From Vulcanimicrobium alpinum (GTDB taxonomy: Bacteria > Vulcanimicrobiota > Vulcanimicrobiia > Vulcanimicrobiales > Vulcanimicrobiaceae), in contig NZ_AP025523.1 in assembly GCF_027923555.1 (NCBI RefSeq), positions 1,054,001 through 1,118,000 of the forward strand: a DNA stretch of 64,000 nucleotides. The letters are read 5' to 3'. Made by a program: the position numbers and the translations under genes. The notes beneath the pieces are model-generated. The model saw only the letters and a program-made list of their open reading frames with translations. It was not told where the DNA came from and ran no database searches. This document shows positions 1-64,000 of the stretch, piece by piece. How positions within the stretch are numbered: position 1 is the first letter of the stretch; the number at the start of each line of letters is the position of its first letter.

Positions 1-1548
1 GAACCCGCGCGGCACAACTCCACGACCGTCCCGCACACGCTGCGCATCGGCGACACGCTCGACTTCGACAGCCTCAACCCTCACCTGGCGACCGCGCTCA
101 CGCTCGGCTACCTCTCGCAGCTCACGATGGCGTACCTGGTGCGCTACGGGCACGACAACAAGCCGATCCCGGAGCTGGCGACGAGCGTCCCGACGCAGGC
201 GAACGGCGGGATCAGCCGCGACGGCAAGACGATCACCTGGCACCTGCGGCGCGGGGTGAAGTGGTCGGACGGCGTGCCGTTCGACGCCGACGACGTTGTC
301 TTCTCGACGAGCGTCGTGAACAATCCGGCCAACAACGAAGTCGGCCGCGACGGCTGGGATCAGATCGTGAAGGTCGACGAGCCCGATAAGTACACCGTCG
401 TCTACCATCTGAATAGGCCCTACGCCAGCTATCTTCCGACGTTCTTCGGCTCCGCCGGAGCCAACCCGTGCATCCTGCCGAAGCACCTGCTGAGCAATCT
501 TCCGAACATCAACACCGCGCCGTACAACAGCAAACCGGTCGGAATCGGACCGTTCCGCTATGCGGAGTGGGTGCGCGGCGATCACGTCACGCTCGAGCGG
601 AACCCGTTCTACTGGCGCGGTCAGCCCAAGCTCGAGAAGGTGATCTTCAAGATCATCCCCGACCGCAACACGCTGCAGACGCAGCTGCAGACCGGCGAGG
701 TCGACCTATGGGCATTCGTCCCGTCGGCGTACGTGGAGCGCGTCACGGCCTTCCCGAACGTCGCCCACACGCGCGCACCCGGCTTTCTCTACGTCCACGT
801 CGACTTCAACACGTCGCACGCGGTGCTGAGAGATCTCGCGGTGCGCGAGGCGCTGAGGTACGCGACCGATCGCAAACTCCTGCGCGACAAGCAGAACCAC
901 GGCGTCGGCATCCTCCAGGAGAGCCCGCTCACGCCGGTGAGCCCGCTCTACTCGCCGATCCCCGAAGTTCCGCACGACGTCGCCAAGGCGAACGCGCTGC
1001 TCGACCGCGCCGGCTGGAAACGCGGCCCGGACGGGATCCGCGCCAAAAACGGGACGCGGCTGGAACTCGACTACGGTTCGGTCGCCGGGAGTCAGGACAT
1101 CGATGCGCGGATCGAACTGCTGCGTTCGATGTGGTCTCAGATCGGCGTCGCGCTCAACGTGAAGCACTACGCATCGCCGCAATTCTTCCAGGTGACCGGC
1201 GGGATTCTCTACGGCGGAAAGTGGGACGTGACGTCGTTCTCGTGGCAAGTGACGCCCGACTCCGACCTCAATCCGCAGAACGCGTGCGGCACGATCCCGC
1301 CGAAGGGTCAGAACGTGACCCGGCTCTGCGATCGGCAGCTGGACGCATCGCTGACGGCGCTGAAGGAGACCTACGACGAGAAGCAGCGCAAGGCGCTCGT
1401 CGCCAGGATCACGCGACGCGTCAGCGAGCTCGTGCCGTACTTCGTGCTGTGGATCTTCGAAGACGTGCACGTCTTCAACCGCGATCTCGCCGGCTTCCAC
1501 CCCAACGCCACCACGCCGTTCGACGACTTCATGAACGTCGACATCTAG
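1..1548 (+). CDS. Peptide/oligopeptide ABC transporter substrate-binding protein (family 5), 5' end outside the window
   Basis: The reading frame is open from base 1, so the true start and any signal peptide lie to the left. 515 residues are visible. The region around bases 220-310 encodes the family 5 signature (ITWHLRRGVKWSDG followed by FDADDVVFS). Later segments, including a domain-II region ending in IFEDVHVFNRDLAGF, match the DppA/OppA fold. Family members bind peptides, nickel or opines outside the membrane and deliver them to an ABC permease. No permease or ATPase gene follows; the next gene is on the other strand. The substrate cannot be read from the sequence. The ATG at 127 is internal, because clear family sequence precedes it. 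Confidence 0.9.
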   Translation, partial: EPARHNSTTVPHTLRIGDTLDFDSLNPHLATALTLGYLSQLTMAYLVRYGHDNKPIPELATSVPTQANGGISRDGKTITWHLRRGVKWSDGVPFDADDVVFSTSVVNNPANNEVGRDGWDQIVKVDEPDKYTVVYHLNRPYASYLPTFFGSAGANPCILPKHLLSNLPNINTAPYNSKPVGIGPFRYAEWVRGDHVTLERNPFYWRGQPKLEKVIFKIIPDRNTLQTQLQTGEVDLWAFVPSAYVERVTAFPNVAHTRAPGFLYVHVDFNTSHAVLRDLAVREALRYATDRKLLRDKQNHGVGILQESPLTPVSPLYSPIPEVPHDVAKANALLDRAGWKRGPDGIRAKNGTRLELDYGSVAGSQDIDARIELLRSMWSQIGVALNVKHYASPQFFQVTGGILYGGKWDVTSFSWQVTPDSDLNPQNACGTIPPKGQNVTRLCDRQLDASLTALKETYDEKQRKALVARITRRVSELVPYFVLWIFEDVHVFNRDLAGFHPNATTPFDDFMNVDI

Positions 1549-2990
1549 GCGCCGCGGCGCGCGCGTCGGCTGCGCGCGTCTAGGACGATTGCGAGGCCGA
1601 GTACGATGCAGCCCGCCAGGGGCAGCGCACGCAGCGCTCCCCAGGCGGGCTGCGCGGTGTCGAGGCCGGCGGCGTGCTGCTCCGCTTCCCACACCGCGCT
1701 CGCGTCGGCGCCGGCCGGCGCGCGAAAGCCCGCGGGGAGCGCATCCGGCCACGTCGGCGCCGGCGCGGCGATCGCGAGCGGGAGCGCGGCGGCGAGCGCG
1801 ATCGCGAACGCCGCGAGCGGAGCGGCGTCCGCGCGCTCGCAGCGCGCGCCGATGCCGAGCGCCGCGAACGCGCACGCGACGGCGAGGCCTTGCGCGAAGA
1901 TCTGCAGGTGCGCGGGCTCGCGCTGCGCGAGCCCGAACCAGTCGACGACCACGAGAGCGGCGGCGATCCCCGCGAGCGCGCGGGCGCGGCCGGTGCTGCG
2001 TACCGCGAGGACGAGCAGCGGGATCGTCTCAACGACGAAGTCGTGTTCGTGAAAGAACGGGATCGCCAGCGGAAGCGCGGCGATCCCCAGCAGCGTGCCG
2101 TCGAGCGGCGTCAGCTTCGCGAGCACGGTCGCGAACGCGACCGCTGCGAACGCGGCGAGCGCGCACGCGGTGCCGAGCGCCGTCGCGGCCGGTGCCGCGG
2201 CGCCGAGCGCCCACGCGACGGCGGCCGGCGTGTGCTGGATCGAGACGAAGCGCTCGGCGGCGCCGTGCGAAGCGAGCCGGCGCACGTACGCCGCGAACCC
2301 TTCGACCCCGCCGCCCGCCCACAGCGTCAGCAACGCGAACGCCGCGAACCCCGCTCCCGCGGCGGCGAGCGCCGCTCGATCGCGCATCCGCGCGATCAGC
2401 GCCAGCGCGAGATTCGGCTGCATCCCGGCGAGCAGCACGCCCGCCGCCGCCGCGACGGGCCGCATCCGTTCCAGCGCGCACAGTGCGAGCGCGATTCCGG
2501 CGGCGGCCGGCAAGGCAGCTTGACCCAGCGCGATGTCGCTCGTCGCGGGTCCGCCGATCAGCGCGAACGCGAACGCCGCGAGCAGCGTACGCACGCGCGT
2601 CGCTCCGGCCACCGCGAGCATCGCGAGGACCAGCGCGCCGACCGTCGCCGCGACGATCCCGCTCCAGATGCGCACCGCGACCGGATGCGGCAGACGCGCG
2701 AGCGCGCCGAACAGCGGGAGCGCGGCCGCGGGCCCCACGTACGGGAGAAGCTCGTCGCGCGAGGAATCGACGCCGACGATCGTGCGCTCGACGCGCGACA
2801 CGCCGCGGCCGTAGGGATCGCCGCCGGCGTTCCACGTCGCCCCGGCGGCTTCGTACGCCTCGAAGTCGCGGGCATAGGGCCCGGAGGTCGGCGGCGGGCG
2901 GAACAGCGTGAACGCGAGCAGGATCGCGATCAGCGCGCCCGCGAGCGCGAGACTACGTCGCAGGGGGGACGTGCTGCGTCGCGGCCGCAC
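1545..2990 (-). CDS. Polytopic membrane protein, GT87/DUF2029-like glycosyltransferase
   Basis: 481 residues with about ten hydrophobic segments, starting with an N-terminal one near residues 13-30. The extracytoplasmic loop contains DFEAYEAAGATWNAGGDPYG, typical of GT87/DUF2029 polyprenyl-phosphate-mannose-dependent glycosyltransferases, in which acidic residues after the first helix are catalytic. The likely role is transfer of a sugar from a lipid carrier to a cell-envelope glycan. The start lies 38 bases inside the upstream M50 protease gene, and no other start codon precedes the first helix, so the overlap seems real. Its stop overlaps the end of the convergent binding-protein gene by 4 bases. 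The family call rests on motif and topology only. Confidence 0.65.
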   Translation of the reverse strand: MRPRRSTSPLRRSLALAGALIAILLAFTLFRPPPTSGPYARDFEAYEAAGATWNAGGDPYGRGVSRVERTIVGVDSSRDELLPYVGPAAALPLFGALARLPHPVAVRIWSGIVAATVGALVLAMLAVAGATRVRTLLAAFAFALIGGPATSDIALGQAALPAAAGIALALCALERMRPVAAAAGVLLAGMQPNLALALIARMRDRAALAAAGAGFAAFALLTLWAGGGVEGFAAYVRRLASHGAAERFVSIQHTPAAVAWALGAAAPAATALGTACALAAFAAVAFATVLAKLTPLDGTLLGIAALPLAIPFFHEHDFVVETIPLLVLAVRSTGRARALAGIAAALVVVDWFGLAQREPAHLQIFAQGLAVACAFAALGIGARCERADAAPLAAFAIALAAALPLAIAAPAPTWPDALPAGFRAPAGADASAVWEAEQHAAGLDTAQPAWGALRALPLAGCIVLGLAIVLDARSRRARRGA

Positions 2991-3825
2991 CCGCCGCGCA
3001 GATCGCGAGCAGACCGAAGTAGGAGATCGCGAGGATCGCGCGCTGTGCGCACGACCCGATCCGCTCGCGCGGATCGATCCGGCCGCGAAACGCCGCGATC
3101 GCGCGCGGCAGCGAACTGAAGAGGACGAATCCGAGGATCAGCACGGTGAACGCCGACGGAATGTGACCCAGACGCACGACGTCGTAGCCGAGCCACGCGA
3201 CGATCAGCACCGCGCCGAGCAGCCACAAGCGGCCGTCGATCGCCCCGGCGATGCGGCCGCCGTCGAGCGGGTAGGCCGGGATCAAGTTGAACAGGTTGAT
3301 GAAGAAGCCGACGTACGCGGCGGCGATCCAGAAATTGTGGTCGAGCGAGACGGCCGGCTGCGTCGCCGCACCGTACGCCCAGCAAATCGTCGACGCCGCG
3401 ACGCCGAAGACCGGGCCCATGATCGCGCCGATCGCGTTGCGCGCAGGATCGGTGCTCATCGGCGTGCTCACGAACGCGCCGAGGCCCGGGATGAACATCG
3501 GCAGCGAGACCGGCATCCCGAAGTTGCGGAACGTGACATAGTGTCCCATTTCGTGCACGAAGATCAGCGCGACGAAGACGATCGCGAACTTCCAGCCGAA
3601 CAGGAGCGCGTAAAACCAAAGCGACACAAACACCGAGCCGAAACTCAGCAGCAGTTTCGGCGCGAGGATGAGCCACTTGAACGCGAACAGCGCGCTGAGC
3701 AGCGCTTTGAACTTGACCGCTAGAAGGCCCAGCGCGACGAGCGCACCGCCCAGTGCGCCGCCGCGCTTCTTGGGCTGCGGGGGGGACGGCGCGAGCGGCC
3801 GGTACGGGTCGTCGTCGGGATGCAT
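2953..3825 (-). CDS. Site-2 protease family (M50) intramembrane zinc metalloprotease
   Basis: 290 residues. The zinc motif HEMGH is at residues 91-95 within a membrane segment, and the second M50 motif, NLIPAYPLDGGR, lies near residues 195-210; its Asp is the third zinc ligand. The N-terminus is a cytosolic Pro/Lys-rich stretch of about 25 residues with no PDZ domain. This resembles SpoIVFB/YdiL-type small S2P enzymes more than RseP. Such enzymes cut membrane-spanning substrates such as anti-sigma factors. The start codon abuts that of the divergent amidase gene inside the palindrome ATGCAT (3820-3825), so each gene's control signals must lie within the other. A GT87-like gene follows with a 38-base overlap. 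Confidence 0.85.
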   Translation of the reverse strand: MHPDDDPYRPLAPSPPQPKKRGGALGGALVALGLLAVKFKALLSALFAFKWLILAPKLLLSFGSVFVSLWFYALLFGWKFAIVFVALIFVHEMGHYVTFRNFGMPVSLPMFIPGLGAFVSTPMSTDPARNAIGAIMGPVFGVAASTICWAYGAATQPAVSLDHNFWIAAAYVGFFINLFNLIPAYPLDGGRIAGAIDGRLWLLGAVLIVAWLGYDVVRLGHIPSAFTVLILGFVLFSSLPRAIAAFRGRIDPRERIGSCAQRAILAISYFGLLAICAAGAAATQHVPPAT

Positions 3826-4392
3826 CGACCGGTGATTCTCGATCCACCCCGCCCGCTCCGCGAATGGCGACCAAACTTGCCGCCGGGCGACCTACGCGCG
3901 ATCTCTCTGCACTGGACCGCGTACGACTACGAGCGATTCTTCCCGGCGTACCACTTTTGTCTCACCGGCGCACGCGACGTGATCGTGCACCACACGCACG
4001 ACCTGCGCGAGAACATGCGCGACGTGCGGATCGACGCCGGTGCGCCGTACGCGGCGCACACCCGAGGACGCAACTCGTGGTCGATCGGGATCTCGATCGC
4101 CGCGATGCAGGACGCGACCCCGGCCGATTTCGGCGCGTATCCGATCACGCAGGCACAGCGCGAGGCGATGTGCGTTGTGGCAGCGGCGCTGGCGCGCTTC
4201 TACCGGATCGTTCCCGAGGCGGTGCGCACGCACGCCGAAGCAGCGCTCGACGACGGCTACTTCGGCGCCGGGAGCGACGACCTGCGCTGGGACATCGCGC
4301 GCTTCGCGCCGTCGCCCGAACCGCTTGTCCCGGCCGAAGCGATTGCTTGCGGCGCGTGGTTTCGCGAGCGCGTGCGCGCGCTGCTCGGGTGA
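3820..4392 (+). CDS. N-acetylmuramoyl-L-alanine amidase domain protein (amidase_2/PGRP type)
   Basis: 190 residues. The sequence LHWTAYDYERFFPAYHF near residues 30-46 carries the first zinc-ligand His (H31), and RTHAEA near 137-142 the second (H138). An acidic DDLRWD segment follows, where a third ligand would be expected. RNSWSIGISI near 84-93 matches the amidase_2 core strand. The expected activity is cleavage of the amide bond between MurNAc and L-Ala in peptidoglycan. No signal peptide is visible, so it may act on imported muropeptides or leave by another route. An in-frame GTG at 3832 is an alternative start. The stop overlaps the GTG start of the next gene by four bases (GTGA), suggesting translational coupling. 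Confidence 0.75.
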   Translation: MHRPVILDPPRPLREWRPNLPPGDLRAISLHWTAYDYERFFPAYHFCLTGARDVIVHHTHDLRENMRDVRIDAGAPYAAHTRGRNSWSIGISIAAMQDATPADFGAYPITQAQREAMCVVAAALARFYRIVPEAVRTHAEAALDDGYFGAGSDDLRWDIARFAPSPEPLVPAEAIACGAWFRERVRALLG

Positions 4393-5363
4393 CGGAGGCC
4401 GACGCGCTGGCGATTGCCGCGGCGTTCGGGGTCGACGTTACGGGTGCGCGTGCAGCGGCGTTGGACGGCGGTTACTCCAACGAAAGCGTGCGCGTCGACG
4501 CCGCCGGCGGGCGCTACGTCGTGCGACGCTACGGGCGCCTGCACGTCACGCGCGCTGCGATCGTCTTCGAGCACGCGATCGTCGCGCATGCGGCGGCGCG
4601 GATGCGGGAAGTGGTCGCGCCGCTGCGCGCGTCGGAGGGGACGACGATCGCGGCGGCGCCGGACGGCGGGCTCGCGGCGGTCTTCCCGTACGTCGACGGC
4701 GCGACCGGCCGGCGCGATCTCGCGACGGCATCCGCCGCGGCCGCGCTGCTGGCGCGATTTCACCGGGCGATGCGCGACGTCCACGTCGCGTCCGGCATGC
4801 GCACCGCCCGATTTCTCGGGACGCTGCCGTGGCTGCGCGAGCGTTTTCAGCGCTTCGCGAACGATCCGCGCACCGGCCGGAAGCTCGACTGGGCGGCGGT
4901 CATCACCGCGGTCGCCGGCGCGACCGTCCGCATCGCGCCGGTCGCGGCCGAACTGCCGACGGTCGTCGTCCACGGCGATCCGAACCCCGGGAACGTCGTG
5001 AGCGTCGAAGAGGGCGACGTGCGCGCGCTCATCGACTTCGACTTCGCTCACGAGACCGAGCGGGTCTACGATCTGGGGACGCTGCTCGACGAGTTCGGCC
5101 GCGACGGCGAGGATACACCGCTGCGGCCGGAGCGCATCGCTCCGCTCGTCGCGGCGTACGAGGCCGAACTCCCGCTGAGCACCGTTGAGCGGAGCGCGCT
5201 GCCGGACGCGATGCTCCGGCGCGCGGCGATGCTGGTATGGTACGTCGCGACGCGGCACGGCGAGCGCGTCCCCGGCGATATCGGCGGCGCGCCGCGCTAC
5301 GCGGCGCGCGTCCAGGAAATCGCGGCGCGTGCGCCGGCGATTCGGGAGGCGTTGCGTGGCTAG
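4389..5363 (+). CDS. Phosphotransferase of the APH/choline-kinase-like superfamily
   Basis: 324 residues from a GTG that overlaps the amidase stop. Kinase-fold signatures are clear: the N-lobe contains GGYSNESVRVD and YVVRRYG, the catalytic loop is VVHGDPNPGN (HGDxxxxN), and the metal-binding segment is LIDFDFA. This is the homoserine kinase type II/aminoglycoside phosphotransferase fold that transfers the ATP gamma-phosphate to a hydroxyl on a small molecule. The substrate is not deducible; the genome location next to an amidase hints at recycling of cell-wall sugars (compare AmgK), but that is only an inference. The longer open frame upstream of 4389 runs through the amidase gene and is a shadow. 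Confidence 0.75.
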   Translation: MTEADALAIAAAFGVDVTGARAAALDGGYSNESVRVDAAGGRYVVRRYGRLHVTRAAIVFEHAIVAHAAARMREVVAPLRASEGTTIAAAPDGGLAAVFPYVDGATGRRDLATASAAAALLARFHRAMRDVHVASGMRTARFLGTLPWLRERFQRFANDPRTGRKLDWAAVITAVAGATVRIAPVAAELPTVVVHGDPNPGNVVSVEEGDVRALIDFDFAHETERVYDLGTLLDEFGRDGEDTPLRPERIAPLVAAYEAELPLSTVERSALPDAMLRRAAMLVWYVATRHGERVPGDIGGAPRYAARVQEIAARAPAIREALRG

Positions 5364-5469
5364 CGTCGTGCGTGCGCTGCTGTGGTGCGCGCTCGCCGCA
5401 GCGATTCTTACCGTGGTCGTGATGACGTGGCATCCCTGGCTGACGCCCTGGACCGGGATCAAACACTAG
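5356..5469 (+). CDS. Small single-helix membrane peptide, hypothetical
   Basis: A 37-residue reading frame starts at a GTG that overlaps the end of the phosphotransferase gene by eight bases. It has one hydrophobic helix (about residues 4-22) followed by a Trp/Pro-rich tail (HPWLTPWTG). Position and composition are compatible with a co-translated small membrane protein. No homology is recognised, and a chance frame in GC-rich DNA cannot be excluded. Confidence 0.35.
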   Translation: MASVVRALLWCALAAAILTVVVMTWHPWLTPWTGIKH

Positions 5470-5488
5470 ACGTCGAACGTCGTGCGGT

Positions 5489-6829
5489 GTGAGCGTGCAA
5501 CGGATCGTGATCTTGGGGGGCGGGTTCGCCGGCGTCGCGGTCGCGCAGCGGTTGGAAAAAAAACTCCGCCGCGACGAGGCGGAGATCGCAATCGTCAGCC
5601 GCGACAACTTCACCCTGTTCACCCCGATGCTCCCCGAGGTGAGCTCCGGCGGGATCGAGACACGGCACGTCGTGACGCCGGTGCGCGCGCAACTGCGGCG
5701 CTCGACCTTCGTGCTCGGTGAGATTTCGCGCATCGACCTCGACGCGCGTGAGGTCGCGGCTTGCCATCCGATCACCGGCGACATGACGACGCTCCCCTAC
5801 GACACGCTCGTCCTCGCTCTGGGAAGCGTGACCTCGACGTTCGGGATCCCCGGCGTCACCGAGCACACGCTGCCGCTCAAAACGATCGAAGACGCCGAGA
5901 CGCTGCGCAACCGGATCATCGCGGCGCTCGAGCAAGCCGTCGTCACCGCGCCGGGCCCGGAGCGCGACCGCCTGCTGACGTTCGTCGTCGTCGGCGGCGG
6001 CTACACCGGCTGCGAAGCCGCCGGCGAACTCGTCGATCTGTTCCACTCGATCGTCCCGTTCTACCGGCCGCTGCGGCTCGCCGACGTGCGGATGGTGCTG
6101 ATCGAAGCCGGCAAGGCGCTGCTGCCCGATCTCCCCCCGCAGATGGGTGCCTACACGACGCGCAACCTCCGGCAGCGCAAGGTCGAGTTGATCCTCGGCG
6201 ACGGCGTCACGCACATCGACGAGCGCGGACTCGCCCTGCAGTCGGGGGCGTTCGTGTCGAGCGCGACGATGGTGTGGAGCGCCGGCGTGCGTCCGTCGCC
6301 TGTGCTCAAAGATCTCCCGGGCGTCATGCACGCCCGCAACGGCGGGATCGTCGTCCACGCCGACATGTCGGTGATCGGCCGCCCGGGCGTGTGGGCGATC
6401 GGCGACTGCGCGTGGATCCCCACCAAAGAGGATGCGCAGCAGAGCGATCGCAGCGCGTGGTATCCGGCGACCGCGCAGCATGCGATCCGCGAGGGCCCCG
6501 CGCTCGCCGACAACATCATCGCGACGATGCGCGGGACGCCGACGAAGCCGTTCCGCTATACCTCGCTCGGCACGATGGCGTCGCTGGGCGCGCGGCGCGG
6601 CGTCGCGGCGCTTCCGGGCGGCTACGTCCTCACCGGATTCCTCGCGTGGTTCCTGTGGCGGTCGTATTACCTCGCGCGGTTGCCGGGGCTCGACCGGCGC
6701 CTGCGCGTGACGGTCGACTGGACGCTGGGCTTGATCTTTCCGCGCGACATCGCCGAGATGCGCCTCTACACCGAGCGCGGACACCAGGCGGCGCGCGACG
6801 TGCAGGCGCAGAGCAAACCGGTGACGTGA
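5489..6829 (+). CDS. ndh: Type II NADH:quinone oxidoreductase (NDH-2-like FAD enzyme)
   Basis: 446 residues from a GTG start. The N-terminal FAD-binding motif (ILGGGFAGVAVAQ) is at residues 7-19 and the NADH-binding Rossmann motif (VVVGGGYTGCEAAGEL) near 165-180. The second FAD motif (VWAIGDCAWIP) lies near 295. The C-terminus has the hydrophobic and amphipathic stretch that anchors NDH-2 enzymes to the inner face of the membrane (about residues 370-420, GYVLTGFLAWFLW). The enzyme oxidises NADH and reduces quinone without pumping protons. It forms a probable plus-strand unit with the genes just before it. Confidence 0.85.
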   Translation: MSVQRIVILGGGFAGVAVAQRLEKKLRRDEAEIAIVSRDNFTLFTPMLPEVSSGGIETRHVVTPVRAQLRRSTFVLGEISRIDLDAREVAACHPITGDMTTLPYDTLVLALGSVTSTFGIPGVTEHTLPLKTIEDAETLRNRIIAALEQAVVTAPGPERDRLLTFVVVGGGYTGCEAAGELVDLFHSIVPFYRPLRLADVRMVLIEAGKALLPDLPPQMGAYTTRNLRQRKVELILGDGVTHIDERGLALQSGAFVSSATMVWSAGVRPSPVLKDLPGVMHARNGGIVVHADMSVIGRPGVWAIGDCAWIPTKEDAQQSDRSAWYPATAQHAIREGPALADNIIATMRGTPTKPFRYTSLGTMASLGARRGVAALPGGYVLTGFLAWFLWRSYYLARLPGLDRRLRVTVDWTLGLIFPRDIAEMRLYTERGHQAARDVQAQSKPVT

Positions 6830-6844
6830 TCGCCGCGCGGCGCC

Positions 6845-7855
6845 TCAGTGCACCCAGGCGTCGTCGCTGCCGGCATAGGTGTTGCCGTAGAGCGTGTGTC
6901 CTTCGGGATACGGCTCGGCCTCGATCTCGTCGGTCGTGCGGTTGACGAGTTCGCTGATCTCGCGACGGATCGCTTTCACGGAATCGGCGTCGAGCACGCC
7001 CTGCTCGAGCAGAACGCGCTCGAACTTCGGCACCGGATCGTCGGACCGATGCTGCGCGACCTCGTCGCGCGTGCGGTAGGTACGATCGTCATCGTCGGTC
7101 GTGTGCGAGAGGAAGCGGTAGCAGTGCGCTTCGACCAGGACCGGTCCGTTGCCCGACGCCGCGTGCGCGCGCGCTTCGCGCACAGTGCGGTAGACGGCGA
7201 CCGGGTCGAAGCCGTCGCACTCGAGCGCGTGCATCGCGTAGCCCGGCGCGCGCGCCGCGACGGCGGGGACGCGCATCTGCTTGGAGATGTGTGTCGAGAT
7301 CGCCCACTGGTTGTTCTCGCAGACGAACACGACCGGCAACTCGTGGACCGACGCGAAGTTCATCGCTTCGTGCCACTCGCCTTGTGACGTCGCGCCCTCG
7401 CCGAATTGGCAGAACACGACACGATCGCCGTCGCCTCGCCGCTTGAGTGCCCACGCCGCGCCGACCGCATGCGTGCACTGCGCGGCGATGATCGACGAGA
7501 TCGACGCGATCCCGAGATCTTTTGCGGTGACGTGGTTGATGATCGAACGGCCGCCGCTACGGTCGCCGGCGCGGGCCAGCTGCGAGCGGAACAGGTCCGC
7601 GAGCGGAAAGCCGCAGGCGAGGATCAGCCCGGTGTTGCGATAGTAGGGATAGAGCAGATCGCGCCCGCTCTTGAACGCGAGCCCCGTCCCGGCCTGCACC
7701 GCTTCGTGCCCTTCGGAACCCATCGCGATCCCGATCTTGCCCTGACGGTTCAGCTGAAAGCCGCGCGTGTCGACCGCGCGCTGCGTCACCATGTTGCGGT
7801 AGAGCTTGAGCAACTGCTCGCGCGAAAGCGCTGCGGGCGCCGCCGTCGTGGTCAT
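6845..7855 (-). CDS. Thiamine-diphosphate-dependent 2-oxoacid dehydrogenase E1 component, alpha subunit
   Basis: 336 residues, the usual size for alpha subunits. The ThDP/Mg motif starts at G152-E-G and ends at N181-N182, with GATSQGEWHEAMNFA between. The phosphorylation-loop region (RYRFLSHTTDDDDRTYR equivalent) lies near residues 245-262. Similarity is closest to branched-chain or acetoin-type E1 alpha proteins. Family knowledge: alpha and beta E1 subunits form a heterotetramer that decarboxylates a 2-oxoacid and transfers the acyl group to an E2 lipoyl domain. No E1 beta or E2 gene occurs in this window, which is unusual; a lipoamide-dehydrogenase-like gene lies about 1 kb away on the opposite strand. 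Confidence 0.88.
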   Translation of the reverse strand: MTTTAAPAALSREQLLKLYRNMVTQRAVDTRGFQLNRQGKIGIAMGSEGHEAVQAGTGLAFKSGRDLLYPYYRNTGLILACGFPLADLFRSQLARAGDRSGGRSIINHVTAKDLGIASISSIIAAQCTHAVGAAWALKRRGDGDRVVFCQFGEGATSQGEWHEAMNFASVHELPVVFVCENNQWAISTHISKQMRVPAVAARAPGYAMHALECDGFDPVAVYRTVREARAHAASGNGPVLVEAHCYRFLSHTTDDDDRTYRTRDEVAQHRSDDPVPKFERVLLEQGVLDADSVKAIRREISELVNRTTDEIEAEPYPEGHTLYGNTYAGSDDAWVH

Positions 7856-8023
7856 CTCACCAGCGACCGTTCTGCGGGTGCATGCCCCTACCTACCGTTT
7901 GGACGGGGGACTGACACCCGATCTCGCAGAGAACGCGGAAATGCGCGTCGTCCCGGTCGCTCCCCCTCACGGGAGCGCAGCCGGCCGCCGGGATCAACCG
8001 GATCGCGTGGGACGGCAACGAAG

Positions 8024-8314
8024 ATGGCCCCGGTGCGCTGGAACGGAACGAGCCCGCAGAACGCGGGGCCGCTGACGGGATTCGAAGCCCTGCCCGGGCG
8101 GTACATCGCGCGCCCGCACGTGCCGCCGGGCGAGCAGGCCACGCTTGCGGCGTTGCGCGACGAACTGACCGCGGACGAACCGCGCGACGAGGACTCGGCC
8201 GCGAAGCCGGACCGCATCCGCGAGCGCATCCTCGGAATCATCGGACAGATCGAAGGCGCGCTCCGGCCGCCGTTCGCGCAGCCCCTCGACGCGCCACCGC
8301 GTTCGCGGCCGTGA
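8024..8314 (+). CDS. Hypothetical 96-residue protein upstream of a TetR gene
   Basis: A short soluble frame from an ATG at 8024, ending in a TGA that overlaps the GTG start of the TetR gene (GTGA). The C-terminal half is charged and probably helical (EQATLAALRDELTADEPRDED, then DRIRERILGIIGQIE). The first third is Pro/Gly-rich. I do not recognise the family. The overlap supports co-translation with the regulator, so it may be a small partner or leader protein. Confidence 0.45.
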   Translation: MAPVRWNGTSPQNAGPLTGFEALPGRYIARPHVPPGEQATLAALRDELTADEPRDEDSAAKPDRIRERILGIIGQIEGALRPPFAQPLDAPPRSRP

Positions 8315-8895
8315 CGGCCGAGCCGCGCAAGCCCTACGACATCGACTCGCTGACCGACGTCGCGCTGCGCGTCTTCGCGGAACGCGGCTACGACGGCGCG
8401 TCGATGGACGACGTGGCGCGCGCGGCGGGGATCACGAAGGCGTCGATCTACCATCACGTCAGCGGCAAAGAGGAGCTGCTCAGCCGCGGCCTCGGGCGCG
8501 CGCTCGACGCGCTCTTCGCCGTGCTCGACGAACCGGAGTCGCGCGAGGGCCGGGCCGTCGCGCGGCTTCGGCACATCGTCTACCGCGTCGCCGACGTTAC
8601 CCTGCGGATGCTCCCCGAACTCACGGTGCTGGTGCGCGTCCGCGGCTCCTCGAAGAGCGAACGCGAGGCAGTCGAACGGCGGCGCGCCTTCGACCGGATC
8701 GTCACCGAGCTGATCGCCGGAGCGCAGCGCGACGGCGACATCCGCGCCGACGTCGACCCGCGCTTAGCGGCGCGGCTGATCTTCGGGATGTCCAACTCGG
8801 TGGTAGAATGGTATCGCAGCGGACCGCTCGCCCGCGATGCGATCGCGCGCGCGATCGTCACGACGGCGTTCGAGGGTATCTGCACGCGGGTATGA
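8311..8895 (+). CDS. TetR/AcrR-family transcriptional regulator
   Basis: 194 residues from a GTG start. The N-terminal TetR helix-turn-helix is plain: ALRVFAERGYDGASMDDVARAAGITKASIYHHVSGKEELL, about residues 16-50. The C-terminal all-helical region is the ligand-binding and dimer domain. It starts in a GTGA overlap with the small gene before it and ends seven bases before a flavoprotein gene, so the three are probably one transcript. The imperfect inverted repeat CCGT-TTGG-ACGG near 7897-7908, ahead of the unit, could be its operator; this is an inference. Its ligand is unknown. Confidence 0.9.
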   Translation: MTAEPRKPYDIDSLTDVALRVFAERGYDGASMDDVARAAGITKASIYHHVSGKEELLSRGLGRALDALFAVLDEPESREGRAVARLRHIVYRVADVTLRMLPELTVLVRVRGSSKSEREAVERRRAFDRIVTELIAGAQRDGDIRADVDPRLAARLIFGMSNSVVEWYRSGPLARDAIARAIVTTAFEGICTRV

Positions 8896-8902
8896 GCCCG
8901 CC

Positions 8903-10279
8903 ATGCCCGAGCGTCGGTACGAGCTGTGCGTGATCGGTGCGGGGACCGCCGGCTTTGCCGCCGCCGAAGAGGCGCGCGCGGCGGGGCGCGACCTGCTGCT
9001 CGTCACCGGTGACGACGAGCTCGGCGGGACCTGCATCCGACGCGGCTGCATGCCGGCCAAGACGCTGCTCGCGGCGAGCGAACGCGAAGCCGCGGTGCAG
9101 CGTGCGGGGGTGCTCGGCATCGATGGTGCTCAGGTGCAGATCGATCTGCCGAAACTGATCCGCCGCAAACGCGCGCTCGTCGATTACTTCGCCGAGGATC
9201 GCGTGCACGAACTCGAAGCGTACCCGCTCGCGCGCGGCAATGCGCGCTTCGTCACGGAGGACGCGATCGTGGTCGGCGGCCGGCGCGTGCGCGCGGAGCG
9301 GTTCGTGATCGCGAGCGGCGCGTCCGTCGTCGCGCCCGCGATCCCGGGCCTCGCGGAGGTGGAGACGATCACCAGCAGCGACGTACTCGAGATGACGCGT
9401 GCGCCGCAACGGATCGCGATCCTCGGGGGCGGCCCGGTCGGATGTTCGTTCGCGCAGTTCTTCGCGCGCGTCGGTGCGAAGGTTACGCTCGTTCAGGATG
9501 CGCCCGAACTGCTGCGCAACGACGATCCCGACGTCGGCGCCGCGGTGCGCAGCGCGCTCGAGCGGGACGGCGTTGACGTCGTCTGCGGCGCGACAGTCGA
9601 ACGCGCGTTTCGCGACGGCGGCGACAGCGTCGTCGTCGCCGCATCGCCGTTCGGGACGCGTGCGGTGCGGTGCGACGCGGTAATGCTGGCGACGAATCGC
9701 CGCCCCAATGTCGACGGTCTCGATCTTGAAGCCGGAAGGATCGCGGGCGACCCGGCGCGCGGCGTGGCCGTCGACGCCGCGCTGCGCAGCCCGACCAATC
9801 CGCGCGTCTACGCCGCGGGCGACGTCGTGGGCCGGCGCAGTCTCGTGCACGCCGCCGCGTTCGCCGGCCGGCTGGCGGCCCGCAACGCGTACGCCGACCG
9901 CGCCGAGCCGATGCGCTGGGAGCGCTGGGAGGCGCACGCGATCGACACGCAGCCGCAGGTCGCGGTCGCCGGGCGCTCCGAGCGCGAGTGCCGGCTGCTC
10001 GGAATCCGGTACCGCAAGGCGACGCTGGCGGCCGGGGAGGTCGGCGAAGCGCTGGTCACCGATCAGGCCGAGGGATTCGTGAAGATGCTGGCGCGCGAGG
10101 ACGACGGCATCGTCGTGGGGATTACGCTCGTGACCGCCGACGCGATCGACTTGGCGGGCGAGGCGATCATGCTGGTCGACCGCGGGATGAGCGCAGAAGA
10201 GATCGCCGAAGTGCCCCATCTCCATCCGACGATGAGCGAACTCTTCGTCCGCGTCGCAGAGCGGCTTGCGGCGGCGTAA
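8903..10279 (+). CDS. Dihydrolipoamide dehydrogenase/mercuric-reductase-like flavoprotein disulfide reductase
   Basis: 458 residues from an ATG seven bases after the TetR stop. The FAD motif (CVIGAGTAGFAAAEEA) is at residues 9-24. The redox-active pair C44 and C49 sits in GGTCIRRGCMPAK, a CxxxxC arrangement. The NAD-binding motif ILGGGPVGCSFAQFFA is in the middle. The C-terminal dimer domain keeps the catalytic His-Glu region (HLHPTMSEL). This is a complete class I pyridine nucleotide-disulfide oxidoreductase. The lack of 2-oxoacid dehydrogenase E2 genes nearby leaves the true substrate open; TetR linkage suggests a stress or inducible role. Confidence 0.85.
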   Translation: MPERRYELCVIGAGTAGFAAAEEARAAGRDLLLVTGDDELGGTCIRRGCMPAKTLLAASEREAAVQRAGVLGIDGAQVQIDLPKLIRRKRALVDYFAEDRVHELEAYPLARGNARFVTEDAIVVGGRRVRAERFVIASGASVVAPAIPGLAEVETITSSDVLEMTRAPQRIAILGGGPVGCSFAQFFARVGAKVTLVQDAPELLRNDDPDVGAAVRSALERDGVDVVCGATVERAFRDGGDSVVVAASPFGTRAVRCDAVMLATNRRPNVDGLDLEAGRIAGDPARGVAVDAALRSPTNPRVYAAGDVVGRRSLVHAAAFAGRLAARNAYADRAEPMRWERWEAHAIDTQPQVAVAGRSERECRLLGIRYRKATLAAGEVGEALVTDQAEGFVKMLAREDDGIVVGITLVTADAIDLAGEAIMLVDRGMSAEEIAEVPHLHPTMSELFVRVAERLAAA

Positions 10280-10372
10280 CGCTCGCGGAAGCGTTCCGGA
10301 GCAAGAGCCGCGAAGAACGCCGGAATTCGCTGCGTCGTCAACGGGAGGACGGTCCTGGCAGCTCGTTCCCTG

Positions 10373-11878
10373 GTGATTACAAGCGTTCTCATCGGCTATT
10401 GGATGTCGGCACTCGATGCCACGATTTTGAACCTCGGCTTCGGTACGATCGCCGGGCATTTGAACGTCGGCATCGATGAAGTCGCCTGGGCGTCGACGGC
10501 CTATGCCCTCGCGCTCGTGATCGCGATGCCGCTCAGCGGCTGGCTGGCGGCGAATCTCGGACGCAAACAGGCGTTCATCGCGGCGATCGCCGTCTTCACC
10601 GCCGGTTCGCTTGCGTGCGCGTTCTCGAATTCGCTGCTCGTCCTCACCGTGGCGCGTTTCATCCAAGGTTTCGGCGGCGGCGCGATGCAGCCGCTCGGCA
10701 CCGCCGCGCTGCTCGACGCCTATCCCCAAGAGCAGCTCCCCAAAGCGTTTCAGATCATCGGTCTGGGCGGGATGCTCGGGCCGCTGACCGGTCCGCTCGT
10801 CGGCGGCTGGATGCTCGACAACTTCCCGTGGCAGACGCTCTTCGTCATCAACGTGCCGATCGGTCTGGCGGTGATCGCGATGGCGTCGATCGGTTTCGTG
10901 CAGCGCCCCGTCACGCCGGAGCGGCGCAGGTTCGACTGGGGGGCGCTCGCGCTGATGGCCGGCGGACTCATCGCGCTGCAGTACGCGATCCAGGAAGGCC
11001 CGCGCAGCGAGTGGTTCGCCTCGGCGAGCGTCACGCTCGCGGCGCTGGTCGCGTGCGGTGCGCTCGGCACGTTCGCGTTCACGCAGCTGCGCTCCGCACG
11101 GCCGCTGGTCGATTTGAAACCGTTGCGGCTCTTCACGTTCGACGCCGGGCTGCTGCTGCTGATCGTGACCACGATCGGGACGACCGGCACCGCGTTCGTC
11201 GTACCGCTGTTCCTGCAGCAGGCCGTCGGCTTCGACGCAACCGCGGCCGGACTCGCGGCGGTCCCGGCCGCGATCGGCACGATCGTCGCGATCGCGGCCG
11301 GCGGGTACCTGCGGCGCGTCTCGCCGATCGTCATCGCGGTCGCAGGGCTGCTGCTGCTCGGCTTCGGCACGCTGTGGATCGCGCTGATGGGGAACACGAT
11401 CGGGTTCGGCGAGATCATCCTGCCGCGCTTCGTGCAGGGGCTCGGGAACGGGCTCGTCTACGTGCCGTTCAACACGCTGGTGATGGTCGGAATCCCGCAG
11501 CGTCTGTACGATGCGGCGAGCGGTCTCTCCGGCGTGACGCGGCAGCTCGGCACGAGCCTCGGCTATGCGGTGCTCAGCGCGCAGATCGTCGCCTTGCAGC
11601 ATTCGGCTGCGGTGACGCTGAGCGGACGCGTGCACGTCGGCGCGGGCGCAAGCTCGCGCAGTTTGGGACAGATCGCGCAGGCGCTGACCCAGCGCGGGTT
11701 CGCGCCCTCCGATGCGGCGGCGCAGGCGCCCAGCGTGTTCAGCGCGATCGTTCAGCGTGAAGCCGTCGTGTGGGGCTTCCAATCGAGTCTGTTCACGATC
11801 GCGATGCTGTTCCTCATCGTGGTGCCGATCGTCGTGCTGCTGTGGCGCTTCGCGCCGCGCGCCGCCGCGGAGGCGTGA
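10373..11878 (+). CDS. emrB: DHA2-family (EmrB/QacA) MFS multidrug efflux transporter
   Basis: 501 residues with 14 predicted membrane segments. The first helix contains the antiporter motif LDATILNLGFGTI (equivalent to LDxTIVNVALP), and motif A-like GWLAANLGRKQAF follows helix 2. The partner gene emrA starts in a GTGA overlap at the stop. Together they would pump hydrophobic compounds out using the proton gradient. The start is uncertain: GTG 10373 begins almost at the first helix and lacks a nearby ribosome site, while GGGAGG at 10343-10348 sits about seven bases before an in-frame CTG (10355). A few extra N-terminal residues are therefore likely. Confidence 0.9.
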   Translation: MITSVLIGYWMSALDATILNLGFGTIAGHLNVGIDEVAWASTAYALALVIAMPLSGWLAANLGRKQAFIAAIAVFTAGSLACAFSNSLLVLTVARFIQGFGGGAMQPLGTAALLDAYPQEQLPKAFQIIGLGGMLGPLTGPLVGGWMLDNFPWQTLFVINVPIGLAVIAMASIGFVQRPVTPERRRFDWGALALMAGGLIALQYAIQEGPRSEWFASASVTLAALVACGALGTFAFTQLRSARPLVDLKPLRLFTFDAGLLLLIVTTIGTTGTAFVVPLFLQQAVGFDATAAGLAAVPAAIGTIVAIAAGGYLRRVSPIVIAVAGLLLLGFGTLWIALMGNTIGFGEIILPRFVQGLGNGLVYVPFNTLVMVGIPQRLYDAASGLSGVTRQLGTSLGYAVLSAQIVALQHSAAVTLSGRVHVGAGASSRSLGQIAQALTQRGFAPSDAAAQAPSVFSAIVQREAVVWGFQSSLFTIAMLFLIVVPIVVLLWRFAPRAAAEA

Positions 11879-13176
11879 CGGCGCTGCGGCGCATCGGCTG
11901 GCTCCCCCTCACCGCGATCGTCATCGCGCTGGCCGCAGGGCTGTGGTTCGGCGCCCGCTGGTACAACCACGATCGCTTTCGGGTGACGACCGATGACGCA
12001 TACATCGACACCCAGCAGGTGATGGCGATGAGCCGCGTCTCCGAGCGCGTCGCCGAGGTGCTGGTGGATGCGAATCAGCCCGTCCACCGCGGCCAGCTCC
12101 TCGTCCGGCTCGACGACGTGAACGAACGCGCGAAGGTCGACATGGCCCAACGCAACCTGAGCGCGCTGCGTGCGGCGGCGGTGGCTGCAGAGCGCGCCGC
12201 CGATCTCGAGAGCGAGCTGCAGTCGGCGCAGGTGCACACCGAACGCGGCAACGTCGAGGCCGCGCGATTGGGCGCGGATGTCGCCGCTTCGCAGGCGACC
12301 GCGTCGAAGACCGCGATCGACGTCGCGCGCTCGCAGGTCGACGCGGCCCTTGCCGCCCAGCGCGTCGCCGATGCCGCCCTTCCGGCCGCGCAGCGTTCGA
12401 TGGAGAGCGCGCAGCGCGATCGCGATCGCGACCACGCGCTCGCGGAACAAGGGTATGTCTCGTCGCAGGCGGTCGACGCTTCGGAGTCGGCGTACGCGCA
12501 GGCCCGCAGTGCGTACGACGCAGCGGTCGCGAACAGCGCGTCGGCGCGCGTCAACGTACGCACCGCGCGAGCCCAGCTCGCGCAGATTAGCGGCACGTCG
12601 ACCTCGGAACAGCGGCGAGCCGGCGCGCTCCGCGCGCAGATCCTGGTCGCGCAAGGAAAACTGCAGGAGATGGCGGCGCCGAGCCGCGTCCTCGACAAGC
12701 GCGCCTTGGCCGACGAGGCGGCGGCGAACGTCGCCGCCGGCGAGAGCCAGCTGCGTCTCGCGCAGATCGATCTCGACGCGACGCGGATCGTCGCGCCCGT
12801 CGACGGGTTCGTCGCTTCCCGCGACGTCGAGCGCGGCCAGACGGTCGCGCCCGGTCAGGCGCTGATGACGATCGCGCCCGCGAAACGCGTCTTTGTCACC
12901 GCCAACTACAAGGAGACGCAAATGCCCCGCGTGCGGGTCGGTGCGCCGGTCGAGATCTCCGTGGATGCGTGCGGCGGAAAGACGTTCAGCGGCCGCGTCG
13001 TCGCGATCGGTCCGGTCGCGCAGAGCGCGCTCTCGACGCTGCCCACGCTCACCGCGCCGAGCAACTTCGTCAAAGTCGCGCAGCGCATCCCCGTACGGAT
13101 CAGCCTTCCCGCCGACAGCGACGGCTGCACGTTCCGCCCGGGGATGTCGGTCGAAACGTCCGTCGTCACGCGATGA
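11875..13176 (+). CDS. emrA: HlyD/EmrA-family membrane fusion protein
   Basis: 433 residues from a GTG overlapping the emrB stop. One membrane helix (about residues 9-28) is followed by the biotinyl-lipoyl half motif (RVSERVAEVLVDANQPVHRGQLLVRLDD). Next come a long Ala/Arg/Glu coiled-coil hairpin (about residues 75-265) and the second lipoyl half (DATRIVAPVDGFVASRDVERGQTVAPGQ). A beta-barrel domain completes the protein. EmrA-type adaptors connect the MFS pump to an outer-membrane channel, so the pair suggests a two-membrane envelope. No TolC homologue is in the window. Confidence 0.9.
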   Translation: MTALRRIGWLPLTAIVIALAAGLWFGARWYNHDRFRVTTDDAYIDTQQVMAMSRVSERVAEVLVDANQPVHRGQLLVRLDDVNERAKVDMAQRNLSALRAAAVAAERAADLESELQSAQVHTERGNVEAARLGADVAASQATASKTAIDVARSQVDAALAAQRVADAALPAAQRSMESAQRDRDRDHALAEQGYVSSQAVDASESAYAQARSAYDAAVANSASARVNVRTARAQLAQISGTSTSEQRRAGALRAQILVAQGKLQEMAAPSRVLDKRALADEAAANVAAGESQLRLAQIDLDATRIVAPVDGFVASRDVERGQTVAPGQALMTIAPAKRVFVTANYKETQMPRVRVGAPVEISVDACGGKTFSGRVVAIGPVAQSALSTLPTLTAPSNFVKVAQRIPVRISLPADSDGCTFRPGMSVETSVVTR

Positions 13177-13233
13177 GCGGAGCGGGCCCCTCCCGCAACC
13201 GTCGTGCGGTCTCAACGCGTCCGGGCTCGAGGA

Positions 13234-14115
13234 ATGCAACGCGTCATCACCTCGCCCGATCACCCCGTCCGTCTCGTTGCGGACGATGCTCCCGCTCCTC
13301 CGACGCGTTCCGGACACGCGCTCGTGCGCGTTCGCGCTTCGTCGATCAACCGCGGCGAGACGCGCCTGATCCCGGCGCGGCCGGACGGCTGGGCTCCCGG
13401 TCAGGATGTCGCCGGCGTCGTGGAAACCGCGGCGCCCGACGGCGGTCCCGGCGCGGGGACGCGCGTCGTAGGACTCGCGGATGAAGGGGCATGGAGCGAG
13501 CTGGTCGCGGTCCCGCTCGAACGGCTCGCGGTGCTGCCCGACGGCGTCGATTTCGTGCAGGCCGCGTGCCTGCCGGTTGCGGGACTGACCGCATTGCGCG
13601 CGCTGCGCGCGCTCGGCGACGTCGTCGGCCGCGAACTGCTGGTGACCGGTGCGGCGGGCGGCGTTGGCAACCTGGCGGTGCAGCTCGCGCGGGATTCGGG
13701 CGCGTCGGTGACGGCGTTGGCACGCCGTCCGCTCCCGTTCGACGGCGTCCGTGTGCGGAGCGCCCTCGACGAGTCGATGCGCTTCGAGCGCGTCCTCGAC
13801 GCGGTCGGCGGCGCGGTGCTTGGCGACGTGTTCGGACGGCTGCGGCCGCACGCGAAAGTCGTCTTCTTCGGCGGCGGCGACCCGGTGCCGCTCTCACTCG
13901 GTACGCTGCAGGGGTCTCCCGCGACGATCGAAGCGCTCTTCGTGTACCAGGCGCCCGGCCGGTTCGATGAGGATCTCGCGGCGCTGGTGCAGTTCGTCGC
14001 GGCAGGCCGGCTCGTGCCGCGGGTCGACCGCACCGTGCCGGTGGGCGACGTCAACGACGCCTTGGCGGCCTTGGAGCGCGGCGGCATCGACGGGAAAATC
14101 GTCCTGACGCGCTAG
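13234..14115 (+). CDS. Zinc-independent MDR-family NAD(P)H:quinone oxidoreductase-like protein
   Basis: 293 residues from ATG 13234; the upstream GTG at 13204 adds ten unconserved residues. The GroES-like N-terminal domain includes SSINRGETRL, the quinone oxidoreductase form of the usual alcohol dehydrogenase segment, and no zinc-ligand cysteines are present. The cofactor motif is VTGAAGGVGNLAVQLAR near residues 138-154. Members reduce quinones or enoyl substrates with NADPH. It lies 57 bases after emrA and may share the transcript, which fits a role in detoxifying reactive compounds. Confidence 0.85.
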   Translation: MQRVITSPDHPVRLVADDAPAPPTRSGHALVRVRASSINRGETRLIPARPDGWAPGQDVAGVVETAAPDGGPGAGTRVVGLADEGAWSELVAVPLERLAVLPDGVDFVQAACLPVAGLTALRALRALGDVVGRELLVTGAAGGVGNLAVQLARDSGASVTALARRPLPFDGVRVRSALDESMRFERVLDAVGGAVLGDVFGRLRPHAKVVFFGGGDPVPLSLGTLQGSPATIEALFVYQAPGRFDEDLAALVQFVAAGRLVPRVDRTVPVGDVNDALAALERGGIDGKIVLTR

Positions 14116-14123
14116 CGCATATA

Positions 14124-14152
14124 TTGCCGTCGCCGCCGCCAATGGGTATAGT
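14124..14152 (+). promoter_or_regulatory. Sigma70-type promoter for the diiron oxidase gene
   Basis: TTGCCG (14124-14129) and TATAGT (14147-14152) are separated by exactly 17 bases, close to the TTGACA/TATAAT consensus. Transcription would start near 14159-14161, about 30 bases before the ATG at 14191. It lies in the only clear intergenic gap of this part of the window. Confidence 0.7.
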
Positions 14153-14160
14153 GAATCCTA

Positions 14161-14174
14161 ACCGACCATTCGGT
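14161..14174. promoter_or_regulatory. Inverted-repeat operator at the transcription start, TetR type
   Basis: ACCGA-CCAT-TCGGT: five-base perfect arms around a four-base centre. It falls on the expected +1 position of the promoter just upstream, where a bound repressor would block initiation. The sequence resembles operators of TetR-family regulators of acyl-CoA and lipid genes. The binding protein is not shown by the sequence; the TetR gene at 8311 is the only TetR gene in the window. Confidence 0.55.
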
Positions 14175-14190
14175 AGGGAGTTTTCGCACC

Positions 14191-15234
14191 ATGGCCTTGA
14201 CCGCCCCGCAGCAGAGTCAGCTCGTCGTCCCGACCGGCGGCTTCACGCCGTATCCGGAAGTCCCGCAGCCCAACATCTTCCCGATGGAGTGGCGCGTCGA
14301 GACTCCCAAACTCGCCGAGCTCTACGAGCGCTCGAAGCGTCAGGTGTGGAATCCTGCCGACTTCCCGTGGGAGACGCTGCGCCCTGAGGACTTCACCGAA
14401 CAGCAGCGGCTCGGGATCATGTACTGGTACGCGGTGCTGGCGAACTTTGACGGTTCGGGGCCGGCGGTGTTCGCGAAGGCGACGATTCACGCGTTCGAGA
14501 CGCATCAGGAAGATCCGATCCGCAAATGTTTCTTCTCGATCACGCGCGATGAGATGAATCACGAGGAAGTCTGTCAGCGCGCGATCCAAAAGCTGGTCCC
14601 CGGCGGCCCGATGGATTTCGAGGCGACCAGCGATCTGGCGAAGGCGGCGCAGAACAACATCGGCTGGCTGTATCACAACGGCGGCCGCTACTGGACCGGC
14701 TACTCCGCGTCGCTCGCGAAGTATCCGCTCAGCGTGCTCTTCACGTCGTTTCTGATGGGCGAGGTCGCATCGTCGACGCTCTTCTTCGGGATGTCGAAGA
14801 AGGCGACGCATCCGGTCTTCAAAGAGCTGTTCAAGCGCGTCGGTCAGGACGAAGCGCGCCACCTCGCGATCTGCCTGACGGTGCTCGAGAAAGACTGGCC
14901 CGGTCTCTCCGACGAGTACAAGCACCTGATTACGAAGCAGCTGCGCGCCGGCTTCGTGTTCCTCAGCATGATCCTGTGGGAACCGCCCAGCCAGTTCTGG
15001 GAGATCCCCGAGTATTTTCTCCCCAACCATCGCGTGCTGGTGCAGCACGCGCGCGACGCGGGCTTGGGCGTGCTGACGTACGACGAGCAAGCCGATAACT
15101 GGCGCACGGCGCTGGCGCGCGTGCGCGCGATCGTCGGCGAATGGGGAATCGCGTTCCCCGCGATCCCGGAACTGGATCTCGACGGCGTCGACGTCAGCGA
15201 CATCGGCCCCGAAGACATCATCCCGGTCTTCTAG
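14191..15234 (+). CDS. Ferritin-like diiron oxidase/oxygenase (R2-like or AurF-like)
   Basis: 347 residues with a good ribosome site (TAGGGAG, 14174-14180). The four-helix diiron ligand pattern is visible: an acidic residue in FETH near 103, ExxH at E121/H124 (DEMNHEE), a third-helix Glu near 191 (MGEVASS), and ExxH at E221/H224 (DEARH). This is the architecture of ribonucleotide reductase R2, R2-like ligand-binding oxidases and related oxygenases. No large-subunit reductase gene is nearby, so an oxidase role is preferred over DNA precursor synthesis. It has its own strong promoter and operator, implying inducible high expression. The exact subfamily and substrate are unknown. Confidence 0.7.
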   Translation: MALTAPQQSQLVVPTGGFTPYPEVPQPNIFPMEWRVETPKLAELYERSKRQVWNPADFPWETLRPEDFTEQQRLGIMYWYAVLANFDGSGPAVFAKATIHAFETHQEDPIRKCFFSITRDEMNHEEVCQRAIQKLVPGGPMDFEATSDLAKAAQNNIGWLYHNGGRYWTGYSASLAKYPLSVLFTSFLMGEVASSTLFFGMSKKATHPVFKELFKRVGQDEARHLAICLTVLEKDWPGLSDEYKHLITKQLRAGFVFLSMILWEPPSQFWEIPEYFLPNHRVLVQHARDAGLGVLTYDEQADNWRTALARVRAIVGEWGIAFPAIPELDLDGVDVSDIGPEDIIPVF

Positions 15235-15244
15235 TCACGCTGCG

Positions 15245-15688
15245 TCACGCTCCGCGTGACACGGAAATGAGAATGTTCAGCGCGACGGTCGCGAGCAGCG
15301 GGAGCATCGTGACCAGGATGCGTGTCGGTGCAATCCGGTGCGTCATCTTGCGTCCGACTTCGATCAAGCGGTCGGCGGCCCACGCCAGCAGCGACGCGAT
15401 CTCGACGACGATCACCATCGCAAGCAGCACCGGCGCGCGGTCGTATTCTCCCGGCGGGGCCGCCGCCAGCGTCAGCCCCAGCACCGCGAGGACCGGGACG
15501 ATGATCGCCGGCGCCAGCCACAGCACGCCCTTGGGGCCGTAGCTTCCGGGGCGGCCGTCGATCCCCAGATGCAGCGGGATGCGCGACGGCGCCGACGGCA
15601 GGACGCGCGCAAGATGCCATGCGAGCAGGACGACGCTGGCAACGGCGAGGCCGTATACGACCCAAACCAGCCACAACGGGATCAGCAC
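15245..15688 (-). CDS. DUF1648-domain membrane protein
   Basis: 147 residues with about four membrane segments. The N-terminal region LPSAPSRIPLHLGIDGRPGSYGPKG matches DUF1648 (IPxHxxxxGxxxxxxxK), the domain also found in SdpI-type immunity proteins. The function of stand-alone versions is unknown. It converges on the diiron oxidase gene with a 10-base gap, and its start lies 40 bases from the divergent thioredoxin-like gene. Confidence 0.7.
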   Translation of the reverse strand: MLIPLWLVWVVYGLAVASVVLLAWHLARVLPSAPSRIPLHLGIDGRPGSYGPKGVLWLAPAIIVPVLAVLGLTLAAAPPGEYDRAPVLLAMVIVVEIASLLAWAADRLIEVGRKMTHRIAPTRILVTMLPLLATVALNILISVSRGA

Positions 15689-15728
15689 GTCGAAACGGTA
15701 CTCGCAGGCGCTCGCACGGGATACGGGT

Positions 15729-16202
15729 ATGTTCGCGCTGATGGAGCCCGCACGCTTTCCCGCCTTCTCCGCCGAAGCGCTCGACGGAACCGCTTACGTC
15801 GCACCGCGCGATTTCGCCGGCGCGCGCAACGTGATCGTGGTCGGCTTCGCGCTGGAGCAGCGGGGCGAGATCGAATCGTGGGGGAGGTACCTCGACGCGC
15901 TCGTGCGCGGGCGTTCCGACGTGCGCGCGCGGCTCTACGCGCTGCTCGGCGGCGGCGCGAAGATGATGCGCGGCGTGATTCTCAGCGCGATGCGCAAGGC
16001 GCTGCCGCAGCCCGAACTGCGCGCCTCGACGATCGTGCACTTCACCGACGTCGACGCGTTCTGCCGCGCCGCCGGGATCACCGACCGCAAACACCTCGCG
16101 CTCTTCGTGGTCGATCCCGACGGGGCGATCGCCTGGCGCGGCAGCGGCGCCTACTCCGAAGACACCGCCGCATCGATCGACGCCGCTTTGGTCCGAGCCT
16201 AG
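15729..16202 (+). CDS. Thioredoxin-fold protein lacking a CxxC motif
   Basis: 157 residues. The pattern of an N-terminal FPAFSAEALDG segment, a core strand VIVVGFALEQRGEIESWGRYLD and a C-terminal HLALFVVDPDGAIAWRGSG strand pair is that of redoxin/AhpC-like or ATP10-like folds. The usual CxxC is absent, and the single Cys (TDVDAFCRAAGI) is not at an active-site position, so thiol chemistry is doubtful. ATG 15729 is chosen because family-like sequence starts right after it. The role is unknown. Confidence 0.55.
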   Translation: MFALMEPARFPAFSAEALDGTAYVAPRDFAGARNVIVVGFALEQRGEIESWGRYLDALVRGRSDVRARLYALLGGGAKMMRGVILSAMRKALPQPELRASTIVHFTDVDAFCRAAGITDRKHLALFVVDPDGAIAWRGSGAYSEDTAASIDAALVRA

Positions 16203-16283
16203 CGTCGCGCGAGCGAGCGCACTGCGGCCTCGCACCGCCGGTGCCGGGGGCGCCTCGCCCGGGCGCCGAAGCGCCAAGCCATC

Positions 16284-17957
16284 ATGACGACGACTCTGGC
16301 CAGCGGGGCCGACCTGTTCGCAAAGCATCGTGCGACGCTCGACGGCGCGCGCGACGCGATCCGCACGCGCGGCTACTACAGCGCCTATCCCGAGAGCGCG
16401 AAGGCCTACGGCGAAAGCGCGATGGCCGACGGCAAGGCCGCATTCGATGCGCGTCTGGGAAAGACGTTCGCGCTGACGCAGCCGACGACCGGCGCGACGG
16501 TCGCGCCGGAGCGCTCGCCGTACGGGATCGCGCTCGACGTGCAGTATCCCGTCGTCGACGTCGATGCGCTGTTCGCCGCGGCGACGCAGGCGATGAAGGC
16601 CTGGGCCGCGGCGTCGGCGGAGACGCGTACCGGCGTCGCGCTCGAAGCGCTCGCGCGGCTCAACGCGCACTCGTTCGAGCTCGCGCACGCGGTGATGCAC
16701 ACGACGGGCCAGGCGTACCTGATGGCCTTTCAGGCCGGCGGCCCGCACGCGCAGGATCGCGCGCTCGAAGCGGTCGCGTACGCGTACGACGAGATGTCGC
16801 GCATCCCGGCGAGCGTCGTGTGGGAGAAGCCGGCAAAGCCCGAGCCGTTGCGCATCGAGAAACGCTTCCGCATCGTCCCGCGCGGGATCGACCTCACCAT
16901 CGGCTGCTCGACGTTCCCCACCTGGAACGCATATCCGGGGATCTTCGCGAGCCTCGTCACCGGCAACGCCGTCGTCGTGAAGCCGCATCCGCAGGCGATT
17001 CTGCCGCTCGCGATCACGCTCGACGTGCTGCAGGGAACGCTGCGCGACGCCGGCTTCGATCCGCAACTCGTTACGCTCGCCGTCGATACGCCCGACCATC
17101 TGCTGGCAAAGGAGCTCGCGCAGCGGCCCGAAGTCAAGCTGATCGACTATACCGGATCGAGCGCCTTCGGCACCTGGCTCGAAAAGAATGCCGACGCGCT
17201 CGTGTATACCGAAAAGGCCGGCGTGAACAGCGTCGTCATCGACTCGACCGCCGACTTCGCGGGGATGACGAAGAACCTCGCGATGTCGCTCGTGCTGTAT
17301 TCGGGACAGATGTGCACGACGCCGCAGAACCTGTTCGTGCCGGCCGTGGGAATCGCGGCCGAGAGCGGACGGAAGTCGTTCGACGAGGTGGTCGCCGCGC
17401 TCACGCAGGCGATCGACGCGGTCCTCGGCGCGCCCGAACGCGCCGTGGAGTTCCTCGGCGCGATTGCGAGCGACGCGACGCTCCAGCGCGTCGACGCGGA
17501 AAACGCGAAGCCGGGCGTGGTGAAGCGAAGCGTCGCGCTCGAACATCCGAAGTTCCCCGGCGCGCGCGTCCGCACGCCGGTAATCGCGGTCGTCGATGCC
17601 GCCGACCGCGAGCGGTTCTCGCACGAGGCGTTTGGACCGATCGCCTATGTGATCCGCACCGCGAACACCGACGAATCGCTGCGGCTGGCGACGGAACAAG
17701 CGCGGGACAAGGGCGCGATCACCGCGATCGTGCACTCGACCGACCCGACGGTGCTGGAGAAGGCGCAGCGCTGGGCGCGCGAGGGCAAGGTCAACATCGC
17801 CGTCAACCTCACCGGCTCGCTGCTAGTGAATCAGTCGGCGGCGTTCAGCGACTATCACGTGACCGGAGGCAATCCGGCGGGCAACGCGTCGCTCACCGAC
17901 GCGGCGTTCGTCGCGAACCGCTTCCGCATCATCGAGACGCGTACGCCCGCCGCGTGA
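16284..17957 (+). CDS. paaN: Phenylacetic acid degradation protein PaaN (aldehyde dehydrogenase superfamily)
   Basis: 557 residues, matching the PaaN family in length. The N-terminal region (ADLFAKHRATLDGARDAIRTRGYYSAYPES) is typical of PaaN. The catalytic Cys is C344 in YSGQMCTTPQN, and the general-base region is near TEKAGVNSVV. Family knowledge: PaaN is an aldehyde dehydrogenase associated with ring-opened phenylacetyl-CoA catabolism, in place of PaaZ. The paaI thioesterase gene follows with a GTGA overlap. The oxygenase genes paaABCDE are absent from this window, so the pathway is either elsewhere or these enzymes serve another aldehyde. Confidence 0.85.
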   Translation: MTTTLASGADLFAKHRATLDGARDAIRTRGYYSAYPESAKAYGESAMADGKAAFDARLGKTFALTQPTTGATVAPERSPYGIALDVQYPVVDVDALFAAATQAMKAWAAASAETRTGVALEALARLNAHSFELAHAVMHTTGQAYLMAFQAGGPHAQDRALEAVAYAYDEMSRIPASVVWEKPAKPEPLRIEKRFRIVPRGIDLTIGCSTFPTWNAYPGIFASLVTGNAVVVKPHPQAILPLAITLDVLQGTLRDAGFDPQLVTLAVDTPDHLLAKELAQRPEVKLIDYTGSSAFGTWLEKNADALVYTEKAGVNSVVIDSTADFAGMTKNLAMSLVLYSGQMCTTPQNLFVPAVGIAAESGRKSFDEVVAALTQAIDAVLGAPERAVEFLGAIASDATLQRVDAENAKPGVVKRSVALEHPKFPGARVRTPVIAVVDAADRERFSHEAFGPIAYVIRTANTDESLRLATEQARDKGAITAIVHSTDPTVLEKAQRWAREGKVNIAVNLTGSLLVNQSAAFSDYHVTGGNPAGNASLTDAAFVANRFRIIETRTPAA

Positions 17958-18397
17958 CCGAAGCGGCGACGGATGCCGACGCGCTCGCCCGGGCGTGCGC
18001 CGAGGCGATGTACGCGCGCGACCGGGCGGCGCGCGCGGCCGGCATGGTGATCGAGGACGTGCGCGCCGGCTATGCGCGCGTCGCGATGACGGTCACCGAC
18101 GCGATGCTCAACGGCCACGACATCGCGCACGGCGGCTTCACCTTCATGCTCGCCGACACCGCGTTCGCGTACGCGTGCAACTCGCGGAACTTGCCCAACG
18201 TCGCCTTGCAGTGCTCGATCTCTTTTGCCGCCCCAGTCCATCTGGGTGACCGGCTCGTCGCTGAAGGCGAACAGCGCAGCGGCGGCAACGGCCGCACTGG
18301 GGTGTACGACATCACGGTCTCGCGCGCCGACGGCGAGATGGTCGCGCTGTTCCGCGGCGTGTGCTATCGCGTGAAGGGAACGGTGCTCGAGGGCTGA
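17954..18397 (+). CDS. paaI: PaaI-type hydroxyphenylacetyl-CoA thioesterase (hotdog fold)
   Basis: 147 residues from a GTG overlapping the paaN stop. The hotdog signature NGHDIAHGGFTFMLADTAFAY lies near residues 53-73; D68 corresponds to the catalytic Asp of PaaI enzymes and the HGG turn is conserved. The enzyme would hydrolyse aryl- or acyl-CoA thioesters that accumulate when phenylacetate breakdown stalls. A ROK kinase gene starts inside its stop codon (TGATG), making a three-gene translationally coupled unit. Confidence 0.88.
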   Translation: MTEAATDADALARACAEAMYARDRAARAAGMVIEDVRAGYARVAMTVTDAMLNGHDIAHGGFTFMLADTAFAYACNSRNLPNVALQCSISFAAPVHLGDRLVAEGEQRSGGNGRTGVYDITVSRADGEMVALFRGVCYRVKGTVLEG

Positions 18398-19284
18398 TGC
18401 TCGCGGGCGTCAACGTCGGCGGAACGACGACGAGCGTCGTGCTCGGAACGTCTGCCGGTGAGATCGTGCAGCGCCGCGCGTGGCCGACGCAGGCGCGCGA
18501 TGGGGATGCGCTGATCGCCGCGATCGTCGGGGCGCTACGCAGGTTCGGCGATGCGGTGGAGGCCGTCGGCGTCGCGATCGGCGGCCCGATGGATGCGCGG
18601 CGAGGCATCATCGTCGCGCCGCCGCATCTGCCGGGTCTGCACGGCGTCGCGCTCGGCGACGAGCTGCACGCCGCGCTCGAGGTGCCGGTGCAGGTCCATC
18701 ACGACGCGGCGGCGTGCGCGCTCGCCGAGACGCGCTGGGGCGCGGAGCGCGGCGCGTTCGGGCTCGCGTACCTCACCTGCGGAACGGGCTTCGGCGCCGG
18801 GATCGCGATCGACGGACGGGCGCACTACGGCGCGGACGGCGCATCGCCGGAGATCGGCCATGTGCGGTATCGCGACGACGGTCCCGACGTCTTCGGGAAA
18901 CCGGGCTGCTTCGAGTCCTACGGTTCGGCGAGCGCGCTCCCGCAACTCGCGCGCCGCCGCGATCCCGCGTGCGATGCGCGGACCGGCGCGGATGTCGCCG
19001 CGCGCGCCGCGGCCGGGGATCCCGCGTGCGCAGCCGCGATCGCCGACAACGCGGCCGCGGTCGGCGCGGCGTGCGCGCTCCTCGCCGACCTGCTGGTGCT
19101 CGACGTCGTAATTCTCGGCAGCCTCGCAACGTATCTCGGAGGTGCCTGGATCGATGCCGTGCGCGCCGCGTTCGCGCGCGAAGCGCTCCCGGACCACGCC
19201 GGCACGCAGCTGCTTCCTCCGACCCTCCCCAACGTTCAAGACCTCTCAGGCCTCGCTGCCGCTCTCAATAGTTTTCGCGGCTAA
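18397..19284 (+). CDS. ROK-family sugar kinase-like protein without the full zinc cysteine cluster
   Basis: 295 residues. The ATP phosphate-1 loop (VNVGGTTTSVVLGT) is at residues 5-18, the catalytic Asp (HHDAAACALAE) is D103 and the ROK ExGH motif is E152-I-G-H155. ROK enzymes phosphorylate glucose, N-acetylglucosamine or related sugars. The usual CxCGxxGCxE zinc segment is reduced to GKPGCFES with only one Cys (C171), so structural zinc may be lost. Its coupling to paaN/paaI is unexpected for a sugar kinase. Confidence 0.78.
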   Translation: MLAGVNVGGTTTSVVLGTSAGEIVQRRAWPTQARDGDALIAAIVGALRRFGDAVEAVGVAIGGPMDARRGIIVAPPHLPGLHGVALGDELHAALEVPVQVHHDAAACALAETRWGAERGAFGLAYLTCGTGFGAGIAIDGRAHYGADGASPEIGHVRYRDDGPDVFGKPGCFESYGSASALPQLARRRDPACDARTGADVAARAAAGDPACAAAIADNAAAVGAACALLADLLVLDVVILGSLATYLGGAWIDAVRAAFAREALPDHAGTQLLPPTLPNVQDLSGLAAALNSFRG

Positions 19285-19319
19285 CCGCTCCTGGGCTGTC
19301 TCGCCGACATCCCGATCGT

Positions 19320-19415
19320 CTACGTCCCGCTACCGTTGCTGGCGCGGAACGTTGGCCGCGCGCCGCTCACCGCGTATCGCGGGCCGGCGAGCGTCGCGGC
19401 GAGATCGTCGATCAT
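19320..19415 (-). other. Short reading frame overlapping the upstream stop (possible gene remnant)
   Basis: A 31-codon frame begins at an ATG that overlaps the stop of the membrane-protein gene at 19412 (ATGA) and ends at 19320. It reads like the start of a globular protein (IDDLAATLAGPRYAVSGARP) but stops early. It could be a truncated third gene of the operon or chance. Confidence 0.2.
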
Positions 19416-19897
19416 GCGGCGAGGCGCCGCCGCGTAGCAAGCGCGATCGGCAACCCGACGAACACCGCGTGATCGACGAGGAACGCCGCAAAAAGCGCCG
19501 GGTTGAAGGGAAACTGCGGGACGCCCGTACGCGGCAGCACGATCAGATCCATGAAGATCCACACCGCGATGCCGTAGGAAAGACCGGCGATGATCGCGTG
19601 CCCGATGAGGATCGGAAAGCGTCGCGCCGCTGCAGCATACAGTCCCGCGTAGAGGAACGCAAAGAAGAAGTGCACCGCCACGCCGAGCGCCGCGGTCGCG
19701 AGTCCGCCTTTGAAGGCCGCCACCCCGAGCAGACCGCTGGCGATGTACTGCAGCACGCCGACCAGCGAAAAGGCATGCAGCACGAAGACGTACGCCACGA
19801 CCGCGAACGAGGCGTCGAGGACGCCCGCGACGAGCCCGCCGTCGAGCGTGGCGGCCGCCACGCCGGAGCGTCGAGCTGCCGTTGCCGAAACGCTCAT
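19412..19897 (-). CDS. Small polytopic membrane protein (YagU/DUF1440-like)
   Basis: 161 residues with about four hydrophobic helices (near residues 20-45, 50-75, 78-100 and 125-150). The start codon overlaps the stop of the hydrolase gene upstream (ATGA), so the two are co-translated. It belongs to the transcript driven by the MerR-type promoter at 20829-20859. Similarity to YagU-like inner-membrane proteins is tentative; the function is unknown. The longer frame upstream of 19897 is a shadow of the hydrolase gene. Confidence 0.6.
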   Translation of the reverse strand: MSVSATAARRSGVAAATLDGGLVAGVLDASFAVVAYVFVLHAFSLVGVLQYIASGLLGVAAFKGGLATAALGVAVHFFFAFLYAGLYAAAARRFPILIGHAIIAGLSYGIAVWIFMDLIVLPRTGVPQFPFNPALFAAFLVDHAVFVGLPIALATRRRLAA

Positions 19898-20796
19898 GAC
19901 GCGGCCGCCTGCGCTTTCACGCGGTCGGCGAGTGCACGCATCGCCTCGGCGATCGTCCCGCTGTGTTCTTCGATGGCGAAGTGGCCGCCGTCGAGGAGCA
20001 CCACGGTCGCGCCCGTATTGTCGCGACGATATGCTTCGGCGCCGGCGACGGTGAAGAACGGATCGTTTTTCCCCCAGAGCACGAGCATCGGAGGTCTGCG
20101 GTCGCGCAGATACGCCTGCCATGTCGCGAACTGCGGCGGATTGGTGCGATAGTCTTAGAGCAGCGCGAGTTGGATCGCGTCGTTGCCGGGACGGTCGAGC
20201 AGCGCCTGGTCGAGCGTGTACGCGTCGGGGCTCACGCGGCTCGCATCGGCGGCGCCCTCGAGGTAGTGGAAGCGCGTCGTCTCAGGAGCGAGCATCTGAC
20301 GCACCGCGGCCTCGCTCGCGCTGCTGGGGTCTGCCCAGTAGTTCTGGAGCGGCGCGAGTGCCGGCGAGACGCCGTCTAGGTGTGCGATCGCGTTCTGGAC
20401 GACGATCGCACGGATGAGCTCCGGCCGCTTCGCTGCTAGGCGGAAGCCGATCGGGCCGCCGTAGTCGTGCAGGTAGAGCGAGACTTTCTCGATGCCGAGC
20501 GCGTCGACGAAACCTTCGACGATCTCCGCTAGGCGGTCGAAGGTGTAGGTGAAGTTCGTCGGGGCCGGGGCGTCGCTGTAGCCGAATCCGGGATAGTCGG
20601 GCGCGACGAGGTGGAAGCGATCGGCGAGCCTCGGCATCAGGTCGCGGAACATATGCGACGACGACGGGAAACCGTGCAGCAACAGAACGGTGGGACCGTC
20701 GCTGGGGCCGGCCTCCCGATAGAAGATCGAGACGCCGTCGACGGTAACGCGGCGGTAGCGGACGGCGAGGTCGTTCCGCGGGGATTCGGCTGACAT
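19894..20796 (-). pseudogene. Alpha/beta hydrolase (epoxide hydrolase/haloalkane dehalogenase type) interrupted by one in-frame stop
   Basis: Reading 301 codons from ATG 20796 gives a full hydrolase: oxyanion HGFPSSSHMF, a nucleophile elbow LYLHDYGGP with Asp 111, an acid segment LWGKNDPFF and the catalytic His in DGGHFAIEE. Codon 214 is TAA (plus-strand 20155-20157), yet sequence on both sides stays in the same frame and matches the family (…LALL-stop-DYRTNPPQF), where relatives have a Tyr. One base change (TAT or TAC to TAA) explains it. The truncated product would lose the catalytic acid and His. Either the gene is newly dead or this is a base-call error. It is transcribed from the MerR-type promoter together with the membrane protein downstream. 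Confidence 0.85.
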
Positions 20797-20828
20797 GCTG
20801 GAGGTACTCCGGAAGAGGGTATGGACAC

Positions 20829-20859
20829 ACCTTACGACTTCAAGTAGACTTGAAGTCAA
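20829..20859 (-). promoter_or_regulatory. MerR-type promoter with 19-bp spacer, leftward
   Basis: On the minus strand, TTGACT (20859-20854) and TAAGGT (20834-20829) are separated by exactly 19 bases, the overlong spacer typical of promoters activated by MerR-family DNA distortion. The spacer holds the dyad at 20836-20857. It reads into the hydrolase and membrane-protein genes. Confidence 0.8.
20836..20857. promoter_or_regulatory. MerR-family operator: perfect 22-bp dyad
   Basis: Two 10-base arms, GACTTCAAGT and its exact complement, flank a central AG. The dyad lies between the -35 and -10 of the leftward promoter and just ahead of the MerR gene, so the regulator probably controls both its target and itself. 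The core resembles SoxR-type sites (CTCAAG...CTTGAG). Confidence 0.85.
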
Positions 20860-20861
20860 GC

Positions 20862-21296
20862 ATGGAGCACGACGGTGGCCGCGTGACGATCGGCGAGGTG
20901 GGCGAGCGCAGCGGCGTCAGCGCCGCGACGCTGCGCTACTACGAGGAGCTCGGACTGATCGCGCCGGTCGCGCGCCGCGGCCTGACACGGCTCTACGAAG
21001 CGCCGGCAATCTTCGAGCGCCTGGAGATGATCCGCCTCACGAGTGCGATCGGCTTCACGCTGCAAGAGGCCAAAGCGCTGCTCTCTCGCGCGCGCGACCG
21101 CGAGGCCTTCGTGCCGCTTGCCGAGGCGAAGCTGGCGGCGCTCGAACAGCGCCGTCGCGATCTCGCGACGGCTGCGAAAATGCTGCGCCATGCGCTTGTC
21201 TGCAACTGCGGCGACGTGACGGAATGTCTCGCGGCGTCGAGCCCGCCGCCGAACTTGTTGCGTAGCGCGACGCGCGCGCGGCGGTTCGAGCGCTGA
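20862..21296 (+). CDS. MerR-family transcriptional regulator with C-terminal Cys cluster
   Basis: 144 residues from ATG 20862; an in-frame TTG at 20850 is within the operator and is less likely. The winged helix-turn-helix TIGEVGERSGVSAATLRYYEELGLI is at about residues 9-33. A dimerisation coiled coil (about 75-112) leads to HALVCNCGDVTEC. The CxCx5C arrangement resembles the iron-sulfur cluster loop of SoxR (CxxCxCx5C) but lacks the first Cys, which is Ala here. A metal or redox signal is plausible. It is divergent from the hydrolase operon and shares the 22-bp dyad with it. Confidence 0.9.
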   Translation: MEHDGGRVTIGEVGERSGVSAATLRYYEELGLIAPVARRGLTRLYEAPAIFERLEMIRLTSAIGFTLQEAKALLSRARDREAFVPLAEAKLAALEQRRRDLATAAKMLRHALVCNCGDVTECLAASSPPPNLLRSATRARRFER

Positions 21297-21329
21297 CCGC
21301 AGACGTAGCCGCTGCCCCGGCGTCGGAGA

Positions 21330-22118
21330 TCAGTAGCGGCCGAGGAGGCGTTGGTCGCCGCCGATCGCGGCGAGGGCGGCAGTAAGGCGGGCGTCGTCGA
21401 CGCCCGTGAGTTCGACGAAGAACCGGTAGCGGAACGGCACTTTGCGGTCCGGGCGCGCGATCAGAAAGCGCAGGTCGATGGCGCGATCGGCGAACGCCGA
21501 GAGCGCGTCGCGCAGCGAGCCCGGTCGGTCGTCAACCGCGATGCCGATGCACGCACGATCCGACGGCGCGGCCGCCGGCGAACGCGAGAGCAAGAAGAAG
21601 CGGGTGTAGTTCTCGGCCTCATCCTGCACGTTGCGAGCCAGGATTCTGCCGCCGTAAATCTCCGCCGCCAGCGCCGGACCGATCGCCGCGACCGACGGAT
21701 CGTTGAGCCGCACGATCTCTTTCACGGCGCCCGCGGTGTCGGTCGACGTCGACCGCCGCCACCCGTGCGCCTCGATCAGCGCGCGAACTTGTTCGAGCGC
21801 GACGGGATGGGAGCGCACTTCTGCGATCCGATCTTCGTGCGCGCCGCCGACGCCGACCAGACACAGTTCCACCGGCAGCGTCGTCTCCTCGACGATGCGC
21901 AGATCCGGATGCTCCCAAAGCAGTTCGTAGTTGCGCGGCACCGGGCCGGCGATCGCGTTCTCAACCGGCAAGACGGCAAAGTCAACTTCGCCTTTCGCCA
22001 GCGCAATCGCCGTCGCGTCGAACGACGGATAGCCGCGCGTCTCGGCGTCGGGGACGAGCCGGCGCGCAGCGACGTCGCTGAACGCGCCCGGATGCCCCTG
22101 ATATCCGACGGTCGGCAT
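21330..22118 (-). CDS. pheA: Prephenate dehydratase
   Basis: 262 residues from ATG 22118, a monofunctional enzyme without a chorismate mutase domain. The catalytic domain has GYQGHPGAFSDVAA at the start, PVENAIAG, the substrate-binding STSTDTAGA segment, and the catalytic Thr in ENYTRFFLLSR. A C-terminal ACT domain follows (IGIAVDDRPGSLRDALSAFA), where phenylalanine gives feedback inhibition in this family. It converts prephenate to phenylpyruvate. It follows the D-aminopeptidase gene by two bases. Confidence 0.92.
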   Translation of the reverse strand: MPTVGYQGHPGAFSDVAARRLVPDAETRGYPSFDATAIALAKGEVDFAVLPVENAIAGPVPRNYELLWEHPDLRIVEETTLPVELCLVGVGGAHEDRIAEVRSHPVALEQVRALIEAHGWRRSTSTDTAGAVKEIVRLNDPSVAAIGPALAAEIYGGRILARNVQDEAENYTRFFLLSRSPAAAPSDRACIGIAVDDRPGSLRDALSAFADRAIDLRFLIARPDRKVPFRYRFFVELTGVDDARLTAALAAIGGDQRLLGRY

Positions 22119-22120
22119 CG

Positions 22121-22954
22121 TTACGTGGGCTGGTTCGCCGCGGCCCCGAGGCGGTACGCGCAGACGAACGCGCGGAAGATCACGCGATAGTCGTCGTGCA
22201 CGAAACGCACCATCCGCCCGCCGATCCGTTCCATCCCCGGCATCATCTCGACGAAATCGGCGCTGTGGGTGGCGACGAAATCCAGCTCCATCGTGATCGG
22301 CGGCGTAAAGACGAACGGCTTCCCCTCCGCGACGCGGCCGATCGCCTCTTTTGCGCCCGCCCGGATCAGCGCGCGAGCGCGTTCCGGGGAGAGCGAGTTC
22401 ACGCTGTAGCGCCCGATCGAATCCTTGACGACGACCCCGGTCACCCACGGCATCACCGCCTTCGTCTGCTCGACGAAGGCGCGATCGCCGGTGATCAGCG
22501 TGACCGGAACGCCGTCGAGTCCGAGGACGGCTGCGTTTACCATCGCCTCGTTGCAGACGAGTCCGTTCATCCGCGTCTCGTAGAGCGTCTCGCTCGTGTA
22601 AGTATGATCGAGCGCCGCGTTCGGCGTCCCGCCGCCGCCGTGGTAGCCGGTGAAGAACGCCGTGTCGAACGACGCGTCCGCGCCGTGCGCCATCGAGAAC
22701 GGCTTGCGGTTCCCATAGATCATCCGCACGTCGGCGGGGAGCTCGTCCCACAACACGTTGCGCATCGAGGAGTGCGAGTCGTTGACGAGGACCTCGCCGA
22801 CGCCGGCCTCGCGCGCGCCGTCGATCGCCGCCCGCACTTCCTGCGACATCAGCCGCCGGTAATACGGATACTCGGTCGTGTTCGAGGGATCGACTTGCGT
22901 CCACGACGAGACGGCCGCCGTCCCTTCCATGTCGCACGAGATGTAAAGCTTCAT
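22121..22954 (-). CDS. dppA: D-aminopeptidase DppA (M55 family)
   Basis: 277 residues beginning MKLYISCDMEGTAAV, the M55 signature whose Asp and Glu bind the two zinc ions. HSSMRN and the HGGGGTPNAALDHTY segment supply further ligands, and MNGLVCNEAM is conserved in the family. Relatives form a decameric ring and release D-Ala from short D-peptides, used in cell-wall peptide recycling. The start overlaps the stop of the TPR gene (ATGA). The run TPR-dppA-pheA appears to be one operon. Confidence 0.9.
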   Translation of the reverse strand: MKLYISCDMEGTAAVSSWTQVDPSNTTEYPYYRRLMSQEVRAAIDGAREAGVGEVLVNDSHSSMRNVLWDELPADVRMIYGNRKPFSMAHGADASFDTAFFTGYHGGGGTPNAALDHTYTSETLYETRMNGLVCNEAMVNAAVLGLDGVPVTLITGDRAFVEQTKAVMPWVTGVVVKDSIGRYSVNSLSPERARALIRAGAKEAIGRVAEGKPFVFTPPITMELDFVATHSADFVEMMPGMERIGGRMVRFVHDDYRVIFRAFVCAYRLGAAANQPT

Positions 22955-23661
22955 GCGCCCAGCTCTTGCAGAGCGGCGCGCGCATTCGCGGCACGCGGGT
23001 CTTTGGGGCCGACGACGCTGAGGTACTCTCTGAACGCCGCGATCGCGTCGGTGCGCCGCCCGATCGCCTGCAGCACAACGCCGCGGTTGAACAGGGCGGT
23101 GGGAAACTTCGGCCGCTCCGCCAGCACCCGATCGAGCTGCTTGAGCGCTTCGAGATCGCGTCCGCGCTGATGAAGCGCGACGGCGTCGTCGGTGCGCACG
23201 TCGGGGTTGCCGGGGTCGAGCGCGAGCGCGCGCGCATAGTACCCGTCGGCCTTGTCGAACTTCTGCGCGTCGAACTCCATGTTGCCGAGCGTGACGAGCG
23301 CCGCGAGGTCCTTGGGGTTTTTTGCGATGCGCGCGCGCAATTCCACGATCGCCTGCATCACCGGCCCGGGCGGTCCGGCCGGCGTGCCGCCGCCGACGGA
23401 TTGCCCCGGAAGCGCGTTGCCTTGCGGCTGCACCGGTCCCGTCCCGGTTTGCGGGACGGTGAACGTACCGGGCGGGTCGGTCGCGATCGGCGCCGGCGTG
23501 ACGTGGATGTTCGCGTCGCCCTGCTGCGCCGGCTGCCCGCTCGGGCCGAACGCCGCGCCCTCCGTCCCGAACCCGAGCTTCAAGAAATAGCCCATGATCC
23601 CGAGAAAGACGACGGCGAAGACTGCAAGGATCGGAAGTGCGATGCGCGTCGGCAAGCCCAC
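22951..23661 (-). CDS. Membrane-anchored TPR protein
   Basis: 236 residues: a single membrane helix at about 7-27, a Pro/Gly/Gln-rich linker to about residue 100, and three or so tetratricopeptide repeats to the end (LVTLGNMEFDAQKFDKADGYYARALALDPGN is typical). TPRs bind partner proteins. The layout resembles CcmH/NrfG-like or Tol-associated TPR proteins, but no cytochrome maturation genes are present. It starts a minus-strand operon and is divergent from the SprT-like gene, 26 bases apart. Confidence 0.75.
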   Translation of the reverse strand: MGLPTRIALPILAVFAVVFLGIMGYFLKLGFGTEGAAFGPSGQPAQQGDANIHVTPAPIATDPPGTFTVPQTGTGPVQPQGNALPGQSVGGGTPAGPPGPVMQAIVELRARIAKNPKDLAALVTLGNMEFDAQKFDKADGYYARALALDPGNPDVRTDDAVALHQRGRDLEALKQLDRVLAERPKFPTALFNRGVVLQAIGRRTDAIAAFREYLSVVGPKDPRAANARAALQELGA

Positions 23662-23687
23662 GCGATCCTCTTGGCGAAAGAACGAAG

Positions 23688-24221
23688 ATGATCCCCGGTC
23701 TGCCCGACGTCGCCGAACTCCAACTGATGTTCGCGCAATACAACTTCTGGCATTTCAACGGCGAGATTCCGACCTACTGCATCGCGTACAACGCGCGCTT
23801 CTCCAACCTCGCCGGCCGGATCACCTACAAGCCGCCGCTGATCGAACTCTCGCCCAAGCACCTGCGCGGCAAACCCCAAGAATTGCGTGACACCTTGCTC
23901 CACGAGATGATTCACGCCTGGCTGCATGCGCGCGGCGAGAACCCCGGCCACACCCAGCGCTTCAAGAAGAAGATGCGCGAACTGGGACTCACGTCGATCT
24001 ACCACGATCTCGGCAAAGCGACGCCGCTCAACGAATCCTCGAAACGTTACATCCTGCGCTGCGAGAAGTGCACGATGGAAGTGCTGCGCAAGAAGAAGCC
24101 GGCGCCGAACGTGGTCTGCGCGCGCTGCCGCAAGGAACTTGTCGCGTTCGAAGTCGTCGAGATCAAGCCGGTCGAACTGCAGCGCGCCGCTTCGCGTCCG
24201 CCGCGTGGTCCGTTTCGCTGA
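23688..24221 (+). CDS. SprT-like zinc metalloprotease domain protein
   Basis: 177 residues from ATG 23688. The HExxH motif HEMIHAW lies near residues 74-80, with HTQRFKKKMRELG supplying the third ligand region. A C-terminal zinc ribbon follows (CEKCTMEV ... CARCRKELV, two CxxC pairs). This matches SprT/Spartan-type domains; eukaryotic Spartan degrades proteins crosslinked to DNA, while bacterial members are mostly uncharacterised. A role in DNA-protein crosslink repair is an inference from the family. Confidence 0.85.
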   Translation: MIPGLPDVAELQLMFAQYNFWHFNGEIPTYCIAYNARFSNLAGRITYKPPLIELSPKHLRGKPQELRDTLLHEMIHAWLHARGENPGHTQRFKKKMRELGLTSIYHDLGKATPLNESSKRYILRCEKCTMEVLRKKKPAPNVVCARCRKELVAFEVVEIKPVELQRAASRPPRGPFR

Positions 24222-24226
24222 CGGCG

Positions 24227-25000
24227 CTACCGCGCGAGCGGAAGATGCCGTACGATCAAGCCGGCCGCCGCAGCGATCAAGGCGACCGCGAGCAGCGCGA
24301 TCAGGATCGGCGAAGAGAGGCGGCGCGCGATGCTCGGCGCGACGCCGCCGCCGACGATCCCGCCCAGGACCAGCGGTGCGGTGACCCCCCAGTCGACGTC
24401 GCCGCCGAGCGCGTGCGCGACGATCCCGATCGGCGAGGTGATCCCGACGATGAACGCGCTGGTCGCCGAGACCAGGATCGGCGGCATCCGTCCGGCGATC
24501 AGCAGCAGCGGGACCATGACGATTCCGCCGCCGATCCCGAACACCGACGACGCGAAGCCCATGACGACGCCGCCGGCGAGACCGACCCAGAGATTGTGCA
24601 CGAAGGTCCGCTGCGGCTTGGCATCGTGGCCGGCGCGCAGACGCCGCAGAACCAGCACCGAGAGCGTGAGCAGCACGCATCCGTACGCGACGTCGAAGCC
24701 GGTCGCGGAAAACTGTTTCACTGCGATGACGCCGACGATGCCCGCCGGCACCGCGCCGGCGATGAACGGCAGCGCGAGGCGCACGTCGATCTGCTTCTGC
24801 CTCCAGAACCCGATCGTCGAACTCGCCGTGTTCGCGAGGACGAGCACGAGCGACGTCCCGGCGACCTCCGCCGGCGGAATCCCGAAAAAGAGCCGCAGGA
24901 CGGGGATGACGACGAACCCGCCGCCGAGGCCGACGAGCGAACCGAAGATGCTTGCGAGCGTTCCGATCGCGAACAGCGCGAGCTCCGTCGACCAGGTCAC
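24227..25000 (-). CDS. TauE/SafE-family (TSUP) membrane transporter
   Basis: 257 residues from a GTG, with seven to eight membrane segments in two repeated halves. Each half has a glycine-rich signature (GTLASIFGSLVGLGGGFVVIPVL and GFASSVFGIGGGIVMVPLLL), diagnostic of the TSUP family. Members export sulfite, sulfoacetate or related anions and organosulfur compounds. The substrate is unknown. It converges on the SprT-like gene with a five-base gap. Confidence 0.88.
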   Translation of the reverse strand: MTWSTELALFAIGTLASIFGSLVGLGGGFVVIPVLRLFFGIPPAEVAGTSLVLVLANTASSTIGFWRQKQIDVRLALPFIAGAVPAGIVGVIAVKQFSATGFDVAYGCVLLTLSVLVLRRLRAGHDAKPQRTFVHNLWVGLAGGVVMGFASSVFGIGGGIVMVPLLLIAGRMPPILVSATSAFIVGITSPIGIVAHALGGDVDWGVTAPLVLGGIVGGGVAPSIARRLSSPILIALLAVALIAAAAGLIVRHLPLAR

Positions 25001-25024
25001 GGCGCGCCGCCCCGGCCGGCTCCG

Positions 25025-25588
25025 TTAGCTCTGAACGCGCCCGATGTAGCGGCGGTCGCGGGTGTCGATGCGGATCACGTCACCCGGATTCACGAACAGC
25101 GGAACGTTGACGGTCGCGCCGGTTTCGAGCTTCGCCGGCTTCGTCGTCCCCTGCGCGGTGTCGCCTTTGAAGCCGGGATCGGTCTCTTCCACCTTGAGTT
25201 CGACGTGCGCCGGCAGATCGGCGCCGATCGGGACGCCGTCGTGGAACTGCACGTCGATCTTCATCCCGTCTTTGAGGAAGTCGGCAGGATCGCCGATCAG
25301 GTCTTTCTGCAGGGTGAAGTTCTCGTAGGACTCGTTGTCCATGAAATGATAGCCGTCGGCGTCGTTGTAGAGCATCTGCATCTCGCGGTTGTCGACGGTC
25401 GCGCGCTCCAGCTTTTCACCGGCCCGGAACGTGCGCTCGACGGTCGCGCCGGTCTTCACGTTCTTCAGGCGCGTGCGCACGAACGCCGAACCCTTGCCGG
25501 GCTTGACGTGCAGGAACTCGATCACGGTCCACAGGTGACCGTCGATGACGATCGTGACGCCGTTGCGGAAATCGTTGGAGCTGATCAT
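25025..25588 (-). CDS. efp: Elongation factor P
   Basis: 187 residues, the standard length. Three beta-barrel domains: the KOW-like N-domain contains the loop HVKPGKGSAFVRTRLKN, where Lys at the loop tip is the modification position in many bacteria. The central and C-terminal OB domains end with GDVIRIDTRDRRYIGRV, the EF-P C-terminal signature. EF-P relieves ribosome stalling at consecutive prolines. The neighbouring gene order efp-plsY-der is on one strand. Confidence 0.97.
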   Translation of the reverse strand: MISSNDFRNGVTIVIDGHLWTVIEFLHVKPGKGSAFVRTRLKNVKTGATVERTFRAGEKLERATVDNREMQMLYNDADGYHFMDNESYENFTLQKDLIGDPADFLKDGMKIDVQFHDGVPIGADLPAHVELKVEETDPGFKGDTAQGTTKPAKLETGATVNVPLFVNPGDVIRIDTRDRRYIGRVQS

Positions 25589-25651
25589 GGTGTGGTGGAA
25601 GCGTCTCTCCGGAACATGCGTTCGGCTGCGCGCGCTGAGCGCCCGCAGTCG

Positions 25652-26260
25652 CTAGGTGCGGTTGGGTTTCAGCAGTGAGAGGCGGTTTTCCGTCCCATGC
25701 CGCAAGCGGTCGAGATTCTCGCGGTGGCGGACGACGATGAAGGCGGCGGAGACGAGGCCGTAGATCAAGCCGGCCGGCCCGAGTCCGAACCACAGCACCG
25801 GACCCATCGCGAGTGCGCCGAGCATCGAGCCGACCGACGCGAAGCCGGTCGCGACGACGGCCGCCAGCCACACGATCGCGAACGCGATCCCGGCCGGCCA
25901 CCACAGCGCGAACAGCGCCCCGAAGTGCGTCGCCACGCCTTTACCGCCGCGGAAGCCCAAGAACGGCGACCAGCAGTGACCGATCACCGCCGCAAGCGCC
26001 GCGCACGATGCAGCGATCGGCCCCGCGAGCGCGCCCGCCGCAAGCGTCGGCGCGAAACCCTTGAGCGCGTCGAGCAGCAGCACCGCGACCGCGCCGCGTT
26101 TGCCGAGCGTGCGCAGCGCGTTCGCCGCGCCGATGTTCCCGCTGCCCTCCCTGCGCAGATCGCGTCCGAAGAACGCGCGCGAGACCAGCACGCCGAACGG
26201 GATCGATCCGACCAGGAACGCGACGACGACGGCGATCGCGGCGAGTGCGGCCTGCATCAT
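25652..26260 (-). CDS. plsY: Glycerol-3-phosphate acyltransferase PlsY
   Basis: 202 residues with five membrane segments. The conserved loops are present: GSIPFGVLVSR, LRREGSGNIGAANALRTLGKRGA (motif 1, Ser/Arg catalytic), FLGFRGGKGVATHFG (motif 2, the glycine-rich phosphate site) and RHRENLDRLRHGTE (motif 3). PlsY transfers an acyl group from acyl-phosphate to glycerol-3-phosphate, the first step of phospholipid synthesis. The start overlaps the der stop by four bases. Confidence 0.96.
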   Translation of the reverse strand: MMQAALAAIAVVVAFLVGSIPFGVLVSRAFFGRDLRREGSGNIGAANALRTLGKRGAVAVLLLDALKGFAPTLAAGALAGPIAASCAALAAVIGHCWSPFLGFRGGKGVATHFGALFALWWPAGIAFAIVWLAAVVATGFASVGSMLGALAMGPVLWFGLGPAGLIYGLVSAAFIVVRHRENLDRLRHGTENRLSLLKPNRT

Positions 26261-27636
26261 TCGTGCCCTTCTTCGTGACGCCCCGAGCGTTCCCGGAAAT
26301 CGAACGTGAGCGGCACGCCCTCGAAGTCGAACTCCGCGCGCAGCGTGTTCTCGATGAAACGCCGGTACGCGGCCGGCACGATTTCCGGATCGTTGACGTG
26401 AAAGACGAAGAGCGGCGGGTGCGTCTGCGGCTGCGAGACGTAGAACACCTTGAGCGGTTTCCCGGAGTGGATCGGCGGGGGATGCGCGAGCACCGCGTTG
26501 CGCACGACGGTGTTCAGCTTCGCGGTCGGGATGCGGCGGTCGAGGTTCTCGGCGACGCGTTCGACCAGCGGCATCAAACTCTGCAGGCGCCGCTTGGTGA
26601 GCGCGGAGAGGAACGTCACCGGCGCGAACGACGCGAACGGCAGCTGCGCGTGAATCTCTTTGGCGAGTTCCGGTTGGCTGTACTCGCCGAGTTCGCGCAC
26701 CAGATCGTACTTGTTGCCGACGATGACGAGCGCTTTGCGCTCTTCGAGCGCGATCCCGGCGAGGCGACGGTCCTGGTTCGTCGGTCCTTTGAGCGCATCG
26801 ATCAGCAGCACCGCGATGTCGCAGCGGGCGATCGCCTTGAGCGAACGGAGCGATGAATAGTACTCGATCGAGCCGTGCTGGCCGGCTTTCTTGCGCACGC
26901 CGGCGGTATCGATCAGTCGGAACGTCCGCTGCTTCCAGGTGAAGAGCGTGTCGATCGCATCGCGCGTCGTCCCCGGCACGTCGGAGACGATCGCGCGCTC
27001 TTCCTGCAGGAGCGCGTTGAGCAGCGATGACTTGCCGACGTTGGGCTGACCGATGAGCGCGATCGCGAGTTCCGCCTGCTCCAGCCGCGTCGGGTCGTCG
27101 GGCGGAAGTTTCTCGACGATCGCGTCGAGCAGATCGCCGGTCCCCTCGCCGTGCATCGCCGAGACGGCGAACGGCTCTCCGAATCCGAGGCCGCTGAACT
27201 CGGCGTGTACCGACGCCAGGGCTTTGGGCGACTCGACTTTGTTGGCGACGAGGATCACCGGGCGCCGCGTGCGCCGCAGGATGTCCGCGACCTCGCGATC
27301 GATCGGGAGCAGCCCGTCGATCGCATCGACGACGAAGACGACGACGTCGGCGTCGCGCGCCGCGGACTCGGCTTGCGCACGCGTCCCCGACGCGATCGGG
27401 TCATTGGGATCGACGTCGGTGTCGATCCCGCCCGTGTCGACGAGCGTGAACGTGCGGTTGCGCCATTCCGCGAGCGCGTAGAGCCGGTCGCGGGTGACGC
27501 CCGGCGTGTCTTCTACGATCGCGAGACGCTGGCCGAGCAGCCGGTTGAACAGCGCGCTCTTCCCCACGTTGGGGCGGCCGACGACCGCGACGGTCGCCGG
27601 ACGGACCCGCAAGGATGGAGCGAGGGCTTCGGCCAT
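26257..27636 (-). CDS. der: Ribosome-associated GTPase Der (EngA)
   Basis: 459 residues with two tandem G domains. G1 motifs are VVGRPNVGKSALFNRLLG (about residues 18-35) and IGQPNVGKSSLLNALL (about 195-210), each followed by DTPG/DTAG and NK(V/Y)D motifs. The C-terminal KH-like domain contains KVFYVSQPQTHPP, as usual for Der. It is needed for maturation of the 50S subunit. It overlaps plsY by four bases; the divergent PEGA gene starts 23 bases away. Confidence 0.97.
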   Translation of the reverse strand: MAEALAPSLRVRPATVAVVGRPNVGKSALFNRLLGQRLAIVEDTPGVTRDRLYALAEWRNRTFTLVDTGGIDTDVDPNDPIASGTRAQAESAARDADVVVFVVDAIDGLLPIDREVADILRRTRRPVILVANKVESPKALASVHAEFSGLGFGEPFAVSAMHGEGTGDLLDAIVEKLPPDDPTRLEQAELAIALIGQPNVGKSSLLNALLQEERAIVSDVPGTTRDAIDTLFTWKQRTFRLIDTAGVRKKAGQHGSIEYYSSLRSLKAIARCDIAVLLIDALKGPTNQDRRLAGIALEERKALVIVGNKYDLVRELGEYSQPELAKEIHAQLPFASFAPVTFLSALTKRRLQSLMPLVERVAENLDRRIPTAKLNTVVRNAVLAHPPPIHSGKPLKVFYVSQPQTHPPLFVFHVNDPEIVPAAYRRFIENTLRAEFDFEGVPLTFDFRERSGRHEEGHE

Positions 27637-27659
27637 GACCGCCCAAGGTTCCGAACATC

Positions 27660-28394
27660 ATGCTCCGTCGCCTCGCGGCGCTGGCCGTGTGCGTCGTTTT
27701 TCTCGCGGCGGTCCCGACCGGCTCGATCTACGTGACGACCCTTCCCAGCGGCGCCGACGTCTGGGTCGACGGCACGTACATCGGCCGCAGTCCGCTCGTG
27801 CTCGACGCCCTCCCTGCGGGGCGGCATACGGTGGGCTTGGCAAAGCCGGGCTGGAACGCCGAGCAGCTCGACGTCAGCGTTGTCACCGGTCAGACGGCGT
27901 CGAGCTCGACGCGTCTGCTGCGCGACAAGCGCTCGTCCGGCGCCGGCGACGGGACGATCGCGCTGCACGGGATGCCCTACGAAGCGGTCTGGCTCGACGG
28001 CGCCGCGGCGAACCCCGGGCGCGACGGCACCTTCTCGGCCCCCGCGGGCGGCCACGCACTCATCGTGCGCACCGCCAAGGGAAAGATCACCCGCCTCGTC
28101 ACGGTTTGGCCGCAGACCCGTACCGACGTCGTGGTCCAACCCGATGCAGCGCCGGTGCGCCCTTCGATCGTGGCGCCTGCCGACGAATACCTGCCCCCGT
28201 CGGCGGTGCAGGTCGACGGCGAGAAGATCGTGATTCGCTTCGGCGGGCACGACCTGGTCGGGCACTTGGGGTCGACGACCTACCGGCTCGACGGCCGCAG
28301 CGCCGAGTACGACGCGGCGCCGACGCTGATCGGAAACCGGCTCTACCTGCCCCTCGTGCTCCTCACGGAAGTCAGCAGCTCGTCGTCGCGGTGA
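27660..28394 (+). CDS. Secreted PEGA-domain protein with C-terminal copper-amine-oxidase-like stalk domain
   Basis: 244 residues. A probable signal peptide (about residues 1-20, LAALAVCVVFLAAVPTG) precedes a PEGA domain (SIYVTTLPSGADVWVDGTYIGRSPLVLDALPAG, about 22-55). A second, weaker PEGA-like stretch follows. The C-terminus (VGHLGSTTYRLDGRSAEYDAAPTLIGNRLYLPLVLL) matches the stalk domain related to the copper amine oxidase N-terminus, a surface-attachment module. The likely location is the cell surface or periplasm. It starts a long plus-strand run but its link with miaB may be only positional. Confidence 0.7.
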   Translation: MLRRLAALAVCVVFLAAVPTGSIYVTTLPSGADVWVDGTYIGRSPLVLDALPAGRHTVGLAKPGWNAEQLDVSVVTGQTASSSTRLLRDKRSSGAGDGTIALHGMPYEAVWLDGAAANPGRDGTFSAPAGGHALIVRTAKGKITRLVTVWPQTRTDVVVQPDAAPVRPSIVAPADEYLPPSAVQVDGEKIVIRFGGHDLVGHLGSTTYRLDGRSAEYDAAPTLIGNRLYLPLVLLTEVSSSSSR

Positions 28395-28446
28395 GCGCCG
28401 CGGCGGGGCGCCGGGGCGGTGCACCGCGAAAGAGCGGCGTTCGACC

Positions 28447-29850
28447 ATGGCGCAGATCTACATCGAGACGCACGGCTGCCAGATGAACGAGGCCGATTCA
28501 CAGGACATCGCGCGCCGCGCGATCTCCGCCGGCTTCACGCTGGCCGAGCGTCCCGAAGACGCCTCGGTGCTGATCCTCAACACGTGCACGGTACGCGACA
28601 ACGCGGAACGGCGCGCCTACGGCCGGATCGCGCACTGGAAGGCGGTGAAGAATGCCGACCCCACGGTGAAGGTCGTCGTCACCGGATGCCTGGCGGAACA
28701 AGACAAAGACCGCATGCAGAAGATCGTCCCGCACGTCGACGGGATCTTCGGCACGCGCGAACTCGGTGCGCTCGGCGACGCGCTCGCCGGGTGGCGCGCG
28801 GAGTACCCCGACGACGCGTTCACCGTCGACCGCGAGATCGAGACGATCATGGGCGGTGCGGGTGAGGGAATCGCCGGCCCGTACGATTTCCTGCGCGCGT
28901 ACGTCAACGTCCAGCGCGGCTGTTCGTACTATTGCACGTTCTGCATCGTCCCGCACGTGCGCGGCCGCTTCGACCACCGCCCGATGGGTGAGATCCTCGC
29001 CGAGGTCCGCGCGAAGGCCGAGGCCGGCGCGCGCGAGATCACGCTCGTCGGCCAGACCGTCAACGCGTACAAAGAGCCCGCGACCGGCGAAGATTTCGCG
29101 GACCTGCTGCAGGCGGTGTGCGCGATCGCGCCCGTCGAGCGCGCGACGTTCATCTCATCGCACCCCAAGGACCTCAACGAACGGCTCGCGCGCGTCTGCG
29201 CGACGCTGCCGAAGATGAACTCGCGCTTTCATCTCGCGCTGCAGTCGGGTTCCAACCCGATGCTGCGCCGGATGAACCGCAAGTACACGATCGAAGAGTT
29301 TCTGGAACGCGTCGGCACGTTCGCGCGCCACAATCCGTCGTGGGCGATCACGACGGACCTGATCGCCGGCTTCCCGGGCGAGACGGAAGACGATTTTCAG
29401 CGCACGCTCGACGTCTGCGCGACCAACATCTTCGCGCAGGCGTTCATGTTCGTGTACTCGCCGCGCCGTGGGACGCCGGCCGCGGTGTGGCACGAGAAGA
29501 ACCCCGTTGACCCGAAGGTTGCGCAGGAGCGTTTCCTGCGCATGACGGCGGTGCAGGACGCGTCGTGCAGCGCCTATCACGAGCGCATGGTCGGGACGAC
29601 GGTGCGCGCGCTGATCCACGGCGTCTCGCGCAAAGACAAGACGAAGCTGAGCGCCAAAACGATCGACAACGTCACCGTCAACTTCCCGGCGGTCGAAGCC
29701 GTTCCCGACGTCGCGCGGCCGTGGGCCGACGTGCGCATCGAATCGGCGTCGGTGTGGGGCGTTCGGGGGACGTGCGTCGGCCGCGCGGCGCGGTACGACG
29801 GGCCGGCCGACCCGGTCGCCGCGCCGGTGGTGGATCTGCTGGCCGTGTAG
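28447..29850 (+). CDS. miaB: tRNA-2-methylthio-N6-dimethylallyladenosine synthase
   Basis: 467 residues. The N-terminal UPF0004 domain (ETHGCQMNEADSQ, then LNTCTVRDNAE and TGCLAEQ) binds the auxiliary iron-sulfur cluster. The radical SAM cluster motif is CSYYCTFC in QRGCSYYCTFCIVPHVRGR, and a TRAM domain ends the protein. It adds a methylthio group at position 37 of tRNAs already modified by MiaA, whose gene lies in the same run. Confidence 0.96.
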   Translation: MAQIYIETHGCQMNEADSQDIARRAISAGFTLAERPEDASVLILNTCTVRDNAERRAYGRIAHWKAVKNADPTVKVVVTGCLAEQDKDRMQKIVPHVDGIFGTRELGALGDALAGWRAEYPDDAFTVDREIETIMGGAGEGIAGPYDFLRAYVNVQRGCSYYCTFCIVPHVRGRFDHRPMGEILAEVRAKAEAGAREITLVGQTVNAYKEPATGEDFADLLQAVCAIAPVERATFISSHPKDLNERLARVCATLPKMNSRFHLALQSGSNPMLRRMNRKYTIEEFLERVGTFARHNPSWAITTDLIAGFPGETEDDFQRTLDVCATNIFAQAFMFVYSPRRGTPAAVWHEKNPVDPKVAQERFLRMTAVQDASCSAYHERMVGTTVRALIHGVSRKDKTKLSAKTIDNVTVNFPAVEAVPDVARPWADVRIESASVWGVRGTCVGRAARYDGPADPVAAPVVDLLAV

Positions 29851-29916
29851 CGTGCGTTCTCCACAGGGAGGACGCGGCGTCCGCCGGGAAGCGGCGCGGA
29901 TGAGATCACGGCTCGG

Positions 29917-32412
29917 ATGACGACGGCCACCGCGTGGTCGCCGATGCTCGAGCAATATTTCGGGATGAAGCACCGCTATCCGGAGGCGATTTTGCTCTCC
30001 CGGGTCGGCGACTTCTACGAAGCGTACGGTGACGACGCGGAGACGATCGCGCGCGCGCTCTCGATCGCGCTGACGTCGAAAGAAGCGGGCGCCGGACGGC
30101 GCATCGCGATGGCCGGCGTCCCCTATCACGCGCTCGACGGCTACCTGGCGAAGCTCGTCGCGCAGCGCCGCGTCGTCGCGCTCGCCGAGCAGCTCGAGGC
30201 GCCGGTGCCGAACAAGCTCGTGCGGCGCGACGTCGTGCGCGTCGTGACGCCGGGGACCCTGCTCGAAGAACACATCCTCGACCGCTCGGCGCACAACTAC
30301 CTCGCGGCGATCACCGCCTTCGACGACGTCATCGCGCTCGCGCACGCCGATATCTCGACCGGCCACGTCGGCGCGACGGCGTTCGACGGCGAATCGGCAC
30401 TCGACGACGCGCTCGCCGAGATCGGCCGGCTCGATCCGGCGGAACTCGTCGCCGACGTCCCGGCCGACGTGCGCGCGGGGATCGACGATGCGCTGCAGCA
30501 CGCGCAGACCCGGATTGCGCCGCCGGTGCTCGTCGCCGTCGACACTCGCGCGCGAGCGGCGGTCGACGGCTTCTCGCTCGACGCGTCGATGGCGATGCAC
30601 CGGGCGCTCGATACCCTCGGCGCGTACGTGCGGCGGGTCAGCGTGCAGCAGGGCGGACGCGACGCGTTCCGCGAGCCGGAGTTTTACCGTCAAGCGACGT
30701 TTCTCGCGCTCGATCCCAACACGCGCAAACACCTCGAGCTCACGCGCGCGCTCGGCGCGAACGCGAAGGCGACGTTGCTCGCGACGATCGACCGCACGCG
30801 CACCGCGATGGGCTCGCGCCTGCTGGGCCGCTGGCTGCTCGCGCCGCTCGTCTCGCGCGACGCGATCGCCGCCCGAGCCGACTGCGTCGAAGCGTTCACC
30901 CGCGATGCCGGCCGGCGCATCGCACTGCATGACGTGCTCGACGGCTGTTTCGACCTCGAGCGGATCGCGCAGAAGGTCCGCTTTCGCCGTGCGCTCCCGC
31001 GCGATCTGGGCTCGCTGCGTCGGACGCTCGCGCTGCTCGATCCGATCGAGGATGCGCTGCGCGAGGAGACGCTTCCGCCGGGGCTGCAGGGGATCGCCGA
31101 GCGCATCGGCGCGTTCGCCGATCTCCACGCCGATCTCGCCGCGACGCTGCGCGACGAACTCCCCGCGACGCTCGCCGACGGCAACGTCATCCGAGCCGAG
31201 GCGTCCGCCGAACTCGCCGAATGCGTCTTGCTCCGCAGCGACGCGCGGTCGCGCATCGCCGCTCTCGAGGAGCGCGAGCGCGAGCGCACCGGGATCAAGC
31301 CGCTCAAGGTGAAGTACGCCTCGGCATTCGGGTACGCGATCGAGATCCCGAAGGCGCAGTTGGCGAACGTCCCGGCCGACTACACGCGCAAGCAGACGCT
31401 GGCGAACGGCGAGCGCTACGTGACGCCCGAACTGCGCGAGCTCGACGTCGCGATCGCGTCGGCGGAATCGCGCCAGCTTCGGCTTGAGCAGGCGCTCTAC
31501 GAGCAGCTCGTCGACCGCATCGCTGAACGTGTCGACGATCTGCTCGTGACGGCCGGCGCGCTCGCGGAGCTCGATGCGTTCTGTTCGCTCGCGCAGATCG
31601 CCGGCGAACGCGGCTACGTGCGGCCCGCGTTCGTCGACGACAGCGTCGTCGAGTTCGTCGACGGGCGGCATCCGGTGATGGAGGCGCTGCTCGGCTCGTC
31701 GTTCGTCCCCAACGATCTGCGGATGAGCGCGTCCGGATCGCGCTTTATCTTGCTGACCGGGCCCAACATGGGCGGGAAGTCGACCTATCTGCGGCAGACG
31801 GCCCTGCTCGTCGTGCTCGCGCAGATCGGGTCGTTCGTCCCCGCGCGCGCCGCGCGCCTCGGCGTCGTCGACCGCATTTTCACCCGTATCGGCGCCGGCG
31901 ACGACCTCGCGTCGGGGCAGTCGACCTTCTACATCGAGATGGCCGAGGCGGCGAACATCCTGCGCCGCGCGACCGATCGCAGTCTGCTGCTGATCGACGA
32001 GATCGGCCGGGGGACGGGGACGGTCGACGGGCTCGCGATCGCGCAGGCGATCTGCGAGTACCTGCTCGAGCGCGAGGGGCGCGCGCCGATGGTGCTGTTC
32101 GCGACGCACTTCCACGAACTCGTCGCGCTTGCCGACCGGTGGCCGCTGGTGGCGAACTTCCACATCACGGCGGTCGAGAGCACGCGCGGCGGCGCACCGG
32201 TGTTCTCGCATCGCGTGCTGCCGGGGTCGTCGTCGCGCTCGTTCGGGATCGAGGTCGCCCGGATGGCGGGATTGCCGCCGACGGTCGTCGCGCGCGCCCG
32301 CGAGATCGCCGGCGCGCTCGAAGGTCGCCCGACGCTCGAGGCGGCCGTTCCGCTGCGCGGCAAGCTCGCGAAGCCGGCGATCATCGAGCAGCCGCTTCTC
32401 TTCGATCCGTGA
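29917..32412 (+). CDS. mutS: DNA mismatch repair protein MutS
   Basis: 831 residues. The mismatch-contact motif appears as LSRVGDFYEAYGDDA near residue 28, a variant of the usual (F/Y)xRxGDFYE in which the Phe of FYE is kept. Connector, lever and clamp domains follow. The ATPase P-loop TGPNMGGKST is near 613-622, Walker B and the D-loop read LLLIDEIGRGTGTVDGLA, and the conserved FATHFHELVALA follows. It recognises mismatches and recruits MutL, encoded two genes downstream. The following gene starts in a GTGA overlap with its stop. Confidence 0.97.
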   Translation: MTTATAWSPMLEQYFGMKHRYPEAILLSRVGDFYEAYGDDAETIARALSIALTSKEAGAGRRIAMAGVPYHALDGYLAKLVAQRRVVALAEQLEAPVPNKLVRRDVVRVVTPGTLLEEHILDRSAHNYLAAITAFDDVIALAHADISTGHVGATAFDGESALDDALAEIGRLDPAELVADVPADVRAGIDDALQHAQTRIAPPVLVAVDTRARAAVDGFSLDASMAMHRALDTLGAYVRRVSVQQGGRDAFREPEFYRQATFLALDPNTRKHLELTRALGANAKATLLATIDRTRTAMGSRLLGRWLLAPLVSRDAIAARADCVEAFTRDAGRRIALHDVLDGCFDLERIAQKVRFRRALPRDLGSLRRTLALLDPIEDALREETLPPGLQGIAERIGAFADLHADLAATLRDELPATLADGNVIRAEASAELAECVLLRSDARSRIAALEERERERTGIKPLKVKYASAFGYAIEIPKAQLANVPADYTRKQTLANGERYVTPELRELDVAIASAESRQLRLEQALYEQLVDRIAERVDDLLVTAGALAELDAFCSLAQIAGERGYVRPAFVDDSVVEFVDGRHPVMEALLGSSFVPNDLRMSASGSRFILLTGPNMGGKSTYLRQTALLVVLAQIGSFVPARAARLGVVDRIFTRIGAGDDLASGQSTFYIEMAEAANILRRATDRSLLLIDEIGRGTGTVDGLAIAQAICEYLLEREGRAPMVLFATHFHELVALADRWPLVANFHITAVESTRGGAPVFSHRVLPGSSSRSFGIEVARMAGLPPTVVARAREIAGALEGRPTLEAAVPLRGKLAKPAIIEQPLLFDP

Positions 32413-33470
32413 CCGTGCTGACCGCGGAGACGGCGGCGGCGCTGGCGTGGATCGCCGGGGCCGCGGTCGCCGGCATCGTCGTGCATCGCATCGTCTACGC
32501 GCTGCTCGGGCGCTGGGCGCGGCGCGACGACGGCGCGCTCGCAACGGCGATCGTCCGCCGCACCGATCGGCCGTCGGCGTATATCCTGCCGCTGGTGTGC
32601 ATCCTCGCGGTCGTCCCGTATCTCACGATCCCGCCCGCATGGAGCGACGGCGTCGAACACGCGACGCAGGTCTTCACGATCGCAGCGTTCGCGTGGACGG
32701 TGATCGCGCTGATCCGGCTCGCCGCCGATCTCGCGATCGCACGCCAGCCGATCGGCGAAGACGTCTTCCGGATCGCGCGGCAGTTCGCGACGCGGGTCGC
32801 GATCCTCAGCCGCACCGCGATCATCATCGTCGTGATCGTCGCGTTCGGTGCGGTGCTGATGACGTTCCCGACGATCCGTGCGTTCGGGACGACGCTGCTC
32901 GCATCGGCCGGCGTCGCCGGGCTCGTCGTCGGCCTCGCCGCCCGGCCGCTGTTCGAAAACCTCGTAGCCGGCGTGCAGCTCGCGCTCACCCAGCCGATCC
33001 GGCTCGACGACGCGGTCGTCGTGGAAAAACAGCAGGGCCGCATCGAGCAGATCCACGCGACGTACGTCGTCGTGCGGTTCCGCGACGCGCGGCGAATGAT
33101 GCTGCCGCTGACGTACTTCATAAACACGCCGTTCGAAAACTGGAGCCGGCGCGACGACGAACTGGTCGGCGAGGTGCTGATCTTTGCTGACTACGGGATC
33201 GACATCGGCGCGCTGCGTGCCGCGCTTCCCGAACTCGTCGGGCGCTCCGGGCTGTGGGACGGGAAGATCGCGACGGTCGACATCGCCGATTTCACCGATC
33301 GTGCGGTGCAGCTGCGCGTTTCGGTGAGCGCGCGCGGGGCCGACGAACTGTTCGATCTGCGGAATGCCGTCCGCGAAGCGCTGCTCGACTACGTGAACGG
33401 CGAGCGGCACACCGCGCTGCCGCGCGCGCGCAACGAGACCGTCACCCAGCCGGTGCCGCCGCCGGCCTGA
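32409..33470 (+). CDS. MscS-family mechanosensitive channel (first of a tandem pair)
   Basis: 353 residues from a GTG overlapping the mutS stop (another GTG at 32415 is possible). Three or four membrane helices are followed by the pore-lining Gly/Ala helix and MscS domain (TTLLASAGVAGLVVGLAARPLFENLVAGVQLALTQP split across about residues 155-195). A cytosolic beta/alpha domain (DDAVVVEKQQGRIEQIHATYVVVR) completes it. Such channels open under membrane tension and release solutes. It is a close paralogue of the next gene. Its position between mutS and mutL is unusual. Confidence 0.88.
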   Translation: MTVLTAETAAALAWIAGAAVAGIVVHRIVYALLGRWARRDDGALATAIVRRTDRPSAYILPLVCILAVVPYLTIPPAWSDGVEHATQVFTIAAFAWTVIALIRLAADLAIARQPIGEDVFRIARQFATRVAILSRTAIIIVVIVAFGAVLMTFPTIRAFGTTLLASAGVAGLVVGLAARPLFENLVAGVQLALTQPIRLDDAVVVEKQQGRIEQIHATYVVVRFRDARRMMLPLTYFINTPFENWSRRDDELVGEVLIFADYGIDIGALRAALPELVGRSGLWDGKIATVDIADFTDRAVQLRVSVSARGADELFDLRNAVREALLDYVNGERHTALPRARNETVTQPVPPPA

Positions 33471-33518
33471 GCGCAGGGCCGCGGGGAGAGAGCGCACCAA
33501 GGGGAACCACACAGCAGC

Positions 33519-34655
33519 ATGGACCGGATCGTCTTCTTGACGCCCACGCAGCTGCAGGCGATCGTCGCGCTGGCCTGGGTGCTGCTTGCGATCGCCGCCG
33601 GCGTGCTGGTACACCGCGTCGTGTACTGGGTGTTTCGCCGCTGGGCGAAGCACCAGAGCGCGTTCGCCAATGCGGTGGTGCGGCAGACGAGCCGTCCCGC
33701 CGCGTACATCCTGCCGCTGCTGGCGATTTTGCTCGTCGTCCCGGAACTGGCATTGCCGGAACGCTGGTCCTCGACGACCGTGCACGCGACCGGCCTGCTG
33801 GCGATCGCGGCCCTCGCCTGGACGCTGATCGCGACGATCCGGTTGTGGGCCGACATCGCCGTCGCGCGCCATCGCCTCGACGTCGAGGACAACCTGCTCG
33901 CGCGCCAGCTCGGCACGCGGGTCGACATCCTGAGCCGGGCAGCGATCACGCTCATCGTCATCGTCGCGGTGGGGATGATGCTGATGACGTTCCCGACGAT
34001 CCGCACGATCGGAACGACCCTGCTCGCATCGGCCGGCGTCGCGGGGATCGTGATCGGGCTCGCGGCGCGGCCGCTGTTCGAGAATCTCGTCGCCGGGATC
34101 CAGCTCGCGCTCACCCAGCCGATCCGCATCGACGACGTCGTGATCGTCGAGAAGCAGTACGGCCGCATCGAGGAGATTTACTCGACGTATGTCGTCGTGC
34201 GGCTGTGGGATCTGCGCCGGCTCGTCGTCCCGCTCAGCTACTTCATCACCACGCCGTTCGAGAACTGGACGCGGCGCACGGCGAACCTGATGGGCGAAAT
34301 GTACGTGTTCGCCGATTGGACCCTCGACGTCGCGGCGCTGCGCGCCGAGCTGCCGGAGATCGTCGCGCGGTCGCCGCTGTGGGACAAGCAGTTTCAGAAC
34401 CTGCAAGTGACCGACGCGACCGAACGCGGGATGCAGATCCGCGCCCTCGTCACCGCGCGCAACTCCGGCGATCTCTTCGACTTACGCTGCGTCGTGCGCG
34501 AAGGGATCATCGCGTACATCCGCGAGCAGCAGCCTCACGCATTTCCGCGGCTGCGCGTCGAGGATCCGGAGACCACCGATGCCGCGCGCACGGCAGATGC
34601 CGTCCGCATCGCGGCTGCGGCGGCTCAGCCGGAGCCGGTGAAGGGGGACGTCTGA
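33519..34655 (+). CDS. MscS-family mechanosensitive channel (second of a tandem pair)
   Basis: 378 residues with the same topology as its neighbour. The pore and domain segment (TTLLASAGVAGIVIGLAA, RPLFENLVAGIQLALTQPIR) and the following ITTPFENWTRR are nearly identical between the two proteins, pointing to a local duplication. Divergence is greater in the N-terminal helices and the C-terminal tail (ending in an Ala/Arg/Glu-rich region). Two adjacent copies may form distinct channels or mixed heptamers; this is an inference. It ends 15 bases before mutL. Confidence 0.88.
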   Translation: MDRIVFLTPTQLQAIVALAWVLLAIAAGVLVHRVVYWVFRRWAKHQSAFANAVVRQTSRPAAYILPLLAILLVVPELALPERWSSTTVHATGLLAIAALAWTLIATIRLWADIAVARHRLDVEDNLLARQLGTRVDILSRAAITLIVIVAVGMMLMTFPTIRTIGTTLLASAGVAGIVIGLAARPLFENLVAGIQLALTQPIRIDDVVIVEKQYGRIEEIYSTYVVVRLWDLRRLVVPLSYFITTPFENWTRRTANLMGEMYVFADWTLDVAALRAELPEIVARSPLWDKQFQNLQVTDATERGMQIRALVTARNSGDLFDLRCVVREGIIAYIREQQPHAFPRLRVEDPETTDAARTADAVRIAAAAAQPEPVKGDV

Positions 34656-34670
34656 CGAAGTGAGGGCGTC

Positions 34671-36341
34671 ATGATCCGCGTCCTCGATGCCGAGACGATC
34701 GGCCAGATCGCCGCCGGAGAGGTGATCGAGCGACCCGTCTCGGTCGTGAAAGAGCTCGTCGAAAACGCCCTGGACGCCGACGCGACGCGCATAGCGGTGC
34801 GCGCTCGGGGCGGCGGCCTCGTCGAGATCGAGGTTGCCGACGATGGGATCGGCATCGCGCCGGATCAGGTCGCGCTCGCGTTGCGCCGCCACGCGACCTC
34901 GAAGCTCGACGACGCCGCTGCACTCACGCGCATCGATACGCTCGGCTTTCGCGGCGAAGGGCTGGCGTCGATCGCCGCGGTCGCGCGCGTTACGCTGATC
35001 TCGCGGACCGTGCACGCCGACGTCGCGACGGCGGTCGACGCCTTCGGTGAGGAGATCGGCGAAGCGCGGCCGCTCGCCGGGCCGCTAGGGACGCGCGTCG
35101 TCGTGCGCGATCTGTTCGCGAACGTCCCGGTGCGGCGCGAGTATCTGAGGTCGTCCGGGGCCGAGTTCGGGCGGATTGCCTCGTGGCTCGCGACGCTCGC
35201 GCTGGCGTATCCGCACGTCGGCTTCTCGCTCGAGCACGACGGGAAAACGGCGTTCACGTTCGCGCCGGGCGACGACATGGCGGCGCGCCTGCGCCACGTC
35301 TTCGGGATGCAGTCGTCGACGATGGTGCCGGTGCGTTCGCACGAACGTCACGCGGCCGTCAGCGGCTGGGTGAGTTCGCCGGGCGACGATCGTCCCGACC
35401 GGCGCAATCAAATCCTGTTCGTGAACGGTCGGCTGCTGCGCAGTACGCTGGTAAGCGGCGCGTGGTCGGCGGCGTACCGCACCTTCGCGATGGTCGGCCG
35501 CCATCCGTACGGCGTGCTCTACCTGCAGGTCCCGCCGAACGAACTCGATCCCAATGTCCACCCGACGAAGAGCGACGTGCGGCTGCGTCACGGCGATCGC
35601 GTCGTCGGTGCCGTCAAGGACGCGATCGTCACCGCGCTGCGGCGCGGCGCCGTCGAACGCCTCGAGCGCTCGATCTCGTTCGCGCCGTCGGCGCACGCCC
35701 TCGGCGGGGCGACGGCAACGGCGGCGTGGGCCGAGTCGTTTCTTCCCGACGGCGACGCCGATGCCGGCGGATCCGCGCTGCGGGTGCTCGCGCAGGTGGA
35801 CCGCACCTTCATCCTCGCCACCGACGGCGACGCGGTCGTGCTGATCGACCAGCACGCGGCGCACGAACGCATCGTGTTCGAGCAGCTCGCCGCGAATGCG
35901 CGCGCGCACGCCGCCGCCGAACCGCTGCTGATCCCGTACACGTTCGAAGTCCGTCCCGACGAGGCGGACAAGCTCGATGCGTCGCTCGACGCGCTCGCTG
36001 CGGGAGGCCTGCAGATCGAACACTTCGGCGAGCGCGCCTACCGCGTCGTCGCCACGCCGGCGCGGATGGTGCACGCGGGGCGCACGAGGCCGTTTGATGT
36101 CGCCGATTTCGTCACGTGCTTGAGCGACGACGTGCGCGGCCTCGACGCCGAACAGCGCGTGTGGGCGTCGCTGGCGTGCCACTCGGTCGTGGTCGCCGGC
36201 GAGCAGCTCGCCTATCCCGAGATGACGGCGCTGGTCGAACGGCTCGTGCGCTGCGAGAACCCGATGAACTGCCCGCACGGCCGGCCGACGATCGTGCGGC
36301 TAGAACCGGAGCAGATCGCGCGTCTCTTCAAACGCGTGTGA
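34671..36341 (+). CDS. mutL: DNA mismatch repair protein MutL
   Basis: 556 residues. The GHKL ATPase domain has IAAGEVIERPVSVVKELVENALDA (motif I), DDGIGI (motif II) and RHATSKL/DTLGFRGEGLASI (motif III). The linker is short, and the C-terminal dimer domain (near 370-556) contains DQHAAHERIVFEQL and ends with ACHSVVVAGE and CPHGRPTIVRL. The last segment is the CPHGRP zinc motif of endonuclease MutL proteins. I do not see an unmistakable DQHAx2Ex4E; the DQHAAHERIVFE segment fits it approximately, so nicking activity is likely. miaA begins in a GTGA overlap with the stop. Confidence 0.96.
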   Translation: MIRVLDAETIGQIAAGEVIERPVSVVKELVENALDADATRIAVRARGGGLVEIEVADDGIGIAPDQVALALRRHATSKLDDAAALTRIDTLGFRGEGLASIAAVARVTLISRTVHADVATAVDAFGEEIGEARPLAGPLGTRVVVRDLFANVPVRREYLRSSGAEFGRIASWLATLALAYPHVGFSLEHDGKTAFTFAPGDDMAARLRHVFGMQSSTMVPVRSHERHAAVSGWVSSPGDDRPDRRNQILFVNGRLLRSTLVSGAWSAAYRTFAMVGRHPYGVLYLQVPPNELDPNVHPTKSDVRLRHGDRVVGAVKDAIVTALRRGAVERLERSISFAPSAHALGGATATAAWAESFLPDGDADAGGSALRVLAQVDRTFILATDGDAVVLIDQHAAHERIVFEQLAANARAHAAAEPLLIPYTFEVRPDEADKLDASLDALAAGGLQIEHFGERAYRVVATPARMVHAGRTRPFDVADFVTCLSDDVRGLDAEQRVWASLACHSVVVAGEQLAYPEMTALVERLVRCENPMNCPHGRPTIVRLEPEQIARLFKRV

Positions 36342-37297
36342 CGGGCGGCGTCCTGATCCTGACCGGACCGACCGCGTCGGGGAAGAGCGCCTTCGGCATC
36401 GCGGTCGCGGAGCGGTTCGGCGCGGAGATCGTCGGCGCCGACTCGCGGCAGATCTACCGCGGGATGACGATCGGGACCGCCGCGCCCGGCGAGGCGGAAC
36501 GCGCGCGCGTGCCGCATCATCTGATCGGCATTCTCGAGCCGCACGAGCGATACTCGGCGGCGCGGTTCGCGCGCGACGCGCTGGCCGCGATCGACGCGAT
36601 TCACGCGCGCGGGCGGAACGCGCTGGTCGTCGGCGGCACGGGCTTCTACATTCGCGCGCTGGCGGGCGACGTCGCGCTCTCGCCGACCCATGACGCGACG
36701 TTGCGCGAGCGGCTCGTGCACGAAGTGCGCGTGCATCCGGCGGACGTGCTGCACGGCTGGCTCTCGGCGCTCGATCCCGTGCGCGCGGCGGCGATCGTCC
36801 CGAACGACCGGTATCGAATCGTGCGCGCGCTCGAGGTCGCGCTCGCGCGACGCGCCGGAAGCGGCGATGCGCCGCGGCCTGCCGGCGATACCGGCACCCG
36901 CGCCGCACCGGATTCCGCCGAGAGTCTGCGCTCGCGCGGGATCGCGTATCGCAAGGTCGCGCTCGTCCCCGAACCCGCAGCGTTGCTTCCGCGCATCGAA
37001 CGGCGCGTCGACGCCATGCTCGCGGCCGGATTGCTCGCGGAAGCCGAGCGGATCGGCGGCGACGCGGTCGCGGCCGACGCGGTCGGCTATCGCGAAGCTC
37101 TCGCCTACCTCCGCGGATGGTCGACGGCAGCGGAGCTGCGCGCGCATCTGATTCGCAACACGCGCCGGTACGCGAAGCGGCAGGCGACGTGGCTGCGCAC
37201 CGAACCGGATCTCGCGCTGCTCGACGCGGCCGATCCGTTCGCCTTTGCGTGCCGCGCCGCACGCGCGCTCGGCTGGACGGATCGCGACGCCGACTGA
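36338..37297 (+). CDS. miaA: tRNA dimethylallyltransferase
   Basis: 319 residues from a GTG overlapping the mutL stop. The P-loop is LTGPTASGKSAFGIAVA, followed by DSRQIYRGMTIGTA and the VVGGTGFYIRAL motif. The C-terminal half has the RxxRALEV segment and the RNTRRYAKRQATWLRTE tail typical of MiaA. It transfers a dimethylallyl group to A37 of tRNAs reading UNN codons, giving the substrate for MiaB. The insert between about residues 175-200 is Pro/Ala-rich and variable. Confidence 0.96.
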   Translation: MTGGVLILTGPTASGKSAFGIAVAERFGAEIVGADSRQIYRGMTIGTAAPGEAERARVPHHLIGILEPHERYSAARFARDALAAIDAIHARGRNALVVGGTGFYIRALAGDVALSPTHDATLRERLVHEVRVHPADVLHGWLSALDPVRAAAIVPNDRYRIVRALEVALARRAGSGDAPRPAGDTGTRAAPDSAESLRSRGIAYRKVALVPEPAALLPRIERRVDAMLAAGLLAEAERIGGDAVAADAVGYREALAYLRGWSTAAELRAHLIRNTRRYAKRQATWLRTEPDLALLDAADPFAFACRAARALGWTDRDAD

Positions 37298-37339
37298 CGA
37301 GCGGGAGAGCCTCGGCGGGTTCCGGAAGGCAACCGTACT

Positions 37340-37597
37340 ATGGCGATTCCCCGGCCCGGCGCGCTTCAAGATACCTACCTCGCCGAGGTGAAGCGGCAGG
37401 CCGTCCCCGTAACCATCTATCTCGTCAACGGTTTTCAACTGCGCGGTGTGGTGAAGGGCTTCGACCCGTTCACCATCGTTCTCGAATACGAAAAGAAAGC
37501 GCATTTGATCTACAAGCACGCCGTCTCGACGATCTCGCCGCTCGGCGCCGTCGCCGGCCCGCTCGTCCCGGACGAAGCGGAGGTCGCGGCGTCGTGA
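37340..37597 (+). CDS. hfq: RNA chaperone Hfq
   Basis: 85 residues. Sm1 motif: VPVTIYLVNGFQLRGVVKGFDPFTIVLE; Sm2 motif: LIYKHAVSTISP (the YKHAI/V signature). The Gln near residue 8-10 (LQDTYL) and the YKH segment form the uridine-binding proximal face. Hfq hexamers pair small RNAs with mRNAs. It sits after miaA, as in many bacteria, and its stop overlaps the dapF GTG start. Confidence 0.97.
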   Translation: MAIPRPGALQDTYLAEVKRQAVPVTIYLVNGFQLRGVVKGFDPFTIVLEYEKKAHLIYKHAVSTISPLGAVAGPLVPDEAEVAAS

Positions 37598-38391
37598 CGA
37601 TCGCCGTTCCGATCGTCAAGACGAACGGAACCGGAAACGATTTCGTGATCGTCGACGAGCGCGTCGCACCTCTCGACGATCCGGTCGCGTTCGCGCGCCG
37701 CATCTGCGCGCGCGACGACGGCGGCCTCGGCGCCGACGGCGTGCTGCTCGTCGGATCCTCGCAGCACTTCGACGCGCGGATGCGCGTGATCAACGCCGAC
37801 GGCAGCGAAGCGGAGATGTGCGGCAACGGGATGCGCTGCGTCGCGCGCTACCTCGACGAGCACGACGGCATCGGCGCGGCGACGGTGGAAACGCTCGCCG
37901 GACCGATCGGGACCCGGATCATCGAACGTGCGCCGTACCGCATCGCGGTCGAGATGGCCGAGCCGCGGATCGGCGATCGGATCGTTCTCGCGCGCGGCGA
38001 CGGCGGCGCGTTCGACGACGTGACGCCGGTCGACGTCGGCAACCCCCACGTCGTCATCGTCGTCGACGACTTCCGCGACATCGACCTCGCGGTCGACGGT
38101 GCGCGGATCGAACGCGATCCGCGTTTTCCGCATGGCACCAACGTGCATTTCGTCGCGCTCCGCGGCGAACGGATCGACGTGGTGCACTGGGAGCGCGGCG
38201 CGGGCGCCACGCAGGCTTGCGGCACCGGTGCGGTCGCGGTCGCGGCGGTGCTGATGGCGAGCGGCCGGGCGGCCTCCCCCGTGATGCTGCACGTCCCCGG
38301 CGGGCTGCTCGAAGTCGCGTGGACGCCGGGGACGCGCCCGACGCTCGTCGGCGACGCGGTGCGCGAATTCGAACGCACCGTCAGTATCTGA
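37594..38391 (+). CDS. dapF: Diaminopimelate epimerase
   Basis: 265 residues from a GTG overlapping the hfq stop. Both catalytic cysteines are present in their motifs, AEMCGNGMRC and TQACGTGAVA, and the N-terminal KTNGTGNDFVIVDE is typical. It interconverts LL- and meso-diaminopimelate for lysine and peptidoglycan synthesis. It is the last housekeeping gene before the radical SAM gene 13 bases downstream. Confidence 0.96.
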   Translation: MTIAVPIVKTNGTGNDFVIVDERVAPLDDPVAFARRICARDDGGLGADGVLLVGSSQHFDARMRVINADGSEAEMCGNGMRCVARYLDEHDGIGAATVETLAGPIGTRIIERAPYRIAVEMAEPRIGDRIVLARGDGGAFDDVTPVDVGNPHVVIVVDDFRDIDLAVDGARIERDPRFPHGTNVHFVALRGERIDVVHWERGAGATQACGTGAVAVAAVLMASGRAASPVMLHVPGGLLEVAWTPGTRPTLVGDAVREFERTVSI

Positions 38392-38404
38392 TCGCCGTCC
38401 CCGC

Positions 38405-39616
38405 ATGATCGGACTGGCCTACACCGACACGCGCGGACGCATCTATTTCGACGAGACGCGCTCGCCGCTCGCCGACGCCGGGATCGAACGCGCGGCGCTG
38501 CGCGAGGAACTGATCCCCGCCCCGCCCGGGACCGTCACGGCGATGCTCCCCGGCCGCGCGCCGCTGCTCGCCGGCGGACGGACCGCGAGCCGCCGGACCG
38601 CGCTCTCGGCGCTGCTTCCCGCCGGCTACACGCGGCTGCTGCTCCCGGCGTATCGACACGGCGCCGAGGCGCCGCCGCTGCCGCTCTTCGGCTACACGTT
38701 TGCCTGCGTCGTCGACGACGAGCTCCACGTCGCCGCGATGCGCACCGATGAGAGCGAAAATTGGACGCCGCGCTACTTCGCGGAGGGCGAACTCGAGCGA
38801 ATTCTCGCGCGCCGGCAAGCCGACGATCCGCAAAACCGGACGCTGGCCCAGCTTGCGCTCTGTTCGCGCGACTACGGCTGCTTTACGGCGCAGAACGTCT
38901 TTCTCGACCGCGGCGAAGCAGCGTTGCCCGTCTCGCCGAAGTGCAATGCCGCGTGCGTTGGCTGCATCTCGGAGCTCGCGCCGGAGGCCGGAATGCCGTC
39001 GCCGCAGAGGCGCGTCGCCTTCGATGCCGATCCCGACGACATCGCCCGGATCGCGATCCGCCATCTCGAGCGCGTCCCCGACGGGATCGTCTCGTTCGGG
39101 CAAGGCTGTGAGGGCGAACCGCTCCTGCGGGTGACGACGATCGAGCGCGCGATCGCGAAGATCCGCGCGGTCCGCGCCAACGGCACGATCAACCTCAACA
39201 CGAACGGTTCGCTGCCCAAGAGCCTCGCGCGTCTGATCGACGCAGGCCTGCAGGCCGTCCGCGTCAGCCTCAACTCGGTGCGCGCCCAACCGTACGCGGC
39301 CTATTACCGGCCGACGGGCTACGATATCGAGGACGTGCTCTCGTCGGTCGCGCTCGCGGTCGATCGCGGCCTGCGCGTCTCGCTGAATTACCTGACGCAT
39401 CCGGGCGTGACGGACGAGCGCGCCGAGGCCGACGCACTCGAAGCGTTCCTGCGTGCCCATCCCGTCGCGCTCGTCCAAACGCGCACGCTGAACATCGATC
39501 CCGAGCGCTACTTCGCCGCCGTCGGCCGGCCGCGCGAGCCGATCGGGATGCGCGAAGCGCTTGCGCGGATCGAACGTCTGGGGATTTCGCTCGGCAACTT
39601 CACGCACACGCACTAA
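38405..39616 (+). CDS. Radical SAM protein of unknown substrate
   Basis: 403 residues. C180, C184 and C187 form the CxxxCxxC cluster motif (KCNAACVGC). Downstream are the glycine-rich SAM segment FGQGCEGEPLL, the NTNGS strand and VRVSLNSV, as in SPASM-less radical SAM barrels. The N-terminal ~165 residues form an extra domain I do not recognise, with a further Cys pair near 153 and 159. The reaction is unknown. It lies right after dapF, and its stop codon overlaps that of the convergent GDPH-motif gene (CTAA). Confidence 0.85.
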   Translation: MIGLAYTDTRGRIYFDETRSPLADAGIERAALREELIPAPPGTVTAMLPGRAPLLAGGRTASRRTALSALLPAGYTRLLLPAYRHGAEAPPLPLFGYTFACVVDDELHVAAMRTDESENWTPRYFAEGELERILARRQADDPQNRTLAQLALCSRDYGCFTAQNVFLDRGEAALPVSPKCNAACVGCISELAPEAGMPSPQRRVAFDADPDDIARIAIRHLERVPDGIVSFGQGCEGEPLLRVTTIERAIAKIRAVRANGTINLNTNGSLPKSLARLIDAGLQAVRVSLNSVRAQPYAAYYRPTGYDIEDVLSSVALAVDRGLRVSLNYLTHPGVTDERAEADALEAFLRAHPVALVQTRTLNIDPERYFAAVGRPREPIGMREALARIERLGISLGNFTHTH

Positions 39617-40458
39617 GCCTGCGCGGGACGGCGATGGTGACCGCCGTGGTGCGGGCGGCCCTGCTCGACGACGTCGCCGCCGATCCCGAGCTGATGTGCG
39701 TGCGTCGTCACGTCGACGCCCGCGCCATTCGCCCGCAGCGTCGTGCTGATCGTGCCGCCGGAGTCGTTCGCGGCGCTCACGACGAGCGAACCGTCCTGAT
39801 TTTCGGTGACCGTCTCGCCGCCGCCGAGGGTGACGCTCGCGCCTTTCTCGATGCCGATCTGCTCGCCGCCGCTCACGATCGCGACGCTGCCGTCGTTGCG
39901 CATCGTCACGCAGTCGAAGCCGCCCCCGGCGTGCACCGTTGCGGCGCGATTGTACGTCACGCCGTTCGCGTCCGACTGCGTCACCGCGGTGGAGACGCGA
40001 TAGCCGCCGGCGACGGCGTTCGTTTCCACCAAATCGTCGTGCGAGGCCATGCTGTCGAAGTGCTGGTCGACGTTCTGCGTCCCCGCCGGCGTCCGGATCG
40101 TGCCGGTCTGCGCGAGGTGCGGGTCGCCGGTCGAACTGATGTCGACGTCGCCGGCCTGCTCGGCGGCATGAAACGGCGACGGCGCCGTCGTGCCGCCGCT
40201 CTGCGCGCCCGCAGCGAACGTGCCGACGACCTGCTGCAGCACCGCGAGGATCAGCTGAAGCACGCCGAACACCGTGCCGGCGTTGTTCGCGCCGCCCTGC
40301 GAGAGCGCGTTGCCGATCGGAGACCACCACGGCGTCGCGACGCCGTCGGCGGCCGGCGCGGCCGTCGTGCTGCGCGCCGGCGGCGCCTCATCGGGGAAAC
40401 CGTATCTCTGCGGCACGAAGGGTCCCGCGATCCCCGGCCATTGCGGACTGTTCATCAT
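39613..40458 (-). CDS. Hypothetical protein with a GDPH motif and His-rich tail
   Basis: 281 residues from ATG 40458, which has AGGAG upstream; earlier in-frame ATGs lack this. Layout: Pro/Ala-rich start, a hydrophobic stretch near 60-83 (GTVFGVLQLILAVLQQVV), then STGDPHLAQTGT with GDPH at 111-114. A Gly/Asn/Asp-rich beta-type repeat region follows, and the protein ends in a His/Gly-rich tail. GDPH is the self-cleavage site of von Willebrand D-type and DUF1521 autoproteolytic domains, cut between Asp and Pro. Whether it cleaves here is unknown. No conventional signal peptide is seen. I do not recognise the family overall. Confidence 0.7.
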   Translation of the reverse strand: MMNSPQWPGIAGPFVPQRYGFPDEAPPARSTTAAPAADGVATPWWSPIGNALSQGGANNAGTVFGVLQLILAVLQQVVGTFAAGAQSGGTTAPSPFHAAEQAGDVDISSTGDPHLAQTGTIRTPAGTQNVDQHFDSMASHDDLVETNAVAGGYRVSTAVTQSDANGVTYNRAATVHAGGGFDCVTMRNDGSVAIVSGGEQIGIEKGASVTLGGGETVTENQDGSLVVSAANDSGGTISTTLRANGAGVDVTTHAHQLGIGGDVVEQGRPHHGGHHRRPAQA

Positions 40459-40532
40459 CGCTGCGCGTCGTCTCCTGAGTGAGGGTGTGCACCCCTCCAT
40501 CACGACGACGCGCCGGCGCGGCTAGTCTCCGG

Positions 40533-41207
40533 TCAGCCCACCAAGGCGGCGCAGACGTCGGAGCGCGTGTCGCGCTTGATCATAGCGATCACGTCGTCGC
40601 CGCGCTGCAGCGTCGTGTCGCCGTTGGGGACGACCACGTCGCCGCCGCCCCGATCGACCGCGACGATCACGCTCCCGCGCGGGAGCGAGACCTCGGCGAT
40701 CCGCTTGCCGCGCGCCGGGCTGTCCTCGGCGATCCGCAGCTGCACCAGTTCCAGATCGCCGTGGCCGACGCGCGCGAGCGGTTCGAGGTGCGCGGCGTTC
40801 ACGTTCACCCGCTCGTCGATCATCTCGAGGATGATCTCGGTCGACGAGATCACGGTGACGGGCCGATCGGCGTCGAGCGACTCGAAGATCAGTTTGTTCT
40901 TCGGGTTGTTGACGCGCGCGATACAGCGCGCCGACGAGTGTTTCTTAGTGATGATGCAGACGACGAGGTTGTCTTCGTCGTCGCCGGTGTCGGCGACCAC
41001 GACGTCGGCGCGCTGGACGCCCGCCTGCAGGAGGATGTTCGGATCGCAGCCGTCGCCGACGATCGCGATGTCGGTTTCGAGCAGGTTCGTCATCATCTGC
41101 GCTTTGCGCGCGTCCTTTTCGATGACGACGACTTCGTGCTGCTGCTTGATGAGGCCGCGCGCAAGATAGGTGCCGACCTTGCCGCCGCCGACGATCAGGA
41201 TGAACAC
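40533..41207 (-). CDS. TrkA-type NAD-binding K+ transport regulator (RCK domain), copy 2
   Basis: 224 residues. The Rossmann motif ILIVGGGKVGTYLARGL is at the start, with the acidic residue binding the ribose in VVVIEKD. A TrkA-C domain follows (LVQLRIAEDSPARGKRIAEVSLPRGSVIVAV). These proteins gate Trk/Ktr potassium channels in response to NAD(H) or cyclic di-AMP. It starts one base after the stop of the similar gene to its right, forming a two-gene operon with no transporter subunit in the window. Confidence 0.9.
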   Translation of the reverse strand: MFILIVGGGKVGTYLARGLIKQQHEVVVIEKDARKAQMMTNLLETDIAIVGDGCDPNILLQAGVQRADVVVADTGDDEDNLVVCIITKKHSSARCIARVNNPKNKLIFESLDADRPVTVISSTEIILEMIDERVNVNAAHLEPLARVGHGDLELVQLRIAEDSPARGKRIAEVSLPRGSVIVAVDRGGGDVVVPNGDTTLQRGDDVIAMIKRDTRSDVCAALVG

Positions 41208-41208
41208 G

Positions 41209-41883
41209 TCAGGCGGTCAGTCGAGCTTCCGGGCGCGCCGACGAGAATGCCGCTGCAAACTGGGTGAGCGCTTCGGGCGAGACGATCGCGTTGATCTCGT
41301 CGCCTTCGACCAGGACGTCGCCGGGCGAGGCGACGCTGACGCTGCCGAGCCGCCGGATCGCGGCGATGCGGATCTTTCCGTCCATCTCGACGAGGTCGAC
41401 GCGCTTGCCGGCCTGCGCCCGCGTGACCGTCGCGACGAGCGACGAGAGTTTGCCGAAATCGAAGGTGGGGACGCTGGCGTACGCGACGTCCTGCAGGCGG
41501 TCACGGATCGTCTGCGCGCCGATCGTCGTCGGCGAGAACGTCTCGATCCCGAGCTCGCGATAGAGCTGGCCGCGCGGCGGATCGTAGATGCGCGCGACGA
41601 TCTTGGGGATCCGGAACATCTTCTGGGCGATGAGCGCTGCCATCACGTTGCGATTGTCGCCGTCGGTGACGGCGACGAAGCCGTCAGCCCGCTCGGCGCC
41701 CGCCCGCTTGAGCACGTCGTAGTCGATGCCGGTGCCGACTTCGACCTGGCCGCCGAACCGGTTCCCCAGCCGTTTGAACGCGGCGGGATTCTCGTCCACG
41801 ACGACGACGTCGTGCTTGTCGGCGACGAGCAGCTTGGCGAGGGTCGACCCTACGCGCCCGCATCCGACGATCAGATATCTCAT
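41209..41883 (-). CDS. TrkA-type NAD-binding K+ transport regulator (RCK domain), copy 1
   Basis: 224 residues, the same length as its partner. The N-terminal motif is MRYLIVGCGRVGSTLAKLLV, with VVVVDENPAAF as the ribose-binding strand. The C-terminal TrkA-C domain includes RIAAIRRLGSVSVASPGDVLVEGDEI. Paired RCK proteins of this kind often act together as heteromers on a TrkH/TrkG subunit. It is the first gene of the two-gene minus-strand operon and lies 95 bases from tRNA-Pro. Confidence 0.9.
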   Translation of the reverse strand: MRYLIVGCGRVGSTLAKLLVADKHDVVVVDENPAAFKRLGNRFGGQVEVGTGIDYDVLKRAGAERADGFVAVTDGDNRNVMAALIAQKMFRIPKIVARIYDPPRGQLYRELGIETFSPTTIGAQTIRDRLQDVAYASVPTFDFGKLSSLVATVTRAQAGKRVDLVEMDGKIRIAAIRRLGSVSVASPGDVLVEGDEINAIVSPEALTQFAAAFSSARPEARLTA

Positions 41884-41978
41884 GGAAGCGTCCTGTGGTT
41901 TCGTTGCGCCGGGCGTTGTTCCCGCGGAAGGAGGCGAGTTGCCCTGTGCGAATCCCGTGGTTTTGGTCCAAGCCGTTA

Positions 41979-42055
41979 CGGGGCGTAGCTCAGCTTGGTA
42001 GAGCGCTGCGTTCGGGACGCAGAGGTCACAGGTTCAAATCCTGCCGCCCCGACCA
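41979..42055 (+). tRNA. tRNA-Pro (anticodon CGG), CCA encoded
   Basis: A full 77-base cloverleaf: acceptor arms CGGGGCG and CGCCCCG, D-arm GCTC-AGCTTGGTA-GAGC, anticodon stem CTGCG/CGCAG enclosing TTCGGGA with CGG at 42013-42015, T-arm ACAGG-TTCAAAT-CCTGC, then A-CCA. The outermost T-stem pair is A-C, the only mismatch. Confidence 0.97.
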
Positions 42056-42098
42056 TTTCACATGCCGGGCCGTCCCGGCAACACCGAGCGGGCCGCCG

Positions 42099-42482
42099 TT
42101 GTTCTCTCGTTTCAGCCCAGCAGCCCGACGCGTGCTCCGAGCCGCGGAGCAAGAGTGCCGGAACCATAACCACTACTACGTGGGCGCCGAGCACATGCTC
42201 TACGCACTGCTCGAGGAGCACGACGGCAGCGTCGACGCTCGGCTCGCCGCCGTCGGCGTCGAGCCTTCTCGCATCCACGCGGAGATCAAGCGCTCCCTCG
42301 GTACCGGTGACGGCCGCACGTGGGAGGGCATCCTGGTGACACCTCGGGTGCGGAAGATCGTAGAAATCGCAGAGCGTCTCGCGGGAGACCATGAGATCGA
42401 GCCGCTCGATCTGTTCGAAGCGATCCGGACCGAAGGCGGCGGACTCGCTGCCGAGATCCTGAGGCGCGCATGGAACAGTTGA
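42099..42482 (+). CDS. Clp N-terminal (Clp repeat) domain protein without an ATPase
   Basis: 127 residues from a TTG start. This start is chosen because the first residues (FSRFSPAARRVLRAAEQEC) align with the start of ClpC/ClpB N-domains; earlier sequence in the frame is tRNA. Two Clp repeats are visible (VGAEHMLYALLEEHDGSVDARLAAVGVEP and VTPRVRKIVEIAERLAGDHEIEPLDLFEAI). The AAA+ domains are absent. Isolated N-domains bind substrates or adaptors of Clp machines, so a regulatory or adaptor role is possible. It overlaps the DedA gene by 13 bases. Confidence 0.75.
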   Translation: MFSRFSPAARRVLRAAEQECRNHNHYYVGAEHMLYALLEEHDGSVDARLAAVGVEPSRIHAEIKRSLGTGDGRTWEGILVTPRVRKIVEIAERLAGDHEIEPLDLFEAIRTEGGGLAAEILRRAWNS

Positions 42483-43123
42483 CCCACATCGTTCACGACG
42501 TCGTCGTCCATCTCGGCTACGCCGGGCTGTTCATCGTGATGATGCTCGGCAACATGGGCGCGCCGGCGGGGACGGAGATCGTGATGCCGACGGCGGGCGG
42601 CCTCGCGGCGCAGGGTCATTTTCCGGGGATCCCGGGGGTGGCGACGTGGCTGCTCGTCGGGCTGGTGGGGACCGCGGGCGAAGTCGTCGGCGGCGCGCTC
42701 CTCTACGCGGTGGGCTACTACGGAGGCGAACCGTTCCTCGAGCGGTACGGAAAATACATCGGGTTCAAGCAGAAAGAGCTCGTGCGCGTCCACGGGTTCT
42801 ACGAGCGCTTCGGCAACCAGACGGTGTTCTGGTGCCGGTTCATCCCGTTCATCCGCGGCGTTGCCGCGTTCCCCGCCGGCGTTGCGCGGATGCAGAAGCG
42901 CTATTTCGTGACGTACACGGCGCTCGGCTCGGCGATCTTCTGCTTCGGGCTGGCGTATCTCGGCAACTTGGCGGGGAAGAACGTCGACGCGCTCGACGCG
43001 ACCTTGCACAAGTTTTCGACCGCGTTCATCGTCGGGCTTGTCGTGGTGATCGTCGCCTTCGTCGTCTACAAGATCGTGACGCGCGGCCGCAAGCGCGCCG
43101 CAGCCGAACGCGACATCGCATAA
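42470..43123 (+). CDS. DedA-family membrane protein
   Basis: 217 residues with four to five membrane segments. The DedA/SNARE-associated signature is present: GNMGAPAGTEIVMPTAGGLAAQGH near the start, then GEVVGGALLYAVGYYGG, and FWCRFIPFIRGVAAFPAGVARM with the conserved Arg. Family members are undecaprenyl-phosphate or phosphatidyl lipid flippases and affect envelope stability. The start overlaps the Clp-N gene by 13 bases; uvrC begins 16 bases later. Confidence 0.9.
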   Translation: MEQLTHIVHDVVVHLGYAGLFIVMMLGNMGAPAGTEIVMPTAGGLAAQGHFPGIPGVATWLLVGLVGTAGEVVGGALLYAVGYYGGEPFLERYGKYIGFKQKELVRVHGFYERFGNQTVFWCRFIPFIRGVAAFPAGVARMQKRYFVTYTALGSAIFCFGLAYLGNLAGKNVDALDATLHKFSTAFIVGLVVVIVAFVVYKIVTRGRKRAAAERDIA

Positions 43124-43139
43124 CGCACCGCCCGCGGTC

Positions 43140-45161
<2,022 letters not shown>

Positions 45162-45182
45162 TCGCGCGCGCGACCGCGGCTG

Positions 45183-45389
45183 CTACGGGGCGCTCGCGGT
45201 CCCCAGGGGCTCGATCGCGTCGATCATCTCGATCGGCAGCGAGATGTCCCGTGCGTCTCCGCGAAAAAAGGCGGAGATCGCGGTCGGTCCGAGGATGTCG
45301 GTGCGGAACTCTCCGGTGTGCACCGAGCCGTCGGAGAGCCGGATCCGGACGTGGCCGGCCGCGCGGGGCAGAAACTCGTCGATCGCCAT
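45183..45389 (-). CDS. Small hypothetical protein (68 residues)
   Basis: A compact beta-rich frame from ATG 45389 with VRIRLSDGSVHTGEFRTDIL followed by ISLPIEMIDAIEPL, resembling Sm-like or LSm/PilZ-sized barrels but not clearly any known family. It converges on uvrC with a 21-base gap. Amphipathic strand pattern and a clean start support it; function unknown. Confidence 0.5.
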   Translation of the reverse strand: MAIDEFLPRAAGHVRIRLSDGSVHTGEFRTDILGPTAISAFFRGDARDISLPIEMIDAIEPLGTASAP

Positions 45390-45477
45390 GGCGCGACTGT
45401 ACGGCCTGAACGAGGGTCGGGGCGGTAGCACAGGTCACGCGGCGGGCGCACGCGCCGAGCAAGGAGAACCCTGACGC

Positions 45478-45840
45478 ATGGGCTTCGTCATCAGACTCGT
45501 CGTCAACGCCGCGGCGTTGCTCGTGGTCGCCTATCTGGTCCCGGGGATCCACGTCTCGGGGTTCGTCGGCGCGCTGATCGCGGCGCTGATCCTCGGCATC
45601 GTCAACGCGGTCCTCAAACCGATCCTGGTGCTGCTCAGCCTTCCGCTCGAGATCCTCACGCTGGGTCTCTTCACGCTCGTCATCAACGCGCTGCTGTTCT
45701 GGCTCGTCGGCGCGATCGGGTTCGGGATGCGGGTGGACGGCTTCTGGCCCGCGTTCTGGGGCGCGCTCGTGATGTCGATCGTCTCGTGGATTCTCTCGGC
45801 GATCACCGGCGCCGACCGGCCCGCGCGCACGCGCGCGTAA
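45478..45840 (+). CDS. Phage holin family 4 (PF04020-like) membrane protein
   Basis: 120 residues with four hydrophobic helices. NAVLKPILVLLSLPLEILTLGLFTLVINALLFW is the signature of this family, named from a mycobacteriophage-like protein but widespread in chromosomes without phage. AAGGAGAACC before the start gives a good ribosome site. No other phage genes occur nearby, so the name should not be read as a prophage sign. Function unknown. Confidence 0.85.
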   Translation: MGFVIRLVVNAAALLVVAYLVPGIHVSGFVGALIAALILGIVNAVLKPILVLLSLPLEILTLGLFTLVINALLFWLVGAIGFGMRVDGFWPAFWGALVMSIVSWILSAITGADRPARTRA

Positions 45841-45873
45841 CCTTGGCGGCGGCGCGCGGTTCGTGATCTGACG

Positions 45874-46941
45874 GTGTTCGATCCGTATCCGTTCGCCCGT
45901 CCGTTCCTGCACCGTCTCGATCCCGAAGACGCGCATGCCGTCACGCTGCGCGCGCTCGAGGCGAACGTCGTCCCAGGCCAGCCGCGCGATGTCGATCCGA
46001 TTCTGGAGACGACGCTGTTCGGCCGCCGCTTGAGCAACCCGGTCGGTCTCGCCGCCGGCTTCGACAAGAACGGCCGCGTGTTCGAGCGGATGGGAACGCA
46101 CGGATTCGGATTCGTCGAGGTCGGCGGCGTGACGCCGAAACCGCAGGCGGGGAATCCGCGGCCGCGGGTTTTCCGGCTTCCGGAAGACGGCGCGGTGATC
46201 AACCGGATGGGCTTCCCCAACGGCGGCGCGGAAGTGCTCGAAGGCCGTTTGCGTGCGAAGCGCCGCCCGGACGATCTCGGGCTGGGGATCAACCTCGCCT
46301 CGAATGCCGACAGCGCCGATCCGGCCGCGGACTTCGTCGCGCTCGCGAGCCGATTTGCGCCCTACGCCGACTACCTCACGCTCGACGTCTCGTGTCCCAA
46401 CACCGTCAACGGACTGGAGTTTCTGGACCCCGAGCGGCTGGCCGACCTGCTGGCGCGCCTCGCCGCCATCGCCTGGCCGGTCCGTCCCGCGCTGGTCGCC
46501 AAGCTCTCGCCGGATATCGACGATTCCCTGCTCCAGCGGATGGTCGCGGTGCTGCTCGAGGCGCGCATCGACGGCATCATTGTCGCGAACACGACGCGCG
46601 CGCGACCGCCGCTGCGCAGCAGCTATGCGCGCGAGGCCGGCGGTCTTTCGGGCCTGCCGCTGTTCGCGCGGTCGACCGCGATGCTGGCCCGGGTGCGCGA
46701 ACTCGCCGGCCCGGCCCTCATGCTGATCGGCGTCGGCGGCATCACGAGCGGGGCCGACGCCTACGCGAAGATCAGGGCCGGGGCGACCGCGGTCCAGCTC
46801 TACACGGGGCTCGTCTACGGGGGGACGGCGCTGGTCACGCGGATCAAGCGCGAGCTCGGCGCGCTGTTACGGCGGGACGGGTTCGCCGGCGTCGCGGAGG
46901 CCGCCGGGGCAGGAACCTCGGCGTCTCCAGCCGTGTTATAG
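45874..46941 (+). CDS. pyrD: Dihydroorotate dehydrogenase (quinone, class 2)
   Basis: 355 residues from a GTG. FMN and orotate motifs: NPVGLAAGFDKNG, GFVEVGGVTPKPQAGNPRPRVFRLPED, NRMGFPN, then the catalytic-Ser segment LDVSCPNTVNG (class 2 uses Ser), NTTRARP and LIGVGGITSGADAYAKIRAGATAVQLYTGLVY. It oxidises dihydroorotate in pyrimidine synthesis and passes electrons to membrane quinone. It ends 30 bases before the tmRNA. Confidence 0.95.
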   Translation: MFDPYPFARPFLHRLDPEDAHAVTLRALEANVVPGQPRDVDPILETTLFGRRLSNPVGLAAGFDKNGRVFERMGTHGFGFVEVGGVTPKPQAGNPRPRVFRLPEDGAVINRMGFPNGGAEVLEGRLRAKRRPDDLGLGINLASNADSADPAADFVALASRFAPYADYLTLDVSCPNTVNGLEFLDPERLADLLARLAAIAWPVRPALVAKLSPDIDDSLLQRMVAVLLEARIDGIIVANTTRARPPLRSSYAREAGGLSGLPLFARSTAMLARVRELAGPALMLIGVGGITSGADAYAKIRAGATAVQLYTGLVYGGTALVTRIKRELGALLRRDGFAGVAEAAGAGTSASPAVL

Positions 46942-46971
46942 GAGTGCTAGTCCACCACCGGACTCGCTCGC

Positions 46972-47332
46972 GGGGCTGAGTAGTCTCGACGGGAAGATCC
47001 GTGGCTGACGTAAGCAGGCGGAGCTGTGAGCCCTCCTAAAACGATCACAAGCGTTTTACACGCGAACAACGAATACGCTCTCGCTGCTTAAGCTCAACAC
47101 TTAACAGCGACCGTCCGCGGGGGGTAGCCGGATCCACCCTGCAGGCGGTCATGAAGTCCGGCTAGGATGCGGAGAACGTCTCGAGAGGCATCCGAAACTC
47201 AACTGAGACTGCTGTGCGACTGATTCCTGTACCGAGAAGCTGACGCACTCAAGACAAAATCGGTGCTGAGCCTGGAGAAAGCGGCAGTCCGGCTTTTCGG
47301 ACCCGGGGGGCGGCTCCCCGGCAGCTCCACCA
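46972..47332 (+). ncRNA. ssrA: Transfer-messenger RNA (ssrA), one-piece, CCA encoded
   Basis: 361 bases. The 5' end GGGGCTG pairs with CAGCTCC (47322-47328), giving the acceptor stem with the G3-U70 wobble required for alanine charging. TCTCGACGGG follows the 5' strand, as in other tmRNAs, and the molecule ends A-CCA. The tag frame is inside. The T-arm hairpin (CCGGGG, 7-base loop, CCCCGG, 47303-47321) has an atypical loop, GGCGGCT instead of TTCRANY. tmRNA rescues stalled ribosomes and tags their products for proteolysis. It directly follows pyrD. Confidence 0.95.
47062..47091 (+). other. tmRNA tag reading frame
   Basis: GCG AAC AAC GAA TAC GCT CTC GCT GCT TAA encodes ANNEYALAA and a stop. 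The ALAA end is the ClpXP/ClpAP recognition signal found in nearly all tags, which fixes the identity of the RNA. Confidence 0.95.
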
Positions 47333-47338
47333 GCGTCC

Positions 47339-47374
47339 GAACGCGCCCCGATCTTCGGGACGCGTTTCTTTTTC
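47339..47374 (+). terminator. ssrA: Rho-independent terminator of ssrA
   Basis: A GC stem (AACGCG...CCCGA, short loop, TCGGG...CGCGTT) is followed by TTTCTTTTTC (47365-47374). The last eight bases are also the left direct repeat of the ISL3-family element, so the insertion landed in the U-tract and left a working tract on the tmRNA side. Confidence 0.85.
47367..47374. repeat. Left 8-bp target-site duplication of the ISL3-family element
   Basis: TCTTTTTC, identical to 48671-48678. Eight bases is the duplication size expected for ISL3. Confidence 0.92.
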
Positions 47375-48670
47375 GGCGCTTCAGGACTTCGGGTGGGCGG
47401 GCAAGAGGTCGAGCCCACCACAGTGGAATAGAATCGCCGCTGCAAATCGGCCCTCATTGCGATAGCCGCGCGCGCGGAATTTGATCATTTGGATCTTGCT
47501 GTTGAGGCTCTCGGCTGCCGCATTGGTGATCGGCTTGCGAATGTACGTGATGATGTTCGCAAAGTGACGTTTGAGCGTGCGCGCGACGCTGATCATTTCG
47601 GGCAATTGAGAGTGCGTCGCCCACCGGTACCAATCGGCAAAGAAACGACGCGCTGCGGACTCACGCCGATATCGCCAGAACTCCGTAAAGTGCTCCTTCA
47701 TCGACCACGCGCGGCCAAGGCGTTTGTACTGGCTCCGCAAGGCGCTCAGATCACGTCGTTCGTCGCGGTCGAGATTCGCAAACGAGCGCAACCAGGAATA
47801 CTTAGTCCCTTTCAATGCCGTTCGGTCGAGCGTCTTGTCACGCATCATCGCTCGACGAGTGAGATCGACGGCTTTGGTGAGATATGCCGTGATGTGGTAC
47901 TTATCGAAGACGATCTTCCGTGCCGCATCGGGCACGTGTGCTACGGTCGACTCGAAGTACGGCTGCCACATATCCATCGCGATGCCCTCAATGGCATGAA
48001 GTTGTTCGTGCGAAAGGCCGTCGTAGAAAGCGTCAATCGATTCGCGCTTGCGACCGCGACCGACCCACAGGACCTCGCCGCGGTCCAAGTCGGACACGAT
48101 CGTGAAGTACCGATGCCGCTTTTTGACGGCCTTCTCGTCGATGCCGAGATGCCGCACAAGACGTGGCAGTCGCCGCTGCTTACCGCGCTCGACCGCCCGG
48201 AGCATAATGGAATCGACTTGCTCCCAGCTGATGCCCAAGCGACGCGCGACCGCCGCGACGGACATCTCGAGTAGGAGGGCGATCGCCAAACGCTCGAAGC
48301 GCGACGTAAACTCGGTGCGACCGCTTGACCAGGGAATCGCAACGGTCGTGACGCCGTGCTCGGGACAATCGATCCGGGGTACGGAGGCGTGCAAGAAAAG
48401 TTGGTCGCCGGCCAGATCGAGGTCACGCCAGACGCGCTCGCGATGATCGTGCTTGGGGCACTCCCGATCGCATTTTGGACAGCGACCCACGCCTTGCCAT
48501 TCAAGCCGAACATCGACCCGATTTCGCTCGAGATCGAGCTTTGATTCGGTCACGTCCCAAGGATCTTCGACGCGCAGCAACCCGCGGATGAATTCGGTGT
48601 CTCGCATGGCGTAGCATTACGACGGCCGACCGATTTCCTCTCGCCCGCCCACTACAAAACCGGAAGACCC
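47375..48670 (-). mobile_element. ISL3-family insertion sequence, complete (1296 bp)
   Basis: Flanked by identical 8-base repeats TCTTTTTC. Terminal inverted repeats of 34 bases (47375-47408 and 48637-48670) match at 25 positions, with the inner 16 nearly identical (GTGGGCGGGC core). One transposase gene fills the element. The outer part of the right end, GGGTCTTCCGG, resembles known ISL3 ends. The intact gene, clean repeats and insertion in an otherwise intact terminator point to recent movement. It is inserted directly after ssrA. Confidence 0.93.
47381..48607 (-). CDS. tnp: ISL3-family transposase
   Basis: 408 residues, full length. An N-terminal zinc ribbon (CPKCDRECPKHDHRER and DCPEHG) is followed by a helix-turn-helix (SVAAVARRLGISWEQVDSIM). 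The DDE catalytic domain carries LGIDEKAVKKRHRYFTIVSDLDRG (first Asp), VFDKYHITAYLTKAVD and the final Glu in NAAAESLNSKIQMIKFRARG. The stop lies inside the left inverted repeat. No frameshift or stop disrupts it, so it is likely active. Confidence 0.96.
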   Translation of the reverse strand: MRDTEFIRGLLRVEDPWDVTESKLDLERNRVDVRLEWQGVGRCPKCDRECPKHDHRERVWRDLDLAGDQLFLHASVPRIDCPEHGVTTVAIPWSSGRTEFTSRFERLAIALLLEMSVAAVARRLGISWEQVDSIMLRAVERGKQRRLPRLVRHLGIDEKAVKKRHRYFTIVSDLDRGEVLWVGRGRKRESIDAFYDGLSHEQLHAIEGIAMDMWQPYFESTVAHVPDAARKIVFDKYHITAYLTKAVDLTRRAMMRDKTLDRTALKGTKYSWLRSFANLDRDERRDLSALRSQYKRLGRAWSMKEHFTEFWRYRRESAARRFFADWYRWATHSQLPEMISVARTLKRHFANIITYIRKPITNAAAESLNSKIQMIKFRARGYRNEGRFAAAILFHCGGLDLLPAHPKS

Positions 48671-48678
48671 TCTTTTTC
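48671..48678. repeat. Right 8-bp target-site duplication of the ISL3-family element
   Basis: TCTTTTTC, identical to 47367-47374. Confidence 0.92.
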
Positions 48679-48750
48679 AACGCGATTCGCGAAGCGCCGA
48701 GATGCGTCCGAGGACGGCCATCCGGTTCACGAATGCGTCGCAGTTCCGAC

Positions 48751-49615
48751 TCAGGCGTCGTCGAGACCGAGTCCGCTCGATAGCGCGCGCTCCGCATTCG
48801 CCTGAGCGAGCAGATCCTGGGCCTTCTTTTCCACGGCAGCGACGGCGTCCGCGCCCGCGATAAAGCGCGGCGGCGGCTCGTTCCGTCTCGCGAGCTCGAC
48901 GACTGCGTCGGCAAGCTTTCTGGGATCTCCGCCCTGCTTGCCGTTCATGCTCTTCCAGGCCGCTACGGTCTCCTCGGTGCGCGCGGCGTAATCGGCGATC
49001 GAGGCCTTCGCATACTTTGTCGACTCCGGCGCGAGAAGTTCGGTGCGAAAAAAACTCGGCTCGACGAGCATCGTGCGGATGCCGAACGGCTCGACCTCGG
49101 CAGCGAGCGACTCGATCCAGCCCTCCATTCCGAACTTGGAAGCGGCGTACGCGGTGCAGAACGCTTGGCCGACAATGCCCGCGGTTGAAGAGATCGCGAC
49201 CACGAGACCGGAGCGCTGCGCGCGCATGTACGGGAGTATCGCACGGGCGACGTTCATCGGCCCGAAGAGTGTCGTCTCGACCTGCGCCCGAACGTCCTCG
49301 GGCGTGATCTTCAAAAAGCCGGAGTAGAAGTTTCCCGCATTACTGACGAGGACGTCGATGCTGCCGAACCGATCGAAAGCCTCCCGCGCTGCGTCTCTCG
49401 CCTCAGCCAAGTCGGTGACGTCGAGCTTGACCGCCAGGAGGTCGTCGTGGGCCCCGATTGCCGAGCCGACGCGCTCGGCGTTGCGTCCCGTTGCGACGAC
49501 GGCGTGCCCGGCCGCTAACGCCGCCCTGGCAAACTCCACACCCATGCCGCGGCCGGCTCCGGTGATGAACCAGACCTGCTTCCTTATACGACTTCTCGCT
49601 TTCTGCGATCCGCAT
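48751..49615 (-). pseudogene. Short-chain dehydrogenase/reductase (SDR) with N-terminal frameshift
   Basis: The body from 49545 encodes NAG (VSNAGNFYSG), Ser in ISSTAG, YAASK (YxxxK) and a C-terminal helix, but its first in-frame ATG falls inside the cofactor motif. Upstream in that frame lies VWFITGAGRG, the missing TGxxxGxG strand, without a start codon. The ATG at 49615 opens another frame (RIAESEKSYK) that meets it one base out of phase at 49581-49585. Deleting one base there gives a normal 287-residue SDR. Either a +1 insertion disabled the gene or it is a sequencing error. If a truncated protein is made it cannot bind NAD(P) normally. Confidence 0.78.
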
Positions 49616-49692
49616 CTGCCATCTCACCGCGCAAGAAAACGAGGCAGGGCGAATGGATGCGGCCGCCTGGATGCGCGGCGAGGCTTCGCCTT

Positions 49693-50211
49693 GTGATCTT
49701 CCTGAGCCGGATGCTCGACGAGCATCGATCGCGATTTGACGACATGCTCGCGGAGTATCGAGAACACGCAGAACTCGGTCTCTATACCTGGTTGTACGAC
49801 GTTGCGTGGCAGGGTTACGACGCGTATCGGGCGATGCTCGCGCGACTCGAACAGGGCGGCTGGCCCTTTCCCGAAGTCGTCCCGGGAGCGACGTACTTTG
49901 TTATGGACGACGACCACGTCGTCGGCGAAATTTATCTTCGGTTTGGTCTTACGCCTGCGCTCGAGCGAGACGGCGGAAACATCGGCTATCAGGTGCGTCC
50001 GCGCGCGCGCAATCGCGCCTACGCGACGCAGGGACTGCGCATCGCACGTTCTCGCTTGGCGGAACGAGGGTTGCGATCGGCACTCGTCACTTGCGGCGCG
50101 GAGCATGCGGCCTCGATTCGGGTGATCGAAAAGAACGGAGGGGTTCGGCTCGAGGATGCGATGCTGCCGGACGGCACGGTGAATCGTCGCTACCGCGTGC
50201 CTTGCGGATAG
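49693..50211 (+). CDS. GNAT-family N-acetyltransferase
   Basis: 172 residues from GTG 49693; an upstream ATG at 49657 adds an unconserved Arg/Pro-rich stretch. The acetyl-CoA fold is visible in VVGEIYLRFGLTPALERDGGNIGYQVRPRARNRAYATQGLRIA (motif A, with R-A-YATQGL in place of RGxGxG), then ALVTCGAEHAASIRVIEKNGG (motif B, the Asn of the usual SxxxxxKxGF region). The best match is to small-molecule or RimJ/YhfO-like acetyltransferases. The substrate is unknown. Confidence 0.8.
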   Translation: MIFLSRMLDEHRSRFDDMLAEYREHAELGLYTWLYDVAWQGYDAYRAMLARLEQGGWPFPEVVPGATYFVMDDDHVVGEIYLRFGLTPALERDGGNIGYQVRPRARNRAYATQGLRIARSRLAERGLRSALVTCGAEHAASIRVIEKNGGVRLEDAMLPDGTVNRRYRVPCG

Positions 50212-50226
50212 CGTATACTTGCGAGG

Positions 50227-50637
50227 ATGGTCACCTTGCTGCTCGCGCTGGGGATCGGCGTCGTCTCCGGCCTGCGGACCTTTACCGGCTTGGCGGCGGT
50301 GACGCTTGCACGCGGTGGAATCGCCGGAATCGTCCTTGCGATTGCGGCGGTCGGCGAGTACATCGCCGACGCGATGCCGTGGATCCCGTCGCGGACGGCG
50401 CTGCCGTCGATCGTGATTCGGCCGTTGAGCGGCGCGATCGCCGGCTGGCTGATCGCCGCAGATCACGGTGGATCGGCCGTCGCCGGCGCGGTCGCGGGAA
50501 TCGCCGGGGCGCTCGCGGGGACGTACGGCGGCCACTCCGGACGGCTTGTGCTGATCGAGCGGATCGGCGCGTTCCCGGCAGCAATCGCCGAAGACGTCGT
50601 CGCGATCGCGCTCGCGGCGTTTCTGGTTACGCGGTAG
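50227..50637 (+). CDS. DUF4126-like membrane protein
   Basis: 136 residues with three to four hydrophobic helices rich in Gly and Ala. The start LLLALGIGVVSGLRTFTGLAAV and the central KxxKP-like EYIADAMPWIPSRTALPSIVIRPLSGAIAGW match DUF4126. AGGATG overlaps the ATG region, giving a modest ribosome site. Function unknown. It follows the GNAT gene by 15 bases. Confidence 0.75.
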   Translation: MVTLLLALGIGVVSGLRTFTGLAAVTLARGGIAGIVLAIAAVGEYIADAMPWIPSRTALPSIVIRPLSGAIAGWLIAADHGGSAVAGAVAGIAGALAGTYGGHSGRLVLIERIGAFPAAIAEDVVAIALAAFLVTR

Positions 50638-50713
50638 CGACGGATGACGAGCGTTTGCGTGGCCACGCAGCGGTCAAATCCGCGTCGTCATGCGGAAAGA
50701 CGATCGTTCTGAC

Positions 50714-51061
50714 ATGGCCTACGACGAGACGACCGCGGCGCGGGTTCGGAGCGCGCTCTCCGCGCGCAGCGTCGTCGAACGGAAGATGATGGGCGGGATC
50801 TGTTTCATGGTCGACGGCCATATGTGCTGCGGCGTCTCGCGCGAGGCACTGATGGTTCGCGTCGGACGCGACGGTTACCGTGAGGCCCTCGCACAGCCGC
50901 ATGTCCGGCCGATGGAATTCGGCGGGCGCAGCCCGACCGGATTCGTGCTCGTCGATCCGGTCGGTTATCGCACCGATGCGGCGCTCAAGAAATGGATCAC
51001 GAGGTCGCTCGGCGTGGTCGCGGCGCTGCCCCCACGCGAGCCCGGTTCGAAACGTCGCTAG
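50714..51061 (+). CDS. TfoX/Sxy N-terminal domain protein
   Basis: 115 residues from ATG 50714; the ATG at 50690 adds eight residues not typical of the family. MAYDETTAARVRSALSARSVVERKMMGGICFMVDGHMCCGV is the standard TfoX_N start. The C-terminal TfoX domain of true competence regulators is missing. Short TfoX_N proteins are common and of unknown role; a competence function should not be assumed. Confidence 0.88.
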   Translation: MAYDETTAARVRSALSARSVVERKMMGGICFMVDGHMCCGVSREALMVRVGRDGYREALAQPHVRPMEFGGRSPTGFVLVDPVGYRTDAALKKWITRSLGVVAALPPREPGSKRR

Positions 51062-51100
51062 CGGCGACTGCTTCCGGCGCACTCCCGTCGGACGTCGTCG

Positions 51101-51409
51101 CTACGCGATCGCGAAGCGCGCACGTGCCGGACGCAAGGCGCGGCGACGGCGTGACACCGCCGCGCGCAGCAGATGACCATCTCGCCGGCGAGGCGACGGC
51201 GCCTCGCTGGGTCCCTGTTCCATCGGGTCCGACCAGTCTCGATCGGACTCGAGTCCGTAGAGGGTCGCGACAGCGCCCGCGAGGGCAAGTGCGATGAGCG
51301 CGAGGAGGCCGGCAGGCCCTCCGCTGACCCGCGCGGCGCCCGCCGCCCAGAGGGACCACATCGCGATCGTGCCGATGCGGAGCGGCAACCGGTGTTCTGA
51401 AGCATTCAT
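51101..51409 (-). CDS. Small hypothetical membrane protein
   Basis: 102 residues from ATG 51409. Two hydrophobic helices lie near residues 12-28 and 32-50; a charged, Arg-rich C-terminal tail follows (RRRRALRPARARF). It converges on the TfoX gene and is divergent from nei. No family recognised; the Arg-rich tail could be partly out-of-frame read-through of GC-rich DNA. Confidence 0.4.
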   Translation of the reverse strand: MNASEHRLPLRIGTIAMWSLWAAGAARVSGGPAGLLALIALALAGAVATLYGLESDRDWSDPMEQGPSEAPSPRRRDGHLLRAAVSRRRRALRPARARFAIA

Positions 51410-51510
51410 GGCGCGATGATGCGCGCGGGCCCTTACCGGGCGCGCACGAGCGCTTCGTAATCGAAACGTAAGCGGGAACCGCCGGGGTCGCTCCGCCGGT
51501 CTGAGTCGCG

Positions 51511-52398
51511 ATGCCGGAAGGACACACGATTCACCGGGCCGCGCGCATCCAGCGCGGCCTGCTCGCCGGCGGCGCCGTTCGCGTCGACTCACCGCAAGGG
51601 CGGTTTGCGCACGGCGCGGCACTCCTGGACGGTCGCGAACTGCTCGCGATCGATGCCTATGGCAAGCACCTCTTCTATGCGTTCGCCGGCGACGTCTGGG
51701 TGCACGTGCACTTGGGATTGTTCGGGAAGTTCCGCACCGGGACGGGGGAACCGCCTCCGCCGCGCGGCGCCGTGCGCATGCGCGTCTCGGGTGAGCGCGG
51801 CTGGATGACGCTGAGCGGACCGACGGCCTGCGATCTCGTCGACGACAACGAGCGGCGGCTGATCCTCGACCGCATCGGTCCCGATCCGCTGCGTGAGGAT
51901 GCTCGCCCGGCGGCGGCGATCGCGCGGATCATGCGCAGCGCCGCGCCGATCGGCGTCTTGCTGATGGATCAGCGCGTCGTCGCCGGGATTGGGAACGTGT
52001 ATCGCGCGGAACTGCTCTTTCGCGCGCGGATCTCGCCGGCGGCGCCGGGACGGTCGCTCGCGCGCGCGCAGATCCTCGCGTTGTGGAAGGACGCCCGCAT
52101 GCTGCTCCGCGACGGCGAGGAACGCGGAAGGATCGTGACCACGCGGCCTGCGGACCGGCCGCATCCGCGCGGTGCGGTCCGGCGCGGCGAGCAGTACTAC
52201 GTCTATCATCGCACCGGACAGCCGTGCCGCATCTGCGGGAGCACGATCGAGCGGGCGGCGATGGCGGCGCGCACCCTGTACTTCTGTCCGGTGTGTCAGT
52301 CCGAGCCGTCGAGGCCGAGTTCGCGCACGATCGCCGGGATGCGCGCGCGCAGCCCGAAGAAACCGCGCGTCGCGAAGGGCCACGTCACCGCGTCGTAG
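51511..52398 (+). CDS. nei: Fpg/Nei-family DNA glycosylase (endonuclease VIII type)
   Basis: 295 residues. MPEGHTIHRAA at the N-terminus has the catalytic Pro2 and Glu3, and GKHLFYAF contains the conserved Lys. The H2TH motif region is VAGIGNVYRAELLFRARISP. A C-terminal zinc finger (CRICGSTIERAAMAARTLYFCPVCQ) carries four Cys. The enzyme removes oxidised bases and nicks the DNA. The last 34 codons run antisense over the end of the photolyase-like gene (overlap 52296-52398) and are not part of the normal fold. Confidence 0.92.
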   Translation: MPEGHTIHRAARIQRGLLAGGAVRVDSPQGRFAHGAALLDGRELLAIDAYGKHLFYAFAGDVWVHVHLGLFGKFRTGTGEPPPPRGAVRMRVSGERGWMTLSGPTACDLVDDNERRLILDRIGPDPLREDARPAAAIARIMRSAAPIGVLLMDQRVVAGIGNVYRAELLFRARISPAAPGRSLARAQILALWKDARMLLRDGEERGRIVTTRPADRPHPRGAVRRGEQYYVYHRTGQPCRICGSTIERAAMAARTLYFCPVCQSEPSRPSSRTIAGMRARSPKKPRVAKGHVTAS

Positions 52399-53036
52399 TC
52401 TCGCGCGACCTCGCTCCATTCGAGGCCGCTCCTTGCGAGCTGTGCGCGCAGCGCATCGAGCGCGTCGCGCGCCGGGCCGACCGGCGCGAACGTCACGACG
52501 ACGCGCGTCGTGCCGAATCGAGCGGCGACGCGCTGCAGGTCTGCGGCGGCGCCGGCCGCGTCGCCGCCGTCGATGACGGGGCCGGCGGGGATCGACCGAT
52601 CGCGTTCCGCGTGCGCCAGTGCATCCGCTGCCAGAGCGCGCGCGAATGCGCGGACCGGGGGTGCGACCCCGTTCGGCGACCGCGCATCGGCTGCGATGAA
52701 CGCGCACGCGACGGCCGGCGCGATGCCGTTGGGAGCGAACGACGCGATGCCGAGATCGTCGTCGTGCAGCAACAGCAGGTCGCGATGGCCTGCCGCCGGG
52801 CGCGTCGGCGGCAATGCGAGCGGAATCGCCGGAATCATGTCGTCCGCGAGCGGCGGCGCCGATGCCGCCAGACGCACTCCCGGATCGAGCCGCTCCTCGG
52901 TGTAGCGGCGAATGTTGTCGCGTCGCGCGAGATACGTCTTCCCCCGCGTGTGCAGGCCGGCGACCCAACGCCACGAGAGGGTGTTTGCGGCTTGATCGCC
53001 GTCCAGCAGATGCTGCAGAAAGAAGTCGGCGCCGAG

Positions 53037-53046
53037 TTCCCACGGC
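53037..53046. repeat. Left direct repeat of the IS256-family element
   Basis: TTCCCACGGC, identical to 54411-54420. IS256 elements duplicate 8-9 bases; the extra one or two matching bases are probably chance. Confidence 0.85.
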
Positions 53047-54410
53047 GGCAGAGTCCCTATAATTGATGTAAATTCAGCGGGCGGGTAGCCACCGCTCCGG
53101 TTCGAAGATTGACGTTGACAACACTTCAATCGAAAGGACCGGAACGGTGGCCGATTACGATCTTACCCTATCCCGCGACGCGATTCCAGCGTTGCTCGAT
53201 CAACCTGCGGCGCTCGGGAAGCTCGTCGAAACGATTTTGAACCAAGTGCTCGAGGCGCAGATGCGCGATCATCTGGGCGCCGAGCGGTACGAACGCTGTC
53301 AAGAACGGGAGGGCTATCGGAATGGGTATCGCGATCGACAGCTCTCGACCCGCGTCGGATCGCTGGTCCTGCGCGTGCCGCAGACGCGCGACGGCAGCTT
53401 CTCAACCGACATCTTTGAGCGTTATCGCCGCAGCGAACAAGCCTTTGTCGTGGGCCTGATGGAGATGGTCGTCAACGGCGTCTCGACGCGGAAGGTCACG
53501 CGGATAACCGAAGGTCTGTGTGGGACGTCGTTTTCGAAGTCGACGGTCAGTCGCCTCGCGAAGGCCCTTGACGAGCCGGTCGCGGGATTCTTGAATCGCC
53601 GGCTCGACGCGGCGTACCCGTTCATCATCGTTGACGCGCTCTTCACGAAGGTGCGCACCGACAAGAGCGTCGTCAGCAAAGCGCTGCTCATCGCGAGCGG
53701 CATTCGTGCTGACGGATACCGCGAGATCCTTGGTCTTTCGATCGGCGATTCGGAGAGCTTTGCGACGTGGAACGAGTTCTTTCGCGGCCTCAAAGCACGC
53801 GGCTTGCACGGCGTCGACGTTGCCGTCTCCGACAATCACTCGGGCTTACGCGAGGCGATCGCCAAGCAATTCGTCGGCGCGACATGGCAGCGTTGCCAGT
53901 TCCACGTGATGAAGAACTTGCTCGATCACGCGCCCAAGAAAGAACGCGAAAACGTAACCGCTGCAGCTCGGCTGATCTTCCTCGCAACTGATCGCAAAGA
54001 GGCCGAGCGTCGATATGCGGAATTCATGGCCCGCTTCGCAGAAACGGCGCCCAAGTCGTGCGTGTGCTTGGAAGGAGCGTTCGAAGACATGTTTGCGATC
54101 TTGCCGCTGCCGGAGAAATATCGTCGGCGACTGCGCACGAGCAACATGCAAGAGCGGCTCAATGAAGAGATTCGTCGCCGGGAGAAAGTCATTCGCATTT
54201 TCCCAAACGACGCCGCAGCGATTCGCATGGTCGGCGCGTTACTCTCCGAGCAAAACGACGAATGGTTAAGCCGAGCCTACTTCGACATGACCGAATACTT
54301 CGAATGGAAAGCAACGACGGTGGCCAAGCCGGCCGCCGTAAAACGAGACAGACGAGCAGCCTAACTTACGCGATCGACGAACCGGAATTACAGCAGATTT
54401 GGGACTTGAC
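53047..54410 (+). mobile_element. IS256-family insertion sequence, complete (about 1364 bp)
   Basis: The ends carry imperfect inverted repeats (53047-53075 and 54384-54410) sharing AGTCCC near the tips and TGTAA...TTC further in. Ten identical bases flank the element on both sides. The single transposase gene spans most of it and is intact. It interrupts the photolyase-like gene in the opposite orientation. The exact terminal base could shift by one or two because of the repeat. Confidence 0.92.
53147..54364 (+). CDS. tnp: IS256-family transposase
   Basis: 405 residues from a GTG. The IS256 (Transposase_mut) start is typical: DQPAALGKLVETILNQVLEAQMRDHLGAERYER then GYRNGYRDRQLSTRVGSLVLRVPQTRDGSF. 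The DDE catalytic residues are D163 (FIIVDALF), D229 (VAVSDNHSG) and E336 (TSNMQERLNEEIRRR), with the CxxH-like WQRCQFHVMKNLLD segment between. The reading frame is uninterrupted, so it is probably functional. Confidence 0.97.
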   Translation: MADYDLTLSRDAIPALLDQPAALGKLVETILNQVLEAQMRDHLGAERYERCQEREGYRNGYRDRQLSTRVGSLVLRVPQTRDGSFSTDIFERYRRSEQAFVVGLMEMVVNGVSTRKVTRITEGLCGTSFSKSTVSRLAKALDEPVAGFLNRRLDAAYPFIIVDALFTKVRTDKSVVSKALLIASGIRADGYREILGLSIGDSESFATWNEFFRGLKARGLHGVDVAVSDNHSGLREAIAKQFVGATWQRCQFHVMKNLLDHAPKKERENVTAAARLIFLATDRKEAERRYAEFMARFAETAPKSCVCLEGAFEDMFAILPLPEKYRRRLRTSNMQERLNEEIRRREKVIRIFPNDAAAIRMVGALLSEQNDEWLSRAYFDMTEYFEWKATTVAKPAAVKRDRRAA

Positions 54411-54420
54411 TTCCCACGGC
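54411..54420. repeat. Right direct repeat of the IS256-family element
   Basis: TTCCCACGGC, identical to 53037-53046. Confidence 0.85.
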
Positions 54421-55032
54421 AGGCGAAGCGTGAAGATCCAAACGCTTGCGAACCACATGCGTGCGTGATTGTGCAGGTAGTTGTCGGAGGTGAGTTCGCG
54501 GACCCACGCATCGAACGGCTCGATCCCGGTCGCGCCAGCGATCGCGCGCTCGTAATCGGCGCGGCGCGCATCGTCGCCGTTCATCTCCGCGCGCTGCTGA
54601 TCGAGCTGACGAAGGTAGCGCGTCCACGCCGCCGGATGCGTTTCGAGCCAGCCTTTCCAATACGTTCGCCAAAACACTTCGTCGACGAATTTCGCGGCGC
54701 CGGTCGTGCCGTGACGTTCAAGCACGGCCGCGAGCACCTCGGCTTCCGTTACGACGCGGTGACGCACGTAGGGCGAGAGCTGCGAGACGGCCTCGTGTCG
54801 TCCCGGACCGCGGTCGTAATTGCGCTGCGCGGCGTACGTGCGCCCGGCCCGCGGAACGAACGCGAGGAGCCGCTCGAGCGCGGCGTCGCGCGATGCGGCA
54901 AAGCGCACCTCGCGAGAAGAGAAGAGGGAGGACATCCCGCGATGAGACGGCGGCACGGCGCGGCCGGTTCCGCAGCGCCCCGCGCGACGATACCGGAAAG
55001 GAGCGCTCGGCCGGGGACCGTACGACGAACGC

Positions 55033-56622
55033 ATGGCGACGACGTACGACGCGATCATCATCGGCGGCGGACACAACGGCTTGGTCACCGCGTGTTACCT
55101 CGCGCGCGCGAAGTGGAAAGTGCTGCTGCTCGAACGGCGTTATCTCGTCGGCGGCGCGTGCGTCACCGAAGAGCGGACGTTCCCCGGCTTCAAAGTCTCG
55201 ACCGCCGCCTACGTCAACAGTCTCTTCCGGCCGGAGATCATTCGCGATCTGCGCCTGAAGGACTACGGCTTCGAAGTCGTCGAGCGGAACCCGTCGTCGT
55301 TCTCACCGTTCCCGGACGGCCGGTACCTGATGCTCGGCCCCGACGAAGCGATGAACGAACGGGAGATCGCGAAGTTCAGCGCACGCGATGCGGCGGCGTA
55401 CCCGCAGTACGTCGCGATGCTGGAACGCGTCGCGACCGTGATCGAACCGACGCTGGTGCAGACGCCGCCGAACCCCGTCCGGCCCGGGATGGGCGATCTC
55501 ATCGGACTCGGTCAGCTCGGCCTAAAGTTGAAGAAGCTCGACGGCGCGATGGGCGAGGCGATCGAGATCCTCACCGGCGCGGCGCGCCCGATCCTCGACC
55601 GCTGGTTCGAAAGCGAAGAACTCAAGGCGACGCTCGCGACCGATGCGATCATCGGTGCGTTCGCCGCGCCGTCGGTGCCCGGAACCGCGTACGTGCTCTT
55701 CCATCACGTGATGGGCGAGACGAACGGCGCGCGCGGCGTGTGGAGCTACGTGCGCGGCGGGATGGGCGGCCTCTCGCAGGCGCTCGAAAAAGCGGCGCGC
55801 GATCTGGGCGTCCAGATTCGCACCGAAGCTGAGGTCACGAAGATTCTCGTCGAGGACAACGCTGCGACCGGCGTGGTCCTCGCCAACGGCGATGAGTACC
55901 GTGCGCGCAATGTCGCGAGCGGTGTCGATTGCCGGCTGACCTTCGAGCGCTTTCTCGAGCCGTCGCAGCTGCCCGAGGACTTCCTCGCCGAGATCAAGCG
56001 CATCGATTACGGGAGCGCGTCGGCGAAGATCAACGTCGCGCTCGACGCGCTGCCGAATTTTACCGCGTGTCCCGGAAGCGAGGCCGGCCCGCAGCACCGC
56101 GGCACGATCCACCTCTGCCCGGATCAGGATTTCATCGAACGCGGCTACGACGACGCGAAGTACGGCCGCTGGTCGCGCGAGCCGATCGTCGAGTGCACGA
56201 TCCCGTCGTCGGTCGACGCGACGGTCGCGCCGCCGGGCAAGCATCTGATGTCGATGTTCTGCCAGTACGCGCCGTATCACCTCAAGGACGGCAGCTGGGA
56301 CGACGCGGCGAAGAATGCCTTCGCCGACGCGTGCTTCGCGCAGGTGGAACGCTATGCGCCCGGGTTCACGTCGTCTATGATCGATCGACAGGTGCTCAGC
56401 CCGCTCGACATCGAGTCGACGTTCAATCTCACCGGCGGGAACATTTTTCAGGGTGCGATGGGGCTCAACAAGCTGTTCATGTTCCGTCCCGCACCGGGCT
56501 GGGCCGATTACAAGACGCCGGTGCGGCGGCTGTTTTTGTGCGGTGCCGCGGCGCACCCCGGCGGCGGCGTGATGGGTGCGGCGGGATGGAACGCTGCTCG
56601 GGTGATGCTGAAGGGCCGATAG
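55033..56622 (+). CDS. FAD-dependent oxidoreductase of the PYROXD2/phytoene-desaturase-like family
   Basis: 529 residues, full length. The FAD motif IIIGGGHNGLVTACYLARAKWKVLLLERR is at the N-terminus, followed by VGGACVTEE. The C-terminal flavin-contact segment reads RRLFLCGAAAHPGGGVMGAAGWNAAR, typical of CrtI-like and PYROXD2 proteins. GHNGL and GGG(V/M)MGA point to PYROXD2 rather than carotenoid desaturase, and no crt genes are nearby. Substrate unknown. It is divergent from the split photolyase-like gene with a 97-base gap. Confidence 0.85.
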   Translation: MATTYDAIIIGGGHNGLVTACYLARAKWKVLLLERRYLVGGACVTEERTFPGFKVSTAAYVNSLFRPEIIRDLRLKDYGFEVVERNPSSFSPFPDGRYLMLGPDEAMNEREIAKFSARDAAAYPQYVAMLERVATVIEPTLVQTPPNPVRPGMGDLIGLGQLGLKLKKLDGAMGEAIEILTGAARPILDRWFESEELKATLATDAIIGAFAAPSVPGTAYVLFHHVMGETNGARGVWSYVRGGMGGLSQALEKAARDLGVQIRTEAEVTKILVEDNAATGVVLANGDEYRARNVASGVDCRLTFERFLEPSQLPEDFLAEIKRIDYGSASAKINVALDALPNFTACPGSEAGPQHRGTIHLCPDQDFIERGYDDAKYGRWSREPIVECTIPSSVDATVAPPGKHLMSMFCQYAPYHLKDGSWDDAAKNAFADACFAQVERYAPGFTSSMIDRQVLSPLDIESTFNLTGGNIFQGAMGLNKLFMFRPAPGWADYKTPVRRLFLCGAAAHPGGGVMGAAGWNAARVMLKGR

Positions 56623-56630
56623 CGGCGGCG

Positions 56631-56651
56631 CTTCGACAGGCTCAGCGTGAT
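56631..56651. repeat. Possible REP-like element, single copy in this window
   Basis: CTTCGACAGGCTCAGCGTGA resembles the CTTCGACAAGCTCAG-type extragenic repeat seen in many bacterial genomes. Only one copy lies in this window; it sits between two convergent genes and overlaps the final codons of the DUF2231 gene. Confidence 0.3.
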
Positions 56652-57088
56652 GGGGCGGGTTCTTCGGTGATGCCGACTTTGTGGCGGTTCGTCAGCTCGC
56701 TGCCGAGGAAGGCGCTGACGAACAGCAGCGCCGATCCCGCGATCGAGACGGCGATCCCGGCGAGCGAGGCGTGATCCTGCGCGCGCAACGCCCACGCGAT
56801 CGGGTAGAGGACGATCGTGCCGAGGCTCCACTTGAGGTGACCGTCGGCGAGTGATTGTGCTTTGCGCGTCATCGGCGCGGTGCGGTAGTCGATGTAGCCG
56901 GCGATCGCCGCCGCGAATCCGGCGACGCTGCCCATTGCGATCAGCACGACGCTCATCCGGAACCAGAACGGATCGTGGGTGAACGCACCGATCCCGTCGG
57001 TGATCAGGGCGCCGGTCCAGAAGGCGACCGGAAACGGAATCAGCATGAAGTGGTACGGGTGTCCCCGATAGTGGGCGATGCCTTGCAC
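56642..57088 (-). CDS. DUF2231-family membrane protein
   Basis: 148 residues from GTG 57088, chosen because QGIAHYRGHPYHFMLIPFPVAFW is the family start (GHPxHxMLxPFP); the ATG at 57139 would add an unconserved Arg-rich stretch. Four membrane helices follow. FAAAIAGYIDYR is the conserved helix-2 end of DUF2231. Function unknown; relatives often co-occur with heme or redox genes. It converges on the flavoprotein gene and is divergent from the permease gene. Confidence 0.8.
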   Translation of the reverse strand: MQGIAHYRGHPYHFMLIPFPVAFWTGALITDGIGAFTHDPFWFRMSVVLIAMGSVAGFAAAIAGYIDYRTAPMTRKAQSLADGHLKWSLGTIVLYPIAWALRAQDHASLAGIAVSIAGSALLFVSAFLGSELTNRHKVGITEEPAPSR

Positions 57089-57147
57089 GATGCGAGGTTC
57101 GACGCCGCGACGGCAGGGCCGTTCGCCTGCGCGTCGCAAGGACGCGG

Positions 57148-58490
57148 ATGCTCGATCGCTATTTCGGGATCAGCGCCGCCGGTTCGTCGATCCCGCGCGA
57201 GCTGCGGGCCGGGCTCACGACGTTCCTCACGATGTCGTACGTGCTGTTCGTGAACCCCCAGGTGCTGGGAACCGCCATCCGGATCGACGGCGGTTTCGAG
57301 AAGCTGCTGATCGTCACGGCCCTCGCGGCCGCCGCAGGGAGCCTGCTGATGGGCGTCGTCGCGCGCTATCCGTTCGCGCAGGCGCCCGGGATGGGACTTA
57401 ACGCGTACTTCGCGTTCTCGGTGGTGATCGGGCAGAAGATCGCCTGGGAGACAGCGCTCGGCGCGGTCTTCATCTCCGGTGCGCTCTTCGTCGTGCTCTC
57501 GCTCGCGGGCGTGCGGCAAGCGATCGTGCGTGCGATCCCGAACGATCTCAAGTTCGCGATCGCGGCCGGGATCGGCGTGTTCCTGGCATTCCTCGGGATG
57601 AAAAATGCCGGTGTCGTGATCGCCAATCCGGCGACGTTCGTCACGCTCGGCGCCTTCGGTCCGCCGGTGCTGGTCGCGGTCTTCGGCCTGCTCGTTACCG
57701 TGGTGCTGCTGGTGCGGCGTATCACGGGTGCGATCGTGTACGGGATCGCCGGCGCGACGATCGCGGCGATCGTCACGCGGGCGGCCGTCTATCCGGACGC
57801 TGCGGGGCATCTCGTCGCGTTCGGCGGCTTCGCGCACGGCGTCGTCGCGCCGCCGTCGTGGCCGAGCGGTCTGATCGGCGCGCTCGATCTGCGCGGTGCA
57901 ATCGGTCTGGGGATCGTCTCGGTCGTGTTCACGTTCTTCGTGGTCGATTTCTTCGATGCGACCGGAACGCTCGTCGGGCTGGCGGAGAAAGCCGGGTTTC
58001 TCACCCCTGAAGGGGACCTGCCGCGCGCCCGCCGGACCTTCGCCTGCGACGGTCTCGCCGCGATGATCGGCGCGGTGCTCGGCACGAGCACGACGACGAC
58101 CTACGCGAGAGCGCGAGCGGGATCGAAGAAGGCGGCCGCACCGGCTTGACGGCCGTTGTGGTCGCGGCGCTCTTCGGGTGCGCGATCTTTGCGTGGCCGC
58201 TGGCGACGATCGTGCCGGCCGCCGCCACCGCGCCCGCGCTCATTGTCGTGGGTGCCCTGATGTTCGACGGGGTGCGCCGAATCCGCTGGGACGACTACGC
58301 CGTCGCGGTTCCGGCGTTTCTGACGATCGTCGCGATGCCGCTGACGTTCTCGATCGCGAACGGCGTCAGCTTCGGGATGATCTCGTACGCTGCGATCGCA
58401 CTGTGCAGCGGACGCGCGCGCGACGTCGCCGTGCCGCTCTACGTGGTGGCGGCGCTGCTGATCGCGCGCTACGTGTGGCTGGCGGGCTGA
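57148..58490 (+). pseudogene. AzgA/NCS2-type purine permease with one frameshift
   Basis: Codons from ATG 57148 give a typical start (FGISAAGSSIPRELRAGLTTFLTMSYVLFVNP), APGMGLNAYFAFSVV and the transport segment FFVVDFFDATGTLVGLAEKAG. After GTSTTTTY near 58104 the frame runs into a stop at 58149. The missing part continues in the next frame (ESASGIEEGGRTGLTAVVVAALF ... ATAPALIVVGALMF) to 58490. Adding one base near 58104-58107 yields a 447-residue permease of normal length. So either the gene is newly inactivated or a base was lost in sequencing. It would import adenine, guanine or hypoxanthine. Confidence 0.82.
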
Positions 58491-59842
58491 GCGGCGCCGA
58501 TCGTGACCGTCATCCCCCGCTCCGCCGGCTCGGCTTGAAAATGCAGCCGCGATGCGACGACGCCGCAGAACGTCTGCACGACGTCGGGGTCGCCGTGGAC
58601 CGCGTAGACACGCGGTGACGACGACAGGGTGCCGAGCCAGCGGAGCAGTTCGGCCTGGTCTGCGTGTGCGCTGTATCCGGCGAGGTTGACGATCGCGGCC
58701 TGCACCCGCAGCATGTCGCCGAAGATGCGAACCTGCCGGCATCCGTGCACGAGCAGGTTGCCGAGCGTCCCCGGACTCTGATAGCCGCAGACCAGGATCG
58801 TCGCGCGCGGGTCGCCGAGATGATTGTGCAGGTGGTGCAGGATGCGCCCTCCGGTCGCCATCCCGCTCGATGCGATGACGATGGCGGGCCCCTGCAGCGC
58901 GTTGAGCTGCTTCGATTCGTCGGTCGTCACGTACACCTGGAGGTTGCGGCAACCGAACGGCCCCGGCGACTGCGGGATCGGTTTGTGCGCGTCCGGGAAC
59001 TGCGCGAAGAGCGCGTCCACTTTGATCGCCATCGGGCTGTCGAGGTGCACCGGTACCGCAGCGATCGCGGGATTCGTCCCTTGCAGGACGCCGATCGACA
59101 GCAGGATGTCTTGCGTTCGCTCGACGGCGAACGCCGGGATCACGATCGTGCCGCCGCGCGCGATGCCTGCCGCGAGCGCGCTCTCGAACTCGCCCAGCGG
59201 GTCGGCCGGGTGAACGCGGTCGCCGTATGTCGCTTCCATCACGACGACGTCGGCCGTGTCGAGCGGCGCCGGGTCGTCGAGCAGCGGCCGTCCGTAGCGG
59301 CCGAGATCGCCGGAGAAGATCACGCGCGCCCCCTCGACGTGCGCGTCGACGAACGCGGAGCCCAGGATGTGCCCGGCGTTGCGGTACCGCATGGTGACGC
59401 CGCACACGTCGAACTCCGTCTCCAGCGGAACGGTGCGCAGTTGGCGCAGGACTTGGGCGACGTCGTCCTCGTCGTAGAGCGGCGGCAGCGCGCCGGCTTC
59501 GCGGTGATAGCCGCGGTCGTGCAGATGCGTCTGCAGATGCGCGGCGTCCTCGAGGACGATCTCGATGAGCCCCGCCGTCGGCGGCGTGCAGAAGATCGAA
59601 CCGCGATATCCGTCGCGCACGAGTTTGGGAAGATATCCGACGTGATCGAGGTGGCCGTGGGTGATTGCGACGGCATCGACGTCGCGCGGTGCGATCGGAA
59701 GCGGCGCGCTGTTGAGCGCGGTGACGTCGGCGGTCCCCTGAAACAGCCCGCAATCGACGAACACGTGCTTGCCGTGCGTCGTCAGGAGATGCTTGCTCCC
59801 GGTGACGACGCCCGCCGCACCGACGAAGGTGAGATCAGCCAC
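58469..59842 (-). CDS. Beta-CASP metallo-beta-lactamase-fold hydrolase (RNA-processing type)
   Basis: 457 residues from GTG 59842, eight bases inside the upstream gene. The HxHxDH zinc motif is ITHGHLDHVG, then GHILGSAFVD, SGDLGRYGRPLL and MEATYGDR. The beta-CASP insert (VIPAFAVERTQDIL, then IVIASSGMATGGRILHHL and a final GYSAHADQ) is complete. This is the CPSF/RNase J-like group, which includes bacterial ribonucleases of unclear target. It follows the LOG-like gene and converges on the permease gene with a 22-base overlap. Confidence 0.92.
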   Translation of the reverse strand: MADLTFVGAAGVVTGSKHLLTTHGKHVFVDCGLFQGTADVTALNSAPLPIAPRDVDAVAITHGHLDHVGYLPKLVRDGYRGSIFCTPPTAGLIEIVLEDAAHLQTHLHDRGYHREAGALPPLYDEDDVAQVLRQLRTVPLETEFDVCGVTMRYRNAGHILGSAFVDAHVEGARVIFSGDLGRYGRPLLDDPAPLDTADVVVMEATYGDRVHPADPLGEFESALAAGIARGGTIVIPAFAVERTQDILLSIGVLQGTNPAIAAVPVHLDSPMAIKVDALFAQFPDAHKPIPQSPGPFGCRNLQVYVTTDESKQLNALQGPAIVIASSGMATGGRILHHLHNHLGDPRATILVCGYQSPGTLGNLLVHGCRQVRIFGDMLRVQAAIVNLAGYSAHADQAELLRWLGTLSSSPRVYAVHGDPDVVQTFCGVVASRLHFQAEPAERGMTVTIGAAQPASHT

Positions 59843-60431
59843 GCACGCCGTCCGTTCGGTGCTTGCCGTCGCTGAACGCCATCGCGGAGGGCCGGTCTCC
59901 GCGCTGAAAGCGCTCCAGGCAGGCGTCGACGAGGCGTTCCGGGTCATCGTCCTCGAGGATCACGGCGCCCGTCTCTTTGTGAACGAGCGATGCGATGTGC
60001 TCGAACTGATCCGAGATCCCGCCGGAGTGGCGCAGTACGCCGATCAGCTTCCCTTCGTCATACGCGATCGCGAACTCGCCCAGCGTCCCGCTGCGGCCGC
60101 CGAGGAACAGCACGAAGTCGGAGCTGTGGATGTTGTGCACCTCGCGTCCCATCAGCCCCGATCCGGTGAAGACGATCGCCGAATACGGCTCGAGCGGCGA
60201 TTCGAAGACCCGTACGTGCTCTTCGCGCGAGTGCGCGGGCGAGACGCCGAGGCTCGCGCCGCCGGCGTCGTGCGCGCCCAGCACCGCCGCGTGCGGCAGC
60301 CCGGGACACGCGCCCGTCACGATGATGCAGTCGCACTCGGCGATGCGCGTGCCGATGCGCCGCGCCAGCGCGAGCTCGTCGTCGGTGATGAGGCCGCCTG
60401 CCGAGCCCATCACGCCGATCTGCGTCTTCAT
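59835..60431 (-). CDS. SLOG/LOG-like protein (TIGR00725 type)
   Basis: 198 residues. The N-terminus QIGVMGSAGGLITDDELALARRIG and the phosphate-binding segment FLGGRSGTLGEFAIAYDEGKLIGVL (variant of PGGxGTxxE) place it with TIGR00725-type LOG-like nucleotide-binding proteins. True LOG enzymes release cytokinin bases from nucleotides, but this subgroup is untested. It lies between hom and the metallo-hydrolase gene, overlapping the latter by eight bases. Confidence 0.8.
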   Translation of the reverse strand: MKTQIGVMGSAGGLITDDELALARRIGTRIAECDCIIVTGACPGLPHAAVLGAHDAGGASLGVSPAHSREEHVRVFESPLEPYSAIVFTGSGLMGREVHNIHSSDFVLFLGGRSGTLGEFAIAYDEGKLIGVLRHSGGISDQFEHIASLVHKETGAVILEDDDPERLVDACLERFQRGDRPSAMAFSDGKHRTDGVRG

Positions 60432-60471
60432 TGCCGCACCGGCCCGATCGCATCCGGCGCGCCCGCGCTCA

Positions 60472-61791
60472 TCAGCCGAGGTCCTCGCGGCGGATGCGCG
60501 AGTAGCCGGGGCGGACCGCCGGGAGCGCGACGATGCGCTCCATCGCCGCGTCGAAGCTGCGTTCGCGAGTGGGATGCGTGAGGATCACGATGTCGGTCTC
60601 GCCGCGATCGTCGCCCGGGCCCTGCTGGAGCATCGCATCGATCGAGATGCCCGCGTCGGCGAGCGTCCGAGCCAGATCGGCGAGAACGCCGACGTCGTCG
60701 CGAACGCGCACGCGCAGGTAGTACGACGTCTCGACCTCGGCCATCGGCAGGATGCCGACGTCGCTGAGCGCGTCGGGCTGGAAGGCGAGATACGGGACGC
60801 GTTCCTGCGGTTCCGCGCGCATGAGGCGCGTCACGTCGATCACGTCGGCGAGAACGGCGGATGCGGTGGGTTCCGAGCCTGCACCCGCGCCGTAGTAGAG
60901 GGTGACGCCGGCGGCGTCCGCTTTCACCAGGATTGCGTTCATCGCGCCGTCGACGCTGGCAATCAGGCGCGAGGCGGGGATCAGCGTGGGGTGAACGCGC
61001 AGTTCGATCCCGCGCGCCGTGCGCCGCGCGATGCCCAGCAGCTTGATGCGATAGCCGAGCTTTTCCGCATACGTCATGTCGCGGTCGGTGAGCGCGGTGA
61101 TCCCTTCGACGTAGGCTTTGTCGAACTGCACCGGGATCCCGAAGCCGATCGCGGAGAGCAGGGTGAGCTTGTGCGCCGCGTCGATCCCCTCGACGTCGAA
61201 GGTCGGGTCGGCTTCGGCGTAGCCGAGCACCTGCGCTTCGCTCAGTGCGTCCGCGAACGGCAGCCCCTTCGCGCGCATCTCCGAGAGGATGAAGTTGCTG
61301 GTGCCGTTGACGATCCCGGCGATCCACTCGATGCGGTTCGCGGCCAGGCCCTCGCGCAGAACCTTGATCGTGGGGATGCAGCCCGAGACGGCGCCTTCGA
61401 ATGCGATCATCGCGCCGCGGGCGCTCGCGGCCGCGAAGATCTCGCCGCCGTGCAGCGCGAGGAGCGCTTTGTTGGCGGTCACGATGTGCTTGCCGTGCGC
61501 GATCGCGGCGAGGATCGCGTCTTTCGCGACGCCGGTGCCGCCGATCACCTCGACGACGATGTCGATCGCCGGATCGGCGACGGCGGCGACCGCGTCGGTC
61601 ACCACCGGGATCGCGTCGCCGACGACGGCGCGCGCCTTGGCGACGTCGCGTGCGGCGACCCATGCGATCTCGATACGGCGTCCCGCACGCCGCGCGATCT
61701 CCTCGCGATTCCGTTCCAGGACGCGGAACGTGCCGCTGCCGACGGTTCCGATACCGAGGAGCCCGATCTTCACCGCTTCCATCGCCGTCAC
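60472..61791 (-). CDS. hom: Homoserine dehydrogenase
   Basis: 439 residues. NAD(P)-binding motif KIGLLGIGTVGSGTFRVLER at the start, TANKALLALHGGEIF, then the catalytic domain signature GIVNGTSNFILSEM and the substrate-binding EAQVLGYAEADPTFDVEGIDAAHKL. A C-terminal ACT domain (LRVRVRDDVGVLADLARTLADAGISIDAM) gives probable threonine feedback. It makes homoserine for threonine and methionine. It is ten bases after coxG, which is an unusual neighbour. Confidence 0.95.
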   Translation of the reverse strand: MTAMEAVKIGLLGIGTVGSGTFRVLERNREEIARRAGRRIEIAWVAARDVAKARAVVGDAIPVVTDAVAAVADPAIDIVVEVIGGTGVAKDAILAAIAHGKHIVTANKALLALHGGEIFAAASARGAMIAFEGAVSGCIPTIKVLREGLAANRIEWIAGIVNGTSNFILSEMRAKGLPFADALSEAQVLGYAEADPTFDVEGIDAAHKLTLLSAIGFGIPVQFDKAYVEGITALTDRDMTYAEKLGYRIKLLGIARRTARGIELRVHPTLIPASRLIASVDGAMNAILVKADAAGVTLYYGAGAGSEPTASAVLADVIDVTRLMRAEPQERVPYLAFQPDALSDVGILPMAEVETSYYLRVRVRDDVGVLADLARTLADAGISIDAMLQQGPGDDRGETDIVILTHPTRERSFDAAMERIVALPAVRPGYSRIRREDLG

Positions 61792-61801
61792 GTTCCCCCG
61801 T

Positions 61802-62245
61802 TCAGGTAAGGAGCTTCGTCAGGTTGGCGGCAAATTCGGCGATGGTTTTCTTGGCGACGGATTCGATGAGGCGGCCGCCGACGGAGGCGATGATGCCGCT
61901 GATCTGCGCGTCGGCGTTCAAGTCGACGCGCGTGCAGTCGCCCTCGGCGAACGCTTGCGAAGTGACCTTCGCGCGCACGCCGCCGCGTCCGCGCGTTTCG
62001 TCGCCCTGCACGCCGAACGCTGCGACGTGCTCGGCGTCGTCCATCCGCTCGACGCGGATCGTCGCTTTGTAGGAAACGGAGACCGGCCCCACCTTCACCG
62101 CGACCTTCGCGCGGTACGTCGCGGGGTCGACCACCTCGGTGATCTCCGCGTTCGGAATGCACGTCGCCACCTTCGGGATGTCCTGGAGCAGCGTCCACAC
62201 CCGTTCGATCGGCGCGTCGACGGTGAACGAGTCGGCGATGATCAC
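61802..62245 (-). CDS. coxG: CoxG-family SRPBCC protein
   Basis: 147 residues from a GTG overlapping the stop of the XdhC-type gene. SFTVDAPIERVWTLLQDIPKVATCIPNAEITE is the CoxG signature, with SRPBCC fold strands after it (YKATIRVERMD, then DLNADAQISGIIASVGGRLIESVAKKTIAEFAANL). CoxG proteins help assemble or anchor carbon monoxide dehydrogenase. The cluster runs right to left. Confidence 0.9.
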   Translation of the reverse strand: MIIADSFTVDAPIERVWTLLQDIPKVATCIPNAEITEVVDPATYRAKVAVKVGPVSVSYKATIRVERMDDAEHVAAFGVQGDETRGRGGVRAKVTSQAFAEGDCTRVDLNADAQISGIIASVGGRLIESVAKKTIAEFAANLTKLLT

Positions 62246-63033
62246 GAGGCGACCGTCGTGCGCGCGTTGTGCACCGGGAGCGTTCCGTCGGCGAGCCGGC
62301 CGCCGCGGCGGCCTTCGCGCAGCGCGATGATTTCGGCGGCGATCGAGATGGCGGTCTCCTCGGGGGTGCGCGCGCCGATGTCGAGGCCGATCGGGGCGCT
62401 GATACGGGCGAGGTCGGCGTCGCCGGTCCCGGCGCGGCGCAGTTCGTCGATCCGGGCGGCGTGGGTGCGGCGGCTCCCCATCGCACCGATGTAACCGGCG
62501 TCGGTGCGCAGCGCGACTTGGAGCAGCGGGATGTCGAACTTCACGTCGTGGGTGAGCACGATCAGCGCGGTGCGGGGGTCGACCTTCGCGTTCGCGAGCC
62601 ACTCGTCGGGCCAGGCGACGACGACGTCGTCGGCGTCGGGGATGCGCGCCTTGGTTGCGAAGATCGGACGCGCGTCGACGACGGTGACGGCGTAGCCGAG
62701 GTACTTGCCGACGCGGGCGACGGCGCGCGAGAAATCGATCGCGCCGAAGACGTACATCGCCGGCTTCGGCGCGTAGGCGGCGATGAACAGCCGCACCTCG
62801 ACGCCGACCGGCTCGCCGTCTTCACCGAACGTGCGCAGCGCGGTTTTGCCGACCGCCAGCAGCGCGCGCGCCTCGCCCGCGGCCGCGACATTGAGCCCTT
62901 CGCTTCCGAGGTCGCCGGCGATCTCGTCCTCGAAGACCAGCAGTTTCGCGCCGGCGTGCGCGCCGTCGAGCCGCGTCACCAGCGCGACCGGCACGTCGCC
63001 GTGCAGCGCCGCCCGCAATCTTTCGAAGATCAC
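62242..63033 (-). CDS. XdhC/CoxI-family molybdenum cofactor maturation protein, C-terminal domain type
   Basis: 263 residues. A first domain carries PVALVTRLDGAHAGAKLLV, and a Rossmann-like domain (PAMYVFGAIDFSRAVARVGKYLGYAVTVVDARPIFAT) with WPDEWL, LTHDVKFDIPLLQVAL and YIGAMGSRRTHA follows. APIGLDIGARTPEETAISIAAEIIA is the conserved XdhC end. XdhC-type proteins add sulfur to, or deliver, the molybdenum cofactor for CO or xanthine dehydrogenases. It overlaps its neighbours on both sides by four bases. Confidence 0.9.
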   Translation of the reverse strand: MIFERLRAALHGDVPVALVTRLDGAHAGAKLLVFEDEIAGDLGSEGLNVAAAGEARALLAVGKTALRTFGEDGEPVGVEVRLFIAAYAPKPAMYVFGAIDFSRAVARVGKYLGYAVTVVDARPIFATKARIPDADDVVVAWPDEWLANAKVDPRTALIVLTHDVKFDIPLLQVALRTDAGYIGAMGSRRTHAARIDELRRAGTGDADLARISAPIGLDIGARTPEETAISIAAEIIALREGRRGGRLADGTLPVHNARTTVAS

Positions 63034-63344
63034 CAGTCGAGCCGCTCCACGAAGACGTGGATCGTCCCGCCGCAGGTGAGCCCCACGGAGATCGCCTCTT
63101 CATCGCTGATCCCGTAGGTCACCAGGCGCGGCCGCCCGGTCGCGATCGCGTCCTGCGCCTCCTCGTACACGGCCGATTCGACGCAGCCGCCGCTCACCGA
63201 GCCCGCGACGTCGCCGCGTTCGTTCACGGCGAGCGCGGCGCCGGGATCGCGCGGCGCCGACTGTTCGACGCCGACGACGGTCGCGACGGCGACCCGCTGT
63301 CCTTCGCTGCGCCAGCGATCGATCGTGTCCACAATGTCGATCAT
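63030..63344 (-). CDS. XdhC/CoxI-family protein, N-terminal domain type
   Basis: 104 residues. TVVGVEQSAPRDPGAALAVNERGDVAGSVSGGCVESAVYEEA and the C-terminal LTCGGTIHVFVE are the standard XdhC N-terminal motifs, including the two conserved Cys. In many species this domain is fused to the Rossmann domain; here the two are separate overlapping genes. It overlaps coxE by four bases. Confidence 0.9.
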   Translation of the reverse strand: MIDIVDTIDRWRSEGQRVAVATVVGVEQSAPRDPGAALAVNERGDVAGSVSGGCVESAVYEEAQDAIATGRPRLVTYGISDEEAISVGLTCGGTIHVFVERLDW

Positions 63345-64000
63345 GCCGAAAGTCCTTCGATCGCGTCCGCGACCGCATCGAGTGTGCGCAAGTTATGACC
63401 GGAGACGAACGCGTCGAGATGCGGGAGCGCCGCCGCCATCCCGCGCGCGAGCGGCTCGTACGCCGGATGGCGTTTGTGCGGGTTCACCCACACGATCCGC
63501 CGCGTCAGACGGCGCAGGCGGCGCATCTCGGTTTCAAGCCGTTCGGGATCGTCGCGTTCCCACCCGTCGGAGAGGATGACGACCGTCCCGCCGCGCGCCG
63601 CGCCGCGTTGCGCGTAGCGCTGGTTGAACGCGTGCAGCGCTGCGCCGATGCGCGTTCCGCCGCCGTAGTCGCGCACCGTCGCGCCGATCGCCGCCATGAG
63701 CCGGTCGTCCGAGGCGCGCCGCAGGAGCGGCGTGAGATCGGTCAGCTGCGTCGCGAATGCGAACGCCCGAACCCGCGGGCGCGCTTGAGCGGTGACGCGC
63801 GCGTAGTGCAGCAGCGCGCGGGCGAACGGTCCCATCGATCCGGAGACGTCCAGCAGAAAGACCAGCGGACGCACCGTCGTGCGGCGCGCTGTCGCACGGC
63901 GGCGGATCAGTTCGCCGGCGGTGCGCGACGCGCCGCGCAGCGTGCCGCGGAAGTCGAACCGGTCGCCGTGCGGGTGCCGGCGGCGCCGGCGTGAGGCGCG
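63341..64000 (-). CDS. coxE: CoxE-type VWA-domain protein, 5' end outside the window
   Basis: 220 codons are visible, and the frame stays open to the right edge. The upstream part reads HPHGDRFDFRGTLRGASRTAGELIRRR, typical of CoxE before its VWA domain. The metal site is FLLDVSGSMG (MIDAS DxSxS). LSDGWERDDPERLETEM is the second metal segment. CoxE works with the AAA ATPase CoxD to insert copper and sulfur into form I carbon monoxide dehydrogenase. coxD and the catalytic genes would be expected beyond the edge. Confidence 0.9.
   Translation of the reverse strand, partial: RASRRRRRHPHGDRFDFRGTLRGASRTAGELIRRRATARRTTVRPLVFLLDVSGSMGPFARALLHYARVTAQARPRVRAFAFATQLTDLTPLLRRASDDRLMAAIGATVRDYGGGTRIGAALHAFNQRYAQRGAARGGTVVILSDGWERDDPERLETEMRRLRRLTRRIVWVNPHKRHPAYEPLARGMAAALPHLDAFVSGHNLRTLDAVADAIEGLSA

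Follow-up and report, generated by a model that had tools for sequence, protein, structure and literature searches.

Most work on VWD-type cleavage at the motif GDPH has dealt with large animal proteins rich in disulfides. Domains bearing this motif are found in FCGBP (D10), RGMB, MUC2 (D4) and MUC4. In FCGBP, cleavage is stopped by replacement of the Asp of the motif with Ala or Asn, or of its His with Asn, and in simulations a cis Gly-Asp bond brings the Asp side chain close to the carbonyl of the same residue (PMC10880436). Mutation of FCGBP residue Q4094 partly affects the reaction. Strand 1 of the FCGBP domain is held by a disulfide, and cleavage could mean loss of this strand where such a bond is absent; the GDPH of MUC2 remained intact in the cells that supplied material for the MUC2 structure, and, according to the same 2024 paper, no pair of cut and uncut structures exists for any system with GDPH (PMC10880436). 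The motif also occurs in the heavy-chain beta-sandwich of ITIH, whose predicted topology is described as VWD-like although databases do not call it VWD (PMC10880436). ITIH is a different protein, animal and secreted, and is likened here by description, not by structure.

Among bacterial proteins, the DUF1521 (MIIA) group, represented by NopE1, NopE2 and VIC_001052, likewise combines GDPH with an acidic domain. The MIIA domain folds on Ca2+, and the structural features of DUF1521 were called unexplored in 2019 (PMC6506597). The FrpC-type self-processing module (SPM) of RTX proteins is a further bacterial example of autocatalytic Asp-Pro cleavage; its fold is reported as novel and as binding four Ca2+, “GDPH” does not appear in the text of that report as available to us, and the likeness is again one of description only (PMC7078468).

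The window, i.e. the whole stretch of 64,000 nucleotides analyzed here (G+C content of 68.5%), is part of the Vulcanimicrobium alpinum genome, a single contig of 3,508,363 bases. An earlier note, made from the letters of this DNA, had proposed that it encodes a GDPH-motif protein that may cleave itself. The ORF in question (39613..40458, minus strand) proved to be real; it encodes a protein of 281 aa that contains the sequence STGDPHLAQTG, with G111, D112, P113 and H114 at positions 40117–40128. The gene has an ATG at 40458, a second ATG at 40455 and a TAG stop codon at 39613–39615. Its start at 40458 is backed by the sequence AGGAG (40472..40476, minus strand), a probable ribosome-binding site placed 13 nt upstream of the first ATG, and a simple scan found no sigma-70-type promoter for the gene. 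The surroundings described in the note were also confirmed: the gene converges on a radical SAM gene (38405..39616, plus strand; PF04055, E 1.8e-17), the two stop codons overlapping, and is preceded by a pair of TrkA-type genes (40533–41207 and 41209–41883, minus strand), both with Pfam TrkA_N matches (E 3.7e-28 and 1.7e-27, respectively). A gene for tRNA-Pro (CGG) is located at 41979–42055 (plus strand), divergent from the TrkA pair.

Database comparisons gave no Pfam or NCBIfam match for the window protein at E values up to 1, and no convincing one for 30 family members (the most common was an Ig-like family, listed for 8/30 with a best E of 0.0064). The family is unannotated, as judged from these sequence searches. 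Homologs were sought with the whole protein in a set of 60 genomes of relatives, and matches were obtained in 30 of them (own genome included): 30/37 genomes of the bacterial family to which the window belongs (f1) and 0/23 outside it. A profile search of 149 Eremiobacterota genomes yielded matches in 79 (again with the window’s own), namely in 77/99 genomes of f1 and in 2/50 elsewhere, the latter at 53–59 bits. A scan of a large genome collection with the single window protein gave no match; a GDPH-keyed scan of the same kind, covering 84,980 species, identified 31 loci; for 30 of these, the record title names Eremiobacterota, Eremiobacteria, WPS-2 or just a “bacterium”. These 31 loci are motif-biased, GDPH being part of the search pattern, and were therefore excluded from all conservation counts. 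As far as such a motif-keyed scan can show, the family seems confined to a single phylum. One of the GDPH-keyed loci (L059) lies in a record titled Rhodospirillales; the label is probably wrong, and the locus is likely to correspond to contig C293 of genome G024, which is placed in f1.

An origin from a phage or plasmid was considered and rejected: no relatives were found in phages, plasmids or viral contigs by tblastn with one sequence and a motif-pattern scan of viral sequences, searches that distant relatives could escape. PADLOC reported nothing, the best PHROGs match of the GDPH protein had an E value of only 0.088, and none of the viral proteins compared by Foldseek matched at E ≤0.001.

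Analysis of the gene neighborhoods revealed that the radical SAM gene adjoins the GDPH gene in all seven other loci of the window’s genus, and the TrkA pair in six of these seven; neither was found in 29 loci outside the genus (several with short flanks). The neighbors are a case of genus-level synteny and not evidence of a functional link, and maturation by the radical SAM protein or a connection with K+/TrkA was rejected on this ground. Among the 31 GDPH-keyed loci, a release-factor gene is adjacent in 21, and a secA-like gene is located nearby in 13, all within those 21; the remaining 10 loci, 6 of them from the window’s genus, have neither. One example of each neighbor was checked against Pfam, the release factor having PCRF and RF-1 domains and the secA-like protein SecA domains. 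The release-factor gene is presumably prfB.

Lack of GDPH conservation in homologs had been named in the earlier note as a finding that would speak against its proposal. The opposite was observed: the motif is present in 30/30 loci from the whole-protein search (the window’s own and 29 others) and in 81 of the 82 distinct genes that were read, own included. The count of 82 omits the weak match G031:C54 (E 4.1e-5, model positions 47–151) and a 22-residue front piece in genome G085. The sole gene lacking GDPH, in G085, is the rear part of a gene that has been split, and the motif is present in the front half. Even the two remote members from outside f1, L093 and L094, have retained it. For comparison, the composition of the window protein predicts 0.005 GDPH per protein of its size by chance. 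In the 81 genes, Gly is encoded by GGC (70), GGA (7), GGG (3) or GGT (1), Asp by GAT (65) or GAC (16), Pro by CCG (57), CCT (10), CCC (8) or CCA (6), and His by CAC (50) or CAT (31). Synonymous codon changes thus occur at all four positions, and therefore selection acts on the protein. A Ser residue is found two positions ahead of the Gly in 78/81 cases, and several other residues of the domain are conserved as strongly as GDPH.

The split gene of G085 (contig 1) is interrupted just after GDPH, and its two pieces (184033–184098 and 297668–298096; L166 and L167) are separated by approximately 113 kb. The front half adjoins a release-factor gene, and the rear half a gene with Resolvase and Recombinase domains, of the large serine recombinase type. 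This arrangement looks like the insertion of a large integrative element into the GDPH gene. The two ends share just a 7-base match, possibly by chance.

The structure of the window protein was predicted with AlphaFold2 without templates, from its sequence together with those of 30 relatives, and the core domain was also modeled alone. In the full model, the region from residue 100 to about 262 (39673..40161, minus strand) forms a beta fold with pLDDT values mostly above 90, and of 89 in the block 111–120 that holds GDPH; the core domain alone reached a pLDDT of 93.7 and a pTM of 0.90. According to DSSP, the motif (residues 111–114; 40117..40128) is placed in a turn between strand 1 (residues 100–110; 40129..40161), which lies ahead of the predicted cut, and strand 2 (residues 114–123). 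The D112/P113 bond, at which the cut is predicted, corresponds to the junction between positions 40123 and 40122.

Comparison of the models with the PDB using Foldseek identified 16 chains at E ≤0.001, all of them from mucins, VWF or FCGBP, in the runs with both the full and the core model, with moderate TM-scores (0.45–0.60 by query length in the top 16 rows obtained with the core model). VIA-align gave a consistent picture, with VWD structures in the top rows; the best match was MUC5AC (Z 14.7, rmsd 2.7 Å, 145 residues), and others included MUC2 (Z 14.3, rmsd 2.8, 145 residues), RGMB (Z 13.1, rmsd 3.1, 137 residues) and FCGBP D10 (Z 10.8, rmsd 2.5, 131 residues). With the full model, the Z values then fall from 10.2 to 5.0; with the core model they run from 14.6 down to 9.5, followed by 5.1. 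Two high-scoring VIA-align rows are not titled VWD, namely Cypridina luciferase (24ne) and a Tettigonia pigment (9kue). In many of the matched VWD structures, the assembly contains no cut GDPH.

The predicted site was also found to be in register with the FCGBP cleavage site. P113 of the window protein is the residue at which the alignment begins for each of the RGMB chains 4bq8_C and 4ui2_D and for FCGBP chain 8qci_B. Residue 169 of the RGMB chain is, we assume, the Pro that follows the RGMB cut. The start residue in chain 8qci_B, 4081, is P4081, directly after the cut residue D4080 (PMC10880436). Both FCGBP residues needed for cleavage, Asp and His, are kept in the family, and the predicted fold resembles those of the FCGBP, RGMB and mucin structures compared.

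At the level of sequence, no such relationship was detected. The profile search for VWD or DUF1521 that the earlier note had suggested as a check gave no matches: PF00094 (VWD) was found neither in the window protein nor in 30 members at E values up to 10 (with HMMER filters on), and profile searches of the PDB matched no VWD chain. A PF00094 scan of the 149 genomes of the phylum also gave none, which, with no positive control, adds little. Searches of the PDB by profile and with the single sequence gave no convincing relative; the best profile hits, 9gtr (VgrG-like, E 0.009) and 3myx (cupin-like, E 0.01), align over parts that exclude GDPH. The family further differs from the VWD proteins in being bacterial, in having few or no Cys residues and no disulfide network, and in the absence of recognized partner domains and of a visible signal peptide. 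The models nevertheless make it very probable that the domain has a VWD-like fold. Of the two domain types named in the earlier note, VWD is favored by predicted fold, motif position and conservation, and DUF1521 finds no support in the sequence.

The number of Cys residues per domain is 0 in 49/81, 1 in 29/81, 2 in 2/81 and 3 in 1/81 cases, and conserved VWD cysteines or disulfides were absent from these 81 domains. On the basis of the models, the domain is probably a VWD-like, cysteine-poor one with a predicted self-cut at Asp112-Pro113. It is acidic in the window protein, with 20 D/E versus 6 K/R. Ahead of it, the N-terminal region (residues 1–62; 40273..40458) is predicted to be disordered, the mean pLDDT being 43–52 per ten residues up to residue 60, and no signal peptide is visible by eye. 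It is followed by a Leu-rich hydrophobic or amphipathic helix (residues 63–82; 40213..40272) modeled with moderate confidence (block means of 64–70), the full model having no other helix of at least four residues. This helix carries no charge and is hydrophobic (mean hydropathy of 1.9 over 19 residues). Hydrophobic, mostly Leu-rich stretches precede GDPH in the 30 family proteins compared, whose best hydropathy windows range from 0.57 to 1.9 (own protein included). A role of this helix in membrane contact or self-assembly is a guess. The His-rich tail reported in the earlier note is indeed present (residues 263–281; 39616..39672); inspection of the alignment by eye showed it in 7/10 members of the window’s genus, but not family-wide, many members from other genera having Pro-rich tails and some having none.

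The family, the conservation of its GDPH, the predicted fold and the motif register are direct results of the computation. Their best explanation appears to be a two-part protein in which a flexible arm at the N-terminus, bearing a Leu-rich amphipathic helix, is followed by a VWD-like domain and a short tail; the domain would cut itself at Asp112-Pro113, and the helix-bearing piece could be released. By analogy with FCGBP, self-cleavage of the window protein is considered fairly likely, and the complete reading just slightly less so. The same reaction is proposed because the same four residues occupy the same turn as in FCGBP: folding would strain the Gly-Asp-Pro turn, the side chain of Asp112 would attack the carbonyl of the same residue, and no protease would be needed to break the Asp112-Pro113 bond, as proposed for FCGBP. 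The expected products are residues 1–112 (disordered arm, Leu-rich helix and strand 1) and 113–281. Most domains of the family having no Cys or a single one, no disulfide would hold strand 1 and a covalent tether is unlikely; piece 1–112 would be held non-covalently after the cut and could be released. It is less certain that the cut is a maturation step of a protein exported from the cytoplasm with no signal peptide.

The same fold could also be adopted by a protein that is not cut, with GDPH kept as a tight turn and its His serving as a structural residue or metal ligand. Such a reading agrees with the uncleaved D assemblies of known structure, with the uncut GDPH in the MUC2 structure sample (PMC10880436) and with the equally strong conservation of several other residues of the domain. 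For a turn, however, Gly and Pro are required, whereas there is little need for precisely Asp and His; these two are unchanged in 81/82 genes and kept even in the two remote members at 53–59 bits. We consider an uncut domain unlikely. Cleavage could alternatively be followed by linkage, the Asp freed at the cut being joined to a lysine through an isopeptide bond, as happens in the FrpC-type self-processing modules. The Asp-Pro chemistry is the same, and an activated Asp intermediate has been described for the SPM, but the domain of the window protein is poor in basic residues, as counted above, and the fold of the SPM is described as novel (PMC7078468). This outcome is considered very improbable.

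The question of whether the protein is instead a divergent member of DUF1521 (PF07481) proper was addressed by profile comparisons. In favor of membership are the GDPH motif, the similar overall architecture and a slight similarity of the profiles behind the motif: in an alignment anchored after GDPH, the observed score was reached by 11/500 column permutations, a weak hint. On the other hand, PF07481 was not among the families listed for 30 members at E values up to 10 (the HMMER filters drop most matches above approximately 0.1), it has no match in the window’s genome, and hhalign aligned the GDPH family with PF07481 at a probability of just 8.4% and not in the GDPH register. The profile works in this phylum, because DUF1521 proteins of the same phylum match it: PF07481 matches were detected in 10/149 genomes (9 above the cut-off), all of them outside f1. 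Membership in DUF1521 is thus regarded as very unlikely.

The two families are nonetheless comparable in their N-terminal parts. The 15 DUF1521 proteins read from these genomes contain GDPH, and their N-terminal regions are mostly Gly-, Met- or Leu-rich, similar to those of the GDPH family. Moreover, one N-terminal module is common to L093, the remote member from genome G136, and L106, a DUF1521 protein of genome G064 (PF07481, E 2e-8), with 41% identity over 111 aa (70.9 bits). To judge from this one pair of sequences, two GDPH domain families can follow the same N-terminal module. The module, of about 110 aa, has no Pfam match; the two genes are located at L093:6007–6882 and L106:1291–2151.

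The shared module also bears on a further alternative, that the protein belongs to another sequence family but works like NopE1 and VIC_001052, as a type III secreted protein whose self-cleavage is triggered by metal. Consistent with this are the absence of a signal peptide as judged by eye, the disordered N-terminus of low charge, GDPH itself, the acidic domain, recalling the acidic MIIA domain that folds on Ca2+ (PMC6506597), and the flagellar-type export genes of the window’s genome. The latter form a cluster at about 2790000–2812200 of contig 1 (L103, L104 and L120), in which one FHIPEP gene lies near matches to FlhB/YscU, FliR, FliP, FliN, an export ATPase (T3SS_ATPase_C) and FliF, together with a FliG-like piece just below the cut-off. 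Vulcanimicrobium is reported to lack flagella and a flagellin gene (PMC9758169), and this probably flagella-less organism has kept genes matching a flagellar-type export apparatus.

The distribution of the GDPH gene lends this alternative no support. With FHIPEP (FlhA/SctV; E ≤0.001) as the single export marker, the 99 genomes of f1, some of which are incomplete, comprise 70 with both the GDPH gene and FHIPEP, 19 with FHIPEP only, 7 with the GDPH gene only and 3 with neither, i.e. there is no association (Fisher p 0.69). Genome G034, 98% complete in 8 contigs, has a GDPH gene and no FHIPEP match, and the GDPH gene was not seen beside export genes in the loci examined. Secretion of the NopE1 kind is a possible but rather doubtful reading of this protein. 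As for DUF1521 itself, it tracks FHIPEP-rich genomes, being present in 10/13 genomes with at least 5 FHIPEP matches and in 0/136 others, a pattern confounded by descent. The 13 FHIPEP-rich genomes are G057, G064, G067, G068 and G132–G140, several of them with at least 7 matches.

A broader interpretation can be put forward tentatively, and is on balance improbable. The self-cleaving VWD-type fold with GDPH might be a widespread protein switch and not an animal invention, the Eremiobacterota family being its cysteine-poor branch and DUF1521/MIIA of plant symbionts and vibrios another branch that acquires the same fold once metal binds. In this phylum, the switch would serve leaderless exported proteins, cut after export so that the piece with the Leu-rich helix is freed from the beta cap.

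A bacterial GDPH family with a VWD fold was not encountered in the literature on GDPH/DUF1521, bacterial VWD and Eremiobacterota, as covered in part through titles and the beginnings of abstracts, which is a weak indication of novelty. The protein is small and unnamed, and its host phylum is barely cultured. If the proposed reading is true, the small size and low cysteine content of this bacterial domain would make it easier to express and mutate, and to crystallize in its cut and uncut forms; a structural hypothesis would become available for DUF1521, and a first testable activity could be assigned to a protein that has been retained by most members of its bacterial family, which is known mostly from metagenomes.

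Finally, one short contig (contig 107 of G111; L095) contains two adjacent copies of the GDPH gene, accompanied by a reading frame of 128 aa with a similar N-terminal motif (DSIQSS).
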